This document shows positions 1-64,000 of a DNA stretch of 64,000 bases, piece by piece. The translations under genes and the position numbers were made by a program. This DNA comes from Acidobacteriota bacterium (GTDB lineage Bacteria; Acidobacteriota; Thermoanaerobaculia; UBA5066; Gp7-AA6): the NCBI GenBank assembly GCA_027307335.1, contig DAHUXD010000052.1, positions 1 through 64,000 of the forward strand. The letters are read 5' to 3'. Every line of letters begins with the position of its first letter. The stretch's first letter is position 1. The notes below the pieces were generated by a model, which was not told the DNA's origin, did not search any database, and worked only from the letters and a program-made list of their open reading frames with translations.

Positions 1-675
1 CTCCTCGAGGGCGCCGTGATGCACGAGGTCGAAGAAACGTTCGGCGGGGTCGGGCTCCGCGGCGGACCGAGCCTCGACGATGTCGCGCCGCGCCTCCCCG
101 TCGAGGGCCGGCACGAGGGCGGCCAGAGCGGCGGCGCCGCCCTCGCGCGCGGCGTCGGCGAGGGCCTCGAGCGCCTCCGGCTCGCCGGTCCAGCCCGGGA
201 TCAGCGGGAAGACCGCCGCCGCGCGAAGACCCGCCGCCCGCGCCGCGCGGAGCGCCGGGAAGGCCGCGGCGGCACGACCCGCCCGCCACGATGCCAGGAC
301 GACCGCCGCACCCGCATCCGGCGGAATCCCATCCGCCTCCGGATCCAGGAGGTAGACGGCCCGCCCGGATCGCAGCGCCGCCTCCGCGGCCGCGCGATAC
401 GCCCCGCGCACCGCCTCGGCGGCCGAGGACGGACCCACCAGCAGCGGCCCGGTCGGAAGGCGCGCGACCGCCTCCTGCCACGGCTCGGGGTCCGCCGGAC
501 CCGCGGCGAGCAGGGGCTCCGGCCTCGGCACGACGAAGCGGCGTTCGACGGGGTCGAAGCGCAGCCGCTCACCGTCGGGACCGTAGGGCAGCAGCCGGCC
601 GGCCAGGCGCCGGCCGGCCACGAGAGCCTCCCCGGCGCGCACCGCGGGGGCGCCGGCGCTCTCGACGACGATCAC
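1..675 (-). CDS. Unrecognised protein, partial (3' end off the window)
   Basis: An open frame of 225 codons runs from a GTG at 675 to the left edge with no stop. The GTG overlaps the ribE stop (GTGA), the stop-start arrangement used throughout this operon, which supports both the start and translational coupling to ribE. The visible protein begins MIVVESAGAPAVRAG, is rich in Ala, Arg and Leu, and contains the stretch AVFPLIPGWTGEP near residue 170. I do not recognise the family and see no cofactor motif, signal peptide or membrane segment. Its position last in a ftsY-ribD-ribE run does not by itself tell its job. Coding potential is good because the frame stays open with sensible composition, but the function is unknown. 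Confidence 0.7.
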   Translation of the reverse strand, partial: MIVVESAGAPAVRAGEALVAGRRLAGRLLPYGPDGERLRFDPVERRFVVPRPEPLLAAGPADPEPWQEAVARLPTGPLLVGPSSAAEAVRGAYRAAAEAALRSGRAVYLLDPEADGIPPDAGAAVVLASWRAGRAAAAFPALRAARAAGLRAAAVFPLIPGWTGEPEALEALADAAREGGAAALAALVPALDGEARRDIVEARSAAEPDPAERFFDLVHHGALEE

Positions 676-1283
676 CGGCGCTTCCGCGCGCGACCCACCC
701 GCCGCAGGGTTCCGACCTGGCCGTAGCGGGCGAAGACGTCTCCCTCGAAGTGAATCGCATCGCCGGGGCGAGCGGTCCCGAACGTCGTGCGTCGCCTCGT
801 CTCCGGGATGATCGCGACGTCGAACGCACCCGGACGCCGCGCGGCGACGGTCAGGCTGATGCCGTCCAGGGCCACCGAGCCCTTGACCGCGACGAGCGGC
901 GCGAGTCCCCTCGGGATCGTGAACGTGTAGGTCCACGAGTTGCCCGCCGTCGCAATGCGGGAGAGGCGCGCGATGCCGTCGACGTGGCCGAGCACGAAGT
1001 GTCCCGAGAGCCGGTCGCCCCAGCGCAGCGCCCGTTCGAGGTTGACCCCGTCGCCGGGAACGAGCGCACCGAGGCGGGACCTCCGGAGCGTCTCGGCCGA
1101 GAGGTCGGCGACGAAATCCGAGCCGGGCTCGAGGGCCGTGAGGCACACGCCGGCGACCGCGACGCTCTCCCCGCGGCGGAGGCGGCCGAACCCGCGGGGC
1201 GGCGCGATCGCGATGCGGAGGCCGCCGCGCCGCCGCCGGACGTCCGTAACGCGGCCGACGCCCTCGACGATGCCGGTGAACAC
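672..1283 (-). CDS. ribE: Riboflavin synthase, alpha subunit type
   Basis: Catalyses dismutation of two 6,7-dimethyl-8-ribityllumazine molecules to riboflavin, the last step of riboflavin synthesis, in the cytosol. The 203-residue protein opens with the family signature MFTGIVEGVGRV and shows the two tandem lumazine-binding half barrels (about residues 1-95 and 96-190); the second repeat includes GHVDGIA and VALDGISLTV. Length matches the family. The GTG start at 1283 lies 9 nt after the ribD stop and gives exactly this canonical N-terminus. It follows ribD, the usual partner in this pathway; ribA/B and ribH are not in the window. Confidence 0.95.
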   Translation of the reverse strand: MFTGIVEGVGRVTDVRRRRGGLRIAIAPPRGFGRLRRGESVAVAGVCLTALEPGSDFVADLSAETLRRSRLGALVPGDGVNLERALRWGDRLSGHFVLGHVDGIARLSRIATAGNSWTYTFTIPRGLAPLVAVKGSVALDGISLTVAARRPGAFDVAIIPETRRRTTFGTARPGDAIHFEGDVFARYGQVGTLRRVGRARKRR

Positions 1284-1292
1284 GACGGCAGT

Positions 1293-2393
1293 CTACGCGA
1301 GGCGGCCGGTGACCAGGAGATCCTCGCCGAGCCGCTCGAACCGAGCGTCGCGGAGGACGGGCGCTCGTCGGAGCCCGAATCCCGGGCCGCCGATCGCCCC
1401 CGGCGCGGCGCTGCCCCCGAGCACCCGCGGCGCCAGGAAGGCCGCGACGCGATCGACCAGGCCCGCGTCGAAGAAGGCGCCGAGCGTCGCGCCGCCGCCC
1501 TCGACCATGAGGCTGGTGACGCCCTCGCGGTACAGCGCGTCGAGGAGCCGGGCGAGGTCCACCGTCCCCCGCCTCCGCCCCGGCAGGCTCCATACGCGCA
1601 CGCCGCGTCGTTCGAGCCGCCGCGCTCCCGGGGCATCCGCCGGCACCGCGGTCACGACGAGCCTCTCGCCCGGCCCGCCGAACACCCGCGCGCCCGGCGG
1701 CGTCCGGAGCCGCCCGTCGAGCACGATCCGCCAGTGGGCGCGCTCGCCGGACCGGCCGAGCCGCCGCGTCAGGCGCGGATCGTCGGCGAGGACGGTTCCC
1801 GCACCGACGAGCACCGCGTCGTACTCCTCGCGCAGGAGGAGGCCGCGCCGGCGGGCGCGCTCGCCGGTGATCCAGCGGCTCTCCCCCGACGCCGTGGCGA
1901 TCCGTCCATCGAGACTCGAGGCCCACTTCGCGAGGACGAAGGGCCGGCGCCGCGCGATCGCCGCGAGGAATTTCTCGTTCTGCTCCTCGGCCCTGCGGCG
2001 GACGTTCGCCGGGGCGAGCACGATTTCGACGCCGGCGCGCCGCAGCGCCGCGAGCCCGCGCCCCGCGACGAGCGGATTCGGATCGCGGGCGGCGACGACG
2101 ACGCGGCGGACACCGGCCGCGATCACCGCCGGCGCGCACGGAGGCGTGCGGCCGAAGTGCGCGCAGGGCTCGAGCGTCAGGTAGAGGTCGGCGCCCCGTG
2201 CCCGAGCCCCCGCTCGCCTGAGCGCCGCCGCCTCGGCGTGCGGCCCCCCCGCGCGCCGGTGGAACGCTTCCGCCACCACACGGCCGCTCCGCACGATCAC
2301 CGCGCCGACCATCGGGTTGGGCGGGACGGTGTAGCGCCCCTTCTCGGCGAGCGCGAGCGCCCGCTCGAGGAAGGCGAGGTCAATGCGCGACAT
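1293..2393 (-). CDS. ribD: Bifunctional riboflavin biosynthesis deaminase/reductase
   Basis: Converts 2,5-diamino-6-ribosylamino-pyrimidinone phosphate to the 5-amino-6-ribitylamino uracil phosphate by deamination and NADPH-dependent ribosyl reduction. The 366-residue protein has an N-terminal zinc deaminase domain with H52-A-E54 and the ligands C77 and C86 (EPCAHFGRTPPC), then a RibD reductase domain from about residue 150 (FVLAKWASSLDGRIA). Length is normal for the fusion. The ATG at 2393 lies inside the 3' end of ftsY (14-nt overlap), implying co-translation. ribE follows after 9 nt. Confidence 0.96.
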   Translation of the reverse strand: MSRIDLAFLERALALAEKGRYTVPPNPMVGAVIVRSGRVVAEAFHRRAGGPHAEAAALRRAGARARGADLYLTLEPCAHFGRTPPCAPAVIAAGVRRVVVAARDPNPLVAGRGLAALRRAGVEIVLAPANVRRRAEEQNEKFLAAIARRRPFVLAKWASSLDGRIATASGESRWITGERARRRGLLLREEYDAVLVGAGTVLADDPRLTRRLGRSGERAHWRIVLDGRLRTPPGARVFGGPGERLVVTAVPADAPGARRLERRGVRVWSLPGRRRGTVDLARLLDALYREGVTSLMVEGGGATLGAFFDAGLVDRVAAFLAPRVLGGSAAPGAIGGPGFGLRRAPVLRDARFERLGEDLLVTGRLA

Positions 2394-3345
2394 CGTCCCC
2401 GAGGAGGGCCTTCGCGTACTCGGACGGCTCGAACGGCACGAGGTCGTCGGCCGACTCGCCGACCCCGACGTACAGCACGGGCAGCTTCAGCTCCCGGTAG
2501 ATCGCCAGCACGATCCCGCCGCGCGCGCTGCCGTCGAGCTTCGTCAGCACGACGCCCGTCGCTCCCGCCGCCTCCACGAACCGCCGCGCCTGCTCGAGCC
2601 CGTTGATCCCGGTCGTCGCGTCGAGGACGAGGAGCGTCTCGTGCGGCGCGCCCGGCACCTCGCGCGCGGCGATCCGGCGCATCTTCGCGAGCTCCTCCAT
2701 CAGGTTCTTCTTCGTGTGGAGGCGTCCGGCCGTGTCCACGAAGAGAGTGGCGACACCCCGCGCCTTCGCGGCGGACAGCGCATCGAAGAGCACGGCGGAA
2801 GGGTCGGCGCCCTCCCGGTGGCGCACCAGGGGCACCCCGAGCCGGTCGGCCCAGGTCTGGAGCTGCTCGATGGCACCCGCCCGGAACGTGTCGGCCGCCG
2901 CGAGCAGCACCGCGCGGCCCGCCGCCTTCTCGCGCGCCGCCAGCTTCGCGGTCGTCGTCGTCTTGCCGGAACCATTGACGCCCACCAGGAACGTCACGAA
3001 CAGCGGGACGTCGGCCCGGGGACCCGGCCTCGGCGCCGACGCGATGACCTTCTCGATCTCCTCGAGCAGCAGTTCCTTCAACGCCTCCACGTCCTGGCGC
3101 CGCGAGGCGCCGGCGCGCGAGCGCACGCTCCGGGTGAGCGCGTCGGCGGTGTCCGCCCCCACGTCGGCGGAGAGGAGCGCTTCCTCGAGCGACGCGAGCA
3201 CCGACTCGTCGATGCCGAGGCTCTCCTTGACGGCCGTCCCGAGTTTCTCGAGGATCTCGGTGTGGGTCATGAAGAGCCCGCGCTTGACCTTCGCGAAGAA
3301 GCCCGTGCGCGCGCCCGGAGCGGCGTCCTTTCGATCCTCGGCCAT
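2380..3345 (-). CDS. ftsY: Signal recognition particle receptor FtsY
   Basis: SRP-receptor GTPase that docks SRP-ribosome complexes at the membrane for co-translational insertion. The 321-residue protein begins MAEDRKDAAPGARTG and has only a short charged N-terminus, unlike the long acidic A domain of E. coli FtsY. It then shows the N domain and the G domain with GVNGSGKTTTTAKLA (P loop), DTAGRLHTKKN (G3) and TKLDGSARGG (G4/G5). The ATG at 3345 is chosen because the frame upstream lacks conservation and lies in a 92-nt gap after the TPR lipoprotein. The 3' end overlaps ribD. Confidence 0.95.
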   Translation of the reverse strand: MAEDRKDAAPGARTGFFAKVKRGLFMTHTEILEKLGTAVKESLGIDESVLASLEEALLSADVGADTADALTRSVRSRAGASRRQDVEALKELLLEEIEKVIASAPRPGPRADVPLFVTFLVGVNGSGKTTTTAKLAAREKAAGRAVLLAAADTFRAGAIEQLQTWADRLGVPLVRHREGADPSAVLFDALSAAKARGVATLFVDTAGRLHTKKNLMEELAKMRRIAAREVPGAPHETLLVLDATTGINGLEQARRFVEAAGATGVVLTKLDGSARGGIVLAIYRELKLPVLYVGVGESADDLVPFEPSEYAKALLGDDVAH

Positions 3346-3437
3346 TTCGGAGGACGCAAGATACCGCATGCTTCGCCCGGGGAAGGCGGGATTCCTCGGG
3401 GCGATCGAGGGAACGGGCGGCGGCTTCGCTCCGCCCG

Positions 3438-4196
3438 CTACTGCGCCTTCAGCGCCTCTTTCTCGAGCAGGAGGCGCGCGCGGGCGCCCGTGTCGCCCGC
3501 CGGATCGAGGTCCACCGCCCGCTGCAGGTAGCGCTTGCCGAGGTCGGCCTTCTGCATCGAGATCAGGACCATCCCGAGGCGGAGGTTGGCGTCGGCATTG
3601 GATGGGTCGAGCTTGACCGCGGCGAGGAAATCCTCGGCCGCGCCCTCGAGGTGGCCCGCGGACTCGCGGGCGACGGCCCGGCCGACGTAGGCGGCGTACG
3701 TCTTGGGGTCGCGGGCGATCGCCGACGAGAACTCCGTCTCGGCCGCCGCATAGTCTCCCTCGCGCTGCCAGAGGCGCCCGAGATTGATCGTGGCCGACAG
3801 CCGGTCGTCCGAGTTCTGGGAAGCCGCCGCGACCGTGAAATCGTCCTGCGCGTCCTTGAAGCGGCCGAGCTCCATCAGCACGACGCCCCGGTTGTTGCGA
3901 TAGGAGCCGTTCTCCGGCGCGAGCGCGACCGCCTTGTCGAGCGGGACGAGCGAGTCCTTGTAACGGGCCTGCATCAGCATCGCGACGCCGAGGCCGTCGA
4001 GGACCTCGGGGTTCTTCGGATCGTCCTTCAGGCACTCGCGGAAGGCCTTCTCGGCCTCTGCGGGCCGATTGTCGCGCAGCAGGACCTGGGCCATGCGCTC
4101 GTTCAAGAGGAGCTCGGCCGACGTCTTCGGCTTGGCCTTCTGGCAGCCCGCGGCGAGCGTCGCGGCGGCCAGCGCGAGCGCGGAGAGCCGTCTCAT
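3438..4196 (-). CDS. TPR lipoprotein (PilF/PilW-like)
   Basis: A predicted lipoprotein of 252 residues. The N-terminus MRRLSALALAAATLAAGCQ is a signal peptide with a lipobox (LAAGC), so Cys18 would be lipidated. The mature part is a series of about five tetratricopeptide repeats, for example NPEVLDGLGVAMLMQARYKD and TYAAYVGRAVARESAGHLEG. Such proteins act as periplasmic scaffolds; PilF/PilW of type IV pili is the closest familiar architecture, but no other pilus gene is visible, so that role is inference. The ATG at 4196 overlaps the HD-GYP stop (ATGA), so the two are probably co-translated and may share a cell-envelope role. Confidence 0.85.
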   Translation of the reverse strand: MRRLSALALAAATLAAGCQKAKPKTSAELLLNERMAQVLLRDNRPAEAEKAFRECLKDDPKNPEVLDGLGVAMLMQARYKDSLVPLDKAVALAPENGSYRNNRGVVLMELGRFKDAQDDFTVAAASQNSDDRLSATINLGRLWQREGDYAAAETEFSSAIARDPKTYAAYVGRAVARESAGHLEGAAEDFLAAVKLDPSNADANLRLGMVLISMQKADLGKRYLQRAVDLDPAGDTGARARLLLEKEALKAQ

Positions 4197-5920
4197 CGCG
4201 CCGCGGCGCGGCTCGCGACGCGCGGGAGCGAGGCGGCCTCCGCGGGGACGAGCTCGCCCTTCCCGTGCGAGCGCGCGAGGGCCTCCACCACGCCGCCATC
4301 GAAGCGCTTGCCGGACATCTCGCGCAGCCGCTCGAGCACGTAGGAGACCTCCATCGCCTTCTGATACGGCCGCGTCGTCGTCATGGCGTCGAAGGCGTCC
4401 GCGACGGCGACGATCCGCGCCTGCAGCGGGATCTGCTCGCCCTTGAGGCCGTCGGGATAGCCGCCCCCCTCCCACTTCTCGTGGTGATACTTCATGCCCG
4501 GGATGATATCGGCCATCTGCGGGATTGTCTCCATGATCGCCGCGCCCTTGACCGGATGCGCCTTCATCAGGTCGAACTCCTCGTCGGTGAGCGCCGTCGG
4601 CTTGCGGATGATGCGATCGTCGACGCCGATCTTCCCGACGTCGTGGAGGAGCGCCGACAACCGCACCTTGCGCGCCTCCTCCGCCGGAAGCGCGAGCTCC
4701 TTCGCGATGGCGGCCGAGTAGCGCGCGACGCGCTCGGAGTGGCCGCGCGTGTACGGGTCCTTCGCGTCGATCGCGGCCGCGAGCGCGCGAATCGACGAGA
4801 TGAAGAGCTCCTGGTTCTCGCGCGCCGCCTTCTGCACCCGCTCGAACGCGTCGCGGATCGACGCGCTCATGATGTTGAAGTTCTCCGACAGGTCGGCGAT
4901 CTCCGCCGTGCCGGTGACCTCGACGCCCGTGCCGTACTGTCCGACCGCGACGGCCCGCGTGGATTCGGCGAGCCGGGCGATCGGCCGCGAGAGGCGGCGG
5001 GCAAAGAGCACGCCGAGCGCGAGCGCGCCCGCGAGGCAGGCCGCGCTCCAGAGCAGCGTGTCGCGGACCATGCCGTCCACCGAGGCGAACGCGATGTCGC
5101 GATCGCGCTCCACGAGCACGCCCCAGGGCGGGTCGCCGACCGGGGCGATCGAGGCGAGCACGTCCCCCGAGGCCCCCCTCTCGGAGCGCGTGAGGCGGGC
5201 CGGAAAACGGACGAAGTCGGTCACGAGTGTCGAGGGATGGACGGGACCGCGTCCCCCCGAGGCGGGCGGGAAGAGGATGTGGCCCTGGCGGTCGACCAGC
5301 GTCGCGCGCGCCTCGCGGCGCGCCTCGTCCTCGAACTCGCGGAGGATCGGTCCCCACGAGACGAGCGCCTCCACGACGCCGATGCGCGTTCCCTTCTCGT
5401 CGACGACCGGCTGCGCGAGCACGGCCACCGTGCCCAGGCCGACGACCGGGAACGGGCTCCCCTCGTAGCGCAACCCGTCGCGGGCCGACTCGAATCCCTT
5501 GCGGAACTCGAAGTCGACGTCCGGGGACTTGACGTCCGGACCGACGAAGCTGCCGCGCCCGTCCAGGTTGACGCCTCGGAGCGCCGAGAGCTGCGTCTGT
5601 CCCGACAACGCCGACCCCAGGATCTCGGGTCCCCCGGCGGCTCCGAACGGGTCCTTGCCGGTCAGCTGGACGGCCAGCCGGATCGCGTCCGCCGCCTTGG
5701 TCAACTGCTGCCCCGCGGAGGCGTAGTAGGCGGCGATGTGGTCCGCGATCGCCGCGGAGGAGCGCGTCAGGTACTTCTCCTCGAGGGTCTCGAGGGTGCG
5801 CCGGTTGCGCCGGATCAGCACGGCCTCGGCGACGGCGAGGGGAATCAGGGAGGCGAGAATCAGGGCTCCGGAGAGAAGGACGAACAGGCGAATCCGACGA
5901 CGACCGGAACGCCCACTCAC
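4193..5920 (-). CDS. Membrane sensor with HAMP and HD-GYP domain
   Basis: Probable c-di-GMP phosphodiesterase controlled by an extracytoplasmic sensor. The 575-residue protein has a transmembrane helix near residues 12-33 (LFVLLSGALILASLIPLAVA), a large periplasmic Cache-like sensor up to about residue 285, a second helix (LLWSAACLAGALALGVLFA) and a HAMP linker. The HD-GYP domain has LLHDVGKIG and HHEKWEGGGYPDGLKG, so the metal ligands and the GYP signature are present. The GTG at 5920 forms a GTGA overlap with the aroB stop. A perfect TATAAT lies 9 nt upstream of the GTG, so the gene may also have its own promoter. Two genes of unrelated function (aroB, TPR lipoprotein) flank it in overlap. 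Confidence 0.92.
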   Translation of the reverse strand: MSGRSGRRRIRLFVLLSGALILASLIPLAVAEAVLIRRNRRTLETLEEKYLTRSSAAIADHIAAYYASAGQQLTKAADAIRLAVQLTGKDPFGAAGGPEILGSALSGQTQLSALRGVNLDGRGSFVGPDVKSPDVDFEFRKGFESARDGLRYEGSPFPVVGLGTVAVLAQPVVDEKGTRIGVVEALVSWGPILREFEDEARREARATLVDRQGHILFPPASGGRGPVHPSTLVTDFVRFPARLTRSERGASGDVLASIAPVGDPPWGVLVERDRDIAFASVDGMVRDTLLWSAACLAGALALGVLFARRLSRPIARLAESTRAVAVGQYGTGVEVTGTAEIADLSENFNIMSASIRDAFERVQKAARENQELFISSIRALAAAIDAKDPYTRGHSERVARYSAAIAKELALPAEEARKVRLSALLHDVGKIGVDDRIIRKPTALTDEEFDLMKAHPVKGAAIMETIPQMADIIPGMKYHHEKWEGGGYPDGLKGEQIPLQARIVAVADAFDAMTTTRPYQKAMEVSYVLERLREMSGKRFDGGVVEALARSHGKGELVPAEAASLPRVASRAAAR

Positions 5921-7002
5921 GATAACGACATTATACGCGCTGCCTCCAGCCACTCCTCGAGCGGCACCGTCTCGTCCACGATCGCCGACCCGATTCGATC
6001 GAGGAGCACCGAGGCGAGGCCGCGCGCGGTCGTCTTCTTGTCGCGCGCGAGGTATTCGCGCAGGCGCCGCGGGTCGCGCTCGGGCTCGGGAAACGGACCG
6101 AGCCCCGCGAGCACCCGCCGCACCGCGTCGGCGTCGGAGGCGGACAGGCCGGCGCGGCGTCGCGAGATCTCGACGGCGGCGGCGATGCCCCACGCGACCG
6201 CCTCGCCGTGACGCAGGGCACCGAAGCCGCCCGCCGCCTCGAGCGCGTGGCCGAGCGTGTGACCGAAGTTGAGGATCCGCCGGCGGCCGCCCTCCTTCGG
6301 ATCGGAAAGGACGACCGCCGCCTTCACGCGCACGGAGCCGGCGAGGAGTTCGAGCAGCGCGCCCTCGTCGCGCTCGAGCACGTCGGAGAGACGCGCGCCC
6401 GCCCGCGCGGCGAGCGCCGGGTCGCCGATCCACGCGTCCTTGTACGCCTCGACGAGGCCGGCGCGGAAGTCCCGCTCCGGCAGCGTCGCGAGAGCGCGCG
6501 GGTCGACGAGGATCGCGCCCGGCGGATGGAAGGCGCCGAGCAGGTTCTTGCCGAGACGGTGGTTCACGCCGGTCTTTCCGCCGATCGCCGCGTCCGCCAT
6601 CCCGGCCGTCGTCGTGGGCACCGCGTTCCAGGCGACCCCCCGGAAGAGGATCGCCGCGACGAAGCCGACGAGGTCGGTCACGACGCCGCCGCCGACCGCC
6701 ACGAACGCGTCGTCGCGCCGCGTCCCGGCCGCGAGCGCCGCGTCCGCGACGCGCTCGGCGGACGCGAGCGTTTTCGCGCTCTCGGCGTCGTCGATCGCGA
6801 TCTCCGCGAGGACGGCCGTTCCCAGGGCGCGCCGGACCGCCGCCGCGGCGGCCCGCGCGGCCGGAGGCGCCGCGAGCAGGAATCGACCGGACGGCGAGCG
6901 CAGATACTCGGCGGCCCGCTCGAGAAGACCGACGCCGACCCAGGCGGTGCTCTCGTGGGGCGGGCCCGAGACGGAGATCCGCTCGGGCGCGGCGGCGCTC
7001 AC
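5917..7002 (-). CDS. aroB: 3-dehydroquinate synthase
   Basis: Second step of the shikimate pathway, converting DAHP to 3-dehydroquinate with NAD+ and a divalent metal. The protein shows AFVAVGGGVVTDLVGFVAAI (NAD-binding glycine-rich region), the loop VPTTTAGMADAAIGGKTGVNH, KNLLGAFHPP and the metal-ligand region NFGHTLGHALE. I place the start at the GTG at 7002 (MSAAAPERISVSG, 361 aa). A longer GTG start at 7038 lies inside a dispersed repeat and would overlap the restored aspS stop at 7016 by 23 nt. The stop overlaps the HD-GYP GTG. Full-length and apparently intact. Confidence 0.94.
   Translation of the reverse strand: MSAAAPERISVSGPPHESTAWVGVGLLERAAEYLRSPSGRFLLAAPPAARAAAAAVRRALGTAVLAEIAIDDAESAKTLASAERVADAALAAGTRRDDAFVAVGGGVVTDLVGFVAAILFRGVAWNAVPTTTAGMADAAIGGKTGVNHRLGKNLLGAFHPPGAILVDPRALATLPERDFRAGLVEAYKDAWIGDPALAARAGARLSDVLERDEGALLELLAGSVRVKAAVVLSDPKEGGRRRILNFGHTLGHALEAAGGFGALRHGEAVAWGIAAAVEISRRRAGLSASDADAVRRVLAGLGPFPEPERDPRRLREYLARDKKTTARGLASVLLDRIGSAIVDETVPLEEWLEAARIMSLS
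5930..5935 (-). promoter_or_regulatory. TATAAT -10 hexamer before the HD-GYP gene
   Basis: A perfect TATAAT inside the aroB 3' end, 9 nt before the GTG of the HD-GYP gene. At this distance transcription would start at or next to the GTG. No clear -35 is visible. Confidence 0.5.
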
Positions 7003-7015
7003 CGCCTCGTTTTTC

Positions 7016-8831
7016 TCACCGGTCGGCCCTCGTTTCACTCGGCCCGTCCGGTGACGCGGCGTTCCCTCGCCGCGAGTCGAGGCCGAGCTCGCGGAGCTGG
7101 TCCGAAAGCACCGATGCCGGCGCCTTCGTCATGAGGTCGATGCCCGACGTCGTCTTGGGGAAGGCGATGACCTCGCGCAGAGAGGTGGCGCCCGCCGCGA
7201 TCGCGCAGATCCGGTCGAGGCCGAGCGCGATGCCGCCGTGCGGCGGCGCGCCGAACTGCAGCGCCTCGAGCAGGAACCCGAAGCGCTCCCTCCCCTCCTC
7301 CGGTCCGATGCCGAGGACGCGGAAGACGCGCTCCTGCAGGTCCGCGCGGTGGATGCGGATCGATCCCGAGCCGAGCTCCCAGCCGTTGACGACGACGTCG
7401 TACGCGCGCGCGCACGCTGCCCGGATCGGACTCGAGCCGGTCGAGGTCCTCCTCGCGGGGCCCCGTGAACGGGTGGTTCATCGGGAACCACTGCTTCGTC
7501 TCGTCGTCGAATCCGAGCAGCGGGAACTCGGTGACCCAGCAGAAGACGTAGCGCGACTCGTCGACGAGCTTCAGTTCGCGGGCGGCCTCGGCTCGGAGGG
7601 CCGCGAGCGCCGCGAGCGCGTGCTTCTCCTTGTCGGCGACGGCGAGGAGCAGGTCGCCGTCGGCGACGCCCGCCGCCGCGAGGATGCGGTCGAGCTGCTC
7701 GGGCGCCAGCGCCTTCTTCGCCGGCGAGGCGATCTCCGCGCCCTGCCTCTTGAACCACAGCAGTCCGCCGGCGCCGAGCTCCTTCGCCTTCTCCGTGAGC
7801 TCGTCGAGGCGCTTCCGGGAGAGGCCCGCGCCGCCCGGCACCCGGAGTCCGCGCACGGTGCCTCCGCCGCCGAGCGCCTTCTCGAAGGGCGCGAAGCCGC
7901 TCCCGGCCGCGGCCGGGGAGAGGTCGCAGAGCGGCAGGTCGTAGCGCAGATCCGGGCGGTCGGTGCCGTAGCGGTCCATCGCCTCGCGGAAGGTCAGCCG
8001 CCGGAACGGCCGGGCCGCCGCGATGCCGGCCGCGGCGAAGGCCTCGACGAGAAAGGCCTCGACCGTGTCGAACACGTCCTCCTCGGTCGGGAAGGACATC
8101 TCGAGGTCGATCTGCGTGAACTCGAACTGGCGGTCGGCCCGCAGGTCCTCGTCCCGGAAGCAGCGCGCGATCTGGAAGTACCGCTCGAACCCCGACATCA
8201 TCAGAATCTGCTTGAAGAGCTGCGGCGACTGCGGCAGCGCGTAGAACTTCCCGCGATGGACCCGCGACGGCACGAGGAAGTCGCGCGCGCCCTCCGGCGT
8301 CGAGCGCGTCAGCATGGGCGTCTCGACCTCGAGAAAGCCGCGCTCGTGGAGAACCTTGCGCACGCGGAACGCAATCTCGTCGCGCAGGACGAAGTTCTTG
8401 AGCATCACGGGCCGGCGCAGGTCGAGGTAACGGTACTCGAGGCGCAGCTCCTCGGTCGCGTTCGTGCGATCCTCCACGACGAACGGCGGCGTCTGCGAGC
8501 GGGCCAGGAACTCGAGCCGCGTGGCGAGGACCTCGACGTCGCCGGTCGGCAGCTCGCGGTTGCGCTGCCCCTCCGCCCGCAGCAGGACCTCGCCCTCGAC
8601 CGCGACCACGTCCTCGCTCCGCGCGTCCGCCGCGGCGTCCACCGCCTCCGAGGGACAGCGCCCGCGGTCGAAGACGACCTGGACGAAGCCGCTCCGGTCG
8701 CGGAGGGTCAGGAAGATGAGCTCCCCCAGGTCCCGCCGCCGCGCGACCCAGCCCTTCAGCAGCACGCGGCGCCCGGCGTCCGCGGCGCGCAGGGCACCGC
8801 CCGGGTCCCTCCGCTGGCTGGACGCCGTCAC
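7016..8831 (-). CDS. aspS: Aspartyl-tRNA synthetase, reading frame broken once
   Basis: Class II synthetase charging tRNA-Asp. From the ATG at 8831 the frame reads a clear AspRS: OB-fold ([22 protein letters not shown]), motif 2 ([18 protein letters not shown]) and the GAD insert. It reaches the segment ending [13 protein letters not shown] near 7400. There an alternating CG run (about 7394-7403) is followed by nonsense sequence in the same frame. Shifting by +1 restores [19 protein letters not shown] and motif 3 ([12 protein letters not shown]), ending at a TGA at 7016. Adding two bases (one CG unit) would give RARAYD, the family sequence, and 605 residues. The gene is essential, so a sequencing or assembly error is likelier than decay. 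The start overlaps the hisS stop (ATGA). Confidence 0.93.
7022..7080. repeat. Dispersed hairpin repeat, copy C (aspS 3' end)
   Basis: Contains CGCGGCG (7055-7061) and CGCCGCG (7068-7074) around TTCCCT. A GGCCCTCG...CTCGG segment nearby matches the copies at 44697-44753 and, inverted, 23437-23498. It encodes the last residues of aspS and covers the alternative aroB start. Confidence 0.6.
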
Positions 8832-10123
8832 CGCTCCCTCCCCGCCAGGCGCTCGGGAAGCTGCGCTCTCGGGAAGGTCGCCTGAGCGCCCGTCGCGAGG
8901 TCCTTGAGCGTGACCGTATCGGCCTCCCGCTCCCGCGAGCCGAGGAGCACCGCGTTCACCCTCGCGATCCGCGCGGCATGCCGATCGGGGTGCGCCGCGA
9001 ACTGGCTCGCCCGGCCGAGCCCCTTGCCGATGCCGCGGCCGAGGAGGTCGCTCTCGACGACCGCATCCGGCAGCAGCCGGCGGATCTCGCCGGCGACGCC
9101 GAGCGCGTAGAGGAACTCGGCCGGCCCGTCGGGGATCACCGCGAAGAGCGTCCTCGGGGGCCTCACGTCCGAGGTCATCGCCTCGACGAGACGGTCCTCG
9201 CCGATCGCGAAGCCGACGGCCGGAGTCGGCGGGCCGCCGAGGTCGGCGACCAGCCCGTCGTAGCGGCCGCCGCCGAGAATCGCGTTCTGCGCGCCGAGCC
9301 GCTCGGACGCGACCTCGAACACGGTCAGCGTGTAGTAGTCGATGCCGCGGACGATCCCCGCGCTCTCGACGAATCGGACGCCGAGGCGCGGCAACAGGTT
9401 CTTCAGCTCCTCGTGGTGCGCTCGCGAGGCGTCGTCGAGGAACTCGAGCGTCGCCGGCGCGCCCTCGAGGATCCGCCTCGTCTCCGGGTCCTTCGAGTCG
9501 AAGAGGCGGAGCGGGTTCTCGTCGAGGCGCTTTCGGTCGTCCGCTCCGAGGCTCCCCGCGTGCGGCCGCACGTGCTCCTGGAGCGCTCGCGAGAACGCGG
9601 CGCGGGCCTCGCCCTTCGGGATGCAGTTGACGGTGGCGATCAGGTCCGTCAGCCCGAGCTCGCCGAGGAACGCGAAGAGCATCGCGAGCACCTCGGCGTC
9701 GCCGGCCGCCGACGGCACGCCCAGGAGCTCGACGCCGATCTGCCGGAACTCCCGGTACCGCCCGGCCTGCGGCTGCTCGTAGCGAAACTGCGGCCCCGCA
9801 TACCAGAGGCGGATGGGCTTCGGGACGTCCTGGATGCCCTTCTCGACGAGGGCGCGCACGACGCCGGCGGTGTTCTCGGGGCGCAGCGTCAGCGACCGGC
9901 CCTTGCGATCGAGAAACGTGTACATCTCCTTGTGGACGATGTCGGTGGTCTCGCCGACCGAGCCGGCGAAGAGCTCGGTGGACTCGAAGGTCGGCGTGCG
10001 GACCTCGCCGTAGCCGTGGGCGCCGAACACGCGGCGCGCGGTGGCCTCGACGGCGGCGAACTTCTCGCTCTCGGGCGGCAAAAGGTCGTGCGTGCCCTTC
10101 GGCGCCTGGATCCGCGCCGTCAC
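8828..10123 (-). CDS. hisS: Histidyl-tRNA synthetase
   Basis: Charges tRNA-His; class II, cytosolic. The 431-residue protein begins (M)TARIQAPKGTHDLLPP, the family N-terminus. It has motif 2 (LWYAGPQFRYEQPQAGRYREFRQ), the histidine-A motif region with GIVRGIDYYTLTVFE, motif 3 (VGFAIGEDRLVEAM) and a C-terminal anticodon-binding domain. The GTG at 10123 forms a GTGA overlap with the upstream gamma-carbonic anhydrase stop, so I prefer it over the GTG at 10132. Coupled downstream to aspS by another 4-nt overlap; hisS-aspS adjacency is common in bacteria. Confidence 0.95.
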   Translation of the reverse strand: MTARIQAPKGTHDLLPPESEKFAAVEATARRVFGAHGYGEVRTPTFESTELFAGSVGETTDIVHKEMYTFLDRKGRSLTLRPENTAGVVRALVEKGIQDVPKPIRLWYAGPQFRYEQPQAGRYREFRQIGVELLGVPSAAGDAEVLAMLFAFLGELGLTDLIATVNCIPKGEARAAFSRALQEHVRPHAGSLGADDRKRLDENPLRLFDSKDPETRRILEGAPATLEFLDDASRAHHEELKNLLPRLGVRFVESAGIVRGIDYYTLTVFEVASERLGAQNAILGGGRYDGLVADLGGPPTPAVGFAIGEDRLVEAMTSDVRPPRTLFAVIPDGPAEFLYALGVAGEIRRLLPDAVVESDLLGRGIGKGLGRASQFAAHPDRHAARIARVNAVLLGSREREADTVTLKDLATGAQATFPRAQLPERLAGRER

Positions 10124-10653
10124 CGCGCCCACGTCCCGTCGACCCGGAAGTACTCCTCTTTGTAGCCGAGGTAGTTCCGGTGGTAGTGCTTCAGGTCCTC
10201 CACCTCGGCGTCCGAGAGCGTCTTCGCCTGCCTCGCCGGCGCGCCGAGCCAGAGGGTGCGGGGCGGCACGATCTTGCCGGGCGTCACGAGGGCGCCGGCG
10301 CCGATGAAGGCGGACTCGCCCACGACCGCTCCGTCCATGACGGTCGCGCGGATGCCGATCAGCGCGCCGCGCCGGACCGTCGCCCCGTGGACGATGGCGC
10401 CGTGGCCGAGCGTGACCTCCTCCTCGAGCACGCTCGGATGCGTTCCCTGCGTCACGTGGATCGCGCAGTTGTCCTGGATGTTCGTGCGGGCGCCGATGCG
10501 GATGAAGTGGCAGTCGCCGCGGACGACCGAGTTGTACCAGATCGACACGTCGTCCCCGAGGACGACGTCGCCGATCACCGCCGCCGTTTCGGCGAGGTAA
10601 ACGCGCTCGCCCAGGACCGGGCGCTTGCCCCCGTACTCGCGAATGAGGCCCAT
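10120..10653 (-). CDS. Gamma-class carbonic anhydrase-like hexapeptide protein
   Basis: A 177-residue left-handed beta-helix protein of the YrdA/PaaY gamma-carbonic anhydrase group. The hexapeptide repeats run from about residue 15 to 150 (AAVIGDVVLGDDVSIWYNSVVRGD). The zinc-ligand histidines appear in CAIHVTQGTHPSVLEEEVTLGHGAIVHG. The C-terminus carries an amphipathic helix (SDAEVEDLKHYHRNYLGYKEEYF). Family members hydrate CO2 or are inactive chaperone-like proteins; the sequence alone does not decide. A TAGATT hexamer lies 10 nt before the ATG, so a promoter internal to the operon is possible. Its stop overlaps the hisS start. Confidence 0.88.
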   Translation of the reverse strand: MGLIREYGGKRPVLGERVYLAETAAVIGDVVLGDDVSIWYNSVVRGDCHFIRIGARTNIQDNCAIHVTQGTHPSVLEEEVTLGHGAIVHGATVRRGALIGIRATVMDGAVVGESAFIGAGALVTPGKIVPPRTLWLGAPARQAKTLSDAEVEDLKHYHRNYLGYKEEYFRVDGTWAR

Positions 10654-10663
10654 GAAAACGCGG

Positions 10664-10669
10664 AATCTA
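10664..10669 (-). promoter_or_regulatory. TAGATT -10-like hexamer before the gamma-carbonic anhydrase
   Basis: TAGATT, 10 nt before the ATG at 10653, in the 30-bp gap after tsaC. Possible internal promoter giving a leaderless mRNA. Confidence 0.4.
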
Positions 10670-10683
10670 GCACGGAACCGGCG

Positions 10684-11331
10684 CTACGCCGGCGGCCAGC
10701 GGAACTCGCCCTCGCGTAGCACGCGCGGCGGCGACACGGTCGCGTCGAGCAGCGTCGACGGCGCGCCGCCCGGCGTCTTTCCGCCGTCGACGAGCAGGTC
10801 GATCTCGCCCGCGCCGCCCGGCGTCTTTCCGCCGTCGACGAGCAGGTCGATCTCGCCCGCGCCGCCCGGCACGTCGGGGTCCGCGCGGGGCGGCTCTCCG
10901 GCGCGGTTCCAGCTCGTGCCGGTCACCGGGCCCGTGCGCGCGAGGAGCGCGCGCAGCGCGGCGTGCGCGGGCATGCGCACGCCAAGGGAGAGCGCGCCGA
11001 GCGATGCGGGGATCGGCCGCGCGATCGGCAGGACCACCGTCAGGGGCGCCGGCCAGATCGCAAAATAAGGGTCGAGCGCGTCCCCGCCGGCGGCGACTCC
11101 GAGCGGCGCCAGCTGCTCGCGGGAGGCGAACAGCACCAGGAGCGGCTTCGACCCGTCGCGGCCCTTCAGCGCCCGCACGCGCTCGACGCCCGTGGCGCTC
11201 GTCGGGTCCGCCGCCAGCCCGTAGAAGGTCTCGGTCGGCACCGCGGCGACGCCGCCGCGGGAAAGGAGCGACCGGAGATCGTCGAGCGCGTCCGGCGACG
11301 CGAGGAGCTCGTCGATCGAGACGCGCCGCAG
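10684..11331 (-). CDS. tsaC: Threonylcarbamoyladenylate synthase (YrdC/Sua5 family), probable CTG start
   Basis: Makes threonylcarbamoyl-AMP from Thr, bicarbonate and ATP for t6A37 modification of ANN-decoding tRNAs. The YrdC domain is clear (AAVPTETFYGLAADP, PAPLTVVLP, VRMPAH, PSTLLDAT). The first ATG/GTG in frame is the GTG at 11241, which would begin at PTETFYG and remove the N-terminal helix. The frame upstream reads LRRVSIDELLASPDALDDLRSLLSRGG, which fits the family, and is open back to a CTG at 11331 one base after the thiF stop. Near the C-terminus the 16-residue unit around EIDLLVDGGKTPGG is present twice in tandem from a perfect 48-bp duplication (10763-10858); homologues have one. 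Confidence 0.85.
   Translation of the reverse strand: MRRVSIDELLASPDALDDLRSLLSRGGVAAVPTETFYGLAADPTSATGVERVRALKGRDGSKPLLVLFASREQLAPLGVAAGGDALDPYFAIWPAPLTVVLPIARPIPASLGALSLGVRMPAHAALRALLARTGPVTGTSWNRAGEPPRADPDVPGGAGEIDLLVDGGKTPGGAGEIDLLVDGGKTPGGAPSTLLDATVSPPRVLREGEFRWPPA
10763..10870. repeat. 48-bp perfect tandem duplication in tsaC
   Basis: Units 10763-10810 and 10811-10858 are identical, followed by 12 bases of a third. The duplication is in frame and adds 16 residues. Confidence 0.9.
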
Positions 11332-11332
11332 T

Positions 11333-12352
11333 CTAGCCCCCCACGTAGCGGTCGTAGTAGCCGCGCGCGCACGCCGGATCCGCGGTGCCCCTCACGACGC
11401 AGCGGCCGTCCGCGAAGACCGAGAGGCTCACCCCGTCGAGGTCCGCGTTCAGGAGCTGCGGCGAGCGCCGCACGCGCCCGACGCCCGCGAGGCGCCGCTC
11501 GAGCGCGTCGAAGTCGGGGCGCGGCCGCCCGCGCGGCGTGATCTGGACCGACTGGCGCCCGCAGAGCTTGACGAGGTCGGCGGCATCGGTTTCGAGGGCC
11601 GGATGGCGTCCCTCCGCGCAGACGGGACAAGCGGACGAGGGCCGCGCCTGCTCGAAGAGCCGCCGCGAGCGGAAGCCCCCGCTCCAGACCGTCAGGCACA
11701 GGAGTCCCGCGGCCGGCGTCTCTCCGGCCGCGAATCGCAGCGCCTCGGTCATCGCGATCGCGGCGACGAGCGGCGGCAGCGACGGCACGACCCCCGCCGT
11801 GTCGCACGTCGGCCCCTCGCCGGGCGGCGGCAGCGCCTCGAGGTAGCAGCGCAGGCAGGGCGTCTTCCCCGGGATCGAGACGGCGACGCGGCCCTCCTCG
11901 CCGACGCAGGCGGCGTAGATCGAGGCGATCCCGAGTGCGCGGCATGCGTCGGAGACGAGCAGCCGCGTCTCGAAGTTGTCGGAACCGTCGACGACGAGGT
12001 CGTGGCCGCCGAGGATCTCGCACGCGTTGCCCGGCTCGAGGTCCGCGACGATCGCGCGGACGGCGGCCGCCGGGTCGATTTCGCGAAGCCGGTCGGCGGC
12101 GGCGTCGGCCTTCGGCCGCACGCTCCGCGCGTCGTCGTCATCGAAGAGGACCTGACGCGAGAGATTCGACGGCTCCACGACGTCGCGGTCGACGAGCGCG
12201 ATCCGGCCGAAGCCGGCGCGCAACGCGATCTCGGCCGCCGCCGCCCCCACGGCGCCCACGCCGATGAACGCCACCGACGTCCTGGAAATCCGCGCCTGCC
12301 CCTCCGGCCCGATGCCGGGGAAGAGGACCGATCTCGCGTGGCGCTCGCTCAT
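11333..12352 (-). CDS. ThiF/MoeB-family E1-like adenylyltransferase
   Basis: Activates the C-terminal Gly-Gly of a ThiS- or MoaD-type sulfur carrier by adenylation. The 339-residue protein has FIGVGAVGAAAAEIALRAGFG (nucleotide binding), DRDVVEPSNLSRQVLF, VVDGSDNFETRLLVSDA and a zinc site with CLRC and CPVC. The C-terminal tail (LCGRQSVQI to GYYDRYVGG) is typical of ThiF/MoeB enzymes. Which pathway it serves, thiamine or molybdopterin, cannot be told because no carrier gene is adjacent. The start overlaps the recN stop (ATGA). Confidence 0.9.
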   Translation of the reverse strand: MSERHARSVLFPGIGPEGQARISRTSVAFIGVGAVGAAAAEIALRAGFGRIALVDRDVVEPSNLSRQVLFDDDDARSVRPKADAAADRLREIDPAAAVRAIVADLEPGNACEILGGHDLVVDGSDNFETRLLVSDACRALGIASIYAACVGEEGRVAVSIPGKTPCLRCYLEALPPPGEGPTCDTAGVVPSLPPLVAAIAMTEALRFAAGETPAAGLLCLTVWSGGFRSRRLFEQARPSSACPVCAEGRHPALETDAADLVKLCGRQSVQITPRGRPRPDFDALERRLAGVGRVRRSPQLLNADLDGVSLSVFADGRCVVRGTADPACARGYYDRYVGG

Positions 12353-14016
12353 CGGGCCGCCGCCTCGAGCAGCGTGCGGGCGTGCTTCATTGCAGTCTCG
12401 GGGACCTTCTCCCCGGCGAGCATCCGGGCGATCTCGGCCACCCGGTCCCGGCCCTCCAGGGCGCGGACGCTCGCGACCGTGCGCCCCTTCGTCTCGCGCT
12501 TCTCGGCGAGGAAGTGGCGGTCGGCCAGCGCCGCGATCTGCGGCACGTGGGTCACGCAGAGCACCTGGTCCCTCGCCGCGAGCGCGCGGAGCTTCTTCCC
12601 GACGACCTCGGCGACGCGCCCGCCGATGCCGGCGTCCACCTCGTCGAACACGAGGGTCCGGCCGTGGCCGCCGCGCGACGCCGCGACCGAGCGGATCGCG
12701 AGCTGCAGGCGGGACAGCTCGCCGCCCGACGCGATCTTCTCGAGCGGCTTCTCCGGCTCGCCGGCGTTCGGCGCGAAGAGAAGAGCCGCCGTCTCCGCGC
12801 CGGAGGGGCGCGGCGCCTCGTCCCCGTACGCGTCGAGGGCCACGCGCAGGCGGGCCTTCTCCAGGGCGAGCGCCTTCAGCTCCTTCTCGACCGCGGCGGA
12901 GAAACGGCCGGCGGCCGCCCGCCGTCGCGCGGTCAAACCCTCGGCCGCCGCGCGGTACGCCTGACGCGCCGCCGCCTCCTCGGCCGCGGAGCGTTCGAGC
13001 GCGTCCTCGACGTGCGCCAGATCGTCGCGCTCGGCCTTCAGCGCGTCGAGCCGCTCCAGGATCTCGGGCACGGTCGAACCATGCTTGCGCTTCAGACGCG
13101 CGATGTCCGCGAGGCGGGACTCGAGAGCGGTCAGCCGCTCCGGATCCGCCTCGATCGCACCGGCGGCGTCCCGCGCCGCGGCCGCCAGGTCCGCGATGCG
13201 CCGCTTCAGCTCCTCCGCCTCCTCGCGGTGCGGCGCCTCGCGCGGATCGATCGCGGCGAGCTCGCCGAAGGCGCGCGACGCCTCGCCGAGCCGATCCGCG
13301 GCGGAGTCCTCCCCTTCCGAGAGCGCGTCGAGCGCCGCCTCGCCGGCGCGCCGGATCCGGTCGGCGTGCAGCAGCCGGTCGCGCTCGGCCGGCAGCACCT
13401 CGTCCTCGGTGCCCTCGAGGGAAGCCGCCTCGATCTCGCGGATCGAGAAGTCAAGCGCCTCGAGCCGGTTCGCGCGGTCGCGCCGGGAGGCCGCGAGATC
13501 CTCCCGGCGGCGCTGCGCGTCGCGCCACGCGGCGGCGGCCGCGACGACTCCGGCGCGTTCGGCGTCGTCGGCGGCGAAGGCGTCGAGCAGCTCGAGCGCC
13601 GCGCCGGGGTCGACGAGATCCTGCTCCGACGACTGTCCGAGGATCGAGACGAGCCGCTCTCCGATTCTCGCGAGCGTGCGCACGGGCGCCGGCTCGTCCT
13701 CGACGAAGGCGCGGCCCTTGCCGTCCGGCGAGAGCTCCCGCCGCACCAGCACGACCTCGCCCTCCGGGAGCCCCGCCTGCACGAGGCGCGAGCGGGTCTC
13801 GGTGTCCGCGTCGAACTCGCCGGCGACCGACAGGCGCGCGGCGCCCTGCCGCACCAGCTCGGACGATCCCCGGCCTCCCGACAGGAGCGCCAGCGCGTCC
13901 ACCAGGATGGACTTGCCGGCGCCGGTCTCGCCGGTGATCACGGTGAGCCCCTCGCCGAGCTCGAGCTCCAGGTCCTCGACGATCGCCAGGTTGCGGACCG
14001 TCAGGCGGCGCAGCAC
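12349..14016 (-). CDS. recN: DNA repair protein RecN
   Basis: SMC-like ATPase in double-strand-break repair. The 555-residue protein opens VLRRLTVRNLAIVEDLELELGEG and has Walker A GETGAGKSILVDAL, a long Ala/Arg/Glu-rich coiled coil (about 150-400), the signature ASGGELSRLQLAIRSV and Walker B TLVFDEVDAGIGG. The GTG at 14016 gives the family N-terminus and length. recN is SOS-controlled in many bacteria, but I find no copy of the lexA-upstream palindrome in front of it here; it lies 23 nt downstream of the acyltransferase, so it is probably co-transcribed. Confidence 0.95.
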   Translation of the reverse strand: MLRRLTVRNLAIVEDLELELGEGLTVITGETGAGKSILVDALALLSGGRGSSELVRQGAARLSVAGEFDADTETRSRLVQAGLPEGEVVLVRRELSPDGKGRAFVEDEPAPVRTLARIGERLVSILGQSSEQDLVDPGAALELLDAFAADDAERAGVVAAAAAWRDAQRRREDLAASRRDRANRLEALDFSIREIEAASLEGTEDEVLPAERDRLLHADRIRRAGEAALDALSEGEDSAADRLGEASRAFGELAAIDPREAPHREEAEELKRRIADLAAAARDAAGAIEADPERLTALESRLADIARLKRKHGSTVPEILERLDALKAERDDLAHVEDALERSAAEEAAARQAYRAAAEGLTARRRAAAGRFSAAVEKELKALALEKARLRVALDAYGDEAPRPSGAETAALLFAPNAGEPEKPLEKIASGGELSRLQLAIRSVAASRGGHGRTLVFDEVDAGIGGRVAEVVGKKLRALAARDQVLCVTHVPQIAALADRHFLAEKRETKGRTVASVRALEGRDRVAEIARMLAGEKVPETAMKHARTLLEAAAR

Positions 14017-14039
14017 GAAGCGGAGCTTACAGCGACCGG

Positions 14040-14819
14040 CTACTTCAGGGTTCTCTGGGCGATCAGTTTCGCGGGGATGCCGCCGACGATCCACCCCCGC
14101 TCGACCGGCTTCGACGCGACCCCCATCGAGCCGACGATCGCGTCGTCCGCGATCTTGACGCCGGACAGAATCACCGAGTGATAGGTCACGCGCACCCGGG
14201 CGCCGATCTCGGTCTTCGCGAGCGACACGTCGTGGATGTCCTCGACGGCGTGCGAGTGCGAGTAGATGTTCGCGTAGTCGGAGATCGAGGCGTCGTCGCC
14301 GATGACGACCTCGCCCCGGTCGTCGATCAACACGTTCCGGTGAATCGTCACGCCGTTGCCCACGGTCAGGTTGTAGCCGAACGAGAACTCGCAGTCGTGG
14401 AAGATCCGCACGCGCTCGCCGCAGTAGCGGAACGCGCGCCGGGCGAGCATGTACCGCATCTGGGTGCCGAGACGGACGTTCCGGCCGACCGGCGAATGGT
14501 CGAACATCTGCCAGAACCAGAAGAGCGGCTTCACCCGCGCCCACTTCGCGAGGTCGATCTCCCTGTAGTACTCGGCCTCGAGCGTCCCGTTTCGGGGGTC
14601 GAACGACGCGACGAGCGTCCGCGTCGGGATCGGCACCTTCGGATCCGACACGATGGCTTCGTGATCGACCGTGCGCCCGAGGTACAGCTGCGCGAGCGTG
14701 TCGCGGACCACGACGTTTCGGTCGAGCGCCGGGTCGTCGAGTCTCTCGGCGAGCTCCGCCACGAAGCGGGGATAGAGTTCTTCGCCGGCCGGCCCGATCG
14801 GGAAACTGCGGAGGGGCAT
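14040..14819 (-). CDS. Left-handed beta-helix acyltransferase
   Basis: A 259-residue protein with a hexapeptide-repeat domain in the C-terminal half (RNVRLGTQMRYMLARRAFRYCG, FGYNLTVGNGVTIHRNVLID, GDDASISDYANIYSHSHAVED). It ends SKPVERGWIVGGIPAKLI, the CoA-binding edge typical of maltose/xenobiotic acetyltransferase-like enzymes. The N-terminal 110 residues are a less familiar domain. The acceptor is unknown. It heads the long minus-strand gene run. Its ATG at 14819 is directly abutted by the divergent GTG of the M28 peptidase at 14820, and a TAGCTT hexamer lies 9 nt before its own ATG inside that gene. Confidence 0.85.
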   Translation of the reverse strand: MPLRSFPIGPAGEELYPRFVAELAERLDDPALDRNVVVRDTLAQLYLGRTVDHEAIVSDPKVPIPTRTLVASFDPRNGTLEAEYYREIDLAKWARVKPLFWFWQMFDHSPVGRNVRLGTQMRYMLARRAFRYCGERVRIFHDCEFSFGYNLTVGNGVTIHRNVLIDDRGEVVIGDDASISDYANIYSHSHAVEDIHDVSLAKTEIGARVRVTYHSVILSGVKIADDAIVGSMGVASKPVERGWIVGGIPAKLIAQRTLK

Positions 14820-16181
14820 GTGGCGCGCAAGCTAGCAAAGCGGTCTGGACGAGTCAAACTCGCCGCGGGCGCACTCGCGCTTGGAGTCTCCGCCCGACTC
14901 GCCGCGCAGGATCCGGCGGAGGCCCCGCCCGCGCCGCGCACGACCACGGCACCCTCCGCCCCGGTCGGCGCGATCTCACGCTCCGACGTGGACCAGAAGG
15001 CGCTCCAAGACACGGTCGACGCGCTCGTCGCGTGCGGGACGCGCCACTCGCTCTCCTCCTGGGACGACGCGACGCGCGGTATCGGCTGCGGTCGGGACCG
15101 GGTGCTCGCGCGCTATCGCGCGATCGCGGCGGCCTCGGGGGGCCGGCTCGAGGTCGTCGTCGACCGCTTCGAGGCGGCGTCGCCGCGCACGTCCGACGCG
15201 CCCGCCCGCTTCGAGAACGTCGTCGCGATCCTGCCCGGCACGGACGCGGTCCTCGCGAAGACCGCCTTCGTCACGGCCGGGCACTTCGACTCGATGCCGT
15301 CGTCGGTCATGGACCCGAAGAGCGACGCGCCCGGCGCGGACGACGACGCCTCAGGCGTCGCGGCGGCGCTCGAGACGGCGCGGCTCCTCGCCGGCGGCCG
15401 CTACCGCGCCACGCTCGTCTTCGCCGCGCTGTCCGGAGAGGAGCAGGGGCTGATCGGCGGCACGCGGCTTCTCGCCTTCCTGCGGGAGCGCGGCCTCGCC
15501 GTCGGCGGATTCCTCGACAACGACATCGTCGGCGCCGACCCGGCTCCGGGCGGACCGCACCGCGTGCGGGTCTTCTCGGGCGGCGGGCCCGACGGCATGG
15601 GCTCCCCCTCCCGCGACCTCGCGCGCGCCGTCGAGGAGATCGCGGGGCACGAGGCCGTGCGGCTCGTGTTCCGGAGCGACCGGCTCGGCCGCGGCGGCGA
15701 TCACCTGCCGTTCGTCGAGGCGGGGCTCCCGGCGGTGCGGCTGACCGAGCCGCTCGAGAACTACGACCACGAGCACCAGACCCCTCGCGTCGAGAACGGC
15801 CGCGAGTACGGGGACCTGCCGAAGTTCCTCGACTTCCGCTTCCTCGGCAACGTCGCGCGGGTCGACGCGGAGACGCTCCGGGTCCTCGCGCTCGCCCCGG
15901 CGGCGCCGCGGGAGGCGGTGCTCACGGGCGGCGTGACGCCCGACGCGAAGTTGGCGTGGGCGGCCGATCCGGACTCCGAGCGCGCGGGCTTCGAGATCCT
16001 GTGGCGCGAGACGACGGACCCGCGCTGGTCGGTCGCCGCGTTCGTCGCGAATCCCGGCGAGACGGTGCTGACGGGCGTATCGACCGACAACCACTTCTTC
16101 GCGGTCCGAGCGGTCGGGAGAAACGGCGCGCGCTCGATTCCCGTCGCCGCGGAGCCGAAGCGGCCTGCGCCGAAGAATTAG
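14820..16181 (+). CDS. Exported M28-family metallopeptidase
   Basis: Probable secreted zinc aminopeptidase. The GTG at 14820 follows GGAGGGG and yields the signal peptide MARKLAKRSGRVKLAAGALALGVSARLAAQ. The catalytic domain shows TAGHFDSMPSS (His ligand), GADDDASGVAAALE (bridging Asp), SGEEQGLIGG (catalytic Glu), DNDIVGADP and the C-terminal His in YDHEHQTP. A tail of about 95 residues (GFEILWRETTDPRWSVAAF to SIPVAAEPKR) looks like a beta-sandwich, perhaps Fn3-like. 453 residues. It is transcribed alone and ends 4 bp from the convergent SDR stop. Confidence 0.9.
   Translation: MARKLAKRSGRVKLAAGALALGVSARLAAQDPAEAPPAPRTTTAPSAPVGAISRSDVDQKALQDTVDALVACGTRHSLSSWDDATRGIGCGRDRVLARYRAIAAASGGRLEVVVDRFEAASPRTSDAPARFENVVAILPGTDAVLAKTAFVTAGHFDSMPSSVMDPKSDAPGADDDASGVAAALETARLLAGGRYRATLVFAALSGEEQGLIGGTRLLAFLRERGLAVGGFLDNDIVGADPAPGGPHRVRVFSGGGPDGMGSPSRDLARAVEEIAGHEAVRLVFRSDRLGRGGDHLPFVEAGLPAVRLTEPLENYDHEHQTPRVENGREYGDLPKFLDFRFLGNVARVDAETLRVLALAPAAPREAVLTGGVTPDAKLAWAADPDSERAGFEILWRETTDPRWSVAAFVANPGETVLTGVSTDNHFFAVRAVGRNGARSIPVAAEPKRPAPKN
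14829..14834 (-). promoter_or_regulatory. TAGCTT -10-like hexamer before the acyltransferase
   Basis: TAGCTT, 9 nt before the ATG at 14819. It lies inside the first codons of the divergent M28 peptidase gene. Confidence 0.4.
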
Positions 16182-16185
16182 GGAC

Positions 16186-16890
16186 CTAGAAACTCCGCGT
16201 CAGGCCGCCGTCGCTCCGGATGCTCTGCCCCGTGATGTAGCCCGACTCGGCGGACAGCAGGAACGCCGCGACGCGCGCGACCTCTTCCGGATCCGCGACG
16301 CGGTCCATCGGGATCGCCTGGCGGAACTTCTCCGCCACCGGGTAGGTGGTCATGAAGCCCGCGAGGAGGCAGTTCATCCGGATCCGGTCCTTCGCGAAGC
16401 GGTCGGCGTAGAGCTTGGTGTAGGCGGACAGCGCCGCGCGGAGCGTCGATGAGACCGGCGCATCGAGGTGCGGCTCGACCGCCCAGAGCGAGGAGACGTT
16501 GACGATCGCGCCGCCGCCCTGGCGCTGCAGGATCGGCGTCACGAGGCGGGCGAGGCGCACGACGGGCATCAGGATGAGGTCGACGCCGCCACGCCAGTCT
16601 TCGTCCGACAGCGCGAGGAGTTCGCCCTTGGCGGGATGGCCCGTGTTGTTCACGATCGCGTCGATGCGCCCGTGCGCGTCCATGGCGGCGGCGACGAGGC
16701 GCTCGAGGGCCCCGGCGTCGGTGACCGAGCCCTGGACGGCGACCGCGCCGAGCGCCCGCGCGAGCGCGGCCACGTCGTTCGACCGTGCGAGGAGCGCGAG
16801 CCGGTACCCGCGCTCGGCGAGGACCCGCGCGCACGACGCTCCGATGCCGCGGCTCGCCGCGGTCACGAGCGCGACCGGAGCGCCGCTCAC
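16186..16890 (-). CDS. SDR-family protein with altered catalytic Tyr/Lys
   Basis: A 234-residue short-chain dehydrogenase/reductase fold: VTAASRGIGASCA (dinucleotide binding), IVNNTGHP, IVNVSS and a GLTRSF C-terminus. The usual Y-x3-K active-site pair falls on S147 and R151 (PVSSTLRAAL), so both catalytic residues are replaced, while the neighbouring helix is otherwise typical. I recall a divergent SDR subgroup with this same S/R pattern, so it may be a distinct non-classical function rather than decay. The GTG at 16890 overlaps the pepA stop (GTGA). Substrate unknown. Confidence 0.88.
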   Translation of the reverse strand: MSGAPVALVTAASRGIGASCARVLAERGYRLALLARSNDVAALARALGAVAVQGSVTDAGALERLVAAAMDAHGRIDAIVNNTGHPAKGELLALSDEDWRGGVDLILMPVVRLARLVTPILQRQGGGAIVNVSSLWAVEPHLDAPVSSTLRAALSAYTKLYADRFAKDRIRMNCLLAGFMTTYPVAEKFRQAIPMDRVADPEEVARVAAFLLSAESGYITGQSIRSDGGLTRSF

Positions 16891-18350
16891 CGCGCCGGAC
16901 CGGAAAAACGCCGGCGCAGGTACTCGATCGTGAGCCCGACGCCGAAGCCGCTCGCGCCCGCCGGCCAGCCGCTCTGCTCCTTCTCGAAGTGCGCCACCGC
17001 GGCGACGTCGAGGTGCGCCCACGGCACGCCCTCGGGCACGAACTCCTTCAGGAACACGCCGCCGTTGATCGTTCCCGCCGCGCGGCCGCCGGTGTTCCGC
17101 ATGTCGGCCCATTCGGACTTGAGGTTCTCGCGGTACTCGTCCCAGACGGGCAGGCGCCACAGCCGCTCGCCCGTCGCCTCGCCGGCCGCGATCAGGTCCG
17201 CCGCGAGGGCGTCGTCCGGCGAGAGCAGGCCGCCGCACTCGCTGCCGAGCGCGATCTGCACCGCGCCCGTCAGGGTCGCGTAGTCGATGAGGACGTCGGG
17301 CCGGAACCGCTCCGCGTACGAAAGGGCGTCGGCGAGGATCAGGCGGCCCTCGGCGTCGGTGTTGTCGACCTCCACGGTCTTGCCGCTGCGCATCCGAAGG
17401 ATGTCGCCCGGCCGCGTGGCGGTGCCGCCCGGCATGTTCTCCGTCACCGGAGCGAGCGCCACCACGCGCACGGGAAGCCCGAGCGCCGCCGCGGCCGCGA
17501 GCGAGGCGAACACCGTCGCGGCGCCCATCATGTCGTACTTCATCTCCCCCATCGACGGCGCCGGCTTCAGCGAGATGCCGCCCGAGTCGAAGGTGATGCC
17601 CTTGCCGACGAGGACGGCCGTGCCGCGCGCGTTCTTCGGCGCATACTCGCCCACGAGGAACACGGGCGGCCGCGCGCTGCCGGCGTTGACGCCCAGGAGC
17701 CCTCCCATCCGCTCCTTCTCGATCTCCTTCCGATCGAGCGCCCGGAAGCGCGCCCCGCGCGAGACCGCGAGCGTCTTCGCTTCGCGCGAGAGGTCTTCGG
17801 GGCCGAGGTCGTTTCCCGGCGTGTTGCCGACGTCGCGCGCCCAGGCGACGGCCGCGGCGAGGGCCTCCGCCTCGCGGGCCGCCGCGACGAAGTCGCGCGC
17901 CCGCTTCCCGGCGGGAGGCACGAGCGTCGCCGTCCCGCGGGACCCGGCGCTCTTCTTCTCCCGGTCCTTCGACTTGTAACGGTCGAACGCGTAGTCGAAC
18001 AGGGCGGCGTGAGGCAGGATCGAGCGGAACGCCTCCGCCGGGACGGCGGCGTCGAAGCAGAGCACGACGCCGCGCTCCCCGGGCCGCCGGACCTCCCGGC
18101 CCGCGCGGCGCAGCGCCGCCCGCAGCCGGGCCGGCGTGACGGGCGCCTTCCCGAGGCCGCACAGCACCCAGCCGTCCTCGGCCGCGAGCTCCCGGTCCTT
18201 GCCGCGGAAGGAGGCCGCCCTCGCGGCCGCGCGGACGGCCGCCCGGACCGGGGACGGCGCGCCGGCGCCGGGATCCCTTCCCTCGTGGAGAAACGCGATG
18301 CGGCGCGCGCCGCGCGCGCGCGGAACGGTGTCGCTCAGTCGCAGTCGCAT
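16887..18350 (-). CDS. pepA: Leucyl aminopeptidase (M17)
   Basis: Cytosolic di-zinc/manganese aminopeptidase removing N-terminal residues. The 487-residue protein has an N-terminal macro-like domain and a C-terminal catalytic domain with VLVGKGITFDSGGISLKP (catalytic Lys and Asp ligands), KYDMMGAA and the signature NTDAEGRLILADALSYAE. The ATG at 18350 gives MRLRLSDTVP. A TATCGT hexamer lies 8 nt before it in the 60-bp gap shared with the divergent purC. The stop overlaps the SDR start. Confidence 0.95.
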   Translation of the reverse strand: MRLRLSDTVPRARGARRIAFLHEGRDPGAGAPSPVRAAVRAAARAASFRGKDRELAAEDGWVLCGLGKAPVTPARLRAALRRAGREVRRPGERGVVLCFDAAVPAEAFRSILPHAALFDYAFDRYKSKDREKKSAGSRGTATLVPPAGKRARDFVAAAREAEALAAAVAWARDVGNTPGNDLGPEDLSREAKTLAVSRGARFRALDRKEIEKERMGGLLGVNAGSARPPVFLVGEYAPKNARGTAVLVGKGITFDSGGISLKPAPSMGEMKYDMMGAATVFASLAAAAALGLPVRVVALAPVTENMPGGTATRPGDILRMRSGKTVEVDNTDAEGRLILADALSYAERFRPDVLIDYATLTGAVQIALGSECGGLLSPDDALAADLIAAGEATGERLWRLPVWDEYRENLKSEWADMRNTGGRAAGTINGGVFLKEFVPEGVPWAHLDVAAVAHFEKEQSGWPAGASGFGVGLTIEYLRRRFSGPAR

Positions 18351-18358
18351 GACGCGTG

Positions 18359-18364
18359 ACGATA
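18359..18364 (-). promoter_or_regulatory. TATCGT -10-like hexamer before pepA
   Basis: TATCGT, 8 nt before the ATG at 18350, in the 60-bp gap shared with purC. No Shine-Dalgarno lies between it and the start. Confidence 0.4.
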
Positions 18365-18395
18365 GCAGAGCGGCGTCGACGGGCGGCCTTTGTGC

Positions 18396-18401
18396 TAACT
18401 T
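18396..18401 (+). promoter_or_regulatory. TAACTT -10-like hexamer before purC
   Basis: TAACTT, 9 nt before the ATG at 18411, preceded by TGTGC. The spacer TCCGGCCCC holds no ribosome-binding site. Confidence 0.45.
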
Positions 18402-18410
18402 TCCGGCCCC

Positions 18411-19307
18411 ATGACGACCGTCACAGAAACCCATCTCTCCGGCGCCCGCCTGTCGCGGCGCGGGAAGGTCCGCGAGCTCTACGACCTCGGCGCTTCGCTC
18501 CTGCTGGTCGCGAGCGACCGCATCTCGGCGTTCGACGTGGTGCTGTCGCCGGGAATTCCCGACAAGGGCAAGATCCTGACGCAGCTGTCGAATTTCTGGT
18601 TCCGCAAGTTCGCGGACGTCGAGAACCACCTGGTCGAGACCGACATCGCCCGTTTTCCCGAGGAGCTGCGAACCGACGCCGCGCTCCTGGCCGGCCGCTC
18701 CGTGCTCGTGAAGAAGTGCGAGGTGATCCCGTTCGAGTGCGTCGCGCGCGGCTACCTCGCGGGCTCGGGCTGGGCGGAGTACAAGAAGACCGGACACGTC
18801 TGCGGCATCCGCCTGCCGGACGGCCTGCGCGAGTCCGACCGGCTGCCCCAGCCGATCTTCACGCCGGCCACCAAGGCCGAGACGGGGCACGACGAGAACA
18901 TCTCGTTCGAGACCATGGCCCGCGGCCTCCCCGAGGGTGACGCGGAGCGCCTGCGGGACCTGACGCTGTCGCTCTACAGGCGCGCGGCCGAGTTCGCCGG
19001 CGAACGCGGCCTGATCCTCGCGGACACCAAGCTCGAGTTCGGCCGCCTCGACGGCCGCATCGTCTGGATCGACGAGGCGTTCACTCCCGACTCGTCGCGC
19101 TTCTGGGACATGGCGCACTATGCGCCGGGCCGCAGCCAGCCCTCCTTCGACAAGCAGTTCGTCCGCGACTGGCTCGAGTCGACGGGCTGGGACAAGAAGC
19201 CGCCGGCGCCGAAGCTCCCCGAGGGGGTCGTGCGCACCACGCGCGAGAAATATCTCGACGCGTACCGCAAGCTCACGGACTCGATGCCGGAGCACCTGAC
19301 CGGATAG
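18411..19307 (+). CDS. purC: SAICAR synthetase
   Basis: Joins CAIR and aspartate using ATP in purine synthesis. 298 residues with RGKVRELYDLG, SDRISAFDVVL, VECVARGYLAGSGW-like sequence, the signature GLILADTKLEFG and IDEAFTPDSSRFW. This is the longer SAICAR synthetase form also seen in yeast and many GC-rich bacteria. A TAACTT hexamer ends 9 nt before the ATG and no Shine-Dalgarno is visible, so it may be leaderless. No other pur gene is adjacent. Convergent with radA across 31 bp. Confidence 0.96.
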   Translation: MTTVTETHLSGARLSRRGKVRELYDLGASLLLVASDRISAFDVVLSPGIPDKGKILTQLSNFWFRKFADVENHLVETDIARFPEELRTDAALLAGRSVLVKKCEVIPFECVARGYLAGSGWAEYKKTGHVCGIRLPDGLRESDRLPQPIFTPATKAETGHDENISFETMARGLPEGDAERLRDLTLSLYRRAAEFAGERGLILADTKLEFGRLDGRIVWIDEAFTPDSSRFWDMAHYAPGRSQPSFDKQFVRDWLESTGWDKKPPAPKLPEGVVRTTREKYLDAYRKLTDSMPEHLTG

Positions 19308-19338
19308 CTTCGACGCCCGCGCCTCGACCCCGGCGGCG

Positions 19339-20675
19339 TCAGACCTTCAGGGCGCCGAGCAGGTCCGCCACGCGGTGGACCGGGATCGCGCGCAGGTCCG
19401 GGAACGCCGCCGCCTCGCCCGCGTTGCCCGCCGGCATGTAGACGGCGCCGAAGCCGAGCGCCGCCGCCTCCTTCAGGCGCCCCGAGGCGGCCGGCACGCG
19501 GCGCACCTCGCCGAGCAGCCCGATCTCGCCGAAGAAGACGGCGCCGTCCGGAAGCGGCCGGGCCCGCGCGGACGAGACGAGCGCCGCGACGATCGCGAGG
19601 TCGCCGGCGGGCTCCGTCACCTCGATGCCCCCGGTGCACGACACGAAGATCTCGCGGGACGACAGCGGCAGCCCCGCACCCTCGAGCACGGCGAGGAGCA
19701 GCGCGAGGCGGCCGCCGTCGACGCCGATGCCGACGCGCCGGGGCGACCCGGCGGCGGCGGCGCCCACGAGCGCCTGGATCTCGACCAGCACCGAGCGCGA
19801 TCCCTCGCGCGCGGCGGTCACGGCGCTCCCGGCGAGTCCCGGCCGCCGCTCGGCGAGGAGGGTCGCGGACGCATCGGGCAGCTCCGCCAGGCCGTCGCCC
19901 GTCATCTCGTAGAGCGCGATCTCGTCGACGGGACCGAAGCGGTTCTTGGTCGCCCGCAGGAGCCGGCGCGAGGAGCCGCGGTCGCCCTCGATCGAGACCA
20001 CCGCGTCGACGAGGTGCTCGAGGGACTTCGGTCCGGCGAGCGAGCCGTCCTTCGTCACGTGGCCGACGAGGAGGACCGGGACGCCGTGCGACTTGGCGAG
20101 CCGCACGAGCTCCGCCGCGGCCGCGCGGACCTGCGACACGGTCCCGGGCGCCGACGCGAGCGACGGCTCGCGGACCGCCTGCACGGAGTCGATGACGACG
20201 ACCGCCGGCGCGCGGCTCTCCGCCTCCGCGACGATGCGCGAAACGTCCGTCTCCGCGAGCACGAGCAGGCGCTCCTCGCGAATTCCCAGGCGTCCGCCGC
20301 GGAGCCGCACCTGCGCCGACGATTCCTCGGCGCTCGCGTAGAGCACGTCGCGGCCGCGCCCGGCGAGGCCTCGGCCGGCCTGGAGGAGGAGGGTCGACTT
20401 GCCGATGCCCGGCTCGCCGCCGAGCAGGATCACCGAGCCCGGCACGAGGCCGCCGCCGAGGACGCGGTCGAGCCCGCCGAGCCCCGTCGCGAGACGGGGC
20501 TTCTCCTCCGCATCGAGCGCGGCGATCGAGACGGCGGCCGCTCCGCCCGACGGGACCGCGCGCGGCGCCGGCCCGCGCGTCTCCTCGACGAACGAGTTCC
20601 ACTCGCCGCACTCGGGACAGCGGCCGAGCCACTTGGGCGAGGTGGCGCCGCAGGCCTGGCAGGCGAAGACAGCGG

Positions 20676-20691
<16 letters not shown>
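19339..20691 (-). CDS. radA: DNA repair protein RadA
   Basis: RecA-like ATPase that processes recombination intermediates and drives branch migration. 450 residues: an N-terminal C4 zinc ribbon (CQACGATSPKWLGRCPECG), Walker A GGEPGIGKSTLLL, Walker B VVVIDSVQAV, the RadA motif TKNRFG and a C-terminal Lon-like domain without the protease catalytic pair. The GTG at 20691 (MASRLTAVFACQACG) is chosen because it sits just before the zinc ribbon and overlaps the alr 3' end by 16 nt. Confidence 0.95.
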
Positions 20692-21770
<1,079 letters not shown>

Positions 21771-21847
21771 CGCGTCGAGGTCGACGACGGCGCGGACGGC
21801 GGCGCCGCTGCGCGGGAAGCGGGACCCGCCGCCGCCGCTCTCCGCGT

Positions 21848-23290
21848 TTAGAACGGCTGGCCTTCCGACGGCGCGGGAGGTCCGCCCGCGTAGTTGGCGA
21901 ACGTCATGTGGTCGCCGAGGAACACGACCGGGAAGTCCCCCGTGGGCCCGTTGCGCTGCTTGGCGATGATGACGTCGGCGATGCCCTTGCGTTCGGTCTC
22001 CTTGTCGTAGAGCTCCTCCCGGTAGAGGAACACGACGACGTCCGCATCCTGCTCGATCGACCCCGAGTCGCGCAGGTCGGCGAGCTGGGGCCTGCGCAGC
22101 TCGCCCTTGCGCTGCTCGGGCTGACGCGAGAGCTGGGACAGGGCGATGATCGGCACGCGCAGCTCCTTCGCGAGGAGCTTCAAGCCGCGCGAGATCATCG
22201 AGACCTCCTGCGTCCGGTTGTCGAAGCGGCCGTGGCCGGCCATCAGCTGCATGTAATCCACGATCAGAAGATCGAGTCCGTGCTCGCGCTTCAGCCGCTG
22301 ACCCTTCGCCCGCATGTCGGGGACGTTCAACGCCGCGCTGTCGTCGATGTAGAAGCGGGCGCCGTGGATCTTCGACTGGGCGAGCACGAGCCGCTGCATC
22401 GCCTCCTTCGAGGCGTACCCGTCGCGCACCTTCTTCGCGTCGACGTCGGCCTCGGAGCAAAGCACGCGGAAGCCGAGCTGCTCGCGCGACATCTCGAGCG
22501 AGAAGAATCCGACCGCGCGGCCCTCGCGGATCGCGACGTGCTGGGCGATGTTCAGGGCGAACGAGGTCTTCCCGACGGAGGGCCGGGCGGCGAGCACGAT
22601 CAGGTCCGTCCCCTGGAGCCCCGAGGTCATCCGGTCGAACTCGGTGAAGCCGGTGGCGAGCCCGGAGAGCATGCCCTGGCGGCCGCGGGCCTCCTCGATG
22701 ATCTCGAGGTTGCGCGTGACGACCTGGCCGATGGGCTCGAAGCCGCCCTGGATCGAGCCCTCGGCGATGTCGAAGATCTCGCCCGTCGCCTCCGACAGCA
22801 GGGCCTCGGCGTCCCGCTCCCCCGCCAGGCCGTCGCGCACGATGCGCTGCCCGGCCCGGATCAGGCGGCGCAGCGTGGCCTTCTCCTTGACGATCTTCGC
22901 GTAGTGCTCGACGTTCCCGACGTCGGGGACCCCGTCGAGGAGCGCGGTCAGGTAGGAGGCGCCGCCCACCTTCTCGATCGCGCCCGCGCGGTCGAGCTCT
23001 TCCCTGAGCGTGAGGACGTCGATCTCGGAGGAGCGCTCGGAGAGCTCGCGCATCGCGCCGTAGATCCGGCGATGACTGTCCGGAAAGAAGTCATCCGCGT
23101 CGAGGATCGGGACGACGAAATTGAGCGAGGCGGGATCGAGGAGGATCGCGCCGAGGACCGACCGCTCGGCCTCGAGGTTCGCGGGCAGACTCTTATCGGC
23201 GGTAGCGGCGTCCCACATCGCGAAGGTTGCGGCGATTCTCGTCACGCTCTCCTCGAGAGTCAACGGGCTCCGGGATTTCCGCACGGTCAT
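21848..23290 (-). CDS. dnaB: Replicative DNA helicase DnaB
   Basis: Hexameric 5'-3' helicase of the replisome. 480 residues: an N-terminal DnaB domain (SLPANLEAERSVLGAILLD) and a RecA-like C-terminal domain with Walker A AARPSVGKTSFALNIA, Walker B LLIVDYMQLM, IALSQLSRQPEQR and the arginine-finger region RDSGSIEQDADVV. No intein interrupts it. The ATG at 23290 follows GGGAGGG. It has about 25 extra N-terminal residues before the conserved start; an internal Met (MWDAATADKS) is a possible alternative. An AT-rich inverted repeat lies just upstream. Confidence 0.96.
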   Translation of the reverse strand: MTVRKSRSPLTLEESVTRIAATFAMWDAATADKSLPANLEAERSVLGAILLDPASLNFVVPILDADDFFPDSHRRIYGAMRELSERSSEIDVLTLREELDRAGAIEKVGGASYLTALLDGVPDVGNVEHYAKIVKEKATLRRLIRAGQRIVRDGLAGERDAEALLSEATGEIFDIAEGSIQGGFEPIGQVVTRNLEIIEEARGRQGMLSGLATGFTEFDRMTSGLQGTDLIVLAARPSVGKTSFALNIAQHVAIREGRAVGFFSLEMSREQLGFRVLCSEADVDAKKVRDGYASKEAMQRLVLAQSKIHGARFYIDDSAALNVPDMRAKGQRLKREHGLDLLIVDYMQLMAGHGRFDNRTQEVSMISRGLKLLAKELRVPIIALSQLSRQPEQRKGELRRPQLADLRDSGSIEQDADVVVFLYREELYDKETERKGIADVIIAKQRNGPTGDFPVVFLGDHMTFANYAGGPPAPSEGQPF

Positions 23291-23309
23291 TCGCGCCCTC
23301 CCGCGCGAT

Positions 23310-23342
23310 CGTTGCGGTGAAAAAAATTTCTTTTCCGCAACG
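23310..23342. promoter_or_regulatory. AT-rich inverted repeat upstream of dnaB
   Basis: CGTTGCGG (23310-23317) and CCGCAACG (23335-23342) form perfect 8-bp arms around a 17-bp A/T run. It ends 19 nt before the dnaB ATG, with the ribosome-binding site between. Possible operator or 5' UTR hairpin for dnaB. Confidence 0.5.
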
Positions 23343-23436
23343 GCGCAGTTTTCCGCAGTTCCATGGAATCCCGAGCGCCCGGACAGATGAAGTCCGACCT
23401 CGCGGCGAGGAGACGCCCCGGCGAAGCCGGGGCCGA

Positions 23437-23498
23437 CTCGCGGCGAGAGAACGCCGCGTCGAAGCCGGGGCCGAGCGAAGCGAGGGCCGGGCTTCGAA
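23437..23498. repeat. Dispersed hairpin repeat, copy A (dnaB-PHP gap)
   Basis: Two hairpins in series: CGCGGCG (23439-23445) with CGCCGCG (23452-23458), then TCGAAGCC (23459-23466) with GGCTTCGA (23490-23497), with GGCC pairs inside. A partial extra copy lies just before, at about 23399-23436. Confidence 0.7.
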
Positions 23499-23539
23499 GA
23501 GGGATGCGCGAAGGCCGGGCTACGAGAAACGAAGCGATG

Positions 23540-24361
23540 CTAGCGGGAGCGCCGCGCGCGCAGGGACTCGAGCATCCGCTCGTCCCCGGTGACCGCGCCC
23601 GGACGCTTGCGGCCCTCCGGCGTTCCGTGGAAGTCGCTGCCTGCCGTGGTCGCGAGGCCCAGCTCGCGGGAGAGCTTGAGGAACAGGCGCTCCTCATCGG
23701 GACCGTGGTCGGGATGGAAGACCTCGATCGCGTCGAGCCCCTCCGCCGCGAGAGCGCCGATCAGCGCCTCCCGCTCCTTGTACCAGACCGCGTGCGCGAT
23801 CGACGAGACGCCGCCGGCATCCCGGATCGCGCGCACCACCTCGATCGCCTTCCACTTCTCGTAGGGCACGTACCAGGGGTGCTCGCGGCCGAGGAACCGG
23901 CCGAACGCATCGTCGTTGTCCTTCGCGTAGCCCGCGCGGATCAGCGCCCGGGCGAGGTGCGGACGGCCCCAGACGCCGTCGCCCACGTCGGCCCGGATCG
24001 CGTCGAGGTCGATCTTGTACCCGTGCTCGACGAGCCGCTGCGCCATGCGCTCCCCGCGGGTGCGGCGCCCCTCCTGCCGCGTCTCGAGGGCGGCGTTGAA
24101 GGCGGCGTTGCTCTCGTCGACGAACAGCGCGAGGATGTGGATGTCGTCCTGGCCGCCCCACTCGGCCGAGATCTCCGCGCCCGCGATGAGCTCGATCCCC
24201 CGGCGCCCGGCCTCGGCCCGAGCCTCCGGCAGCCCCTGGAGCGTGTCGTGGTCGGTGAGAGCGAAGGCCGTCAGCCCGGCGTCGGCCATGCGTCCGACGA
24301 GGGCCGCCGGCGTGTCCAGGCCGTCCGAGACCGTGGAGTGACTGTGCAGGTCGATCTTCAT
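23540..24361 (-). CDS. PHP-domain phosphoesterase (TrpH/RNase AM-like)
   Basis: A 273-residue PHP metal-dependent phosphoesterase. It shows the metal-binding motifs [56 protein letters not shown] and TAGSDFHGT. Family members hydrolyse 3',5'-bisphosphonucleotides or the 5' ends of short RNAs. The ATG at 24361 gives [16 protein letters not shown] hexamer lies 10 nt upstream with no Shine-Dalgarno. Downstream is the repeat-bearing gap before dnaB. Confidence 0.9.
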
Positions 24362-24371
24362 GCGCGGGGGG

Positions 24372-24377
24372 ATCTTA
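24372..24377 (-). promoter_or_regulatory. TAAGAT -10-like hexamer before the PHP gene
   Basis: TAAGAT, 10 nt before the ATG at 24361. The spacer is all G and C with no ribosome-binding site. Confidence 0.45.
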
Positions 24378-24456
24378 CCCGCGGCGGGTCCTGGCAAGGG
24401 ATAGAATCGCCGCCCCGCGGAAATGCCGCGACGACATTCATCGAAGGAGTCTCACG

Positions 24457-24921
24457 ATGGCCCTCAAGCCCGGCGACAACGCTCCCGACTTCACCCTCCC
24501 CTCCACCGTCGGCGACAAGGTGACCCTCTCGGATTACCGCGGCAAGAAGAGCGTGGTTCTGCTGTTCTACCCCCTCGACTTCTCGCCGGTCTGCTCGGTC
24601 GAGACGAAACAGTGCGCCGAGATGCTGCCGACGAAGGGCGCCGGCGACGTCGAGGTGCTCGGAATCTCCGTCGACTCGCTCTGGTCCCACAAGGCGTTCG
24701 CCGCGCAGCAGGGCATCTCCTATCCGCTCCTCGCGGATTTTCACCCGAAGGGCGCGGTCGCCGAGAAGTACGGCGTCTACCTGCCCGAGAAGGGCATCTC
24801 CGCGCGCACGGCCTTCATCGTCGGCAAGGACGGCCGGATCAGGGACGTCGTGGCGAACGACATCCCGGTCGGGCGCGACATCGGCGGCCTCATCGAGAAG
24901 GCCCGGGCCGCGGCCGCATGA
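24457..24921 (+). CDS. Peroxiredoxin (AhpC/TSA family, AhpE-like)
   Basis: Thiol peroxidase of 154 residues. The peroxidatic cysteine is C46 in DFSPVCSVE, where Val replaces the usual Thr before it in PxxxTxxC; C53 (ETKQC) could act as a nearby resolving cysteine. The thioredoxin fold is complete ([13 protein letters not shown] to [11 protein letters not shown]). A good Shine-Dalgarno (GAAGGAG) precedes the ATG and a TAGAAT hexamer lies near 24402. The stop overlaps the folE start by ATGA, so peroxide defence and pterin synthesis are translationally coupled here. Confidence 0.92.
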
Positions 24922-25535
24922 AGAGCCGCGCCTCGCGGGAGGAGCCGAATGGCGCGCCGCTCGCCGACGCGGACCGCGTCCCCGCGATCGCGGCCCACTT
25001 CCGGAAGATCATCGAGCTCCTCGGCCTCGACCTCGAGGACCCCAACCTCGTCGAGACGCCCGAGCGCGTCGCGAAGATGTACCTCGAGCTCTTCGAGGGG
25101 CTCGCGGAGGGCGCCGAGCCGAAGGTCACGTTCTTCCCGAACGACGAGCGCTACTCCGCGATGGTCATCGAGAAGGACATCCCCTTCTACTCGCTCTGCT
25201 CCCACCACTTCGTGCCGTTCTACGGCCACGCGCACGTCGCCTACATCCCGAACGAATCGATCGTGGGGCTCTCGAAGATGGCGCGCATCGTCGAGTTCTA
25301 CGCGCGCCGCCCTCAGCTCCAGGAGCGCTTGACCGAGCAGATCGCCCGCTACATGGCGGCGAAGCTCGACCCGCAGGGCGTGATGGTCGTGATCGAGGCC
25401 CGGCACCTCTGCGTCGAGATGCGCGGGATCAAGAAGCCGGGCGCGCTGACCGTCACCTCGGCCATCCGCGGCATCTTCAACACGCAGAGAGTCCGCGAGG
25501 AGTTCTTAGACCTCCTGAATCGGGGGAAGGGCTAA
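24918..25535 (+). CDS. folE: GTP cyclohydrolase I
   Basis: Converts GTP to 7,8-dihydroneopterin triphosphate, first step of folate and pterin synthesis. 205 residues with [36 protein letters not shown] (zinc Cys and catalytic His), [23 protein letters not shown] and [11 protein letters not shown] (second zinc Cys). Length matches the bacterial enzyme. The ATG at 24918 overlaps the peroxiredoxin stop. A GC-rich hairpin follows in the gap with the convergent S10 peptidase. Confidence 0.96.
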
Positions 25536-25561
25536 ACCGACTTCTCCCCCTCACCCTCGCC

Positions 25562-25581
25562 CTCTCTCCCGCTGGAGAGAG
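25562..25581. terminator. Hairpin between convergent folE and S10 peptidase genes
   Basis: CTCTCTCC (25562-25569) and GGAGAGAG (25574-25581) around CGCT, in the 59-bp gap between the two stops. C/T-rich sequence precedes it. It could serve as a two-way terminator; similar CCCTC-rich hairpins recur between genes in other GC-rich bacteria. Confidence 0.5.
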
Positions 25582-25594
25582 AAGGGACGAGACC

Positions 25595-27154
25595 TCAGCG
25601 CGTCAGCGTCTCGTCGTAGAACTTCGCCAGGTCCGTCTTCAGCTTCGCGAGCGACGGCTCGTTCAGGTAGATCATGTGACCCGAGGGGTAGTACCCGAAC
25701 ACGACGTTCTTCTCGAGCGACGGGTCGAGCCCCATGTGCCCGAGCGTGAACTCGGTCTCGAAGAAGGGCGTCGCGAAGTCGAAGTAGCCGTTGGCCGAGA
25801 AGATGCGCAGGTGCGGGTTCATCGACATGACGAGACGCAGGTCCTCCGCGACGTCGGGCATCGGCGCGCGCCCCGTGTCGGTCCGGTGCCGGTCGTCCCA
25901 GTCCTTGCCGACCTCCTCGTAATTGGTCGGCTTGTACAGGTCGTCCGTCTTGTAGCCGAGCGTGCCGCGCAGGTAGGCGTTGGCCGTCGCCGTGAACGCT
26001 CCCATGAACGCGGCGCTCGCCGCGTCGAACTCGGGGTTCTCGCCGGCCGCGTCGTGATCGATGCCGCGGTAGCGCGCGTCGAGCCGCCCGATCGTCCGGC
26101 GCTCGCCGCGGAGGAGCTCCTTCTCGAAGCGGTTCGGGTCGATGCGGAGGTTCGCCTGGAGGATGTACGCCTCGGGCAGACCCGTGTAGCGGTGGAGCTT
26201 CGCGGCGATCGGCGCGCGCGCGGCCGCGTCGAGACGGCTGCCCTGCGCGAGCGCCCGCGCGTAGTCGCCGAGCGCGAACGCGCGGACCTCGTCGAGAAAC
26301 GGCGCGAGGTCCCCGGGCATCGGGTCGAGCCGCTTGTGGTACCAGGCCGCCGCCGCCATCGTCGGCAGGTAGAGCTCGTACGCGCGGTCGTTCGAGAACG
26401 GAGGGCCGTTGAAGTCGTCCCACGCGTTCAGGTACGAGGAGATGAAGATCGCGCCGTTGAAAGCGATCCCGTGGCGCTCGAGGTACGCCAGGAGCGCCGC
26501 GCCGCGCGTCGTGCCGTACGACTCGCCGAGCAGAAACTTCGGGGAGTTCCAGCGGTTGTTCGCGCTGATCCAGCGCTCGATGAACTGCGCGAACGCGGCG
26601 ACGTCCTGGTCGGTGCCGTAGAAGTCCTTGCCCTCGCCCTTGCCCACGATGCGTGAGAATCCCGTGCCGACCGCGTCCACGAAGACGAGATCGGTCCGGT
26701 CGAGGAGGCTCTGTCCGTTCTCGACGAGCCGGTACGGTGCGGGCGCCGCGGGGGCCGCGTCCGGCGTCTCGACGCGCATGGGTCCGAACGAGCCCATGTG
26801 GAGCCACAGGCTCGAGGAGCCCGGGCCGCCGTTGAAGCAGAAGGTGACCGGCCGCTGCGCCGGGTCGGCGCCGTCGGCCGTGTAGGCGACCGAGAACATG
26901 CGCGCGACCGCCTCGTCCTTGGGATTCTTCAGGTCGATCGTCGAGGCCGTCGCCGTGTAGGCGAGCGGCTTTCCGCCGAACGTCATGCGCCGATGCGTCA
27001 CGGCCGGCGCGGGCGCCGCCGGAACCGGCGTGGGCGAGACGGCCGGCTCCGCCTTCTTGTCGCCCTTGGCGTCCTCCTGCGCCAGGGCCCCCGCGGCCAG
27101 CGCCGCCGCGAAGCCCGCCGCGAGCGCACCCCTCCGAACTCCGCCCGATCTCAT
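25595..27154 (-). CDS. Exported S10-family serine carboxypeptidase
   Basis: A 519-residue secreted alpha/beta-hydrolase peptidase. The signal peptide is MRSGGVRRGALAAGFAAALAAGALAQ. The S10 core shows FNGGPGSSSLWLH (oxyanion region), the nucleophile in LLGESYGTTRGAAL, the Asp region FSANGYFDFATP and the His in YPSGHMIYLNE. It removes C-terminal residues from peptides in the periplasm or outside. A Shine-Dalgarno (GGGGAGAGG) precedes the ATG at 27154. A linker of about 30 residues after the signal is rich in Ala, Pro, Lys and Glu. Confidence 0.92.
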   Translation of the reverse strand: MRSGGVRRGALAAGFAAALAAGALAQEDAKGDKKAEPAVSPTPVPAAPAPAVTHRRMTFGGKPLAYTATASTIDLKNPKDEAVARMFSVAYTADGADPAQRPVTFCFNGGPGSSSLWLHMGSFGPMRVETPDAAPAAPAPYRLVENGQSLLDRTDLVFVDAVGTGFSRIVGKGEGKDFYGTDQDVAAFAQFIERWISANNRWNSPKFLLGESYGTTRGAALLAYLERHGIAFNGAIFISSYLNAWDDFNGPPFSNDRAYELYLPTMAAAAWYHKRLDPMPGDLAPFLDEVRAFALGDYARALAQGSRLDAAARAPIAAKLHRYTGLPEAYILQANLRIDPNRFEKELLRGERRTIGRLDARYRGIDHDAAGENPEFDAASAAFMGAFTATANAYLRGTLGYKTDDLYKPTNYEEVGKDWDDRHRTDTGRAPMPDVAEDLRLVMSMNPHLRIFSANGYFDFATPFFETEFTLGHMGLDPSLEKNVVFGYYPSGHMIYLNEPSLAKLKTDLAKFYDETLTR

Positions 27155-27203
27155 GTCCTCTCCCCTTCCGCGCGCGCCTCAGGCGCGACGCCTCTTTTTT
27201 CGC

Positions 27204-27278
27204 GCGCGTCCGCGCGCTTCCTCTCGCTGCGCGTCAGCGCGCTTCCTCTCAGGGCGCGTCAGCGCGCCCCGCGGTAGA
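27204..27278. repeat. 25-bp tandem repeat, three units
   Basis: GCGCGTC begins units at 27204, 27229 and 27254. The units share GCGCGTCNGCGCGC followed in the first two by TTCCTCTC. The third carries the amidohydrolase stop codon (27259-27261). Confidence 0.7.
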
Positions 27279-28575
27279 TCCGCCCGTCCTTCATCACGAA
27301 GGAGACGCTCTCGAGCGCCCGCACGTCCGCGAGCGGATCGCCCGCCACGGCGATGACGTCGGCATAGGCGCCCGGCGCGACGACGCCGAGCTCGCCCTTC
27401 TTCCCCAGCATCTCCGCCGCGCGCGACGTTGCGGTCTGGATCGCCTCCATCGGCGTCAGGCCGAATTCGACGAGCCGCGGGAACTCCTGCGCGATCGGCT
27501 GCGTCCACGGAAAGCCGCCGACGTCCGTGCCGAACGCGATCTTCACGCCCGCCCTGACGGCGCGCCGGAGCGAGGGTCCGTGCACGGCGGCGCGCTTCCG
27601 GTCGCGGTCGCCCTCCGGCGTGCCCTCGGGCGCCCAGTCGCCGTAGTAGACGCTCATCGTCGGCACGAACCAGGTCCCCTGCCGGACCATCTGCGCGACC
27701 GAGCGGTCGTCGAGGTCGAGCCCGTGCTCGATCGAGTCGCAGCCTCCGTCGAGCGCGCGCTTCAAGCCGATGCCGCCGTACGCGTGGCAGGCGACCTTGC
27801 GGCCCCAGCCGTGCGCCTCGTCCACGACGGCCTGCAGCTCCTCGAGCGTCAGCGTCGGCTGCGAGACGAGATTGCCCGAGGCGTCGAGCCACGAGCGGTG
27901 CGTCATGTACACCTTGATCCAGTCGGCGCCGTTCGAAAGCTGCTCGCGCGCGGCCTTGCGCGCCTCGACGGGGCCGTCGACGAGCTGCGCGCCCTTCGGC
28001 ACGTCGATCTCGGGCGCGTAGCCCTCGAGCGGATAGCCGCCGGTCGTCGAGATCGCGCGCGTGACGACGAACATCCGGGGACCCGGGATGTAGCCGCCTT
28101 CGATCGCCTGCTTGATCCCGAGGTCGCCATAGCCCGCGCCCTCGGTCTCGACGTCGCGGATCGTCGTGAAGCCCTGCTCGAGCGCGCGCCGGGCGGCCAC
28201 GGTGGCCCGGGCGGCCCGAAACGCGATGCCCTGCTTCAGGAGCTGCACGTCGTAGCCGCCCTCGGCCGGCACCTCGCCCTGCAGGAAGATGTGCGTATGC
28301 GTGTCGATCATGCCGGGGAGGACGGTCGAGGACGAGAGGTCGACGAGCGTCGCGCCGGGCGACACGCTCCCCGTCCACGGTCCGACGCTCTCGATGCGGT
28401 TGCCGCGCACCACGATCGCCTGATCGCGCCTCGGGCCCGGCGAGACGCCGTCGATGAGCACGCCGGCGTGGACGACCGTCTGAGCGGGGGTCGGCGTCGG
28501 AGCCGGCGCAGCGCCGGCCGCGGCCCAGGGAGCGAGCAGGCCGATGGCCGCGATGAGCCGCGGGGAACCTCCCAT
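27259..28575 (-). CDS. Exported metal-dependent amidohydrolase (imidazolonepropionase-like/prolidase group)
   Basis: A 438-residue amidohydrolase with signal peptide MGGSPRLIAAIGLLAPWAAAGAAP. The metal-site motifs are PGMIDTHTHIFL, the lysine region ADWIKVYM, VACHAYGGIG (His), SIEHGLD (His) and IAFGTDVGGFP (Asp). Family members hydrolyse peptides or amide metabolites. I use the ATG at 28575 rather than 28623 because it places the signal peptide at the N-terminus and leaves both upstream palindromes (28606-28620, 28637-28651) outside the coding region. These match the two palindromes upstream of lexA in sequence and spacing. The stop lies in the third unit of a 25-bp tandem repeat. Confidence 0.88.
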   Translation of the reverse strand: MGGSPRLIAAIGLLAPWAAAGAAPAPTPTPAQTVVHAGVLIDGVSPGPRRDQAIVVRGNRIESVGPWTGSVSPGATLVDLSSSTVLPGMIDTHTHIFLQGEVPAEGGYDVQLLKQGIAFRAARATVAARRALEQGFTTIRDVETEGAGYGDLGIKQAIEGGYIPGPRMFVVTRAISTTGGYPLEGYAPEIDVPKGAQLVDGPVEARKAAREQLSNGADWIKVYMTHRSWLDASGNLVSQPTLTLEELQAVVDEAHGWGRKVACHAYGGIGLKRALDGGCDSIEHGLDLDDRSVAQMVRQGTWFVPTMSVYYGDWAPEGTPEGDRDRKRAAVHGPSLRRAVRAGVKIAFGTDVGGFPWTQPIAQEFPRLVEFGLTPMEAIQTATSRAAEMLGKKGELGVVAPGAYADVIAVAGDPLADVRALESVSFVMKDGRIYRGAR

Positions 28576-28605
28576 GGGCGCGAATTTCAGCACGATCCAG
28601 AGCTG

Positions 28606-28620
28606 CCGAATAAAATTAGG
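28606..28620. promoter_or_regulatory. Palindrome CCGAAT-AAA-ATTAGG, amidohydrolase-proximal
   Basis: First of two 6-3-6 palindromes upstream of the amidohydrolase, ending 31 nt before its ATG at 28575. It matches the lexA-upstream sites with one changed base in the left arm. Confidence 0.6.
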
Positions 28621-28636
28621 CATTTCGACGAACTAT

Positions 28637-28651
28637 CCTAATAAAATAAGG
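28637..28651. promoter_or_regulatory. Palindrome CCTAAT-AAA-ATAAGG, amidohydrolase-distal
   Basis: Second palindrome, exactly 31 bp from the first. It differs from the distal lexA site (51108-51122) at one position only. Confidence 0.65.
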
Positions 28652-28654
28652 CTC

Positions 28655-29413
28655 TCAGTCGCCCGGGACACTCAGCTCGGCGGCGCGGCGAAGCCCCTCG
28701 AGCGTCCGGACGCCGTGCCAGCAGAAGTCGTCCCCCTCGACGAAGAGCCGCCGCGTGTGCCCCCCGAAGAGCCGCTCGACGAGCGCGCCGTGCTTCTCCT
28801 CCGAGAACGGATACGGCTCGCTCGCGAAGATGTGGACCTGGGGCTCCCGGGCGAGCGCCTCCGAGGGGTGCGTCGTGGGATATCGCGTCCTCTCCGCCCC
28901 GTAGACGTTCTCGCCGCCGGCCAGGCGGAGCAGGTCCGCGACGTAGGTGTCGTCCGAGATCGTCATCCACGGGTCCTTCCAGATCCAGTACGCGTAGCGA
29001 AAGCGCGGGCGTGCGGGGCGGTCCTCGAGCTCCTTCCACGCGCTCTCGATGCGCGCCGCCAGCGCATCGGCCTCGGCGTCGGTGCCGAGGCGCCTCCCCC
29101 AGTTCCGGATGGCCGAGGGGACCTCGGACACCGTCTTCGGCAGCGTCACGTCGACCTCGACGCCGGCCTTGCGCAGCGCCTCGACGTCCTCGCGGCGGTT
29201 CTCCTCGGCGTTCGCGAAGACCAGATCCGGGGACAGATCGAGGATGCGAGAGATCTCCGGGCTCTTCGTGCCGCCGACGCGCGGCAGCCCCCACAGGATT
29301 CCGCTCGGACGGGTGCAGTACCGCGTCACGCCGACGAGGGCCCGACGCCCCCCGATGGCCACGATCGTTTCGGTGATGGACGGGCAGAGGGATACCACCC
29401 GCTGGGCCGGCAC
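28655..29413 (-). CDS. BtuF/FepB-like helical-backbone metal receptor, no signal peptide
   Basis: A 252-residue protein of the periplasmic-binding-protein-like TroA superfamily: VVSLCPSITETIVAIGG, VGVTRYCTRPSG, VGGTKSPEISRILDLSPDLVFA, DTYVADLLRLAGGENVYG and FASEPYPFSEE. Such proteins bind cobalamin or iron chelates for ABC importers. The N-terminus (GTG, MPAQRVVSLCP) has no signal peptide and no permease or ATPase is nearby. A cytoplasmic or orphan role is therefore possible. A TAGACT hexamer lies 7 nt before the GTG, in the 43-bp gap shared with the divergent AAA ATPase. Confidence 0.85.
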   Translation of the reverse strand: MPAQRVVSLCPSITETIVAIGGRRALVGVTRYCTRPSGILWGLPRVGGTKSPEISRILDLSPDLVFANAEENRREDVEALRKAGVEVDVTLPKTVSEVPSAIRNWGRRLGTDAEADALAARIESAWKELEDRPARPRFRYAYWIWKDPWMTISDDTYVADLLRLAGGENVYGAERTRYPTTHPSEALAREPQVHIFASEPYPFSEEKHGALVERLFGGHTRRLFVEGDDFCWHGVRTLEGLRRAAELSVPGD

Positions 29414-29420
29414 GAGGAGA

Positions 29421-29447
29421 AGTCTATGCCCGAATGTCCGCTACACT
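29421..29447. promoter_or_regulatory. Back-to-back -10-like hexamers in a 43-bp divergent gap
   Basis: TAGACT (minus strand, 29426-29421) lies 7 nt before the GTG of the BtuF-like gene. TACACT (plus strand, 29442-29447) lies 9 nt before the TTG of the AAA ATPase. The two promoters would overlap in their upstream parts, and both mRNAs would be leaderless. Confidence 0.45.
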
Positions 29448-29456
29448 CGGCCGAGC

Positions 29457-30941
29457 TTGGACGTCGCCGCCAAAGACCTCGCGGTCCTCCTGAAGTCCCG
29501 GCATCCCCTGATCGTCTGCGAGACCGTGGAGGAACAGCGCTTCGAAGCCCTCGTGCGGGAGGTCTCGGGCTCGCTCGCCCTTCCCTTCTGGAGCTGGAGC
29601 GCCGCGAGCGGCCTCCAGCCCTCCCACCCGCAGGACGCCGAGCGCTCGGCCGAGCTCGCGTACGCCCTCCGCATCGTCCGGAAGACCTCGGGCGACGGCA
29701 CGTACCTGCTCAAGGACCCGATGGCGCACCTCGAGAACGCGGCGACCCTGCGGCTCCTGCGGGAGACGGCCCAGGAGTTCGCCGACTCGGCCCGGACGAT
29801 CGTCATGGTCGGTCCCTCGATGCCCGAGAAGCCGGAGCTTTCCGACCTCGCCGTCCGGTTCGAGTTCGCCCTGCCGGGCCCCGAGGAGCTGCGCGCGCTG
29901 CTCGAGCGCGTCGTGCGGGCCCTCCCTCGCCAGAGCCCGGGCGCCCGGGTCGCGCTCTCCCGGGCCGAGGCCGACGGCATCGTCTCCGACCTCCAGGGGC
30001 TGACGCTCTTCGAGGCCGAGCGCGCCCTGGCGCAGGCGGTCGTCGAGGACCACGCGTTGACCGGCGCCGATCGCGCGCGCCTCCGCGAGCTGAAGAAGGG
30101 CCTCGTCGAGGGCGGCGGCCTCCTCGAGTTCATCCCGACGCCCGAGGGGCTCGACCAGCTCGGCGGACTGGGGAAGCTGAAGAGGTGGATCGCGACGCGG
30201 AAGATCGGCCTCCTGCCCGACCCCGGCGACCGCGGACTCGATCCGCCCAAGGGGATTCTCCTCCTCGGCGTGCAGGGGTGCGGCAAGAGCATCGCCGCCA
30301 AGGCCGTCGCCGCGACCTGGGGCCTGCCGCTGCTGTCCCTCGACGCCGGGAAGCTCCTCGCTCCGTTCGTCGGCGAGTCCGAGCGCAACCTGCGGGACGC
30401 GCTGCGGCGGGTCGAGCGCATGGCGCCCTGCGTTCTGTGGATCGACGAGATCGAGAAGGCGTTCGTGTCGTCGCGCTCGGCCGAGTCGGACGGCGGCGTG
30501 TCGAAGCGCCTGATCGGCATGCTGCTCGTGTGGATGCAGGAGCGCGCCGCCCGCGTCTTCCTCGTGGCGACCGCGAACTCCGTCGAGGAGCTGCCTCCCG
30601 AGCTCATGCGCAAGGGGCGCGTCGACGAGATCTTCTTCGTGGACCTGCCGGGACCGGCCGCGCGCGCGGAGATCTTCCGCCTGCACCTCGCGCGCCGCGC
30701 CGAAGACGGGGCGCGCTTCGACGTCCCCGCGCTCGCGGCCGCCTCGGAGGGATTCTCGGGCGCCGAGATCGAGCAGGCCGTCGTCGCGGCGCTCTACGAG
30801 GCGCGGGCCGGCGGCTACCCGCTCGACACGGCCGCGCTCCTCGTCTCGCTCCGATCGACGCGGCCGCTCTCGGTCACCCGCGCCGAGCCGATCGCGGCGC
30901 TCCGGCGCTGGGCGGCGGGGCGCTGCGTCCCGACGGACTGA
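29457..30941 (+). CDS. AAA ATPase, Ycf46-like
   Basis: A 494-residue AAA+ protein resembling chloroplast/cyanobacterial Ycf46. The N-terminal domain begins DVAAKDLAVLLKSRHPLIVCETVEEQR. The AAA module has GILLLGVQGCGKSIAAKAVA (Walker A), CVLWIDEIEKAF (Walker B), ATANSVEELPPELMRKGRVDE (sensor 1 and arginine finger) and a C-terminal lid with GFSGAEIEQAV. The function of the family is poorly known. The TTG at 29457 is the only reasonable start: an in-frame ATG or GTG is absent just upstream, and TACACT lies 9 nt before it. Confidence 0.88.
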   Translation: MDVAAKDLAVLLKSRHPLIVCETVEEQRFEALVREVSGSLALPFWSWSAASGLQPSHPQDAERSAELAYALRIVRKTSGDGTYLLKDPMAHLENAATLRLLRETAQEFADSARTIVMVGPSMPEKPELSDLAVRFEFALPGPEELRALLERVVRALPRQSPGARVALSRAEADGIVSDLQGLTLFEAERALAQAVVEDHALTGADRARLRELKKGLVEGGGLLEFIPTPEGLDQLGGLGKLKRWIATRKIGLLPDPGDRGLDPPKGILLLGVQGCGKSIAAKAVAATWGLPLLSLDAGKLLAPFVGESERNLRDALRRVERMAPCVLWIDEIEKAFVSSRSAESDGGVSKRLIGMLLVWMQERAARVFLVATANSVEELPPELMRKGRVDEIFFVDLPGPAARAEIFRLHLARRAEDGARFDVPALAAASEGFSGAEIEQAVVAALYEARAGGYPLDTAALLVSLRSTRPLSVTRAEPIAALRRWAAGRCVPTD

Positions 30942-31010
30942 CCGGTCGCGGCGCGACCGGCGAACGAGAGAGGGCGAGCCTCTCGGATCGCCTCGCCCCG
31001 GGAAGCCGCT

Positions 31011-32255
31011 TCACGCCTCGACGACTTCCCGATAGATCTCGAGACAGCGAGCCGCCGGCTCGAGCCACGTCAGGCCCGCCACCTCGGCCCGGCCGCGCCT
31101 CGAGAGCTCCGCCTGGAGCGACGGGGACGCCAGAACGAGCTGGACCTGGCGGGCGATCTCCTCGACGTCGGCCGAGTCGACCGGGATCGCGCTGTGCACG
31201 ACCTCGTGCACGCCCGCGTTTCTCGCCGCGATCGTCGGCACCCCCGGGCGCATCGCCTCGAGCACCGTCAGCCCGAAGGGCTCGTTGACCGAGGGCAGCA
31301 CGTAGACGCTCGCCCGCCGATAGAGCCCGGGCAGACGATCCGGGGGTACGAAACCCAGAAAGGACAGCTTCCCCGAGAGCCCGAGCTCGGCCGCGCGGCG
31401 GCGCAGCCAGGGCAGGCGGTCGCCCGTGCCGGCGACCGCGAAGCGCGCCTCCGGCATGCCGTCGAGGACGCGCCGCGCCACCTCGAGGAAGCGCGCCGGC
31501 CCCTTCTGCTTCGTCAGGCGCCCCACGAAGAGGACGAGCGGCGGCGCGGGAGGCGCGGACCGCTCGACCGCCGCGCCCCCCTCGATCGCGTTGTGCACGA
31601 CGCGGATCCGCGAGTCGGGGACGCGGTAGTGGCGCTGCACGTTGGCCGCCGTGACGCTCGAGACGCAGATCACCCGGTCGGCGCGCCGCAGGCCCTCGCC
31701 CTCGATGCGGGAGACGGCGGGGTCGCCGGCGCCGCCGCCGCTCCGCGCGTACTCCGTGGCGTGCACGTGCGCGACGAACGGCCGCCCGGAGACGTCGCGC
31801 GCCGCGACCGCCGCCGGGAACGTCATCCAGTCGTGGGCGTGGATGACGTCGAAGCGTTCCTCGGCGGCCACGATCCGGGCGACCGAGGCGAGCCGGCTGA
31901 CCTCGTCGAGGAGCTGCTCGCCGTAGAGGCCGCCCGTCTCCTCGTACGGCCGCAGCGGCGTGCCGATCGCCACGATGCGAAGGCCGCGGCCGGCCGGCGC
32001 GGCGAACGGCGTCCGACGCCTCGAGGCGCGCGGCGCGCGCCGTCCCGGCAGGAGGAGCACGATCTCGGCCCCCAGTTCCCGGAGGCCGCGCACGAGGCCC
32101 TCGCAGGCGACGCCGAGCCCTCCCGCGACGAAGGGCGGGAACTCCCAGCCGATCATCAGGACGCGGGCGCACGGGGCGGCGCCCGGCCCCCCGGCGGCGG
32201 CCGCCGTTGCCGGAGCCGTCTCGGCGAGGGAAGCGGGCGGGGCGGCGACCTCCAT
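31011..32255 (-). CDS. GT4-type glycosyltransferase (glycogen synthase-like)
   Basis: A 414-residue GT-B glycosyltransferase. The N-terminal domain has RVLMIGWEFPPFVAGGLGVACEGL, typical of starch/glycogen synthase-like and archaeal-type GT4 enzymes, and FDVIHAHDWMTFPA. The C-terminal domain has LFVGRLTKQKGPARFLEVA and the nucleotide-sugar motif SVNEPFGLTVLEAMRPGVPTIA. The donor and acceptor are not identifiable. AGGAGG precedes the ATG at 32255. A Pro/Ala-rich leader of about 30 residues has no obvious signal. It diverges from the MarR gene. Confidence 0.9.
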   Translation of the reverse strand: MEVAAPPASLAETAPATAAAAGGPGAAPCARVLMIGWEFPPFVAGGLGVACEGLVRGLRELGAEIVLLLPGRRAPRASRRRTPFAAPAGRGLRIVAIGTPLRPYEETGGLYGEQLLDEVSRLASVARIVAAEERFDVIHAHDWMTFPAAVAARDVSGRPFVAHVHATEYARSGGGAGDPAVSRIEGEGLRRADRVICVSSVTAANVQRHYRVPDSRIRVVHNAIEGGAAVERSAPPAPPLVLFVGRLTKQKGPARFLEVARRVLDGMPEARFAVAGTGDRLPWLRRRAAELGLSGKLSFLGFVPPDRLPGLYRRASVYVLPSVNEPFGLTVLEAMRPGVPTIAARNAGVHEVVHSAIPVDSADVEEIARQVQLVLASPSLQAELSRRGRAEVAGLTWLEPAARCLEIYREVVEA

Positions 32256-32326
32256 GGAACACCTCCTGTGCCGGGAACGGCCCGGACGCCTCCCAAATTT
32301 CGTGGAAAGGGCCCGGGCAGTCATTT

Positions 32327-32343
32327 ATATCGTATTGCGATAT
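32327..32343. promoter_or_regulatory. Putative MarR operator palindrome
   Basis: ATATCG-TATTG-CGATAT, a perfect inverted repeat with 6-bp arms, 9 nt before the MarR start. It overlaps TATGAT (32341-32346), which lies 6 nt before the ATG. The site sits between the divergent glycosyltransferase and MarR genes and probably mediates autorepression. Confidence 0.65.
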
Positions 32344-32352
32344 GATCGTCCC

Positions 32353-32796
32353 ATGCGGCGGACGTCTCCCAGGCTGAAGGAGTCGGACTATCAGCGCCTC
32401 GCGCGATTCCGACAGGCGCTGCGCCACTTCCTCCGCTTCTCGGAGGATGCGGCCCGGCGGGCCGGCATCTCGCCGGCGCAGTACCAGCTGCTTCTGTTCG
32501 TCCGCAGCTTCGGGGCGCGGCCGCCCGCGGTGGGCGACCTGGCGGACCGCCTCCGCGTGCTTCACCAGAGCGCGGTCGGGCTGGTCGACCGGTGCGCCCG
32601 CGCGGGCCTGGTCCGTCGCCGCCGCGATACGGTGGACCGGCGGCGCGTCCGGGTGGCGCTGACGGCCGCCGGGGGACGGCTCGTCGAGCGCCTCGTCCTC
32701 GAGCACTACCGCGGGGTCGCGGAGCTTCGGCGCGCGATTCCTCGCGCGGACGTTCTCCACATTCCCTCCTCACGAGCGAGACGGCGCCGTGTCTGA
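32353..32796 (+). CDS. MarR-family transcriptional regulator
   Basis: A 147-residue winged-helix regulator: SEDAARRAGISPAQYQLLLFVRSF, then VGDLADRLRVLHQSAVGLVDRCARAGLVRRRRD (recognition helix) and DRRRVRVALTAAGGRLVERL (wing). The ATG at 32353 lies 9 nt after a perfect palindrome, ATATCG-N5-CGATAT, which overlaps a TATGAT hexamer, the layout expected for autorepression. The last codons overlap the clc start by 8 nt, so the regulator and the channel are co-translated and the effector may be a substrate or consequence of the channel. Confidence 0.9.
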   Translation: MRRTSPRLKESDYQRLARFRQALRHFLRFSEDAARRAGISPAQYQLLLFVRSFGARPPAVGDLADRLRVLHQSAVGLVDRCARAGLVRRRRDTVDRRRVRVALTAAGGRLVERLVLEHYRGVAELRRAIPRADVLHIPSSRARRRRV

Positions 32797-34552
32797 GGCC
32801 CCCCGCGCCGTGCGGCTCGGCGATTACTCGGCCGACCGACGGGTCCTCGTGCTCTCGGCGGCCGCCCTGGTCATCGGCGCGATCGGCGCCTTCGTGGCCA
32901 AGGCGCTCCTCTGGCTGATCGACGCGATCACGAACCTCGCGTACTTCGGCCGCCTCTCGGCGCAGCCGGTGACTCCCGCGCAGAACACCCTGGGCGCCTG
33001 GAGCATCCTCGTCCCGGTCGTCGGCGGCCTCCTCATCGGCGCCATGGCGCGGTGGGGGTCTCCCAAGATCCGGGGCCACGGCATCCCCGAGGCCCTGGAG
33101 GCCATCCTGATCGGCCGGAGCCGGCTCGAGGCCCGAGTCGCGATCTTGAAGCCGGTCTCCTCGGCCGTCTCGATCGGCACGGGCGGGCCGTTCGGCGCCG
33201 AGGGACCGATCATCATGACCGGCGGCGCCTTCGGATCGCTGTTCGCCCAGCTCTTCCACTTCTCGTCGGCCGAGCGCAAGACGCTGCTCGTCGCGGGCGC
33301 CGCCGCCGGCATGTCGGCGGTGTTCGCCTCGCCGATCGCCGCCACGCTGCTCGCGGTCGAGCTCCTCCTCTTCGAATGGAAGCCCCGCAGCTTCATCCCG
33401 GTCGCCCTCGCGGCCGCGCTCGCCTCGGTCGTGCGCGGGTTCCTGATCGGACCCGGTCCCGTGTTCGCGGTCCCCCCGCATGCGCCGCTCTCGCCCGGAG
33501 GGCTGCTCGCCGCGCTCATCCTCGGCATCGCGGCGGGAGTCGCCTCGGGCCTCCTGACCGCGCTCGTCTACGGCTGCGAGGACGCCTTCCTGAAACTGCC
33601 GATCCACTGGATGTGGTGGCCGGCGATCGGCGGCATCGCGGTCGGCGTCGGAGGCCTCATCGATCCCCGCGTGCTCGGCGTCGGCTACGGCACGATCCAC
33701 GCGCTCCTGCGCGGACAGATCGACCACGGCGCCGCGGCGAGCCTCCTGGTCGGGAAGTCGGTCGTCTGGTCGGTCTCGCTCGGCTCCGGAACGTCCGGCG
33801 GCGTGCTCGCGCCGCTGCTGATGATGGGCGGCGCGCTCGGCGCGCTCGCCGCTCCCCTGCTCCACGGCGACGTGGGTCTCTGGGCGATGATCGGCATGGC
33901 CGCGATGATGGGCGGCACGATGCGCTCGCCCCTGACCGCGATGTTCTTCGCGGGCGAGCTGACCCGGGACTGGAACGTGCTGCCCGGTCTGCTCGTGGCG
34001 TGCGTCGCCGCCTACGCCGTGACCGTGCTGCTCCTGCGCCGTTCGATCCTCACGGAGAAGATCGCCCGCCGCGGCCACCACATCTTCCGCGAGTACTCGG
34101 TCGACCCGTTCGACATCCACCGCATCGGCGAGGTGATGGACCGGGACGTGCCGACGGTGCCGACGGCCATGACGGTCGCGGAGCTCTCGCGGCGCGTCGC
34201 GGGCGGCGACCCGCGCCTCGCCCGGCGGCAGGGAACCCCGATCGTCGACGGCTCCGGGCGCCTCGTGGGAATCGTCACCCGCAGCGATCTCATGCGCGCG
34301 ATGGAGAAGGACCCCCGGGGCCAGGGCGGCGTGCTCGACGCGGGCAGCCGCCCGCCGATCGTCGCCTACGAGGACGAGCTCATCCGCGACGCGGTCGAGC
34401 GCATGCTCTCGAACGACATCGGCCGGCTGCTGGTCGTCGCCCGCGACGATCCCGGGCGCCTGGTCGGATACCTCGGCCGCTCCGGCATCGTGGCCGCGCG
34501 CCAGCACTTGATGGAGGACGAGAACGTCCGTGAGCGGGGCCACCCCCGATAA
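32789..34552 (+). CDS. ClC-family chloride channel/antiporter with CBS domains
   Basis: A 587-residue membrane protein with about ten membrane segments. The selectivity motifs are RGHGIPEALE, GTGGPFGAEGPIIMTGG (with the gating Glu present but Ala in place of the usual Arg of GREGP), and GSGTSGGVLAPLLMMGG. The C-terminal 130 residues hold two CBS domains (IGEVMDRDVPTVPTAMTVAEL and DAVERMLSNDIGRLLVV) that usually bind adenine nucleotides. A Glu (MFFAGE) aligns with the proton-glutamate region. The GTG start overlaps the MarR gene. The stop abuts a REP-like palindrome. Confidence 0.92.
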   Translation: MSEAPRAVRLGDYSADRRVLVLSAAALVIGAIGAFVAKALLWLIDAITNLAYFGRLSAQPVTPAQNTLGAWSILVPVVGGLLIGAMARWGSPKIRGHGIPEALEAILIGRSRLEARVAILKPVSSAVSIGTGGPFGAEGPIIMTGGAFGSLFAQLFHFSSAERKTLLVAGAAAGMSAVFASPIAATLLAVELLLFEWKPRSFIPVALAAALASVVRGFLIGPGPVFAVPPHAPLSPGGLLAALILGIAAGVASGLLTALVYGCEDAFLKLPIHWMWWPAIGGIAVGVGGLIDPRVLGVGYGTIHALLRGQIDHGAAASLLVGKSVVWSVSLGSGTSGGVLAPLLMMGGALGALAAPLLHGDVGLWAMIGMAAMMGGTMRSPLTAMFFAGELTRDWNVLPGLLVACVAAYAVTVLLLRRSILTEKIARRGHHIFREYSVDPFDIHRIGEVMDRDVPTVPTAMTVAELSRRVAGGDPRLARRQGTPIVDGSGRLVGIVTRSDLMRAMEKDPRGQGGVLDAGSRPPIVAYEDELIRDAVERMLSNDIGRLLVVARDDPGRLVGYLGRSGIVAARQHLMEDENVRERGHPR

Positions 34553-34555
34553 AGC

Positions 34556-34619
34556 GGGGTCAGGTCTCTCTCAAAGAGCGTCTCTGGAGTCGGAGATCAC
34601 CTTTGAGAGACCTGACCCC
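34556..34619. repeat. REP/MITE-like palindrome between clc and the S9 peptidase
   Basis: Left arm GGGGTCAGGTCTCTC (34556-34570, then TCAAAG) and right arm 34601-34619 are complementary over 19 bp with a 2-nt bulge; the middle is 24 bp. The element abuts the clc stop and contains the S9 peptidase stop. Elements with GGGGTCAGGTCT ends are, to my knowledge, common in genomes that carry REP-associated Y1 transposases. Confidence 0.7.
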
Positions 34620-36687
34620 ACACGCTATAGGCGAGGGCGAGGCCCTTGGGGTCCGCCTCCGCGCCCCCGAGCCAGCGGTGCAGCCAGTCCATGACCGTGT
34701 TGTGCCAGAGGCATGAGTTGCCGGGCTTCAGCACCCAGTGCCCCTCGTCGGGGAAGGTCAGGAGCTTCGAGGGAACGTTCTGCACCTGCAGGGCGGTGAA
34801 GAGCTGCAGGCCCTGGCCGAACGGGACGCGGTAGTCGCGCTCGCTCGTGATGACGAGCATCGGCGTCTTGAAGTGGCCGGCCGACTCGAGCGGGTTCCAC
34901 GTGCGGTACAGGTCCGAGTTCCAGGGCCAACCGCCGAACTCCCACTTCGGGAACCAGAGCTCCTCGGTTTCCAGGTTCGCGGAGACGAGGTCGAACGTGC
35001 CGTCGTGCGAGACGAGCGTCGCGAAACGGTCCGTGTGCCCCGCGATCCAGTCGATCATGTAGCCGCCGTAGGACGCGCCGGCCGCGCCGATCTTCGTCTT
35101 GTCGACGAAGGGCAGCGCCGCGAGGTCGTCGGCCTGCCGCATGAGGTCGTCGTAGGCCTTGCCGCCCCAGTCGCGGCTGATCGCGTCGACGAAGTCCTGG
35201 CCGAAGCCGGTCGAGCCGCGAGGGTTCGCGGCGTACACGACGTAGCCGTAGGCCGCCCAGACCTCGGGATTCCAGCGGGTGGACCAGCCGTCGACCCAGG
35301 CGCCCTGCGGACCGCCGTGGATCAGGAAGACGGCCGGGTACTTCTTCTTCGCGTCGAAGAACGGCGGCTTGACGACCCATGCGTGGAGCCGCTGCCCGTC
35401 CGCGGCGGCCGTGAAGCGCTCCGACACCTCTCCCATCGCGATCTCGCGGAGCCGCGCGTCGTCGACGTGCGTCAGGGCCGCGGGCGCGGCGCCGTCGACG
35501 CCGACCGACCAGAGCTCGGGCGGCCGCGTCAGGGCGCTCGCCGCGAAGACGACGCGCCGCCCCGCGATCCCGACGGCGGTCGCCGCGCCGCCGGTCCAGA
35601 TCGGCACCGGGGCGCCGGCGGGCAGGTCGAGCCGATAGAGGCTCTCGCGCCCGCGCACCTGCGACGCGAACACGATCGACTTCGAATCGCCCGTCCAGCG
35701 GAAGTCGTCGACCCAGAAGTCGAACCCGTCCGTGAGGCTCCGGGAGACGCCGGTCGCCCGGTCGAGGAGCATCAGGCGGAAGCGGTCCGACTCGAACCCC
35801 GGCCGCGTCTGCGCCCGGTAGGCGATCCACTTCCCGTCGGGCGAGAACCGGGGATTGCCGTCGAAGGCCTTGTTGCCGGCCGTGAGGTTCTTCGGCGCGC
35901 CGCCGTCGAGCGAGACCGCGAAGAGGTCCGAGTTCGTCGAGAGCGCCTCGTCCCGGTCCGGATTCGAGGAATAGACGAGCTCCCGCGAGTCCGGCGAGAC
36001 GGTCCAGTCGACCCCGCCGCCGACATGGAACGGCGGCGCATCGTGGTCGCCCGGCGTGAGGTCGAGGGCCGCGCCGGCGCCCTCGACGGCGGGCAGCTTC
36101 CAGATGTGGGTGCGCGTGCCGTCCTTCCAGGTGTTCCAGTGCCGGAAGAGCAGGCGCTCGGCGACGCGGCCGTGGACCTTCGCGTCGGCGCGCTGCTTCC
36201 GCACGCGCTCGAGGCACGCCGTGTCGGCGCACTCGGGAAAAACGTCCGACGAGATCAGGAACCACTTCCCGTCCGGCGACCACGTGAAGTCCGAGACCTC
36301 CGTCGGAAACGACGTCGCGCGGATGGGATCGCCGCCCGCGAGGTCGAGCACCCAGATCTGCTGGCCGCCGTCGCGGTCCGACAGGAAGGCGAGGCGCCGG
36401 CCGTCGGGCGAGAACCTGGGATCGGCGTCGTGCTTGTCGCTCCGCGTCAGCCGCCGCGCCTCGCCGCCGCCGGCGGGGACGATCCAGATCGCGCCGTGCG
36501 AGGTGTTCGCCTCGACGTCCGGCGTCGCGACGGCGAAGGCCACCTGCCGTCCGTCCGGCGAGACCGAGAAGCCCCCGAGCCGGTCGAGCTTCGCGAGTTC
36601 CTCGAATCGGAGGAGGCGCTGCTGCCCGACGGCCGATCCGGCCGAGGCGAGGCCCAGGACGAACGGGAGCAGGCGGCGAAAACGCAT
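34597..36687 (-). CDS. Exported S9-family prolyl oligopeptidase-like peptidase
   Basis: A 696-residue peptidase. The signal peptide is MRFRRLLPFVLGLASAGSAVGQ. A seven-bladed propeller with WD40-like TolB repeats (ADPRFSPDGRRLAFLSDRDGG, GNPRFSPDGKWIAYRA) precedes the catalytic domain, which has FLIHGGPQGAW, GAASYGGYM-type nucleophile GASYGGYMIDW, the Asp region ITSERDYRVPF and the His in FPDEGHWVLK. A Shine-Dalgarno (GGAGG) and a TAGAAT lie upstream of the ATG. The last eight codons and the stop are encoded by the right arm and centre of the palindrome at 34556-34619, so its C-terminus has been rewritten by that element. Confidence 0.92.
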   Translation of the reverse strand: MRFRRLLPFVLGLASAGSAVGQQRLLRFEELAKLDRLGGFSVSPDGRQVAFAVATPDVEANTSHGAIWIVPAGGGEARRLTRSDKHDADPRFSPDGRRLAFLSDRDGGQQIWVLDLAGGDPIRATSFPTEVSDFTWSPDGKWFLISSDVFPECADTACLERVRKQRADAKVHGRVAERLLFRHWNTWKDGTRTHIWKLPAVEGAGAALDLTPGDHDAPPFHVGGGVDWTVSPDSRELVYSSNPDRDEALSTNSDLFAVSLDGGAPKNLTAGNKAFDGNPRFSPDGKWIAYRAQTRPGFESDRFRLMLLDRATGVSRSLTDGFDFWVDDFRWTGDSKSIVFASQVRGRESLYRLDLPAGAPVPIWTGGAATAVGIAGRRVVFAASALTRPPELWSVGVDGAAPAALTHVDDARLREIAMGEVSERFTAAADGQRLHAWVVKPPFFDAKKKYPAVFLIHGGPQGAWVDGWSTRWNPEVWAAYGYVVYAANPRGSTGFGQDFVDAISRDWGGKAYDDLMRQADDLAALPFVDKTKIGAAGASYGGYMIDWIAGHTDRFATLVSHDGTFDLVSANLETEELWFPKWEFGGWPWNSDLYRTWNPLESAGHFKTPMLVITSERDYRVPFGQGLQLFTALQVQNVPSKLLTFPDEGHWVLKPGNSCLWHNTVMDWLHRWLGGAEADPKGLALAYSVWGQVSQR

Positions 36688-36801
36688 GAGCGTCGGTCCT
36701 CCGGCCGCGGATTCTAACCGCGGGCGGGCGCCGCGCCGGACGCCCCGATTCCCTTTGGTATCATCCCCGTTCCGCGGGTCCGCTCCCGCCGAAGGAGACG
36801 C

Positions 36802-38652
36802 ATGTCCACCGCCGTTCTCGAAGAAAAGCGCCCGGAAACCGCCAACCGACCGCCGGTCATCAACGACTTCTCGATCCACGTGGCGACCGCCAACGGTTCG
36901 GGATCCCAGTCGTCGAACAACATCCTCATGCGCTCCATCTTCCAGATGGGCATTCCGGTCTCGGGCAAGAACCTCTTTCCCTCGAACATCCAGGGCCTGC
37001 CCACATGGTTCACCATCCGCGCCTCGAAGGAGGGCTTCATCGCCCGCCGGCGCGACGTGGGCGTGCTCATCTGCATGAACCCCGAGACGGCCCACGAAGA
37101 CGTCAAGACGGTCGCTCCGGGCGCGGCGGTGATCTACGAGGAGAGCCTCAAGCTCGACGGCCTTCGCCAGGACGTCGTCTTCTACCCGGTGCCGTTCCAG
37201 AAGCTCGTCCTCGAGCTCGTGCACGACGGCAAGCTCCGGCGGCTCGCGGTCAACATGATCTACGTGGGTGTCGCGGCGTGGCTCCTCGGCATCGACATGG
37301 CCGAGATCGAGAAGGCGGTCGCCAAGCAGTTCAAGAGCAAGGCCTCGGCGGTCGAGGTCAACATGAGCGCGATCCGGGGCGGCCTCGAGTGGGCCGGGAA
37401 GAACCTGACGAAGCGGGATCCGTTTAGGCTCGAGCGCATGAACGCGACGGCGGGCAAGATCATCATCGAGGGCAACGCGGCGGCGGCGATCGGCTGCATG
37501 ATGGCCGGCGTCCAGTTCCTCGCGTGGTACCCGATCACCCCGTCCTCGTCGCTCGCCGAGGCGCTCATCGACTACGCGGGCCGGTATCGCATCGATCCCG
37601 AGACGGGCCAGCCGACCTTCGCGGTCGTGCAGGCGGAGGACGAGCTCGCGGCGCTCGGCATGGTGCTCGGTGCGGCCTGGGCGGGCGCCCGCTCGATGAC
37701 CACGACGTCGGGCCCGGGGATCTCGCTGATGTCGGAGTTCGCCGGGCTCGGCTACTACACGGAGATTCCGGCCGTCGTCGTGGACGTCCAGCGGGTCGGC
37801 CCGTCGACGGGCCTTCCCACGCGCACGATGCAGGGCGACATCACGTCGACCTATTACCTGTCCCACGGCGACGCGAAGCACATCCTTCTCCTCCCCGGAT
37901 CGGTCGAGGAGTGCTACTCGATGGCGATCGACGCCTTCGACCTCGCGGAACGCTTCCAGACGCCCGTCTTCCTCATGAGCGATCTCGACCTCGGGATGAA
38001 CAACTGGATGGCGGATCCGTTCCCCTACCCGGACAAGCCGCTCGACCGGGGCAAGGTCCTGAAGACCAGGGAGGAGCTCGAGGCGCACATCGCCCGGTTC
38101 AAGGAGTTCGCCCGCTACCGCGACGTCGACGGCGACGGAATTCCGTGGCGCACGCTGCCGGGCTTCATCGACTCCCCCGCCGCGACGTACTTCACGCGCG
38201 GCTCGGGCCACAACGAGCGCGGCCTCTACACCGAGCGCCCGGACGACTATCAACGGAACATGGACCGCCTCGCCCGCAAGTTCGACACGGCCCGCCGCTT
38301 CGTGCCGCGCCCGGTCGTCTCGAACGGCTCGGGGTCCCGGGTCGGCGTCATCGCCTACGGCTCGTCGGACTTCGCGGTCGAGGAGGCGCGCGTGATTCTC
38401 GCGCGCAAGGGGCTCCCGATCGACTATCTCCGCCTCCGGGCGCTGCCCTTCACGACGGAGACGGCCGACTTCGTCTCCGCCCACGACCGCGTGTACGTCG
38501 TCGATCAGAACCGCGACGGCCAGATGGTCGACCTGCTCCGGCTCGAGCTCGGCCCCCACGCGACGAAGCTCCGCTCGATCCGCCACTACGACGGCTTCCC
38601 CCTCGACGCCGAGACGGTGATCGAGGGCATCGAGGCCGGGGAGAAACGCTGA
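36802..38652 (+). CDS. korA: 2-oxoacid:ferredoxin oxidoreductase, fused gamma-alpha subunit
   Basis: Oxidises a 2-oxoacid (2-oxoglutarate most likely) with CoA to the acyl-CoA, reducing ferredoxin. The 616-residue protein has the gamma domain first (about 25-190: GSGSQSSNNILMRSIFQMGIPVSG), then the alpha pyrimidine-binding domain (GNAAAAIGCMMAGVQFLAWYPITPSSSLAE) and domain II at the C-terminus. The fusion is typical of KorA in bacteria. GAAGGAGACGC precedes the ATG and TATCAT lies near 36759. The stop overlaps korB as TGATG. 2-oxoglutarate is favoured over pyruvate by the two-gene form without delta or ferredoxin domain. Confidence 0.93.
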   Translation: MSTAVLEEKRPETANRPPVINDFSIHVATANGSGSQSSNNILMRSIFQMGIPVSGKNLFPSNIQGLPTWFTIRASKEGFIARRRDVGVLICMNPETAHEDVKTVAPGAAVIYEESLKLDGLRQDVVFYPVPFQKLVLELVHDGKLRRLAVNMIYVGVAAWLLGIDMAEIEKAVAKQFKSKASAVEVNMSAIRGGLEWAGKNLTKRDPFRLERMNATAGKIIIEGNAAAAIGCMMAGVQFLAWYPITPSSSLAEALIDYAGRYRIDPETGQPTFAVVQAEDELAALGMVLGAAWAGARSMTTTSGPGISLMSEFAGLGYYTEIPAVVVDVQRVGPSTGLPTRTMQGDITSTYYLSHGDAKHILLLPGSVEECYSMAIDAFDLAERFQTPVFLMSDLDLGMNNWMADPFPYPDKPLDRGKVLKTREELEAHIARFKEFARYRDVDGDGIPWRTLPGFIDSPAATYFTRGSGHNERGLYTERPDDYQRNMDRLARKFDTARRFVPRPVVSNGSGSRVGVIAYGSSDFAVEEARVILARKGLPIDYLRLRALPFTTETADFVSAHDRVYVVDQNRDGQMVDLLRLELGPHATKLRSIRHYDGFPLDAETVIEGIEAGEKR

Positions 38653-39719
38653 TGTCCTCCACGACGCCCGAAACCAAGGCTCCGACGGCCGAAACCAAGG
38701 CGCCCGCCACCAACCGCGTCGGCCTCTCCATCAAGGAATACGGCGGCTCGAAGTCCACGCTCTGCGTCGGCTGCGGCCACGACGTCATCACGCGCCAGAT
38801 CACGCAGGCGATGTACGAGATGTCGATCGCGCCTCACAAGGTCGCCAAGCTGTCCGGCATCGGCTGCTCGTCCAAGACGACGGCTTACTTCGCCGACCGC
38901 GGCCACGGATTCAACGCCGTCCACGGACGCATGCCGGCCGTGGCCACGGGGGCGCTGATGGTCAACTCCTCGCTCATCGGAATCGGCGTCTCGGGCGACG
39001 GCGACACGGCCTCGATCGGCGCCGGCCAGTTCGTGCACCTCCTCCGCCGCAACGTCCCGATGGTCTACATCGTCGAGAACAACGGCGTGTACGGGCTCAC
39101 CAAGGGCCAGTTCTCCGCGACGGCGGACGCGGGATCGAAGCTGAAGACCGGCGCCGTCAACGACCTGCCGGCCATCGACCTCTGCGCGATGGCGATCGAG
39201 CTCGGCTGCGGCTACGTCGCGCGCTCCTTCTCGGGGGACATGAAGCAGCTCGTCGCCCTGCTCAAGGGCGCGTTCGCGCACCGGGGCACCGCGCTCCTCG
39301 ACGTGATCTCTCCGTGCGTGACCTTCAACAACCACGAGAGCTCGACGAAGTCGTACAAGTGGGCCAAGGATCACGAGATCCCGATCCACGAGATCGGCTT
39401 CATCCCCTACTTCGAGGAGATCGCGGTCGAGTACGACCCGGGCACCACCCAGGACGTCGAGCTGCACGACGGCTCCCACATCCGGCTCCGCAAGCTGCGC
39501 GAGGACTACGACCCGACGAGCAAGGGGCAGGCGCTCTCGCTCTGCCTGGAGGCCCAGGCGAAGACCGAGTTCCTGACGGGACTGATCTACGCGGAGCCGC
39601 GCAAGAAGGACTTCCTCGAGCTTTCCGGCGTCGCCGGCGAGCCGATCGTCTCGATCCCCGACGCGCGGCTGCGGCCGCCGAAGAAGTCTCTCGACGAGAT
39701 CATGGAGTCCCTCAAGTAA
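38652..39719 (+). CDS. korB: 2-oxoacid:ferredoxin oxidoreductase, beta subunit
   Basis: The thiamine-diphosphate and [4Fe-4S] subunit paired with KorA. 355 residues: STLCVGCGHDVITR and SGIGCSSKTTAYF supply the cluster cysteines with a later one in ISPCVTFNNHE, and GDGDTASIGAGQFVH is the ThDP-Mg motif with NNGVYGLTKGQ following. The N-terminal 25 residues are a Thr/Pro/Lys-rich extension (TTPETKAPTAETKAPATN). Translation is coupled to korA. The electron acceptor ferredoxin is not encoded adjacent. Confidence 0.94.
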   Translation: MSSTTPETKAPTAETKAPATNRVGLSIKEYGGSKSTLCVGCGHDVITRQITQAMYEMSIAPHKVAKLSGIGCSSKTTAYFADRGHGFNAVHGRMPAVATGALMVNSSLIGIGVSGDGDTASIGAGQFVHLLRRNVPMVYIVENNGVYGLTKGQFSATADAGSKLKTGAVNDLPAIDLCAMAIELGCGYVARSFSGDMKQLVALLKGAFAHRGTALLDVISPCVTFNNHESSTKSYKWAKDHEIPIHEIGFIPYFEEIAVEYDPGTTQDVELHDGSHIRLRKLREDYDPTSKGQALSLCLEAQAKTEFLTGLIYAEPRKKDFLELSGVAGEPIVSIPDARLRPPKKSLDEIMESLK

Positions 39720-39763
39720 GGACGGCGCGGGAATATCGGTCGGTTGCGCGGGTTTGCCCCGGC

Positions 39764-40207
39764 ATGATCAAGCCGATGTCGATCGCCTTGCTCCTGGCAC
39801 TGCCTGCGGCCCTGATCGGCTCTTCGGCCGAGTCGAAGAAGCCGACGCCGAAGCCCGCGGCGCCCACGAACTCCTGCACGACGTGCAGGGAGCGGCGGCC
39901 GACGCTCGATCCCGCCCAGTTCTCGAAGGGGGCCGAGCCGGGCGTGAAGGAAGGCTACGAGATCGCCCGGAAGTACCCGGCCACGCTCGACCAGATTCAC
40001 TGCTTCTGCGAGTGCGCCGAGAGCCCGATGTTCCACCACAAGACGCTGCTGACGTGTTTCACGAACACGCACGCGGCGGGCTGCGGCATCTGCCTCTCGG
40101 AGGCACGCCTCGCGGGTCAGCTGAAGGAGAAGGGCCTCTCGGACGCGGAGATCAAGAACACGGTCGAGTCCGTGCACCACACGGACGGCCATCCGCCGAC
40201 GAGCTGA
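39764..40207 (+). CDS. Small exported Cys-rich protein of the PCYCGC type
   Basis: A 147-residue protein with an N-terminal hydrophobic signal (MIKPMSIALLLALPAALIGSSA). The core HCFCECAESPMFHHKTLLTC and HAAGCGICLSEARLAGQL matches the arrangement of the PCYCGC-motif family, which contains a Cys-Tyr-Cys-Gly-Cys-like centre; here the motif reads HCFCEC. An additional SCTTCRERR pair lies before it. The Cys and His pattern suggests metal binding, perhaps copper or iron, but the family function is not established. A second in-frame ATG (MSIALL) could be the start. Confidence 0.8.
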   Translation: MIKPMSIALLLALPAALIGSSAESKKPTPKPAAPTNSCTTCRERRPTLDPAQFSKGAEPGVKEGYEIARKYPATLDQIHCFCECAESPMFHHKTLLTCFTNTHAAGCGICLSEARLAGQLKEKGLSDAEIKNTVESVHHTDGHPPTS

Positions 40208-40210
40208 CGC

Positions 40211-40945
40211 TCAGCTTCCCTTCGCCAGCCTCAGGTACACCGGCCCATCCAGATCGAGCGGCGAGCGTGCCGCGACCGCGGACAGGGACCGTCCGAATGC
40301 CGCGACGGCTTCCTCCTCGTCGGCCGGCAGCGCGCGTCCGATGGTCAGGGTCCAGCGTCCGCCGGGAAGCGTGAGGAACGCCGGACGGCAGGCAACCCCC
40401 GCCGCGCGCGCGAGGCGGAACGGCCGCGGGTCGAGCATGACCCGGCCGCCGAGCAGCGGCACGGGGACGCCGTCGCCGGGGACGGGCAGGTCGGCGGCCA
40501 GGACGAGGCTCCCCCCCTTCCGCAGCGCGGTCCGCAGCCGGTGGACCGCCGACGCGGGGAGGACGTGCGGGAAGCCGAGAGGATGACGCGCGTCGAAGGC
40601 TCGATCCTGCCGCTCCGCCTCCGGCCGCTGCAGGTTGTGGGGGCCGAGCACGGTCGCGACCGGGATCCCCATCGCGCGGAGCGCGTAGCGGAGCCCCTGG
40701 AGCGAGCCGAGGTGCGCGCTCACGAACACCGCGGGGCCGTCCCGGGGACCCGGCGCGTCGCCCTCGATGCGCCCTCCCCAGCGGCCGGTCCGGAGTCGCC
40801 GCGCCGCGAGACGCGCCAGCAGGACCCGGCGCGCCGCGGCCCGGGGTCCGGCCGCGGCGGGAAGGCGCGGAAAGGCGCCTCGAAGCTCCTTCCAGCCGGC
40901 GGCGGAGAGGCCGGTCAAGGCGGCGATCCGGCCCGAGGCCGTCAT
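40211..40945 (-). CDS. LpxL/HtrB-like acyltransferase
   Basis: A 244-residue member of the lysophospholipid acyltransferase-like LpxL group: VFVSAHLGSLQGLRYALRAMGIPV, PRPFRLARAAGVACRPAFLTLPGG. The family motif H-x4-E/D reads HLGSLQ, so the acidic residue appears as Gln. Family members acylate lipid A precursors or other envelope lipids. The gene is shorter than E. coli LpxL (about 306 aa) and lacks a clear N-terminal membrane helix. It follows nuoI by 16 nt, so it is probably co-transcribed with the nuo genes. Activity uncertain. Confidence 0.8.
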   Translation of the reverse strand: MTASGRIAALTGLSAAGWKELRGAFPRLPAAAGPRAAARRVLLARLAARRLRTGRWGGRIEGDAPGPRDGPAVFVSAHLGSLQGLRYALRAMGIPVATVLGPHNLQRPEAERQDRAFDARHPLGFPHVLPASAVHRLRTALRKGGSLVLAADLPVPGDGVPVPLLGGRVMLDPRPFRLARAAGVACRPAFLTLPGGRWTLTIGRALPADEEEAVAAFGRSLSAVAARSPLDLDGPVYLRLAKGS

Positions 40946-40961
40946 CGCGGCGCGCCGCCCT

Positions 40962-41654
40962 TCAGGCGGTGAACTTCGCGGCCTGAGACGTCGCGTTCAG
41001 CGGCCCCGCGCCGACGTGACGGTTCGGCAGCGCCACGCCCGCCTGCCGCAGCGCATCGCGCTCGCCGCTTCCCGCAACGACCGGAAGGCGGGACGCGTCC
41101 GTCGGCGGCGTCGTGCCGTCGCCGGGATAGTACGGACGGTAGCCGTACCCGTGGGCGTCGATCTCCGCCTTGCTCTCCCGGAGGCGATCGATCGAGAAGA
41201 CCGCCTCCTCGCGCGTAAAGAACGCCATCTCGTAGTTCCGCGTCATCCAGATCGCGTCCTTCGGGCACGCGTCGACGCAGTAGCCGCAGAAGACGCAGCG
41301 CATCATGTCGATGTCGAAGACGACCGGGTACTTCTCGTACGCGATCTTGGGGTGCTCGCCCGCGACGATCGTGATGCACTCGGCCGGACACGCCTGCGCA
41401 CACATGTAGCACGCGACGCACTTGAGGGTCCCGTCCTCGCGGGTCTTGAGGATGTGCTTCCCGCGGAACCGCGCCGAGTAGTTGCGCTTCTGCTCGGGAT
41501 ACTGGATGGTCGGCATTCGCCGGGGATTGACGACGTTGAGGACGAGATGGCGGAGAGTCACCGCCATTCCACGGAAGATCTCCGGCAGATACAGCCGCTG
41601 CCAGAAGGTCAGCCGGTCGGGGATGCGCGCGCTGACGTCGATGACGCCGCTCAT
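40962..41654 (-). CDS. nuoI: NADH-quinone oxidoreductase subunit I
   Basis: The two-[4Fe-4S] ferredoxin-like subunit of complex I. 230 residues with LKCVACYMCAQACPAECI and MRCVFCGYCVDACPKDAI, the two CxxCxxCxxxCP sets. A C-terminal extension of about 75 residues (from YPGDGTTPPTDASRL) is longer than in E. coli NuoI and low in motifs. The ATG at 41654 overlaps the nuoCD stop (ATGA). Confidence 0.94.
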   Translation of the reverse strand: MSGVIDVSARIPDRLTFWQRLYLPEIFRGMAVTLRHLVLNVVNPRRMPTIQYPEQKRNYSARFRGKHILKTREDGTLKCVACYMCAQACPAECITIVAGEHPKIAYEKYPVVFDIDMMRCVFCGYCVDACPKDAIWMTRNYEMAFFTREEAVFSIDRLRESKAEIDAHGYGYRPYYPGDGTTPPTDASRLPVVAGSGERDALRQAGVALPNRHVGAGPLNATSQAAKFTA

Positions 41655-43381
41655 CGATCGAGCTCCCCGGCGATGATGTTGAGCGTCCCGAGCGTCGCGA
41701 CCGCGTCGGATACGGTGCCTCCGATGACCATCTTCTGGAACGCCTGCATGTTCGCGAAGCAGGGCGGCCGGACGCGAAGGCGGTACGGACCGCCGCGGCC
41801 ATCGGAGACCGCGTGGAACCCCAGCTCCCCGTTTCCGCCCTCGATCCATTCGTACCGCTCGCCCGGCGGAACGCGGATGCCCTCCATGACGAGCTTGAAG
41901 TGATAGATGAGCGACTCCATGTCGTGGTAGACGGCGTCCTTCGGCGGCAGGACGACGCGCCAGTCGTCGGAGCTGACCGCGCCCTTCGCCGGCAGGATGT
42001 CGAGGGCCTGCCGGATGATCTTCAACGACTGCCGGATCTCCTCGATGCGGACGAGGTACCGCGCGAAGTTGTCCCCCTCGTTCGAGATCGGCACGTCCCA
42101 GTCGAACTTGTCGTAGAAGTCGTAGGGTCGCGCCCGCCGCACGTCGTACGGCACTCCCGAGGCCCGGAGCATCGGCCCGGTCAGGCCCCACGCGATTGCC
42201 TGCTCGCGGGTGACCACGCCGGTGCCCTGCAGGCGCTGGCGCACGATGCGGTTGTTGTCGACGAGCTTCTGGACGTCCTTCAGAAACAGCGGGATCGACT
42301 CGAGGAGCGATCGGCATCGCGGCACGAAGTCGTCGGGGACGTCGATCGCAAGGCCGCCGACGCGCACGTACGACACCGTCAGGCGCGCGCCGCAGCACGC
42401 CTCGATGAGGTCGTAGATGTTCTCCCGGTTCTGGTACAGGTAGATGAAGTTCGACAGCGCGCCGATGTCGACGAGGTTCGCGCCGATGCAGACACAGTGG
42501 TCCATGATGCGCGTGAACTCGGAGAGGATCGTCCGAACGAGCCGGCCGCGGTCCGGAACCTCGATGCCGAGCATCTTCTCGGCGGTGCGGACGAACCCGA
42601 CGCCGTTGATCATCGCCGAAACGTAGTTGAGGCGGTCGCAGTACGGAACGATCTGGTTCCACTGGTGCGTCTCGGACATCTTCTCGAAGCACCGGTGGAG
42701 GTAGCCGATGTTCGTCTCGGCGCGGATGATCTTCTCGCCGTCGAGGCGCGCGATCAGGTGGATGATCCCGTGGGTCGCCGGGTGCGACGGGCCGATCGAG
42801 ATCGTCTGCGTCTCGAAGTGGCCGGCCCGCTCGTCGGTGTGCGTCGCCCACTCCGGGGCCTTCATGTCCTCCTCGGCGAAGAACCAGCGCTGCCCGGGCG
42901 CGTAGTCCTTGCGCAGCGCGTGGCCGACGAAGGCGTCGTGGCAGAGGATCCGGCGCAGGTTCGGGTGGCCCGTGAAATCGAATCCGTAGAGGTCGAACGC
43001 CTCGCGCTCGAACCAGTCGGCCGCGGGATAGACCTCGCTCGCCGTCGGGAGCGCCGGCTTCTTCTCGTCCGGCAGCGGGATCTTCACCCGCACGTGCTCG
43101 TTGCGCGCCAGCGCATGGAGGTGCACGACCGTTTCAAAACGACTCTTCTGACCCGGCCGCCGCAGGTTGTCGACGCCGAAGAGGTCGACGAAGAGGTCGT
43201 ACCGGCACTCCGGATCGTCGCGGAGGAAGCGGGCGAGCGAAGGCCACGCGTCCGGCGAGACTTCGATCGTCGGCAGGTCCCGGTCGGCGACCTCGCACCG
43301 GCCCGCGAGCGGCGTGCCGGCGAGGCGGCCGCGGAGCCGCTCGGCCGCCGGAGAGAGTGCCGGCTCGGTCGCGACCGTCAC
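41651..43381 (-). CDS. nuoCD: NADH-quinone oxidoreductase fused subunits C/D
   Basis: Peripheral-arm subunits of complex I in one 576-residue chain. The NuoC part (to about residue 185) includes [29 protein letters not shown]. The NuoD part (from about 200) has [26 protein letters not shown] (quinone-site region), DRLNYVSAM and the C-terminal [15 protein letters not shown] fusions occur in gammaproteobacteria and scattered other phyla. The GTG at 43381 overlaps the nuoB stop (GTGA), fixing the start. Confidence 0.95.
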
Positions 43382-43932
43382 GAGATCCGCTCCGCCGCGA
43401 GCTTCGCCGATCGCTGGTCGCGGGACTTCTCCCCCGACTGGATCTTCTTCTGGAGCTGCATGATCGCGTAGATGAGCTCTTCGGGCGTGGGCGGACAGCC
43501 GGGGACGTACACGTCCACCGGAACGATCTCGTCGATGCCCTGGGTCACGTGGTAGGCGCGGTAGAAGCCGCCGGACGAGGCGCACACGCCCATCGAGATG
43601 ACCCACTTCGGCTCCGGCATCTGGTCGTAGATCTTCCGGAGCACGGGGGCCATCTTGTCGGTCACGGTGCCCGCCACGATGAGGAGATCGGCCTGGCGGG
43701 GCGAGAACCGCATGACCTCCGATCCGAAGCGCGAGATGTCGTAGTGGGCCGACGCGACCGACATGAACTCGATGCCGCAGCAGGCGGTCGCGAACGGGAA
43801 CGGCCAGAGGGAGTTCTTCCGCGCCCAGGAGACCATCTCCTCGAGACGGGTCAACAGGAAGTCGGCGGCGCCTCCGCCGGCCTTCGCCGGTCCGAGCGCC
43901 GGCAGCGTTCCCTTCGGGGCATCCGAGCTCAT
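43378..43932 (-). CDS. nuoB: NADH-quinone oxidoreductase subunit B
   Basis: Carries the N2 [4Fe-4S] cluster that reduces quinone. 184 residues with [10 protein letters not shown] (adjacent cysteines), [11 protein letters not shown] and [14 protein letters not shown]. The ATG at 43932 has TAGAAT 9 nt upstream and no Shine-Dalgarno. No nuoA lies upstream (def is there), and no nuoH, J-N, E, F or G is in the window, so the complex is encoded at several loci or this is a partial set. Confidence 0.95.
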
Positions 43933-43941
43933 GGCGCCCCG

Positions 43942-43947
43942 ATTCTA
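43942..43947 (-). promoter_or_regulatory. TAGAAT -10-like hexamer before nuoB
   Basis: TAGAAT, 9 nt before the ATG at 43932, in the gap after def. No Shine-Dalgarno in the spacer. Confidence 0.45.
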
Positions 43948-43991
43948 TGGGAAAGCCAGCGGGGGCGAAAACGGCGTCTCGAGGCGCGCTT

Positions 43992-44507
43992 TCAACCGAA
44001 GTTGACCGTATACGCGAGCGACTTCATGTCGCGCATTCGATCCAGGTAGACGAGACCGTCGAGATGATCGATCTCGTGCTGCAGCACCCGCGCGTGGTAC
44101 CCCGACGCCTCGAACTCGATCGGCTTTCCGGAGCGGTCGATCGCCCCGACGCGGATCGTCTCGAACCGCGGCACCGAGCGGCCGAGCAGAAACGGCACCG
44201 AGAGGCATCCCTCGGCGTCCGGCTCGAGCTTCTCGCCCACGCCCCGGTAGGTCGCGTTGAACAGCGCGGTCAGCGGCACCTCGGGCTCCTTGCGCTTGCG
44301 CGTCTCCGGATGCACCTCGTAGAGGAAGATGCGCAGCGGCGTGAACACCTGCGGCGCGGCGATCCCCGTGCCGTCGTACTCGCGCATGGTGTCCTCGAGG
44401 TCGGAGAGGAAGGGCTCGTAGTCTCCGCGCGCGATGGCCTTCGGATCCACCGGCTCCGAAGGCAGCCGGAGGGTCTTGACGCCGAGCTTGGCGACCTTGA
44501 GGATCAT
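43992..44507 (-). CDS. def: Peptide deformylase
   Basis: Removes the formyl group from nascent proteins. 171 residues from the ATG at 44507 (MILKVAKLGVKTL); an upstream start at 44519 would add four residues. The motifs GTGIAAPQV, EGCLSVP (metal Cys101) and QHEIDHLDG (His144, Glu145, His148) are intact. The insertion YEVHPETRKRKEPEVP after strand 2 is longer than in E. coli. It lies between tRNA-Phe and nuoB, transcribed in the same direction. Confidence 0.93.
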   Translation of the reverse strand: MILKVAKLGVKTLRLPSEPVDPKAIARGDYEPFLSDLEDTMREYDGTGIAAPQVFTPLRIFLYEVHPETRKRKEPEVPLTALFNATYRGVGEKLEPDAEGCLSVPFLLGRSVPRFETIRVGAIDRSGKPIEFEASGYHARVLQHEIDHLDGLVYLDRMRDMKSLAYTVNFG

Positions 44508-44550
44508 GGCGCGCCTCAAGTCCTCTCAGTGTTCCGGGGGCCGAGGGGAT

Positions 44551-44626
44551 TGGTGCCCAGGGACGGAATTGAACCGCCGACACAGGGATTTTCAGTCCCT
44601 TGCTCTACCGACTGAGCTACCTGGGC
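44551..44626 (-). tRNA. tRNA-Phe (GAA)
   Basis: A complete 76-nt cloverleaf on the minus strand. Acceptor GCCCAGG pairs with CCTGGGC, the D stem is GCTC/GAGC, the anticodon loop CTGAAAA gives GAA, and the T loop is TTCAATT. The 3' CCA is encoded. Nothing at its 3' end suggests an integration site. Confidence 0.97.
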
Positions 44627-44696
44627 GTCGTACCGGGACGGCGAAGTCTAGCGGAATCGCCCGACGGGGGCAACGCGATCACGGGCGCACGAGCCG

Positions 44697-44753
44697 CTTC
44701 GAAGCCCGGCCCTCGCGCGCTCGGACGGGGCCTCGGCGCGGCGTTCTCTCGCG
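44697..44753. repeat. Dispersed hairpin repeat, copy B (after tRNA-Phe)
   Basis: On the opposite strand this segment reads as copy A: GCGAGAGAACGCCGCG, then GCGAGGGCCGGGCTTCGAAG after a variable middle. It lies in a 203-bp gap between tRNA-Phe and the beta-propeller stop. Confidence 0.7.
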
Positions 44754-44806
44754 AGCAATCTTCCCGGAGGCCCGTCCCGCGCTACGCGAGGGCCGTGCCT
44801 CCGTGC

Positions 44807-44828
44807 GCGCGGCGTTCCCTCGCCGCGC
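44807..44828. terminator. GC hairpin after the beta-propeller gene
   Basis: GCGCGGCG and CGCCGCGC around TTCCCT, 1 nt past the TAA stop of the beta-propeller gene. It lacks a T tract, so a stabilising or REP-like role is as likely as termination. It is related to the first hairpin of the dispersed repeat. Confidence 0.5.
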
Positions 44829-44829
44829 C

Positions 44830-46599
44830 TTAACGCACGACGCGGCGCGGTGGCGGCTCCGCGACCGGCGTTCGGTCGACCGCGCCGCGCGGTGACGGCG
44901 TCCACGCCGAGCCGACCGCGAAGAGGTGCCCGTCGTTCTGCGCCCACAGGATGCCGTCGGGACCGATCGCGACCGGCGTGTAAGCGGCCCCGAGCGCCGT
45001 GTCGAGGAAGAGGCTTCCGGCGAGATTCCCGTTCGCGTCGAACCCGTAGAGCGTGCCGTCCTCGCTGTTGAGAAAGATGTGGCCCGAAGCGTCGATCGCC
45101 GGCTGGTTGACGCACCACTCGAATCCCGTCGGATGATCGTCGACGCACTGGAGCGGCCCGCTCTGCGGGCGCACGCAGCTCTCGGTGTTCGTCGAGCGGA
45201 ACGACCACACCGGGGAGAGATTCGCGTCGAGAAGCGTCACGTCGTAGAAGTCCGTGCCGCCCGGCGAGGAGTAGTGGTTGTCCTTGAGCAGGATCGAGTA
45301 CGTGCCGTCGTGCGGCCAGACGGCCGGGGTGACGTCCCAGCCGAAGTCGTACGTCGCGAGGACGGAGCCCGTCGCATCGAACTCGAAGAGGTGGCCCCGC
45401 GCGAAGTTGTAGGACGTGTACGCGCCGTAGAGAACCCGGCCGTCCGGCAGGACCACCGGCGACGCGGACCCGGCGTCGTTGACGCGGCCCGCCGGCCGGT
45501 CGTTCGTGGCGGGGTCCACGCCCGTCCTCGCGTTCGAGCGGCAGCCGAGGTTCGAGTCGTCGTCGTGGAGCAGGACGCCGCAGCCGTCGTTCAGGAAATC
45601 CCGCAGCGAGGCCGCCCACGCGGGCGTCAGGTCGGGATGCACCGCGACGAGATACGAGTAGCGATCGGCATTGTCGGCGCGGCTCATCGTGTAGATCGTC
45701 CCGTCCGGCGCGATCGCCGGCACGACGTTGATGCCCGGCCGCTGCGGTCCGCACGGCACCGTGGGCGCCACGGCATCCGGCGATGGAGGCCACGGCCGCT
45801 CGGTCGACGGGAAGGAGACCTGACACGGGTCCGTCGCGGCGGGGGCGCCGGGCACGAGCGACGCGAAGGCAACGGTCGCGGGGGCTCCCGACGGCGCCAC
45901 TTTCACGAGCCAGCCCTGCGGGATCGCGTTGGAGCCGTTGACCGGCTCGAAGACGTCGTAGACGACGGAACCGTCGGACGCCACGGCGAGGCCGCCGGCG
46001 ACGTAGAACCCGGTGTCGATGCTCGAGAAGGGATTCACGCGGGAGCGCATCGCGCCGGTCTCCTTCGAGACCCGGAACACCGTGCCGCCCAGGCCCGGAA
46101 TCCAGACGTCGTCGCCCGAGAGCGCCGGCTGAAACACGGGTTCCCATCCGGCCAGGGAGAGCGGCTCCGGCTTCCAGTCGCTGTCGAAACTCCACACGAC
46201 CTGGAGCGTGCCGCCGATCCACGCGAGCTTCTTCACGCTCCAGGTGATCGAGGCCCAGTTGCCGAAGCCCGTCCACGCACCCGACTTGAACGCCATGTAC
46301 ACGCCGGTGTCGTCGACGAGCGGCGCCGCGTAGTGCGCGAGGAGGTCGCCGTCGGACTCCGCCTTCATCGCGTCGACGAACGGGTCGTAGACGACGTCCG
46401 CGCGGATCGCCTCGAGCGGCTGCGCCGACGCCGGCGAGAGGCCGGTGTGCTGCGGCGTGCGGCCGAACTGCGGCCAGCCCTCGTCCGCGTCCGCGGCGCG
46501 AAGGGCGACCGGAGTCGTCGCGACCAGCGCGAGCGACACGATCGCCGCGGCGCGCGCCGCCCGCGGCGTCTTGCGAAGTCGCTCGAATCGCGAAATCAT
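44830..46599 (-). CDS. Exported beta-propeller (PQQ-like repeat) protein
   Basis: A 589-residue secreted protein. After the signal (KTPRAARAAAIVSLALVATTPVALRAADA) it begins DEGWPQFGRTPQHTGLSP, the entry sequence of PQQ/outer-membrane-assembly type propellers. Repeats follow of the form PAIAPDGTIYTMSRADN, SPVVLPDGRVLYGAYTSYN and PAIDASGHIFLNSEDGTLYGFDANG. No PQQ-binding dehydrogenase residues are evident, so it is probably a structural or binding propeller. TATGAT lies 9 nt before the ATG at 46599. A GC hairpin immediately follows the TAA stop. Confidence 0.87.
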   Translation of the reverse strand: MISRFERLRKTPRAARAAAIVSLALVATTPVALRAADADEGWPQFGRTPQHTGLSPASAQPLEAIRADVVYDPFVDAMKAESDGDLLAHYAAPLVDDTGVYMAFKSGAWTGFGNWASITWSVKKLAWIGGTLQVVWSFDSDWKPEPLSLAGWEPVFQPALSGDDVWIPGLGGTVFRVSKETGAMRSRVNPFSSIDTGFYVAGGLAVASDGSVVYDVFEPVNGSNAIPQGWLVKVAPSGAPATVAFASLVPGAPAATDPCQVSFPSTERPWPPSPDAVAPTVPCGPQRPGINVVPAIAPDGTIYTMSRADNADRYSYLVAVHPDLTPAWAASLRDFLNDGCGVLLHDDDSNLGCRSNARTGVDPATNDRPAGRVNDAGSASPVVLPDGRVLYGAYTSYNFARGHLFEFDATGSVLATYDFGWDVTPAVWPHDGTYSILLKDNHYSSPGGTDFYDVTLLDANLSPVWSFRSTNTESCVRPQSGPLQCVDDHPTGFEWCVNQPAIDASGHIFLNSEDGTLYGFDANGNLAGSLFLDTALGAAYTPVAIGPDGILWAQNDGHLFAVGSAWTPSPRGAVDRTPVAEPPPRRVVR

Positions 46600-46608
46600 C
46601 CCGTTCGC

Positions 46609-46614
46609 ATCATA
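46609..46614 (-). promoter_or_regulatory. TATGAT -10-like hexamer before the beta-propeller gene
   Basis: TATGAT, 9 nt before the ATG at 46599, in the gap with the divergent thioredoxin-like gene. Confidence 0.45.
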
Positions 46615-46674
46615 GGACCAGACCCGAAGTCCGGATCGGGAATTCGCTCGATCGCAGAGAGGTTTACCCACCGA

Positions 46675-47586
46675 ATGTCGCGTCCCGTCGCGGGAATCCT
46701 CGCCGCCGCCCTTCTCGGGGCCGCGGCCGCCGCACGCGCGCAGAACGCCGCGCCGGAGCCGTCCCCCACGCCGGTCCACGAGGGCCGGCAGGTCAAGAGC
46801 CCGGGCAACGCCGTCTGGGCGCCCGACCTCTCGACCGCCCACCAGCGCGCGGCGGCGGAGGGCGCGCTCGTGTACCACGAGTTCACGCGGAAGAACTGCG
46901 GCGGATGCGCGCGCATGCAGGGTCTTCTCTACCCCGCGTTCGACTTCGAGGCGCTGCTGATCGGCATGGTGCCCGTCATGGTCGACCTCGACGGCCCCGA
47001 CGGCGAGAAGCTCGCCGCGCGCTACCACGTCGAAGAGGCGCCGTCGGTGCTGATCACGACCCCCTCGGGCCGCCTCGTCTTCCTGATGCAGGGCTTCGGG
47101 GACGCTCCCGACTTCTACGCCCACGCGCACACGGATCTCGACGCGTATCGGAAGTTCGCGAAGACCGTGGATGCCCAGGACGTGGCCCACCTTCCGGCCG
47201 CGGAGGCCTTCCGGACGGGGCAGCAGCTCTACGCCCGGTTCGACTTCGAGGGAGCCGCCGCCCGCCTTGCGCGGGCCGCGGACGCGAAGGACGCCACGCC
47301 GGCGATCCGGGCGAGCGCGCTCGAGGGCCTCGCGGCGGCCGACCTCGAGCTCGGGAAGACGGCCGAGTCGCGGCGAGCGATCGAGCGCCTGATCGCGACC
47401 ACCCAGGATCCCAAGCAGAAGGAGAATGCCGAGCTCTTCCGCGCGCAGATCTCGCTCGTCGAGAACAAGCCGCAGGAGGCGCTCACGGCCTACAAGCGCT
47501 TCGCGAAGGACCATCCGGACTCGCCCTATCTCGACGAGGTGAAGACCTTCATCGCGCGTCTCGAGAAAGGAACGCCCCGCTCATGA
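46675..47586 (+). CDS. Exported thioredoxin-like protein with TPR-like tail
   Basis: A 303-residue protein with signal peptide MSRPVAGILAAALLGAAAAARAQ. The thioredoxin-fold domain (about 45-150) has YHEFTRKNCGGCARMQGLLYP with a CGGC redox site and EEAPSVLITTPSGRLVFLMQGF with the cis-Pro. The C-terminal half is helical, with repeats resembling TPRs (AIRASALEGLAAADLELGKTAESRRAIERL). The 3' end overlaps dsbD by ATGA, so it is probably the periplasmic partner that receives electrons from DsbD. Confidence 0.88.
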   Translation: MSRPVAGILAAALLGAAAAARAQNAAPEPSPTPVHEGRQVKSPGNAVWAPDLSTAHQRAAAEGALVYHEFTRKNCGGCARMQGLLYPAFDFEALLIGMVPVMVDLDGPDGEKLAARYHVEEAPSVLITTPSGRLVFLMQGFGDAPDFYAHAHTDLDAYRKFAKTVDAQDVAHLPAAEAFRTGQQLYARFDFEGAAARLARAADAKDATPAIRASALEGLAAADLELGKTAESRRAIERLIATTQDPKQKENAELFRAQISLVENKPQEALTAYKRFAKDHPDSPYLDEVKTFIARLEKGTPRS

Positions 47587-49343
47587 CACGCTCGCTCCGC
47601 GCGGCGCTCGCCGCGACCCTTTCGGCCGTCGCCGCCGCCGCGTTCGCGGCGCCCGGCTCCGCGCCCGACCCCGCGACGCTCCTCACCGTTCAGGCTTCGG
47701 CGTCTCCGGCGGGCGCCGGCAAGGCGACGCTCGTCGTGCGCGCGACGCTCGCCGCCGGCTGGCACGTCAACAGCCACAAGCCGTCCGAGGACTACCTGAT
47801 CCCGACCGAGGTCAAGGTCCAAGCCGCCGACGGCGTGAAGACGGGCGAGCCCCGTTATCCCGACGGCAAGCTCGAGAAGTTCGCGTTCTCGGACAAGCCG
47901 CTCTCCGTCTACGCCGGAACGTTTGCGGTCGAGGTGCCCGTCGAGTTCGCGGGCGCGCCGAGCGCGCTCACCGGCTCGGTCGACTTCCAGGCGTGCAACG
48001 ACCACCAGTGCCTCGCGCCCGCGTCCGTGAAGTTCCGGGCCGAACCTCCGGCGGCGGCCGCGGGGGCGTCTTCCGCGGGGGCGCCGTCCGTCACGGGCGG
48101 CGCGGTGCCGCTGTCGGAGGCGCGCCGGCTGGGCGCCTCGACCGCCGCCGCGGGCGCATCGGAGGACTTCGGCGATCTCCTGAAGCGCCGCGGCATGGCC
48201 GGCGTGCTGCTCCTGCTCTTCGGCTGGGGGCTCGCGCTCAACCTGACCCCGTGCGTGTATCCGGTCATCCCCCTGACCGTGAGCTTCTTCGGCGGACAGG
48301 CGGGCGGCCAGAATCGGCGCACGTTTCTCCTCGCCTCCGCGTACGTGCTGGGAATGGCGACGATGTACTCCTCGCTCGGCGTCGCGGCGGCGCTCTCCGG
48401 CCGGCTCTTCGGCGTCGCGCTCCAGTCTCCCTGGGTGCTCGGCGGCGTCGCGCTCGTGCTCGTCGCGCTCGCGCTCTCGATGTTCGGCCTGTACGACATC
48501 CGCATGCCGACCGCGTTGATGCAGAAGGCGGGAGCGCGGCAGGGCGTCGCCGGCGCGTACGGAATGGGCCTGCTCGTCGGGGTCGTGGCGGCTCCCTGCG
48601 TCGGACCGGTCGTGCTGGGCCTCCTCGCCTTCGTCGCGGCGACGCAGGACGCGCTGCTCGGGTTCGTCTTCTTCTTCGTGCTGTCGCTCGGGCTCGGGCT
48701 TCCCTTCCTCTTCCTCGCGGCGTTCTCCGGACGGATCGCGGCGCTGCCGCGCGCCGGCGCGTGGATGGAGGGCGTGAAGAAAGTGTTCGGCTGGATCCTG
48801 CTCGCGATGGCGGCCTACTTCCTGCGCAACGCGCTCCCGGGCGTCGCGGGCGCATGGCTGCTGCCCGCCGTCCTCGTCGTGGGCGCGCTCGCCCTGCTCG
48901 TGCTGCACGCGGGGCTGAAGCTCGGCATCCGCGCCGCGGTCGCGGCGCTGTTCCTCGCCGTCGCCGCGTTCTTCTCGCCGGTCGGACGGGCGGAGACGGC
49001 GGGACCGGCCTGGTCCGCCTACGACGCCGCGCGGATCACCGGCGCCGCGCGGCCGGCGATCGTGGACTTCTCGGCGTCGTGGTGCCTGCCCTGCATCGAG
49101 CTCGACAAGAAGACGTTCTCCGATCCGCGCGTGCGCGACGCGCTCGCGCGCCGCGACCTCTTCAAGGCGGACATGACCAAGGCGGCCGCGCCGGAGACGG
49201 TGGCGCTCGCCGAGAGGTACGCGATTCTGGGCGTGCCGACGGTGATCTTTCTCGACGCGTCCGGTCAGGAGCGCAAGGACCTGCGCCTCGTCGGCTTCGA
49301 GGGGCCGGACGAGTTCCTCCGCCGCCTCCAAAAAGCTCCCTGA
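47583..49343 (+). CDS. dsbD: Thiol:disulfide interchange protein DsbD
   Basis: Carries reducing power from cytosolic thioredoxin across the membrane. 586 residues: signal peptide, an N-terminal substrate domain with QACNDHQCLAP, an eight-helix membrane domain with the paired cysteines in NLTPCVYPVIPL and AAPCVGPVV, and a C-terminal thioredoxin domain with SASWCLPCIELDKKTF near residues 497-512. The complete relay is present. Translation is coupled to the preceding thioredoxin-like protein. Confidence 0.94.
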   Translation: MTRSLRAALAATLSAVAAAAFAAPGSAPDPATLLTVQASASPAGAGKATLVVRATLAAGWHVNSHKPSEDYLIPTEVKVQAADGVKTGEPRYPDGKLEKFAFSDKPLSVYAGTFAVEVPVEFAGAPSALTGSVDFQACNDHQCLAPASVKFRAEPPAAAAGASSAGAPSVTGGAVPLSEARRLGASTAAAGASEDFGDLLKRRGMAGVLLLLFGWGLALNLTPCVYPVIPLTVSFFGGQAGGQNRRTFLLASAYVLGMATMYSSLGVAAALSGRLFGVALQSPWVLGGVALVLVALALSMFGLYDIRMPTALMQKAGARQGVAGAYGMGLLVGVVAAPCVGPVVLGLLAFVAATQDALLGFVFFFVLSLGLGLPFLFLAAFSGRIAALPRAGAWMEGVKKVFGWILLAMAAYFLRNALPGVAGAWLLPAVLVVGALALLVLHAGLKLGIRAAVAALFLAVAAFFSPVGRAETAGPAWSAYDAARITGAARPAIVDFSASWCLPCIELDKKTFSDPRVRDALARRDLFKADMTKAAAPETVALAERYAILGVPTVIFLDASGQERKDLRLVGFEGPDEFLRRLQKAP

Positions 49344-49392
49344 TTCGCGGGCGGCCGGGAGGGCCGCCCCGACGACGGCGGAGCGCCGCTCC

Positions 49393-50106
49393 TCAGGGAA
49401 GCCGGCCCAGCTTCCGCAGCGCTTCCTTCGCCGCCTTGCGCTGGGCCTCGCGCTTCGACGAGCCGGCGCCGCGGGCGAAGGCCTCCCCGTCCCAGGACAG
49501 CTCGACGACGAACGCTTTTTCGTGGTCGGGGCCCGACTCCTCGATGACCCGGTAGTCCGGCAGCGGCAGGCCGAGGCTCTGCGCGGTCTCCTGGAGCGTC
49601 GTCTTGTAGTCGTGGAACGAGAGATCGCCGATGTCGATGCCGGAGATCTCGGGTCCGAACACCTTGCGCAGCAGGACCTCGGTCGCGCCCAACCCCCCGT
49701 CGAGGTAGACGGCGGCGACGACCGCCTCGAACGCGTCGGCGAGCAGCGACGGCTTCTCCGCGCCCCCCGACCTCGCCTCGCCCGCGCCCATCCGCAGGAA
49801 GCGGCCGATGCCGAGGGCACGCGCCTTCGCGGAGAGCATGGTCGCCGACACGAGGTGCGCCTTGATCTTCGAGAGCGCCCCTTCCTGCAGCGTCGGGAAC
49901 GAGCGGTAGATCATTTCTCCCACGACGAAGCCGAGCACCGCGTCCCCGAGGAATTCGAGGCGTTCGTTGTTCGGGGAGCGCAGCTCCCGGTTCTCGTTCG
50001 TGTAGGACTTGTGCGTGAGGGCGCGCTCGAGCAGGTCGAGGCTGCGGAACGAGTAACCGAGCTGCTGCTGGAAGGAACCGACCCCCTCCGTCGGGACCAC
50101 GCTCAT
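49393..50106 (-). CDS. rnc: Ribonuclease III
   Basis: Double-strand-specific RNase for rRNA and mRNA processing. 237 residues: the catalytic motif NNERLEFLGDAVLGFVVGE with the acidic residues, LADAFEAVVAAVYLDGG, and a C-terminal dsRBD (DYKTTLQETAQSLGLPLPDY to SSKREAQRKAAKEALRKLG). The ATG at 50106 lies 12 nt downstream of the tRNA-Leu 3' end, so the tRNA and mRNA may share a transcript; RNase III autoregulation through its leader is known in other bacteria. Confidence 0.95.
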   Translation of the reverse strand: MSVVPTEGVGSFQQQLGYSFRSLDLLERALTHKSYTNENRELRSPNNERLEFLGDAVLGFVVGEMIYRSFPTLQEGALSKIKAHLVSATMLSAKARALGIGRFLRMGAGEARSGGAEKPSLLADAFEAVVAAVYLDGGLGATEVLLRKVFGPEISGIDIGDLSFHDYKTTLQETAQSLGLPLPDYRVIEESGPDHEKAFVVELSWDGEAFARGAGSSKREAQRKAAKEALRKLGRLP

Positions 50107-50118
50107 GGCCGCGTCAGT

Positions 50119-50207
50119 GGTGCCGGAGGCCGGAGTCGAACCGGCACGGGCCTTTCGGCCCTCGGGATTTTAAGTCCCGTGCGTCTACCAATTCCGCCAC
50201 TCCGGCG
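50119..50207 (-). tRNA. tRNA-Leu (TAA)
   Basis: An 89-nt class II tRNA on the minus strand. Acceptor GCCGGAG pairs with CTCCGGC, the anticodon loop CTTAAAA gives TAA, and the long variable arm is closed by GGGCC/GGCCC. The T loop is TTCGACT and CCA is encoded. Confidence 0.97.
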
Positions 50208-50224
50208 CGCGGCGCAGCCACGGT

Positions 50225-50244
50225 GAACCGGGAACCGGGAACCG
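50225..50244. repeat. 7-bp tandem repeat between two tRNA genes
   Basis: GAACCGG is repeated head to tail almost three times in the 111-bp gap between tRNA-Leu and tRNA-Cys. No coding or regulatory role is visible. Confidence 0.7.
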
Positions 50245-50318
50245 AAGCGAATCGGCGTTTACGATGGATCGAGTTCATTCGGTCGACGGCTGAAGGCTTG
50301 CGTTGCTCGGCGCCAAAG

Positions 50319-50394
50319 TGGAGGCGACGGGCGGATTCGAACCGCCGAATAAAGGTTTTGCAGACCTCTCCCTTAACCACTTGGGTACGTCGCC
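50319..50394 (-). tRNA. tRNA-Cys (GCA)
   Basis: A 76-nt cloverleaf on the minus strand. Acceptor GGCGACG pairs with CGTCGCC, the D stem is CCC/GGG, the anticodon loop CTGCAAA gives GCA, the T loop is TTCGAAT and CCA is encoded. It precedes tRNA-Leu in the direction of transcription. Confidence 0.97.
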
Positions 50395-50461
50395 AGAGCC
50401 GGAAACGAATTCTAACGCAGCTTCCGGACCGCAGCCCCGCCGGGAGCGCCGCCGTGGAATC

Positions 50462-51070
50462 TCAGCGCAGGCCGTGGGCGTAGTCGCGGATCAGGCCCGT
50501 GACGACGCCCTGGATCATGACGTCGCGCGCATCGAAGGTGAGCGGTTTCATGGCCGAGTTCGCGGGCTGGAGGCGGACGCGCTGGCCCTCGGTGTAGTAC
50601 CGCTTGAGGGTCGCCTCTCCCCTCACGAGCGCGACCACCGTCTGTCCGCTCTCGGCCTTCTCGCGACGCGAGACGACGACGAAGTCGCCATCGAGAATTC
50701 CGTCCTCGATCATCGATTCGCCGCGGACGCGCAGGACGAAGTGATCGCCCTTTCCGAGGAGGGACGACGGCACCTCGATCGACTCCTCCTGGGGGAAGGG
50801 CTCGATCGGCCGGCCGGCCGCGACGAGACCGAGCAGCGGCACGCCGCGCGAGACGGAAGGCTCCTCCTTCGGCGCGATGCCCCGGCTCCGGTTCCACTCC
50901 CGCGCGAGCGCCCCCTTCTCCTCGAGGCGCTTCAGGTGCTTCTGGACGGTCCCGAACGAGGAGAGCTTGAAGGCCTCCCGAATCTCCCGTTGTGTCGGTG
51001 AGATTCCGTGCTCCACCCGGTACGTGCGGATGAAATCCAGGATTTCCTTCTGACGCTTGGTTAGATTCAT
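50462..51070 (-). CDS. lexA: SOS repressor LexA
   Basis: A 202-residue LexA: N-terminal winged helix (LTKRQKEILDFIRTYRVEHGISPTQREI), recognition helix around SSFGTVQKHLKRLEEKG, cleavage site A85-G86 (GLVAAGRP), and the catalytic dyad S119 (GESMIEDG) and K156 (GEATLKRYY). The recognition helix differs from both the E. coli and Bacillus forms, in keeping with a different operator. Two CCTAAT-N3-ATWAGG-like palindromes lie 6 and 37 nt before the ATG and are the obvious autoregulatory sites. Confidence 0.95.
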   Translation of the reverse strand: MNLTKRQKEILDFIRTYRVEHGISPTQREIREAFKLSSFGTVQKHLKRLEEKGALAREWNRSRGIAPKEEPSVSRGVPLLGLVAAGRPIEPFPQEESIEVPSSLLGKGDHFVLRVRGESMIEDGILDGDFVVVSRREKAESGQTVVALVRGEATLKRYYTEGQRVRLQPANSAMKPLTFDARDVMIQGVVTGLIRDYAHGLR

Positions 51071-51076
51071 AGTCGT

Positions 51077-51091
51077 CCTAACTTCATTAGA
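51077..51091. promoter_or_regulatory. Candidate LexA box CCTAAC-TTC-ATTAGA, lexA-proximal
   Basis: Imperfect 6-3-6 palindrome whose edge lies 6 nt before the lexA ATG, placed to block transcription or initiation of lexA. Confidence 0.6.
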
Positions 51092-51107
51092 AGAACTCTT
51101 AGAATGA

Positions 51108-51122
51108 CCTAATTAAATAAGG
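51108..51122. promoter_or_regulatory. Candidate LexA box CCTAAT-TAA-ATAAGG, lexA-distal
   Basis: Second site, exactly 31 bp upstream of the proximal one (three helical turns). Both sites would lie on about the same face of DNA. Confidence 0.65.
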
Positions 51123-51270
51123 CCGAGGGAACCACCGCGGCCGTCCGGAGGCCTCACCGGATCGGCCCATCGGCCTTGCCATCTATATAGGCGCAAAAGA
51201 GGCGTAAGTCAAGCGCCGTCGCACGGCACTCTCTGCCTCGCCGCGGTGGGCCTGACATCATCCCCGCCGC

Positions 51271-52530
51271 ATGGGTCCTCGTCTGCGCATCGCCGTCATC
51301 GGAGCGGGAGCCGCCGGCGCGATGGCGGCGATCTTCGCCGCGACGGCCGACGCCGAGACCCTGCTCCTCGAGCGCACGCCGGACGGGGGCCGCAAGATCC
51401 TGATCAGCGGCGGAGGCCGCTGCAACGTGTTGCCGATCCGGGCCGCTCCCGAACGCTTCGTGACCGACTCCTCGCCGCGACTCCTCGCCCGGATGCTCCG
51501 CGCCTGGCCTCTGGCCGATCAGAGGCGATTCTTCGAGCAGGACCTCGGCGTCCCGCTCGCCGAGGAGCCCGAATCCGGCAAGCTCTTCCCCGCGTCGAAC
51601 CGCGCGCGCGACGTGCGGGACGCGCTGCTCCGCACCGCCCGGCGCCGCGGCGTGACCGTGCACGCCGACACGCTCGTGACGGGGCTCGAACCCGGGAATG
51701 GCCGCTGGCGCATCGAGCGCGAGGGCGCCTCGCCGCTCGAGGCGGACGCCGTCGTCGTCGCGACGGGAGGTCTCTCCGTGCCGCGCTCGGGCAGCGACGG
51801 AAGGCTCCTGCCGGTCCTCGCGGGGCTCGGCCACGTCCTCCACGATCCGTACCCCGCCCTCACCCCTCTGACCGCACCGACCGGCTCCCCGTTCGCCGGC
51901 CTCGCGGGCATCTCGCTCCCGGTCGCGGTGACGGCACGCGCCCCCGAGCGCGAGGCCCGGGCCTCGGGAGGCTTCCTCTTCACGCACCGCGGCTACAGCG
52001 GTCCGGCCGTGCTCGACGTGTCGCACGTCGCCGTGCGCTCGAAGGCCTCGGACGACGCTGCGCGCGCACGCATCCTCGTTCGCTGGTGCGAGCGCGGCCC
52101 GGCCGACTGGACGGAGGCGCTCCGCGCCGGCGGCGGCCGGACCGTCGCCTCGGTTCTGCGCGGCCACCTGCCCGATCGTCTCGCGGTCGCGCTCGCCGCC
52201 GCCGCGGCCGTCGACCCCGGGACGGCGCTCTCGCGCCTGCGCCGCGAAGATCGAATGCGCCTGATCGAGGTTCTCGTCGCCGGCCCCCTGCCGTGGAACG
52301 GGGACGAGGGATACGAGAAGGCCGAGGTCACGGGCGGCGGCGTGGCGCTCGAGGAGGTCGCGCCGGCGACGCTGGAGAGCCGGCGCGCCCCCGGCCTGTT
52401 CCTCTGCGGAGAAATCCTCGACGCGTTCGGCCCGATCGGAGGGCACAACTTCCAGTGGGCCTGGGCGACCGGGCGAGCCGCCGGCCTCGGGGCCGCCCGC
52501 CGCATCGCCGGAACCCCCCGGCCCAGTTGA
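51271..52530 (+). CDS. HI0933/BaiN-family flavoprotein
   Basis: A 419-residue FAD-dependent NAD(P)H oxidoreductase-like protein: GAGAAGAMAAIFAA (ADP-binding), the family motif GRKILISGGGRCNV, ATGGLSVPRSGSDG and the C-terminal GGHNFQWAWATGRAAG. The biological substrate of the family is mostly unknown; BaiN was linked to bile-acid reduction. A CATCAT hexamer lies 9 nt before the ATG, and there is no Shine-Dalgarno. The stop overlaps the next start (TTGA). Confidence 0.92.
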   Translation: MGPRLRIAVIGAGAAGAMAAIFAATADAETLLLERTPDGGRKILISGGGRCNVLPIRAAPERFVTDSSPRLLARMLRAWPLADQRRFFEQDLGVPLAEEPESGKLFPASNRARDVRDALLRTARRRGVTVHADTLVTGLEPGNGRWRIEREGASPLEADAVVVATGGLSVPRSGSDGRLLPVLAGLGHVLHDPYPALTPLTAPTGSPFAGLAGISLPVAVTARAPEREARASGGFLFTHRGYSGPAVLDVSHVAVRSKASDDAARARILVRWCERGPADWTEALRAGGGRTVASVLRGHLPDRLAVALAAAAAVDPGTALSRLRREDRMRLIEVLVAGPLPWNGDEGYEKAEVTGGGVALEEVAPATLESRRAPGLFLCGEILDAFGPIGGHNFQWAWATGRAAGLGAARRIAGTPRPS

Positions 52531-55160
52531 TCGCGCGGCTTGCCCTAGTGGACAATCTCTCGCGTTTGGAGTCTCGGTCGTCCCGCCCCGCCGCCTCTCG
52601 CGCGATCCCGATCGCCTCGGCCGTGGTGCTCGCGGCGCTCGTGGTTTTCGGCTGGATCGTGTACACCGACAGCCGGAGCGTCGTGGAGGAGGCGCGCTGG
52701 GTCGACCGCACGCTCCGGGGCATGGTGCGCCTCGAGCGCGCGGCCTCCGCCCTGAAGGACCTGGAATCCGGCGAGCGGGGATACCTGCTGTCCGGAAACG
52801 CGAACTATCTCCGCCCCTACGAGGAAGCGAGGTCGCAGGTCCAGGGACACCTCGACGCGCTCCGCCGGGTGACCGTCGACAATCCCGAGCAGCGGCAGCG
52901 GCTGGAGGAGTTTCAGGATCTCGCCGGACAGAAGCTCGAGGAGCTCGCGGCCACGATCCGGCTCTACGATTCGGGGGACACGGCCGGCGCTTTGCGCGCC
53001 GTCGAATCGGGCGCCGGCAACACGGTCATGGAGCGCATCCGACGCCTCGTGGACTCGATGCGCGACGAGGAGACGCGGCGCCTCGCCGACCGCCAGCGCC
53101 AGGCGGCGGCCGCCGTGCAGGAGATGAACCGGGCGATCGTGGCCGGAATGCTCGTGTTCATCGCGCTCCTCGCCGCTTTCCTCGCGCTCGTGCGCCGCGA
53201 CCTCCTCGGCCGCCAGCGCGCCGAGATGGAGGCGCGGGAGACCGGCGAGCGATACCGGACGACGCTCTCCTCGATCGGCGACGCGGTGCTGACGTCCGAC
53301 GCCGAGGGCCGCGTGCGCTTCCTGAACGGCGTGGCGCAACGGCTGACCGGGTGGACCTCGGCCGACGCGACGGGACGCCCCGTCGAGGAGGTTTTCGACA
53401 TCCACAACGAGAGGACGCGGGAGCCCGTCGAGAGCCCCGTCCGGCGGGTGCTCCGGGAGGGCGCCGTCGTCGGACTGGCGAACCACACGGTGCTGCGCTC
53501 GCGGGGCGGCCGGGAGGTGCCGATCGCGGACAGCGGCGCGCCGATCCGCGACGCGCAGGGCCGCATCGTCGGAGTCGTGCTGGTCTTTCGCGACGTCAGC
53601 GAGCTGCGCGAGGCGGAGACGGCCATCCGGCGCCACGCGGCGATCGTGTCCTCCGCGACGTTCCCGCTCGTCGCCGAGACGCCGGACAACGTGATCACCG
53701 ACTGGAACCCGGGCGCGGAGGCGCTCTTCGGCTACACCGCCGCCGAGATGGTCGGCAGGAAGTTCTTCGAGCTCGCGCCGCCCGGCGCGGTCGACCCCGC
53801 GCCGGCGCTGACCGCGAAGCTCCAGGAGGGCCTTCCCGCCGGCGAGTTCGAGGGGTTCCGGCGCACGAAGGACGGCCGCCTTCTCGAGGTCGTCGTCACC
53901 CTCTCGGCCATCCGCGACGAGGGCGGCCGGCTGATCGGGATCGCCCGGCTCATCCGCGACGTCACCGAGCGGCGCCGCCAGGCGCGCGATCTCGAGGACG
54001 CGCGCCGCCGCACGGAGGAGGCGAGCGCGGCGAAGGACCACTTCCTCGCGATGCTGTCGCACGAGCTGCGCAACCCGCTGACGCCCGTGCTCGCGTCCGT
54101 CCACCGCCTGGACCGCCGCTCGGACCTGCCGGAGGGCGTCTCCGAGTCGCTCGCCATGATCCGCCGCAACGTCGAGCTCGAGGCGCGCCTCATCGACGAC
54201 CTCCTCGACCTGACGCGCATCGCGAAGGGAAAGATCGACCTCGACCGCGCCCCCGTCGACCTGCACGAGCTGCTCGGCAGCGTCCTGCAGAGCTCGCGCA
54301 GCGACTTCTTCCAGCACGGCCTGAACGTCACGACGGCCCTCGTCGCGGAGGACCACTACGGCCTCTGCGACGCCGGCCGCCTCCAGCAGGTCTTCCTGAA
54401 CCTCACGCGAAACGCCGCGAAGTTCACGCCGCCGGGCGGCCGCGTCACGATCCGCACGAGCAACCCGGCGCCCGGACGGATCGGCATCGCCGTCTCCGAC
54501 ACGGGCCGGGGCATCCGCCCGGAGCGGCTCGCCCACATCTTCGAGGCGTTCGACCAGGGCGACGTCACGGCGGCCCGGCGCGCCGGCGGTCTGGGACTCG
54601 GGCTCGCGATCTCCCGCAGCCTGGTCGAGCTCCACGGAGGAACGATCGCCGCCGCGAGCGAAGGCGAGGGACGCGGGGCCACGTTCACGATCGAGCTCGG
54701 GACGACCGCCGAGCGCCCCGCGCGCGCGATCCCGACGGCGCCGGACGACGAGAATCGCTCGATCCGTCGCCGCCTCGCGGTCCTGATCGTGGAAGACGAC
54801 CCCGACACGGGGACCGCCCTGCGGCTCCTGCTCGAAGAGGCCGGCTTCGACGCCCGCGCCGCCCAGAGCGTCGCCTCGGCCCTCGACGCCTTCCGCGACC
54901 GCCCCGCCGACGTCCTCGTCACCGACGTGGGACTGCCCGACGGCAGCGGCCTCGACCTCCTCGCGGCCCTGAAGCCGCTCCAGCCCCGGCTCGCCGCGAT
55001 CGTGCTCTCCGGCTTCGGCATGGAGCGGGACATCGAGCGCAGCCGCGCGCTCGGATTCGTCGAGCATTTCGCCAAGCCGGTCAATCCGAGCCGCCTGATC
55101 GCCGCCCTCGACGCCCTCGGCCGCTCGGTCACCTCCGCCCCCGAACCCGCTGCCGGCTGA
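52527..55160 (+). CDS. Hybrid sensor histidine kinase (CHASE3-PAS-PAS-HisKA-HATPase-REC)
   Basis: An 877-residue membrane kinase. A helix (AIPIASAVVLAALVVFGWIV) is followed by a CHASE3 domain (to about 190, including LKDLESGERGYLLSGNANYL), a second helix (MLVFIALLAAFLALV) and two PAS domains (from about 240 and 370). Next are HisKA with MLSHELRNPLTP (His512), HATPase_c (NAAKFTPPGGRV, DTGRGI, GLGLGLAISRSL) and a C-terminal receiver with TDVGLPDG (Asp800) and the conserved Lys in FAKPVNP. There is no output domain, so it signals to another partner. The TTG at 52527 overlaps the upstream stop; a GTG at 52548 is an alternative start. Confidence 0.92.
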   Translation: MIARLALVDNLSRLESRSSRPAASRAIPIASAVVLAALVVFGWIVYTDSRSVVEEARWVDRTLRGMVRLERAASALKDLESGERGYLLSGNANYLRPYEEARSQVQGHLDALRRVTVDNPEQRQRLEEFQDLAGQKLEELAATIRLYDSGDTAGALRAVESGAGNTVMERIRRLVDSMRDEETRRLADRQRQAAAAVQEMNRAIVAGMLVFIALLAAFLALVRRDLLGRQRAEMEARETGERYRTTLSSIGDAVLTSDAEGRVRFLNGVAQRLTGWTSADATGRPVEEVFDIHNERTREPVESPVRRVLREGAVVGLANHTVLRSRGGREVPIADSGAPIRDAQGRIVGVVLVFRDVSELREAETAIRRHAAIVSSATFPLVAETPDNVITDWNPGAEALFGYTAAEMVGRKFFELAPPGAVDPAPALTAKLQEGLPAGEFEGFRRTKDGRLLEVVVTLSAIRDEGGRLIGIARLIRDVTERRRQARDLEDARRRTEEASAAKDHFLAMLSHELRNPLTPVLASVHRLDRRSDLPEGVSESLAMIRRNVELEARLIDDLLDLTRIAKGKIDLDRAPVDLHELLGSVLQSSRSDFFQHGLNVTTALVAEDHYGLCDAGRLQQVFLNLTRNAAKFTPPGGRVTIRTSNPAPGRIGIAVSDTGRGIRPERLAHIFEAFDQGDVTAARRAGGLGLGLAISRSLVELHGGTIAAASEGEGRGATFTIELGTTAERPARAIPTAPDDENRSIRRRLAVLIVEDDPDTGTALRLLLEEAGFDARAAQSVASALDAFRDRPADVLVTDVGLPDGSGLDLLAALKPLQPRLAAIVLSGFGMERDIERSRALGFVEHFAKPVNPSRLIAALDALGRSVTSAPEPAAG

Positions 55161-55276
55161 GGCGGGCGAGCGGCGGCCCCTCGCCGCGCCGAGGCCCGCG
55201 CAGATCTCTGCGTCCTGATGCAAAAGCATCTCGACGGACCTGTCCACCGGCTCGACGATCGACCGGGGGTGACGCC

Positions 55277-55837
55277 ATGTTCGAAACGCTCGCGCTCGTC
55301 TTCGGCGTTCTGCTCGCCGTCTCCTTGATTCCGTTCCTCTTCATCGCCATCCGCAACGCCCTCCGCGAACGCGGCCCGCGCGTGATCACCTGTCCCGAGA
55401 ACGGGTGCCGTGCCGAGGTCGCGGTCGGCGCGTGGCGCAGCGGCCTCTCGTCCGCGTTCGGCGAGGACAATCGCCGGCTCGTCGCCTGCTCGCGTTGGCC
55501 CGAGAAGGAGGGCTGTGATCAGGCCTGCCTGTCGGAGATCGCCGAGGATCCGAACGGTTGCCTGGTCCGGAGCATCGTCTCCGACTGGTACGCCGCACGC
55601 CGCTGCGCCGGCTGCGGCCGCGAAATCTCGACGGGGCACGCCACGGATCGGCGCCCCGGTCTCCGCGCGCCGGATGGCCGGGCCGTCGAGCTCTCCGACG
55701 TGGCCTCCGTGGACCTCGACCGCGTTCTCGCGACGCACGAGCCGGTCTGTGCGAATTGCTTCGACGGGATGGCGTTCCGGCAGCGCTATCCGGGAGTCGC
55801 CGTCGAGCGGCCGCAGCCGCCCACGACGCTCGTCTAG
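55277..55837 (+). CDS. Membrane-anchored Cys-rich protein, unknown
   Basis: A 186-residue protein with one N-terminal membrane helix (FETLALVFGVLLAVSLIPFLFIA) followed by a soluble part with several cysteine pairs. These are TCPENGCRAEV, VACSRWPEKEGCDQACLSE, RRCAGCGREIS and PVCANCFDG. The last two resemble a split zinc ribbon. I do not recognise the family. It begins 116 nt after the hybrid kinase in the same direction, with GGGGG before the ATG, so it may be in that operon. Its TAG stop overlaps the TAG stop of the convergent glcF. Confidence 0.85.
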   Translation: MFETLALVFGVLLAVSLIPFLFIAIRNALRERGPRVITCPENGCRAEVAVGAWRSGLSSAFGEDNRRLVACSRWPEKEGCDQACLSEIAEDPNGCLVRSIVSDWYAARRCAGCGREISTGHATDRRPGLRAPDGRAVELSDVASVDLDRVLATHEPVCANCFDGMAFRQRYPGVAVERPQPPTTLV

Positions 55838-57135
55838 CCAACGTCGGCGAGCCGTCGCCCCGCGATCGAGGCGTCGAGGATCTCGATCGGGTGATACGCG
55901 GGAAGGCGCGCGCCCCGCCGGCGCGCGTGCTTGCCGATCTGCAGCAGACAGCCCGGGTTCGCGGACGCAAGAACATCCGCTCCGGCCGCGAGGACGTTCT
56001 CGACCTTCCGCTCGCCGATCTCCTCGGCGCTCTCCGGCTCGACCAGGTTGTAGATGCCGGCCGAGCCGCAGCACTGCTCGCCGTCCGCGATCTCGACGAG
56101 CGTCACGCCCGGAATCGCGGAGAGCAGCAGCCGCGGCGGCTGACGGATGCCCTGGCCGTGCGCGAGATGACAGGCGTCGTGGTACGCCACGCGCGCCGGA
56201 ATCGGGTGCCGCGCCGCGCGCGGCGGCAGGCCGGCCAGGAACTCCGTGACGTCCCGGACCCGCGCCCGGAACTCCGAGGCGCGGCGCCCCCAGACGGGGT
56301 CCTTCGCGAGCAGGCGCGCGTAGTCCTTCAAGTGCGAGCCGCAGCCGGCCGCGTTGATGAGGATCGCGTCGTAGCCGCCGCTCTCGAACTTCTCGATCAG
56401 CGCGCGCGCGAACGCGAGCGACTCCGTCTCGCGGCCGGCGTGAATCGACAGCGCGCCGCAGCAGCCCTGGTCCGGCGGCACGACGACCTCGCAGCCCTCC
56501 GCCGCGAGCACGCGCGCCGTGGCGGCGTTGATGCCCGGAAAGAAGACGCTCTGGACGCAACCGGTCACGAGCGCGACCCGGGCGCGGGGCGCGCCTCCGC
56601 CCGCGGGAGCCAGGCGCGCCGGGAGCCGCTCCGCCGGCGCGGCCGACGGCAGGAGCGACTCGAGCGCCCCGAGGCGCTTCGGCAGGAAACCGAGGGCGCC
56701 GCTCTTCTGCACGAGCCGCCGCAGCCCCGACTTCTCGTACAGGCCCGCGAACGCGGCGGCGGCGCGGAGCCGCGCCGGATACGGGAGCACCGCAAAGAGG
56801 GCCTCCCGGAAGAGCCGGTCGGCGGCGGAGCGCGGCCGCGCTTTCTCGCGGGCGGCGCGCGTCTCCTCGATCAGCACGTCGTAGCGGACGCCCGAAGGGC
56901 ACGCGGTCACGCAGCCGAGACACCCGAGGCAGCGATCGAAGTGCCGGGCCACCGTGTCGCTCCACTCGAGCTTCCCTTCGGCGAGACCGCGCATCAGGTC
57001 GATGCGGCCGCGGGGCGAGTCCATCTCCTCGGACCACGAGTGCCACGTCGGGCACGCGGGCAGGCAGAAGCCGCAGTGCACGCAGTCGTCGAGCAGTGTG
57101 CGGCGCCGGGGCGACGGCGGGGCGACGGCGGCCAT
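55834..57135 (-). CDS. glcF: Glycolate oxidase iron-sulfur subunit
   Basis: Electron-transfer subunit of glycolate dehydrogenase GlcDEF. 433 residues with two ferredoxin-type clusters (CVHCGFCLPACPTW and CLGCLGCVTACPSG). Two CCG domains follow (DQGCCGALSIHAG with GCVQSV upstream, and GEQCCGSAGIYNL with YHDACHLAHGQG). The ATG at 57135 follows the glcE TAG with no gap. It is the last gene of the glycolate operon; its stop overlaps that of the convergent Cys-rich membrane protein. Confidence 0.95.
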   Translation of the reverse strand: MAAVAPPSPRRRTLLDDCVHCGFCLPACPTWHSWSEEMDSPRGRIDLMRGLAEGKLEWSDTVARHFDRCLGCLGCVTACPSGVRYDVLIEETRAAREKARPRSAADRLFREALFAVLPYPARLRAAAAFAGLYEKSGLRRLVQKSGALGFLPKRLGALESLLPSAAPAERLPARLAPAGGGAPRARVALVTGCVQSVFFPGINAATARVLAAEGCEVVVPPDQGCCGALSIHAGRETESLAFARALIEKFESGGYDAILINAAGCGSHLKDYARLLAKDPVWGRRASEFRARVRDVTEFLAGLPPRAARHPIPARVAYHDACHLAHGQGIRQPPRLLLSAIPGVTLVEIADGEQCCGSAGIYNLVEPESAEEIGERKVENVLAAGADVLASANPGCLLQIGKHARRRGARLPAYHPIEILDASIAGRRLADVG

Positions 57136-58383
57136 CTAGATGCCTGCCACGAACCGGCCGGGGGCGAGGCGGCGGCCGGGATCGAGGCGGAGCTTGACCG
57201 CGCGCATGAGCGACACCGCCGACGGAGCGTCGCCCCAGGGATCCACCGCCGTGCGCACGGCCTCGGGCGCCGCGAGCAGCACGAGCGAGCCGCCGCTTTC
57301 CGCGAGCGTCCGGCGCGCCGACGGGAGCGCCGCCGCCGCGGCCGCGACCGACGCGGCGTCCCGCGGCGAGCCGCCCGCGAAGCCGATGCCGAGCGTCGGA
57401 TACCAGACGCACGCCGCGTCCCCGAGCGCGTCCGCCAGCGGCGCGAAGACGCCGCGCTCCACCGAATCGAGGGCGGACGGCAGCGCCGCGACCTTCACGC
57501 GCACCGTCCCGGCGCGCCGCGCTTCGTCGTGCCTCTCCCAGAGGGCGCGAGCGGCCGCTTCGTCGAGCGCCTCGATGCCGAGCGACGCCTCGCCGCAGAG
57601 CCGCGCGAGCCGGTCGCGCTGCGCGGCGACGCTCGGGCGGAAGCCCTCGAAGCGCACGGCGAGATCGAAGCGCCCCCCGCCGGTGCGGAACGCCACGACC
57701 GAGTCGGGCTCGAGCTGGGCGTCGCGGATCCGGCCGAGGAGCGCCCGCAGCATCCCCGGGGCGAGGCCCGCCACGGAGAGCGTCGCCGAGGCCTCCGGCA
57801 GGGGGTGCAGGCGGAACGTCGCGGTCGCGATGAGGCCGAGGGTTCCGAGCGACCCGGTCATCAGCCGCGGCATGTCGAAGCCCGCCACGTTCTTGACGAC
57901 CTTGCCGCCGCCCCGCGCGAGGCGACCGTCCGCGCGCACGAGCGTCACGCCGATCAGGAGGTCGCGCGCGGTCCCGTAGCGCGCCCGCCGCGGTCCGAAG
58001 GCGTTCGCCGCGATCACGCCGCCGACCGTCGCCCGCTCCGGGAGCGGCGGGTCGAGCGCGAGCCGCTGGCCCCGGGCCGCGAGGACCTGCGCGAGGACCG
58101 CGAGCGGAACGCCCGCCTCGACGACCGCGATCTGATCGGACGGCGCGTGCTCGGCGACGCGGTCGAGGCGGCGCGTCGAGAGGAGCACGTCGAGCGCTTC
58201 CGGCGCGCCGCCCACCTCGAGATCCGTCCCGCCGCCGGCGAAGAGGAGGCTCTTCCCATCGCGGGACGTCTCGGCGACGACCGCGGCGGCCTCCTCGATC
58301 GACGCGGGCTCCGCGACGGCGCCCGGCATCTTCCCGAGCACGGCGTCCTCGGCCCGAGGCGGGCGGTACGGGCCCGCGCTCAT
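57136..58383 (-). CDS. glcE: Glycolate oxidase FAD-binding subunit GlcE
   Basis: Second flavin-fold subunit of glycolate dehydrogenase. 415 residues: LLFAGGGTDLEVGG and ERATVGGVIAANAFGPRRARYG (FAD-PCMH domain), then GGGKVVKNVAGFDMPRLMTGSLGTLGLI. The C-terminus RLDPGRRLAPGRFVAGI is typical. The start overlaps the glcD stop (ATGA). Confidence 0.94.
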   Translation of the reverse strand: MSAGPYRPPRAEDAVLGKMPGAVAEPASIEEAAAVVAETSRDGKSLLFAGGGTDLEVGGAPEALDVLLSTRRLDRVAEHAPSDQIAVVEAGVPLAVLAQVLAARGQRLALDPPLPERATVGGVIAANAFGPRRARYGTARDLLIGVTLVRADGRLARGGGKVVKNVAGFDMPRLMTGSLGTLGLIATATFRLHPLPEASATLSVAGLAPGMLRALLGRIRDAQLEPDSVVAFRTGGGRFDLAVRFEGFRPSVAAQRDRLARLCGEASLGIEALDEAAARALWERHDEARRAGTVRVKVAALPSALDSVERGVFAPLADALGDAACVWYPTLGIGFAGGSPRDAASVAAAAAALPSARRTLAESGGSLVLLAAPEAVRTAVDPWGDAPSAVSLMRAVKLRLDPGRRLAPGRFVAGI

Positions 58384-59840
58384 TCGCGCCAGATCCTCCC
58401 GGCCGCCTCCTCCGGATGGGGCCGGAACGGGCCGGGCTTGTCGCCGCAGAGGCGCGGCGTCGGGAAGACCTTGCCGGGGTTCAAGGCGAGCTCGGGATCG
58501 AAGGCGCACCGGACGAGCCCCATCGTGTCGAGGTCGTCCTCCGAGAACATCACGGCCATGTAGGGCGCCTTGTCCGAGCCGACGCCGTGCTCGCCCGTGA
58601 TCGAGCCTCCGTACCGCACGCAGAGGCGCAGGATGTCGCCGCCGAGCTCCTCGGCCGCCTTCTCCTGGCCCGGCAGGGCCGCATCGTACAGGACGAGCGG
58701 GTGGAGGTTGCCGTCGCCGGCGTGGAACACGTTGGCGACGCGGAGGCCCGCCCGCGCGGCCATCTCCCCGATCTCGCGCAGCACGCGCGCGATCTCCGAG
58801 CGCGGGATCACGCCGTCCTGCACGAAGTAGTTGGGGCTGATGCGGCCGACCGCCGCGAACGCGCTCTTTCTCCCCTTCCACATGAGCTGGCGCTCGGCCT
58901 CGTCGCGCGGCCGCCGGATCTCGATCGCGCCCGCTTTCCGGGCGAGCTCGATCGCGTTCTCCGACGTGAGCTCGACCTCGGATGCGGGGCCGTCCGCGTC
59001 CATCAGCAGGGCCGCCCCGACGTCCGGCCAGTCGAGTCCGGTCGCGGCCTTGGCCGCGGCGATCGCCAGCCGGTCCATCATCTCGATCGCGGCGGGCACG
59101 ATGCCCGACGCGATGATGGCCGACACGGCGGCGCCCGCCTCGTCGGTCGACGGGAACGTGGCGAAGAACGTCCGGGTCGCCTCGGGCTTGCGGAGGATCC
59201 GCAGCACGACCTCGGTCACGATGCCGAGGAGGCCCTCGCTGCCGACCACCACGCCGAGGAGATCGTAGCCGGGCGCGTCGAGCACGGGGCCGCCGAGGTC
59301 CACCACCGATCCGTCGGCGAGCACGACCCGCGCGCCGCGGACGTGATGGACGGTGAACCCGTACTTCAGGCAGTGCGCGCCGCCCGAGTTCTCCGCGACG
59401 TTGCCGCCGATCGTGCAGACGCTCTGGGAGGAAGGATCGGGCGCGTAGTAGAAGCCCCGGGCCCCGATCGCCTTCGAGACGTCGAGGTTGATCACGCCGG
59501 GCTCGACGCGCATCCAGCCGTTCTCGAGGTCGATCTCGAGGATGCGCTTCATGCGCGACAGGGCCACGACGACGGCGCCCTCGACGGGCAGCGCTCCCCC
59601 GGAGAGGCCGGTCCCGGCGCCGCGCGGGACGATCGGCGCGCCGGCCGCGCGGGCGGCCTTGACGACCGCCGCGACCTCCTCGGTCGAGCCGGGCAGCACG
59701 ACCAGCGCCGGACGGACGCGGTATCCGGTCAGCCCGTCGCACTCGTAGGTCGAGAGCTCGGCCGGGTCGGCGAGGACGTGCCGCTCGCCGACGATCTCCG
59801 CCATCCGGCCGGCGAGCCCTCCGACCGCGGCGATGCTCAT
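58380..59840 (-). CDS. glcD: Glycolate oxidase catalytic subunit GlcD
   Basis: FAD enzyme oxidising glycolate to glyoxylate. 486 residues: the PCMH-type FAD domain has PIVPRGAGTGLSGGALP and GGNVAENSGGAHCLKYG; the cap domain has ANVFHAGDGNLHPLVLYD, a conserved His-rich motif, and GSITGEHGVGSDKAPYM. Close relatives act on D-lactate, but glcE, glcF and malate synthase next door favour glycolate. It follows aceB by 10 nt. Confidence 0.95.
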   Translation of the reverse strand: MSIAAVGGLAGRMAEIVGERHVLADPAELSTYECDGLTGYRVRPALVVLPGSTEEVAAVVKAARAAGAPIVPRGAGTGLSGGALPVEGAVVVALSRMKRILEIDLENGWMRVEPGVINLDVSKAIGARGFYYAPDPSSQSVCTIGGNVAENSGGAHCLKYGFTVHHVRGARVVLADGSVVDLGGPVLDAPGYDLLGVVVGSEGLLGIVTEVVLRILRKPEATRTFFATFPSTDEAGAAVSAIIASGIVPAAIEMMDRLAIAAAKAATGLDWPDVGAALLMDADGPASEVELTSENAIELARKAGAIEIRRPRDEAERQLMWKGRKSAFAAVGRISPNYFVQDGVIPRSEIARVLREIGEMAARAGLRVANVFHAGDGNLHPLVLYDAALPGQEKAAEELGGDILRLCVRYGGSITGEHGVGSDKAPYMAVMFSEDDLDTMGLVRCAFDPELALNPGKVFPTPRLCGDKPGPFRPHPEEAAGRIWRE

Positions 59841-59850
59841 GCTCTCTTTC

Positions 59851-61425
59851 CTACTCCAGGTGCGCGTAGGCGGGCAAGGTCAGGAACTCGGTGAACTCTT
59901 CCTTCTCGACGAGGCCGTCCAGGATCTCGACGGCCTCGCGGAGCCGGCCGGACGCGCCGCCGCCCAGTTTGCCCAGTTCCTCGGCCTCCACCGACCGATA
60001 CAGCGCGCGGTCGATCGGCCGGCCGTCGTCGAGCTTCCCGCGGTTGTGGATCCACTGCCAGAGCTGGGACCGCGCGATCTCGGCGGTGGCGACGTCCTCC
60101 ATCAGGTTGAAGATCGCCGCCGCGCCGTTGCCGAGGAGCCAGGAGTTCAGGTACTGGAGCGCGACGTTGACGTTGTTGCGGAAGCCCGCCTCGGTCACGG
60201 TGCCGCCGGGCACGCGCGTGTCGGCGAGCTGCGCGGCCGTCACCGAGACCTCCTCGCGCAGACGATCCTTCTGGTGGGGCCGGGGCGCGAGCGCCTTCTC
60301 GAACACCTCCATCGCGACCGGCACGAGGTCCGGGTGCGCCACCCACGTCCCGTCGAAGCCGTCCCGCGACTCGCGCAGCTTGTCGTCGCGGACCTTCGAA
60401 AGCGCCGCCTCGTTGATCGCCGGGTCCTTGCGGCTCGGGATGAACGGCGCCATGCCGCCCATCGCGTGGGCGCCCCGCCTGTGGCACGTCCGCACGAGCA
60501 GCTCGGTGTACGCGCGCATGAACGGCACGGTCATCGTCAGCTGCTGCCGGTCCGGCAGGACGAGGTCCCGCCGGCGGCGCAGCGTCTTGATCGTCGAGAA
60601 GAGGTAGTCCCACCGGCCCGCGTTCAGGCCGCTCGCGTGCTCGCGCAGCTCGTAGAGGAACTCCTCCATCTCGAACGCGGCCGGGAAGGTCTCGACGAGC
60701 ATCGTCGCGCGGAACGTGCCGCGCGGGATCCCGAGGGCCTCCTGCGCGAACACAAAGACCTCGTTCCAGAGGCGCGCCTCGCGGTGACTCTCCATCTTCG
60801 GCAGGTAGAAGTACGGCGCGGTGCCGCGGTCGAGGCGCTCGCGCGCGTTGTGGAAGACGTACAACCCGAAGTCGAAGAGCGACGCGGACATCGGCTGACC
60901 GTCGACCGTGACGTGGCGCTCCGGCAGGTGCCAGCCGCGCGGACGGACGAGGAGCGTCGCGATCTCGGCGTTCAGCCGGTACTCCTTGCCCTCCGGACTC
61001 GTGAACGCCAGGCGCCGGCGCACGGCCTCGACGAGGTTCGCCTGCCCCTGCACGACGTTCGTCCACGTCGGCGACAGCGAGTCCTCGAAGTCGGCCATGA
61101 AGACGTTCGCGCCCGAGTTCAGCGCGTTGATCATCATCTTGCGCTCGACGGGACCGGTGATCTCCACCCAGCGCTTCTGGAGGTCCGCCGGCGCCGGCGC
61201 GACCCTCCAGTCGCCCGAGCGGACGGACGCGGTCTCCGCGAGGAAGTCCGGCAGCGCGCCCGCGTCGAACTCCTCCTGCCGCGCGGCCCGCCGCTCGAGG
61301 AGGCTCCGCCGGGTCGGCTCGAACGCGCGGTGGAGGCGCTCGAGGAAGGCGCGGGCCTCCGCCGACAGGATGAACCCCGCGCCGGACGGCGGCGCGGCGG
61401 CGAGGCGGAGCCCCTCGGCGGTCAT
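59851..61425 (-). CDS. aceB: Malate synthase A (glcB role)
   Basis: Condenses glyoxylate with acetyl-CoA to malate. 524 residues: [38 protein letters not shown] (catalytic Arg), [32 protein letters not shown] and [22 protein letters not shown]. The length is that of isoform A, not the longer G isoform that E. coli uses in its glc operon. No isocitrate lyase is adjacent, so its glyoxylate here most likely comes from glycolate. The ATG is 10 nt downstream of the permease stop. Confidence 0.95.
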
Positions 61426-61435
61426 GGCGATCTCC

Positions 61436-63226
61436 TCATTTGCCGGGCAGCGGCGGGATGGCGCCCGGGAACACGTAGGCCTGCAGGAGCGCGATCAACC
61501 CGATGATTCCGGCGCCCACGACCGAGTGCCACCAGACCCGACGGAAGATCGGCCCGAGCGCGTGCCGCCGCTCCTTCGGCGACTCGTAGCACGCGGCGCA
61601 GGCGACCATGATGGACTGCGCGTCGATCATCTTGCCCATGACGCCGCCGGTCGAGTTCGTCGCGACGATGAGCACCTCGTTCAGCTTCAGCTGCTGGGCC
61701 GTGATGCGCTGCAGGCTGCCGAACAGGGCGTTCGACGCCGTGTCGGATCCGGTCAGGAAGACGCCGAGCCAGCCGAGGTACGCCGCGAAGAACGGGTACG
61801 CCGCGCCGGCGCTCGTGAACGCGAGGCCGAGCACCGCGTCGGTGCCCGAATAGCGCGTGAGGTAGCCGAGCCCGAGCACCTGGCCGATCACCAGGACCGG
61901 GATCTTCATGCGCCGCGCCGTCCGCGAGATCGCCTCTCGCCACTGCTTCCCCGAGAGCCCCAGGAACACGCCCGTGAGGAGCGCGGCGACGAAGACTCCC
62001 GTGCCCGCGGCCGAGAGCCAGTTGATCGTGAACTTCGCCGCCTCCGGCTTCGCGTCCGGCTTGGCGACGGGCGGCGTCCGCTGGACCTTGTTGTGGAGGT
62101 CGGGCATCTCCCAGGCCGGCAGCGACAGCGTGCCGTTGAAGGGCGAGCCGAGGAGGGTCGTGTCGACCTTCACGTTCTGGAAGACGTTGTTCAGCGTGGT
62201 CTTGAACGCGGGCATGCCCCAGAGCGCGCAGCAGAGGATCAGGATCGCCCACGGCGTCCACGCGCCGGCGGTCTGACCCGTCGTGTACGGGTACTTCCAG
62301 TCCTCGCGCTTCAGGGGGACCGCGACGCCGGGTCCCGATCGCTCCGACCGGAGCTGGAACCGCGTCTTCGGGTGCCAGACGCGGAGGAAGAGCGCGGTGC
62401 AGACGACCGAGAACACGCCCGCCACGACGTCGGTCACGAGGTGCAGCGCGGCCGTGCCGGAGGCGTACCACTGCATCAGTGCGAAGGACAGCCCCGATAC
62501 GAGCATCCCGGGCCACACCTCCCAGATGTCCTTCCAGCGGCCGCCTTCCATGAAGACGAACGTCGCGACCAGCCAGAACGGCACGAGCACGGAGACCCAC
62601 GGGAGCTGGTGGCCCGCCATCGCGGAGAGCGTCTTCTGGTCGAGGCCGCTGACCGCGGCCAGGGTGACGATCGGCGTGCCGATCGCTCCCCACGCCACGG
62701 GCGCCGTGTTCGCGAGGAGGTTCAGCACCGCCGACTGGAACGGCGTGAAGCCGAGGCCGACCATGACCGCGCCCGCGATCGCCACCGGCGTGCCGAAGCC
62801 GCTCGTGCCCTCGATAATCGCGCCGAACGAGAAGGCGATCAGCAGCACCTGGAGGCGCCGGTCGAACGAGATATGGATGATCGACTCCTTCACGATCTCG
62901 AACTTCCCGGTGATGACCGTCATCGTGTAGAGAAACATCGCGGCGAGGACGATCCAGATGATGCCGAGGAATCCGGAGAGGGACCCGTAGGCGAAAGCGG
63001 AGACCGCGGAGCCGACGGGCATGTGGAATGCGAGACACGAGACGAGCAGCGCGGCGATGACCGCGTAGAAGGCCGCGTAGGGCGCGGCGATGCCGAGGTG
63101 TCGGACGCCCTCCTCGTCGCGGTGCGGATGCAGAGCGATGAAGTAGAGGAGCGTGAGGATGGGGATCGCCGCGACGAGGGTGGACAGGAAGACGTTGCCG
63201 AGCGGGTTGTAGTTCTGAAAATACAT
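61436..63226 (-). CDS. Lactate/glycolate permease (LldP/GlcA family)
   Basis: A 596-residue transporter with about 13-14 membrane helices: [56 protein letters not shown] and [28 protein letters not shown] are family signatures. LldP carries L-lactate, D-lactate and glycolate; placement at the head of the aceB-glcDEF operon argues for glycolate. GGGAGG precedes the ATG. A loop of about 60 residues ([19 protein letters not shown] region) is longer than in E. coli. Confidence 0.93.
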
Positions 63227-63399
63227 TCGAACCTCCCTCTCCGTGATGCGGGTGGCGACGCGACCCGGAACGAGGGGACACCCTGGCTGACTGCCGGCGC
63301 GGCGAGTCTATCGCTCCTGCGGCACGACGAGGGAACCGGGATCGGTCCACGCGCACCGCGCTCTCGAGCGGAACGCCTCCGGGGCGCGGCCCCGCCGAC

Positions 63400-63729
63400 C
63401 TAGCGCGGAATCGGCCGCAGGCCCATTCGCGCCCGGAGATCGCCGGTCGGTCGCGACTCCCTCCGCTCGCGCAGGGCCTTGACCAGCAGGATTTCGAGCG
63501 CGAGGCGCCAGCGCGCCTCGTCGGCCTCCGAGCACTCGTAGCGGACGACGCGGCCTTCGAACCGGAAATCGGATGCCGCCGGACCGCCGTCGCCCGGACG
63601 CACGGCGATGCGTCGCACCTCCTCCGGCGTGAACTCCCGGTCGAAGATCACGGCGCAGGCGAGGCGGCCCCCTCCGAGACGGTCCACCCTCTCCCGCACC
63701 GACTGCGGCGGCCGTGTCGTTCTTTCCAT
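63400..63729 (-). CDS. Small protein of unknown function
   Basis: A 109-residue open frame starting at an ATG at 63729 just after GGAGGAGG, a strong ribosome-binding site. It reads MERTTRPPQSVRERVDRLGGG and contains VRYECSEADEARWRLALEILLVKALRER, an amphipathic helical stretch. I recognise no family. It lies between the glycolate permease and a partial gene at the edge, all on the same strand, so a place in the same transcript is possible. Confidence 0.6.
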   Translation of the reverse strand: MERTTRPPQSVRERVDRLGGGRLACAVIFDREFTPEEVRRIAVRPGDGGPAASDFRFEGRVVRYECSEADEARWRLALEILLVKALRERRESRPTGDLRARMGLRPIPR

Positions 63730-63793
63730 CTCCTCCTCCAGGAACCCCGCCCACCCGAGACGAAACCGATGCCTTGAATCCCTCGCGCCCGAC

Positions 63794-64000
63794 TCACCGG
63801 TCCCGCGCGGTGATGACCGTCTGCTCGCCGGACAGCGATCCGCTCGACGCGTCCGAAGCGGAGGCGGACACCGAGAGAGACGTGCTCGACGGCGGCTTGA
63901 CGCGGCTCTTGTAGTCGACCGACATGCGCTCGCTCCGCGACGCCGGCTCCGACGCGGCCGGGGCCGACGCCCGGAGGGCCTCTCCGCGCTCCGCCCACCA
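63794..64000 (-). CDS. C-terminal fragment of an unknown protein, partial
   Basis: A 68-codon frame enters from the right edge and stops at a TGA at 63794. It reads WWAERGEALRASAPAASEPA, then SVDYKSRVKPPSSTSLS followed by a Ser/Ala-rich tail. No family is recognisable. Its continuity beyond the window cannot be judged. Confidence 0.4.
   Translation of the reverse strand, partial: WWAERGEALRASAPAASEPASRSERMSVDYKSRVKPPSSTSLSVSASASDASSGSLSGEQTVITARDR

Follow-up and report, generated by a model that had tools for sequence, protein, structure and literature searches.

The 64,000-nucleotide stretch analysed here (the window) carries a gene for an exported, M38-like amidohydrolase, preceded by a codirectional gene for a periplasmic binding protein and followed by one, also codirectional, for a serine carboxypeptidase-like protein (Table 1). 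The best NCBIfam match of the amidohydrolase is Xaa-Pro dipeptidase, at 339 bits and under the model cut-off of 500, and its product is predicted to be an exported enzyme resembling Xaa-Pro dipeptidases. Between the stop of the upstream gene and the amidohydrolase start, and hence in intergenic DNA, lie two palindromes, CGAAT-AAA-ATTAG and CTAAT-AAA-ATAAG, with a start-to-start distance of 31 bp; translation from the alternative upstream ATG would put palindrome 1 within the ORF. A reading of the window from its sequence alone (the sequence-only reading) had reported these twin palindromes and their duplication, in sequence and phasing, before lexA. Both observations hold, since the lexA gap also has two palindromes 31 bp apart, and no further 31-bp pair was found in the window. 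Both palindromes are present as described, with two corrections: the core common to the amidohydrolase and lexA sites measures 13 bp, arranged 5-3-5 as CTWAT-N3-ATWAG, and the amidohydrolase probably starts at the ATG at 28575. A chance origin had been judged unlikely, and the counts agree: single sites give 8 strand-matches in the window at up to two mismatches, compared to 0.88 expected and with 0/100 shuffles as high, and the genome-wide search for pairs yielded none in the reversed control.

Table 1. Genes, palindromes and direct repeats discussed in the text (positions refer to the window unless a contig is given; a dot marks sites without strand).
Feature	Position	Strand	Remarks
Serine carboxypeptidase-like gene	25595..27154	-	PF00450; downstream of the amidohydrolase
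Exported amidohydrolase, M38-like	27259..28575	-	likely ATG 28575; alternative ATG 28623
Palindrome 1, CCGAATAAAATTAGG	28606-28620 (core 28607-28619)	.	proposed Lrp/AsnC regulator dimer site
Palindrome 2, CCTAATAAAATAAGG	28637-28651 (core 28638-28650)	.	31 bp from palindrome 1
Periplasmic binding protein gene	28655..29413	-	PF01497; upstream of the amidohydrolase
lexA	50462..51070	-	TIGR00498 above cut-off; PF01726 and PF00717
lexA palindrome nearest the ATG, CCTAACTTCATTAGA	51077-51091	.	
Second lexA palindrome, CCTAATTAAATAAGG	51108-51122	.	31 bp further upstream
Direct repeat TTACGCC-TCTT-TTGCGCCTA	51188..51207	-	proposed LexA operator; within the lexA promoter
Direct-repeat sites for lexA, imuA-imuB and dnaE2	window 51188-51207; G000:C11:849; G000:C48:52807	- (window site)	
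Perfect palindrome pair	C9:22787		before an Lrp/AsnC-family gene divergent from dnaJ
Palindrome pair	C63:76430		exported esterase after folD
Palindrome pair	C41:52752		recO/MFS intergenic region

Distribution of the palindrome pair

In the 4.37-Mb genome (G000), the 31-bp pair occurs at six places with up to three mismatches, and the reversed control gave none. The best match genome-wide stands before an asnC-type gene (G000:C9:22851); with the symmetric pattern, this pair and that of the amidohydrolase are the only two in the genome with zero mismatches. The match at C51:15430, downstream of glnA, was set aside: it belongs to an intrinsic terminator hairpin whose sequence imitates the 31-bp pair. 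This hairpin also occurs at G001:C28:16749 and is a false positive for pattern searches. The match at C46:25520 was left out, being weak and not palindromic. The asnC-type product matches PF13404 (HTH_AsnC) and PF01037 (AsnC_trans_reg) as well as solved Lrp structures (PDB Lrp 2gqq, E=3e-29), and the nearest named records with an ortholog are Acidobacteriota MAGs, several of them labelled Thermoanaerobaculia.

When 19 genomes of the order are searched with the symmetric pair pattern at no more than one mismatch, nearly all hits precede asnC or lexA, and the controls give none; the 128 genomes from the rest of the class give scattered matches at roughly the control rate. At asnC, the pair in family f1 is perfect and covers the -10 region in G000 and G001, and has perfect boxes at 32 bp in G002, the promoter TTGACA-16-TATTAT overlapping box 1 in three genomes; in family f3 it reads CATATAAAGTTCG-31-CGAATTTTATATG, with box 2 ending in the start codon. 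The gene keeps its pair despite changed neighbours (dnaJ alongside in f1, a different upstream gene in f3). Moreover, the sequence between boxes varies though the spacing stays, and the copies have no flanks in common.

The lexA pair is present in two families, with box 2 at the start codon in most f3 genomes, and its 31-bp spacing stands out among lexA regions. In a phylogenetic tree, 16 asnC orthologs form a clade of their own (support 99/98), to which the homologues of G003, G004 and G012 do not belong. A lexA gene with the 31-bp pair at up to one mismatch occurs in 11 of the 13 genomes with this clade vs none of the three without (each at least 96% complete, two belonging to one genus; Fisher p 0.018, not corrected for relatedness). 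In G001 and G002, asnC is present but the lexA pair has decayed to 2 and 3 mismatches. Since G003, G004 and G012 share their LexA recognition region, SSFGT(V/L)QKH, with genomes that have the pair, absence of the lexA pair where asnC is missing indicates that the pair tracks asnC rather than LexA.

The orthologs of the amidohydrolase gene in G001 and G002, both of family f1 and 76% and 78% identical in an in-frame comparison, lack the palindrome pair and have different gene neighbourhoods, so that among the genomes compared the amidohydrolase appears to be a lineage-specific target particular to this genome. Conservation in orthologous gaps, to which the sequence-only reading had looked as a check, is thus seen at lexA across two families and not at the amidohydrolase.

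A direct repeat as candidate LexA box

The lexA promoter, read by eye as TTGACT-17-TATATA, contains a direct repeat, TTRCGCC-N4-TTRCGCC, of 11-bp period. With up to three mismatches this repeat is present in 16/16 lexA promoters of the order, in most of them immediately following the -35 element's TTGAC. Within the genome, perfect copies stand at lexA and at an operon for a RecA-like protein (ImuA) and a Y-family polymerase (ImuB), and a copy with one mismatch at dnaE2; a fourth match falls inside a gene and is likely due to chance, and matches with two mismatches are no commoner than in controls. The genes lexA, imuA-imuB and dnaE2 make up the classical SOS mutagenesis set (PMC9578287), and the direct repeat that marks them is therefore the best candidate for the LexA operator. 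It has the same 11-bp period as the Caulobacter LexA operator, GTTCN7GTTC, but another half-site sequence, and the likeness concerns this repeat and not the palindrome pair. A predicted LexA box lets the SOS regulon of this group be listed; a report of an acidobacterial LexA box was not found in open-licence papers. Because recA has neither the palindrome pair nor the direct repeat, it may lie outside the SOS regulon here.

The direct repeat was not found in the amidohydrolase, asnC, esterase or recO/MFS gaps. If the palindromes were LexA sites, the sequence-only reading had argued, a secreted hydrolase would belong to the SOS regulon. This is not supported: the amidohydrolase lacks the repeat of lexA, imuA-imuB and dnaE2, and the pair that it does carry is no operator common to the core SOS genes, being absent from imuA, dnaE2 and recA. 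Nor do all relatives that share this LexA DNA-binding domain have the pair at lexA (G003, G004 and G012 lack it), and its absence there in each genome without the asnC ortholog, though the recognition helix is unchanged, argues against LexA as its binder.

Palindromes and LexA-box-like repeats adjoin at two other loci. At G005:C94 (L220:2690-2785) a zero-mismatch pair lies ~50 bp from such a repeat, before a gene for a 682-aa protein with no Pfam match, and at G000:C7:170531-170563 (L183), upstream of an mraZ-like gene, a weak repeat of this type is overlapped at its edge by a lone palindrome, CCTAAAAAAATTAGG.

An Lrp/AsnC-family regulator as candidate binder

The paired palindromes are probably the operator of one Lrp/AsnC-family (feast/famine) regulator, with the asnC-type product of G000:C9:22851 as the presumed binder. 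The alternative left by the sequence-only reading, that a second regulator controls both genes, thereby gains a candidate that marks its own gene: a regulator with an AsnC-type HTH and a RAM/ligand domain is encoded, its own promoter carries the sites, and these are multiple short palindromes (13 bp) set three helical turns (31 bp) apart. Lrp-family sites form clusters spaced two or three helical turns, and FL11 of Pyrococcus binds a 13-bp palindrome (PMC2995911), whose consensus, ATAAA-ATT-TTTAT, has the 5-3-5 layout found here; the target of PA2577 of Pseudomonas aeruginosa contains CCTGATAAAAAAGG, close to CCTAATAAAATAAGG (PMC8707732). FL11 and PA2577 differ in their targets (an EamA-like transporter for PA2577) and are without a link to lexA. 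The arrangement also resembles the Ss-LrpB operator of Sulfolobus, in which short palindromes at regular intervals precede the gene of the regulator itself and bind one dimer each, and in whose family two- or three-turn spacing goes with cooperative binding and wrapping (PMC2995911); unlike that archaeal system, with three sites in its own control region, there are two sites here and lexA is also marked.

Other explanations have to be weighed against this one. LexA itself might be expected to bind a pair that stands directly before lexA in two families, autoregulation of lexA being common, and the G005 pair does adjoin a LexA-box-like repeat. However, with the direct repeat present in every one of the 16 lexA promoters as well as upstream of imuA-imuB and dnaE2, with imuA, dnaE2 and recA devoid of the pair, and with lexA of G003, G004 and G012 lacking it while LexA keeps an essentially identical recognition helix, we find it quite improbable that the palindromes are LexA operators through which lexA is autoregulated and that asnC and the amidohydrolase gene are SOS genes. 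Some other regulator could instead bind the pair and control asnC, lexA and the amidohydrolase, with the AsnC-type protein as no more than a target; its tie to the site is indirect, and an asnC gene that is an obligate target would give the same co-occurrence. We hold this to be unlikely given the perfect pair at asnC overlapping the asnC -10, the family-typical combination of a 13-bp 5-3-5 palindrome with three-turn spacing, and the loss of the pair from lexA in genomes without this asnC.

That the palindromes often lie at or over a start codon, and that lexA of G010 has two copies, would suit a role as RNA hairpins close to where translation begins, or dispersal by a repeat element. Yet box 1 of asnC overlaps the -10 and so would not be fully transcribed, and it is the spacing that is kept, not the sequence between boxes, in copies without common flanks; either origin seems extremely improbable. 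For the amidohydrolase pair taken by itself, a chance likeness without function might be read from its absence in the two closest orthologs, but is very unlikely for an intergenic pair in which both boxes have zero mismatches at exactly 31 bp, when the reversed control gave 0 in 19 genomes.

With the Lrp/AsnC-family protein as binder, one dimer would occupy each 13-bp palindrome, and the 31 bp from centre to centre, or three helical turns, would set two dimers on one DNA face, from which we propose that they bind cooperatively. At asnC, an upstream box over the -10 hexamer suggests that the protein is an autorepressor there. At lexA, the pair follows the promoter assigned to LexA control and either shortly precedes or covers the start codon; there it would act as a roadblock, so that a metabolic signal could block or tune lexA transcription. 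From the short gap behind the codirectional gene, the amidohydrolase pair would gate transcription of that enzyme's gene. A sigma-70 scan of the amidohydrolase and lexA gaps gave no consensus promoter over threshold; with no recognised promoter at the amidohydrolase, its pair may halt transcription running in from the gene upstream or else mask a weak promoter. For all three proposed operators we infer the binding protein, whether it represses or activates, the signal that it senses and where transcription begins. Peptide use, to which the dipeptidase-like enzyme and its carboxypeptidase-like neighbour point, would suit a feast/famine regulator.

The level of lexA is usually thought to be set by LexA itself and by DNA damage. 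On balance we lean towards a model in which a feast/famine regulator, whose tiny conserved regulon consists of itself and lexA, governs the amount of SOS repressor by way of an operator pair separate from the LexA box, nutrient state setting the SOS threshold, and in which single lineages add targets such as the exported dipeptidase-like hydrolase. If true, a metabolic regulator acting on its own gene and on lexA would be a direct link between nutrition and SOS, in bacteria known largely through metagenomes; open-licence papers yielded no report of lexA being controlled by an Lrp/AsnC protein. The AsnC-lexA link is a more general and more interesting result than the amidohydrolase site.

The lexA region has further peculiarities. 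Its leader (window ~51110-51190, minus strand) contains a GC-rich and hairpin-capable stretch, GGCCGATGGGCC ... GGCCGCGGTGGTTCCCTCGGCC, that is conserved in the corresponding leader of G001-G004; an Rfam search of the leader gave no match. In G010 (L046), the pair and the lexA start are tandemly duplicated with an 81-bp period. In four genomes (G013, G014, G016 and G017; L170, L171, L173 and L174) a second pair lies ~160-190 bp upstream of the lexA pair, and in G013, G014 and G017 this further-upstream pair scores best, the one adjacent to the ATG being weaker; looping or separate control is possible. A sigma-factor-like gene is divergent at the far-upstream pair in G013 and G014.
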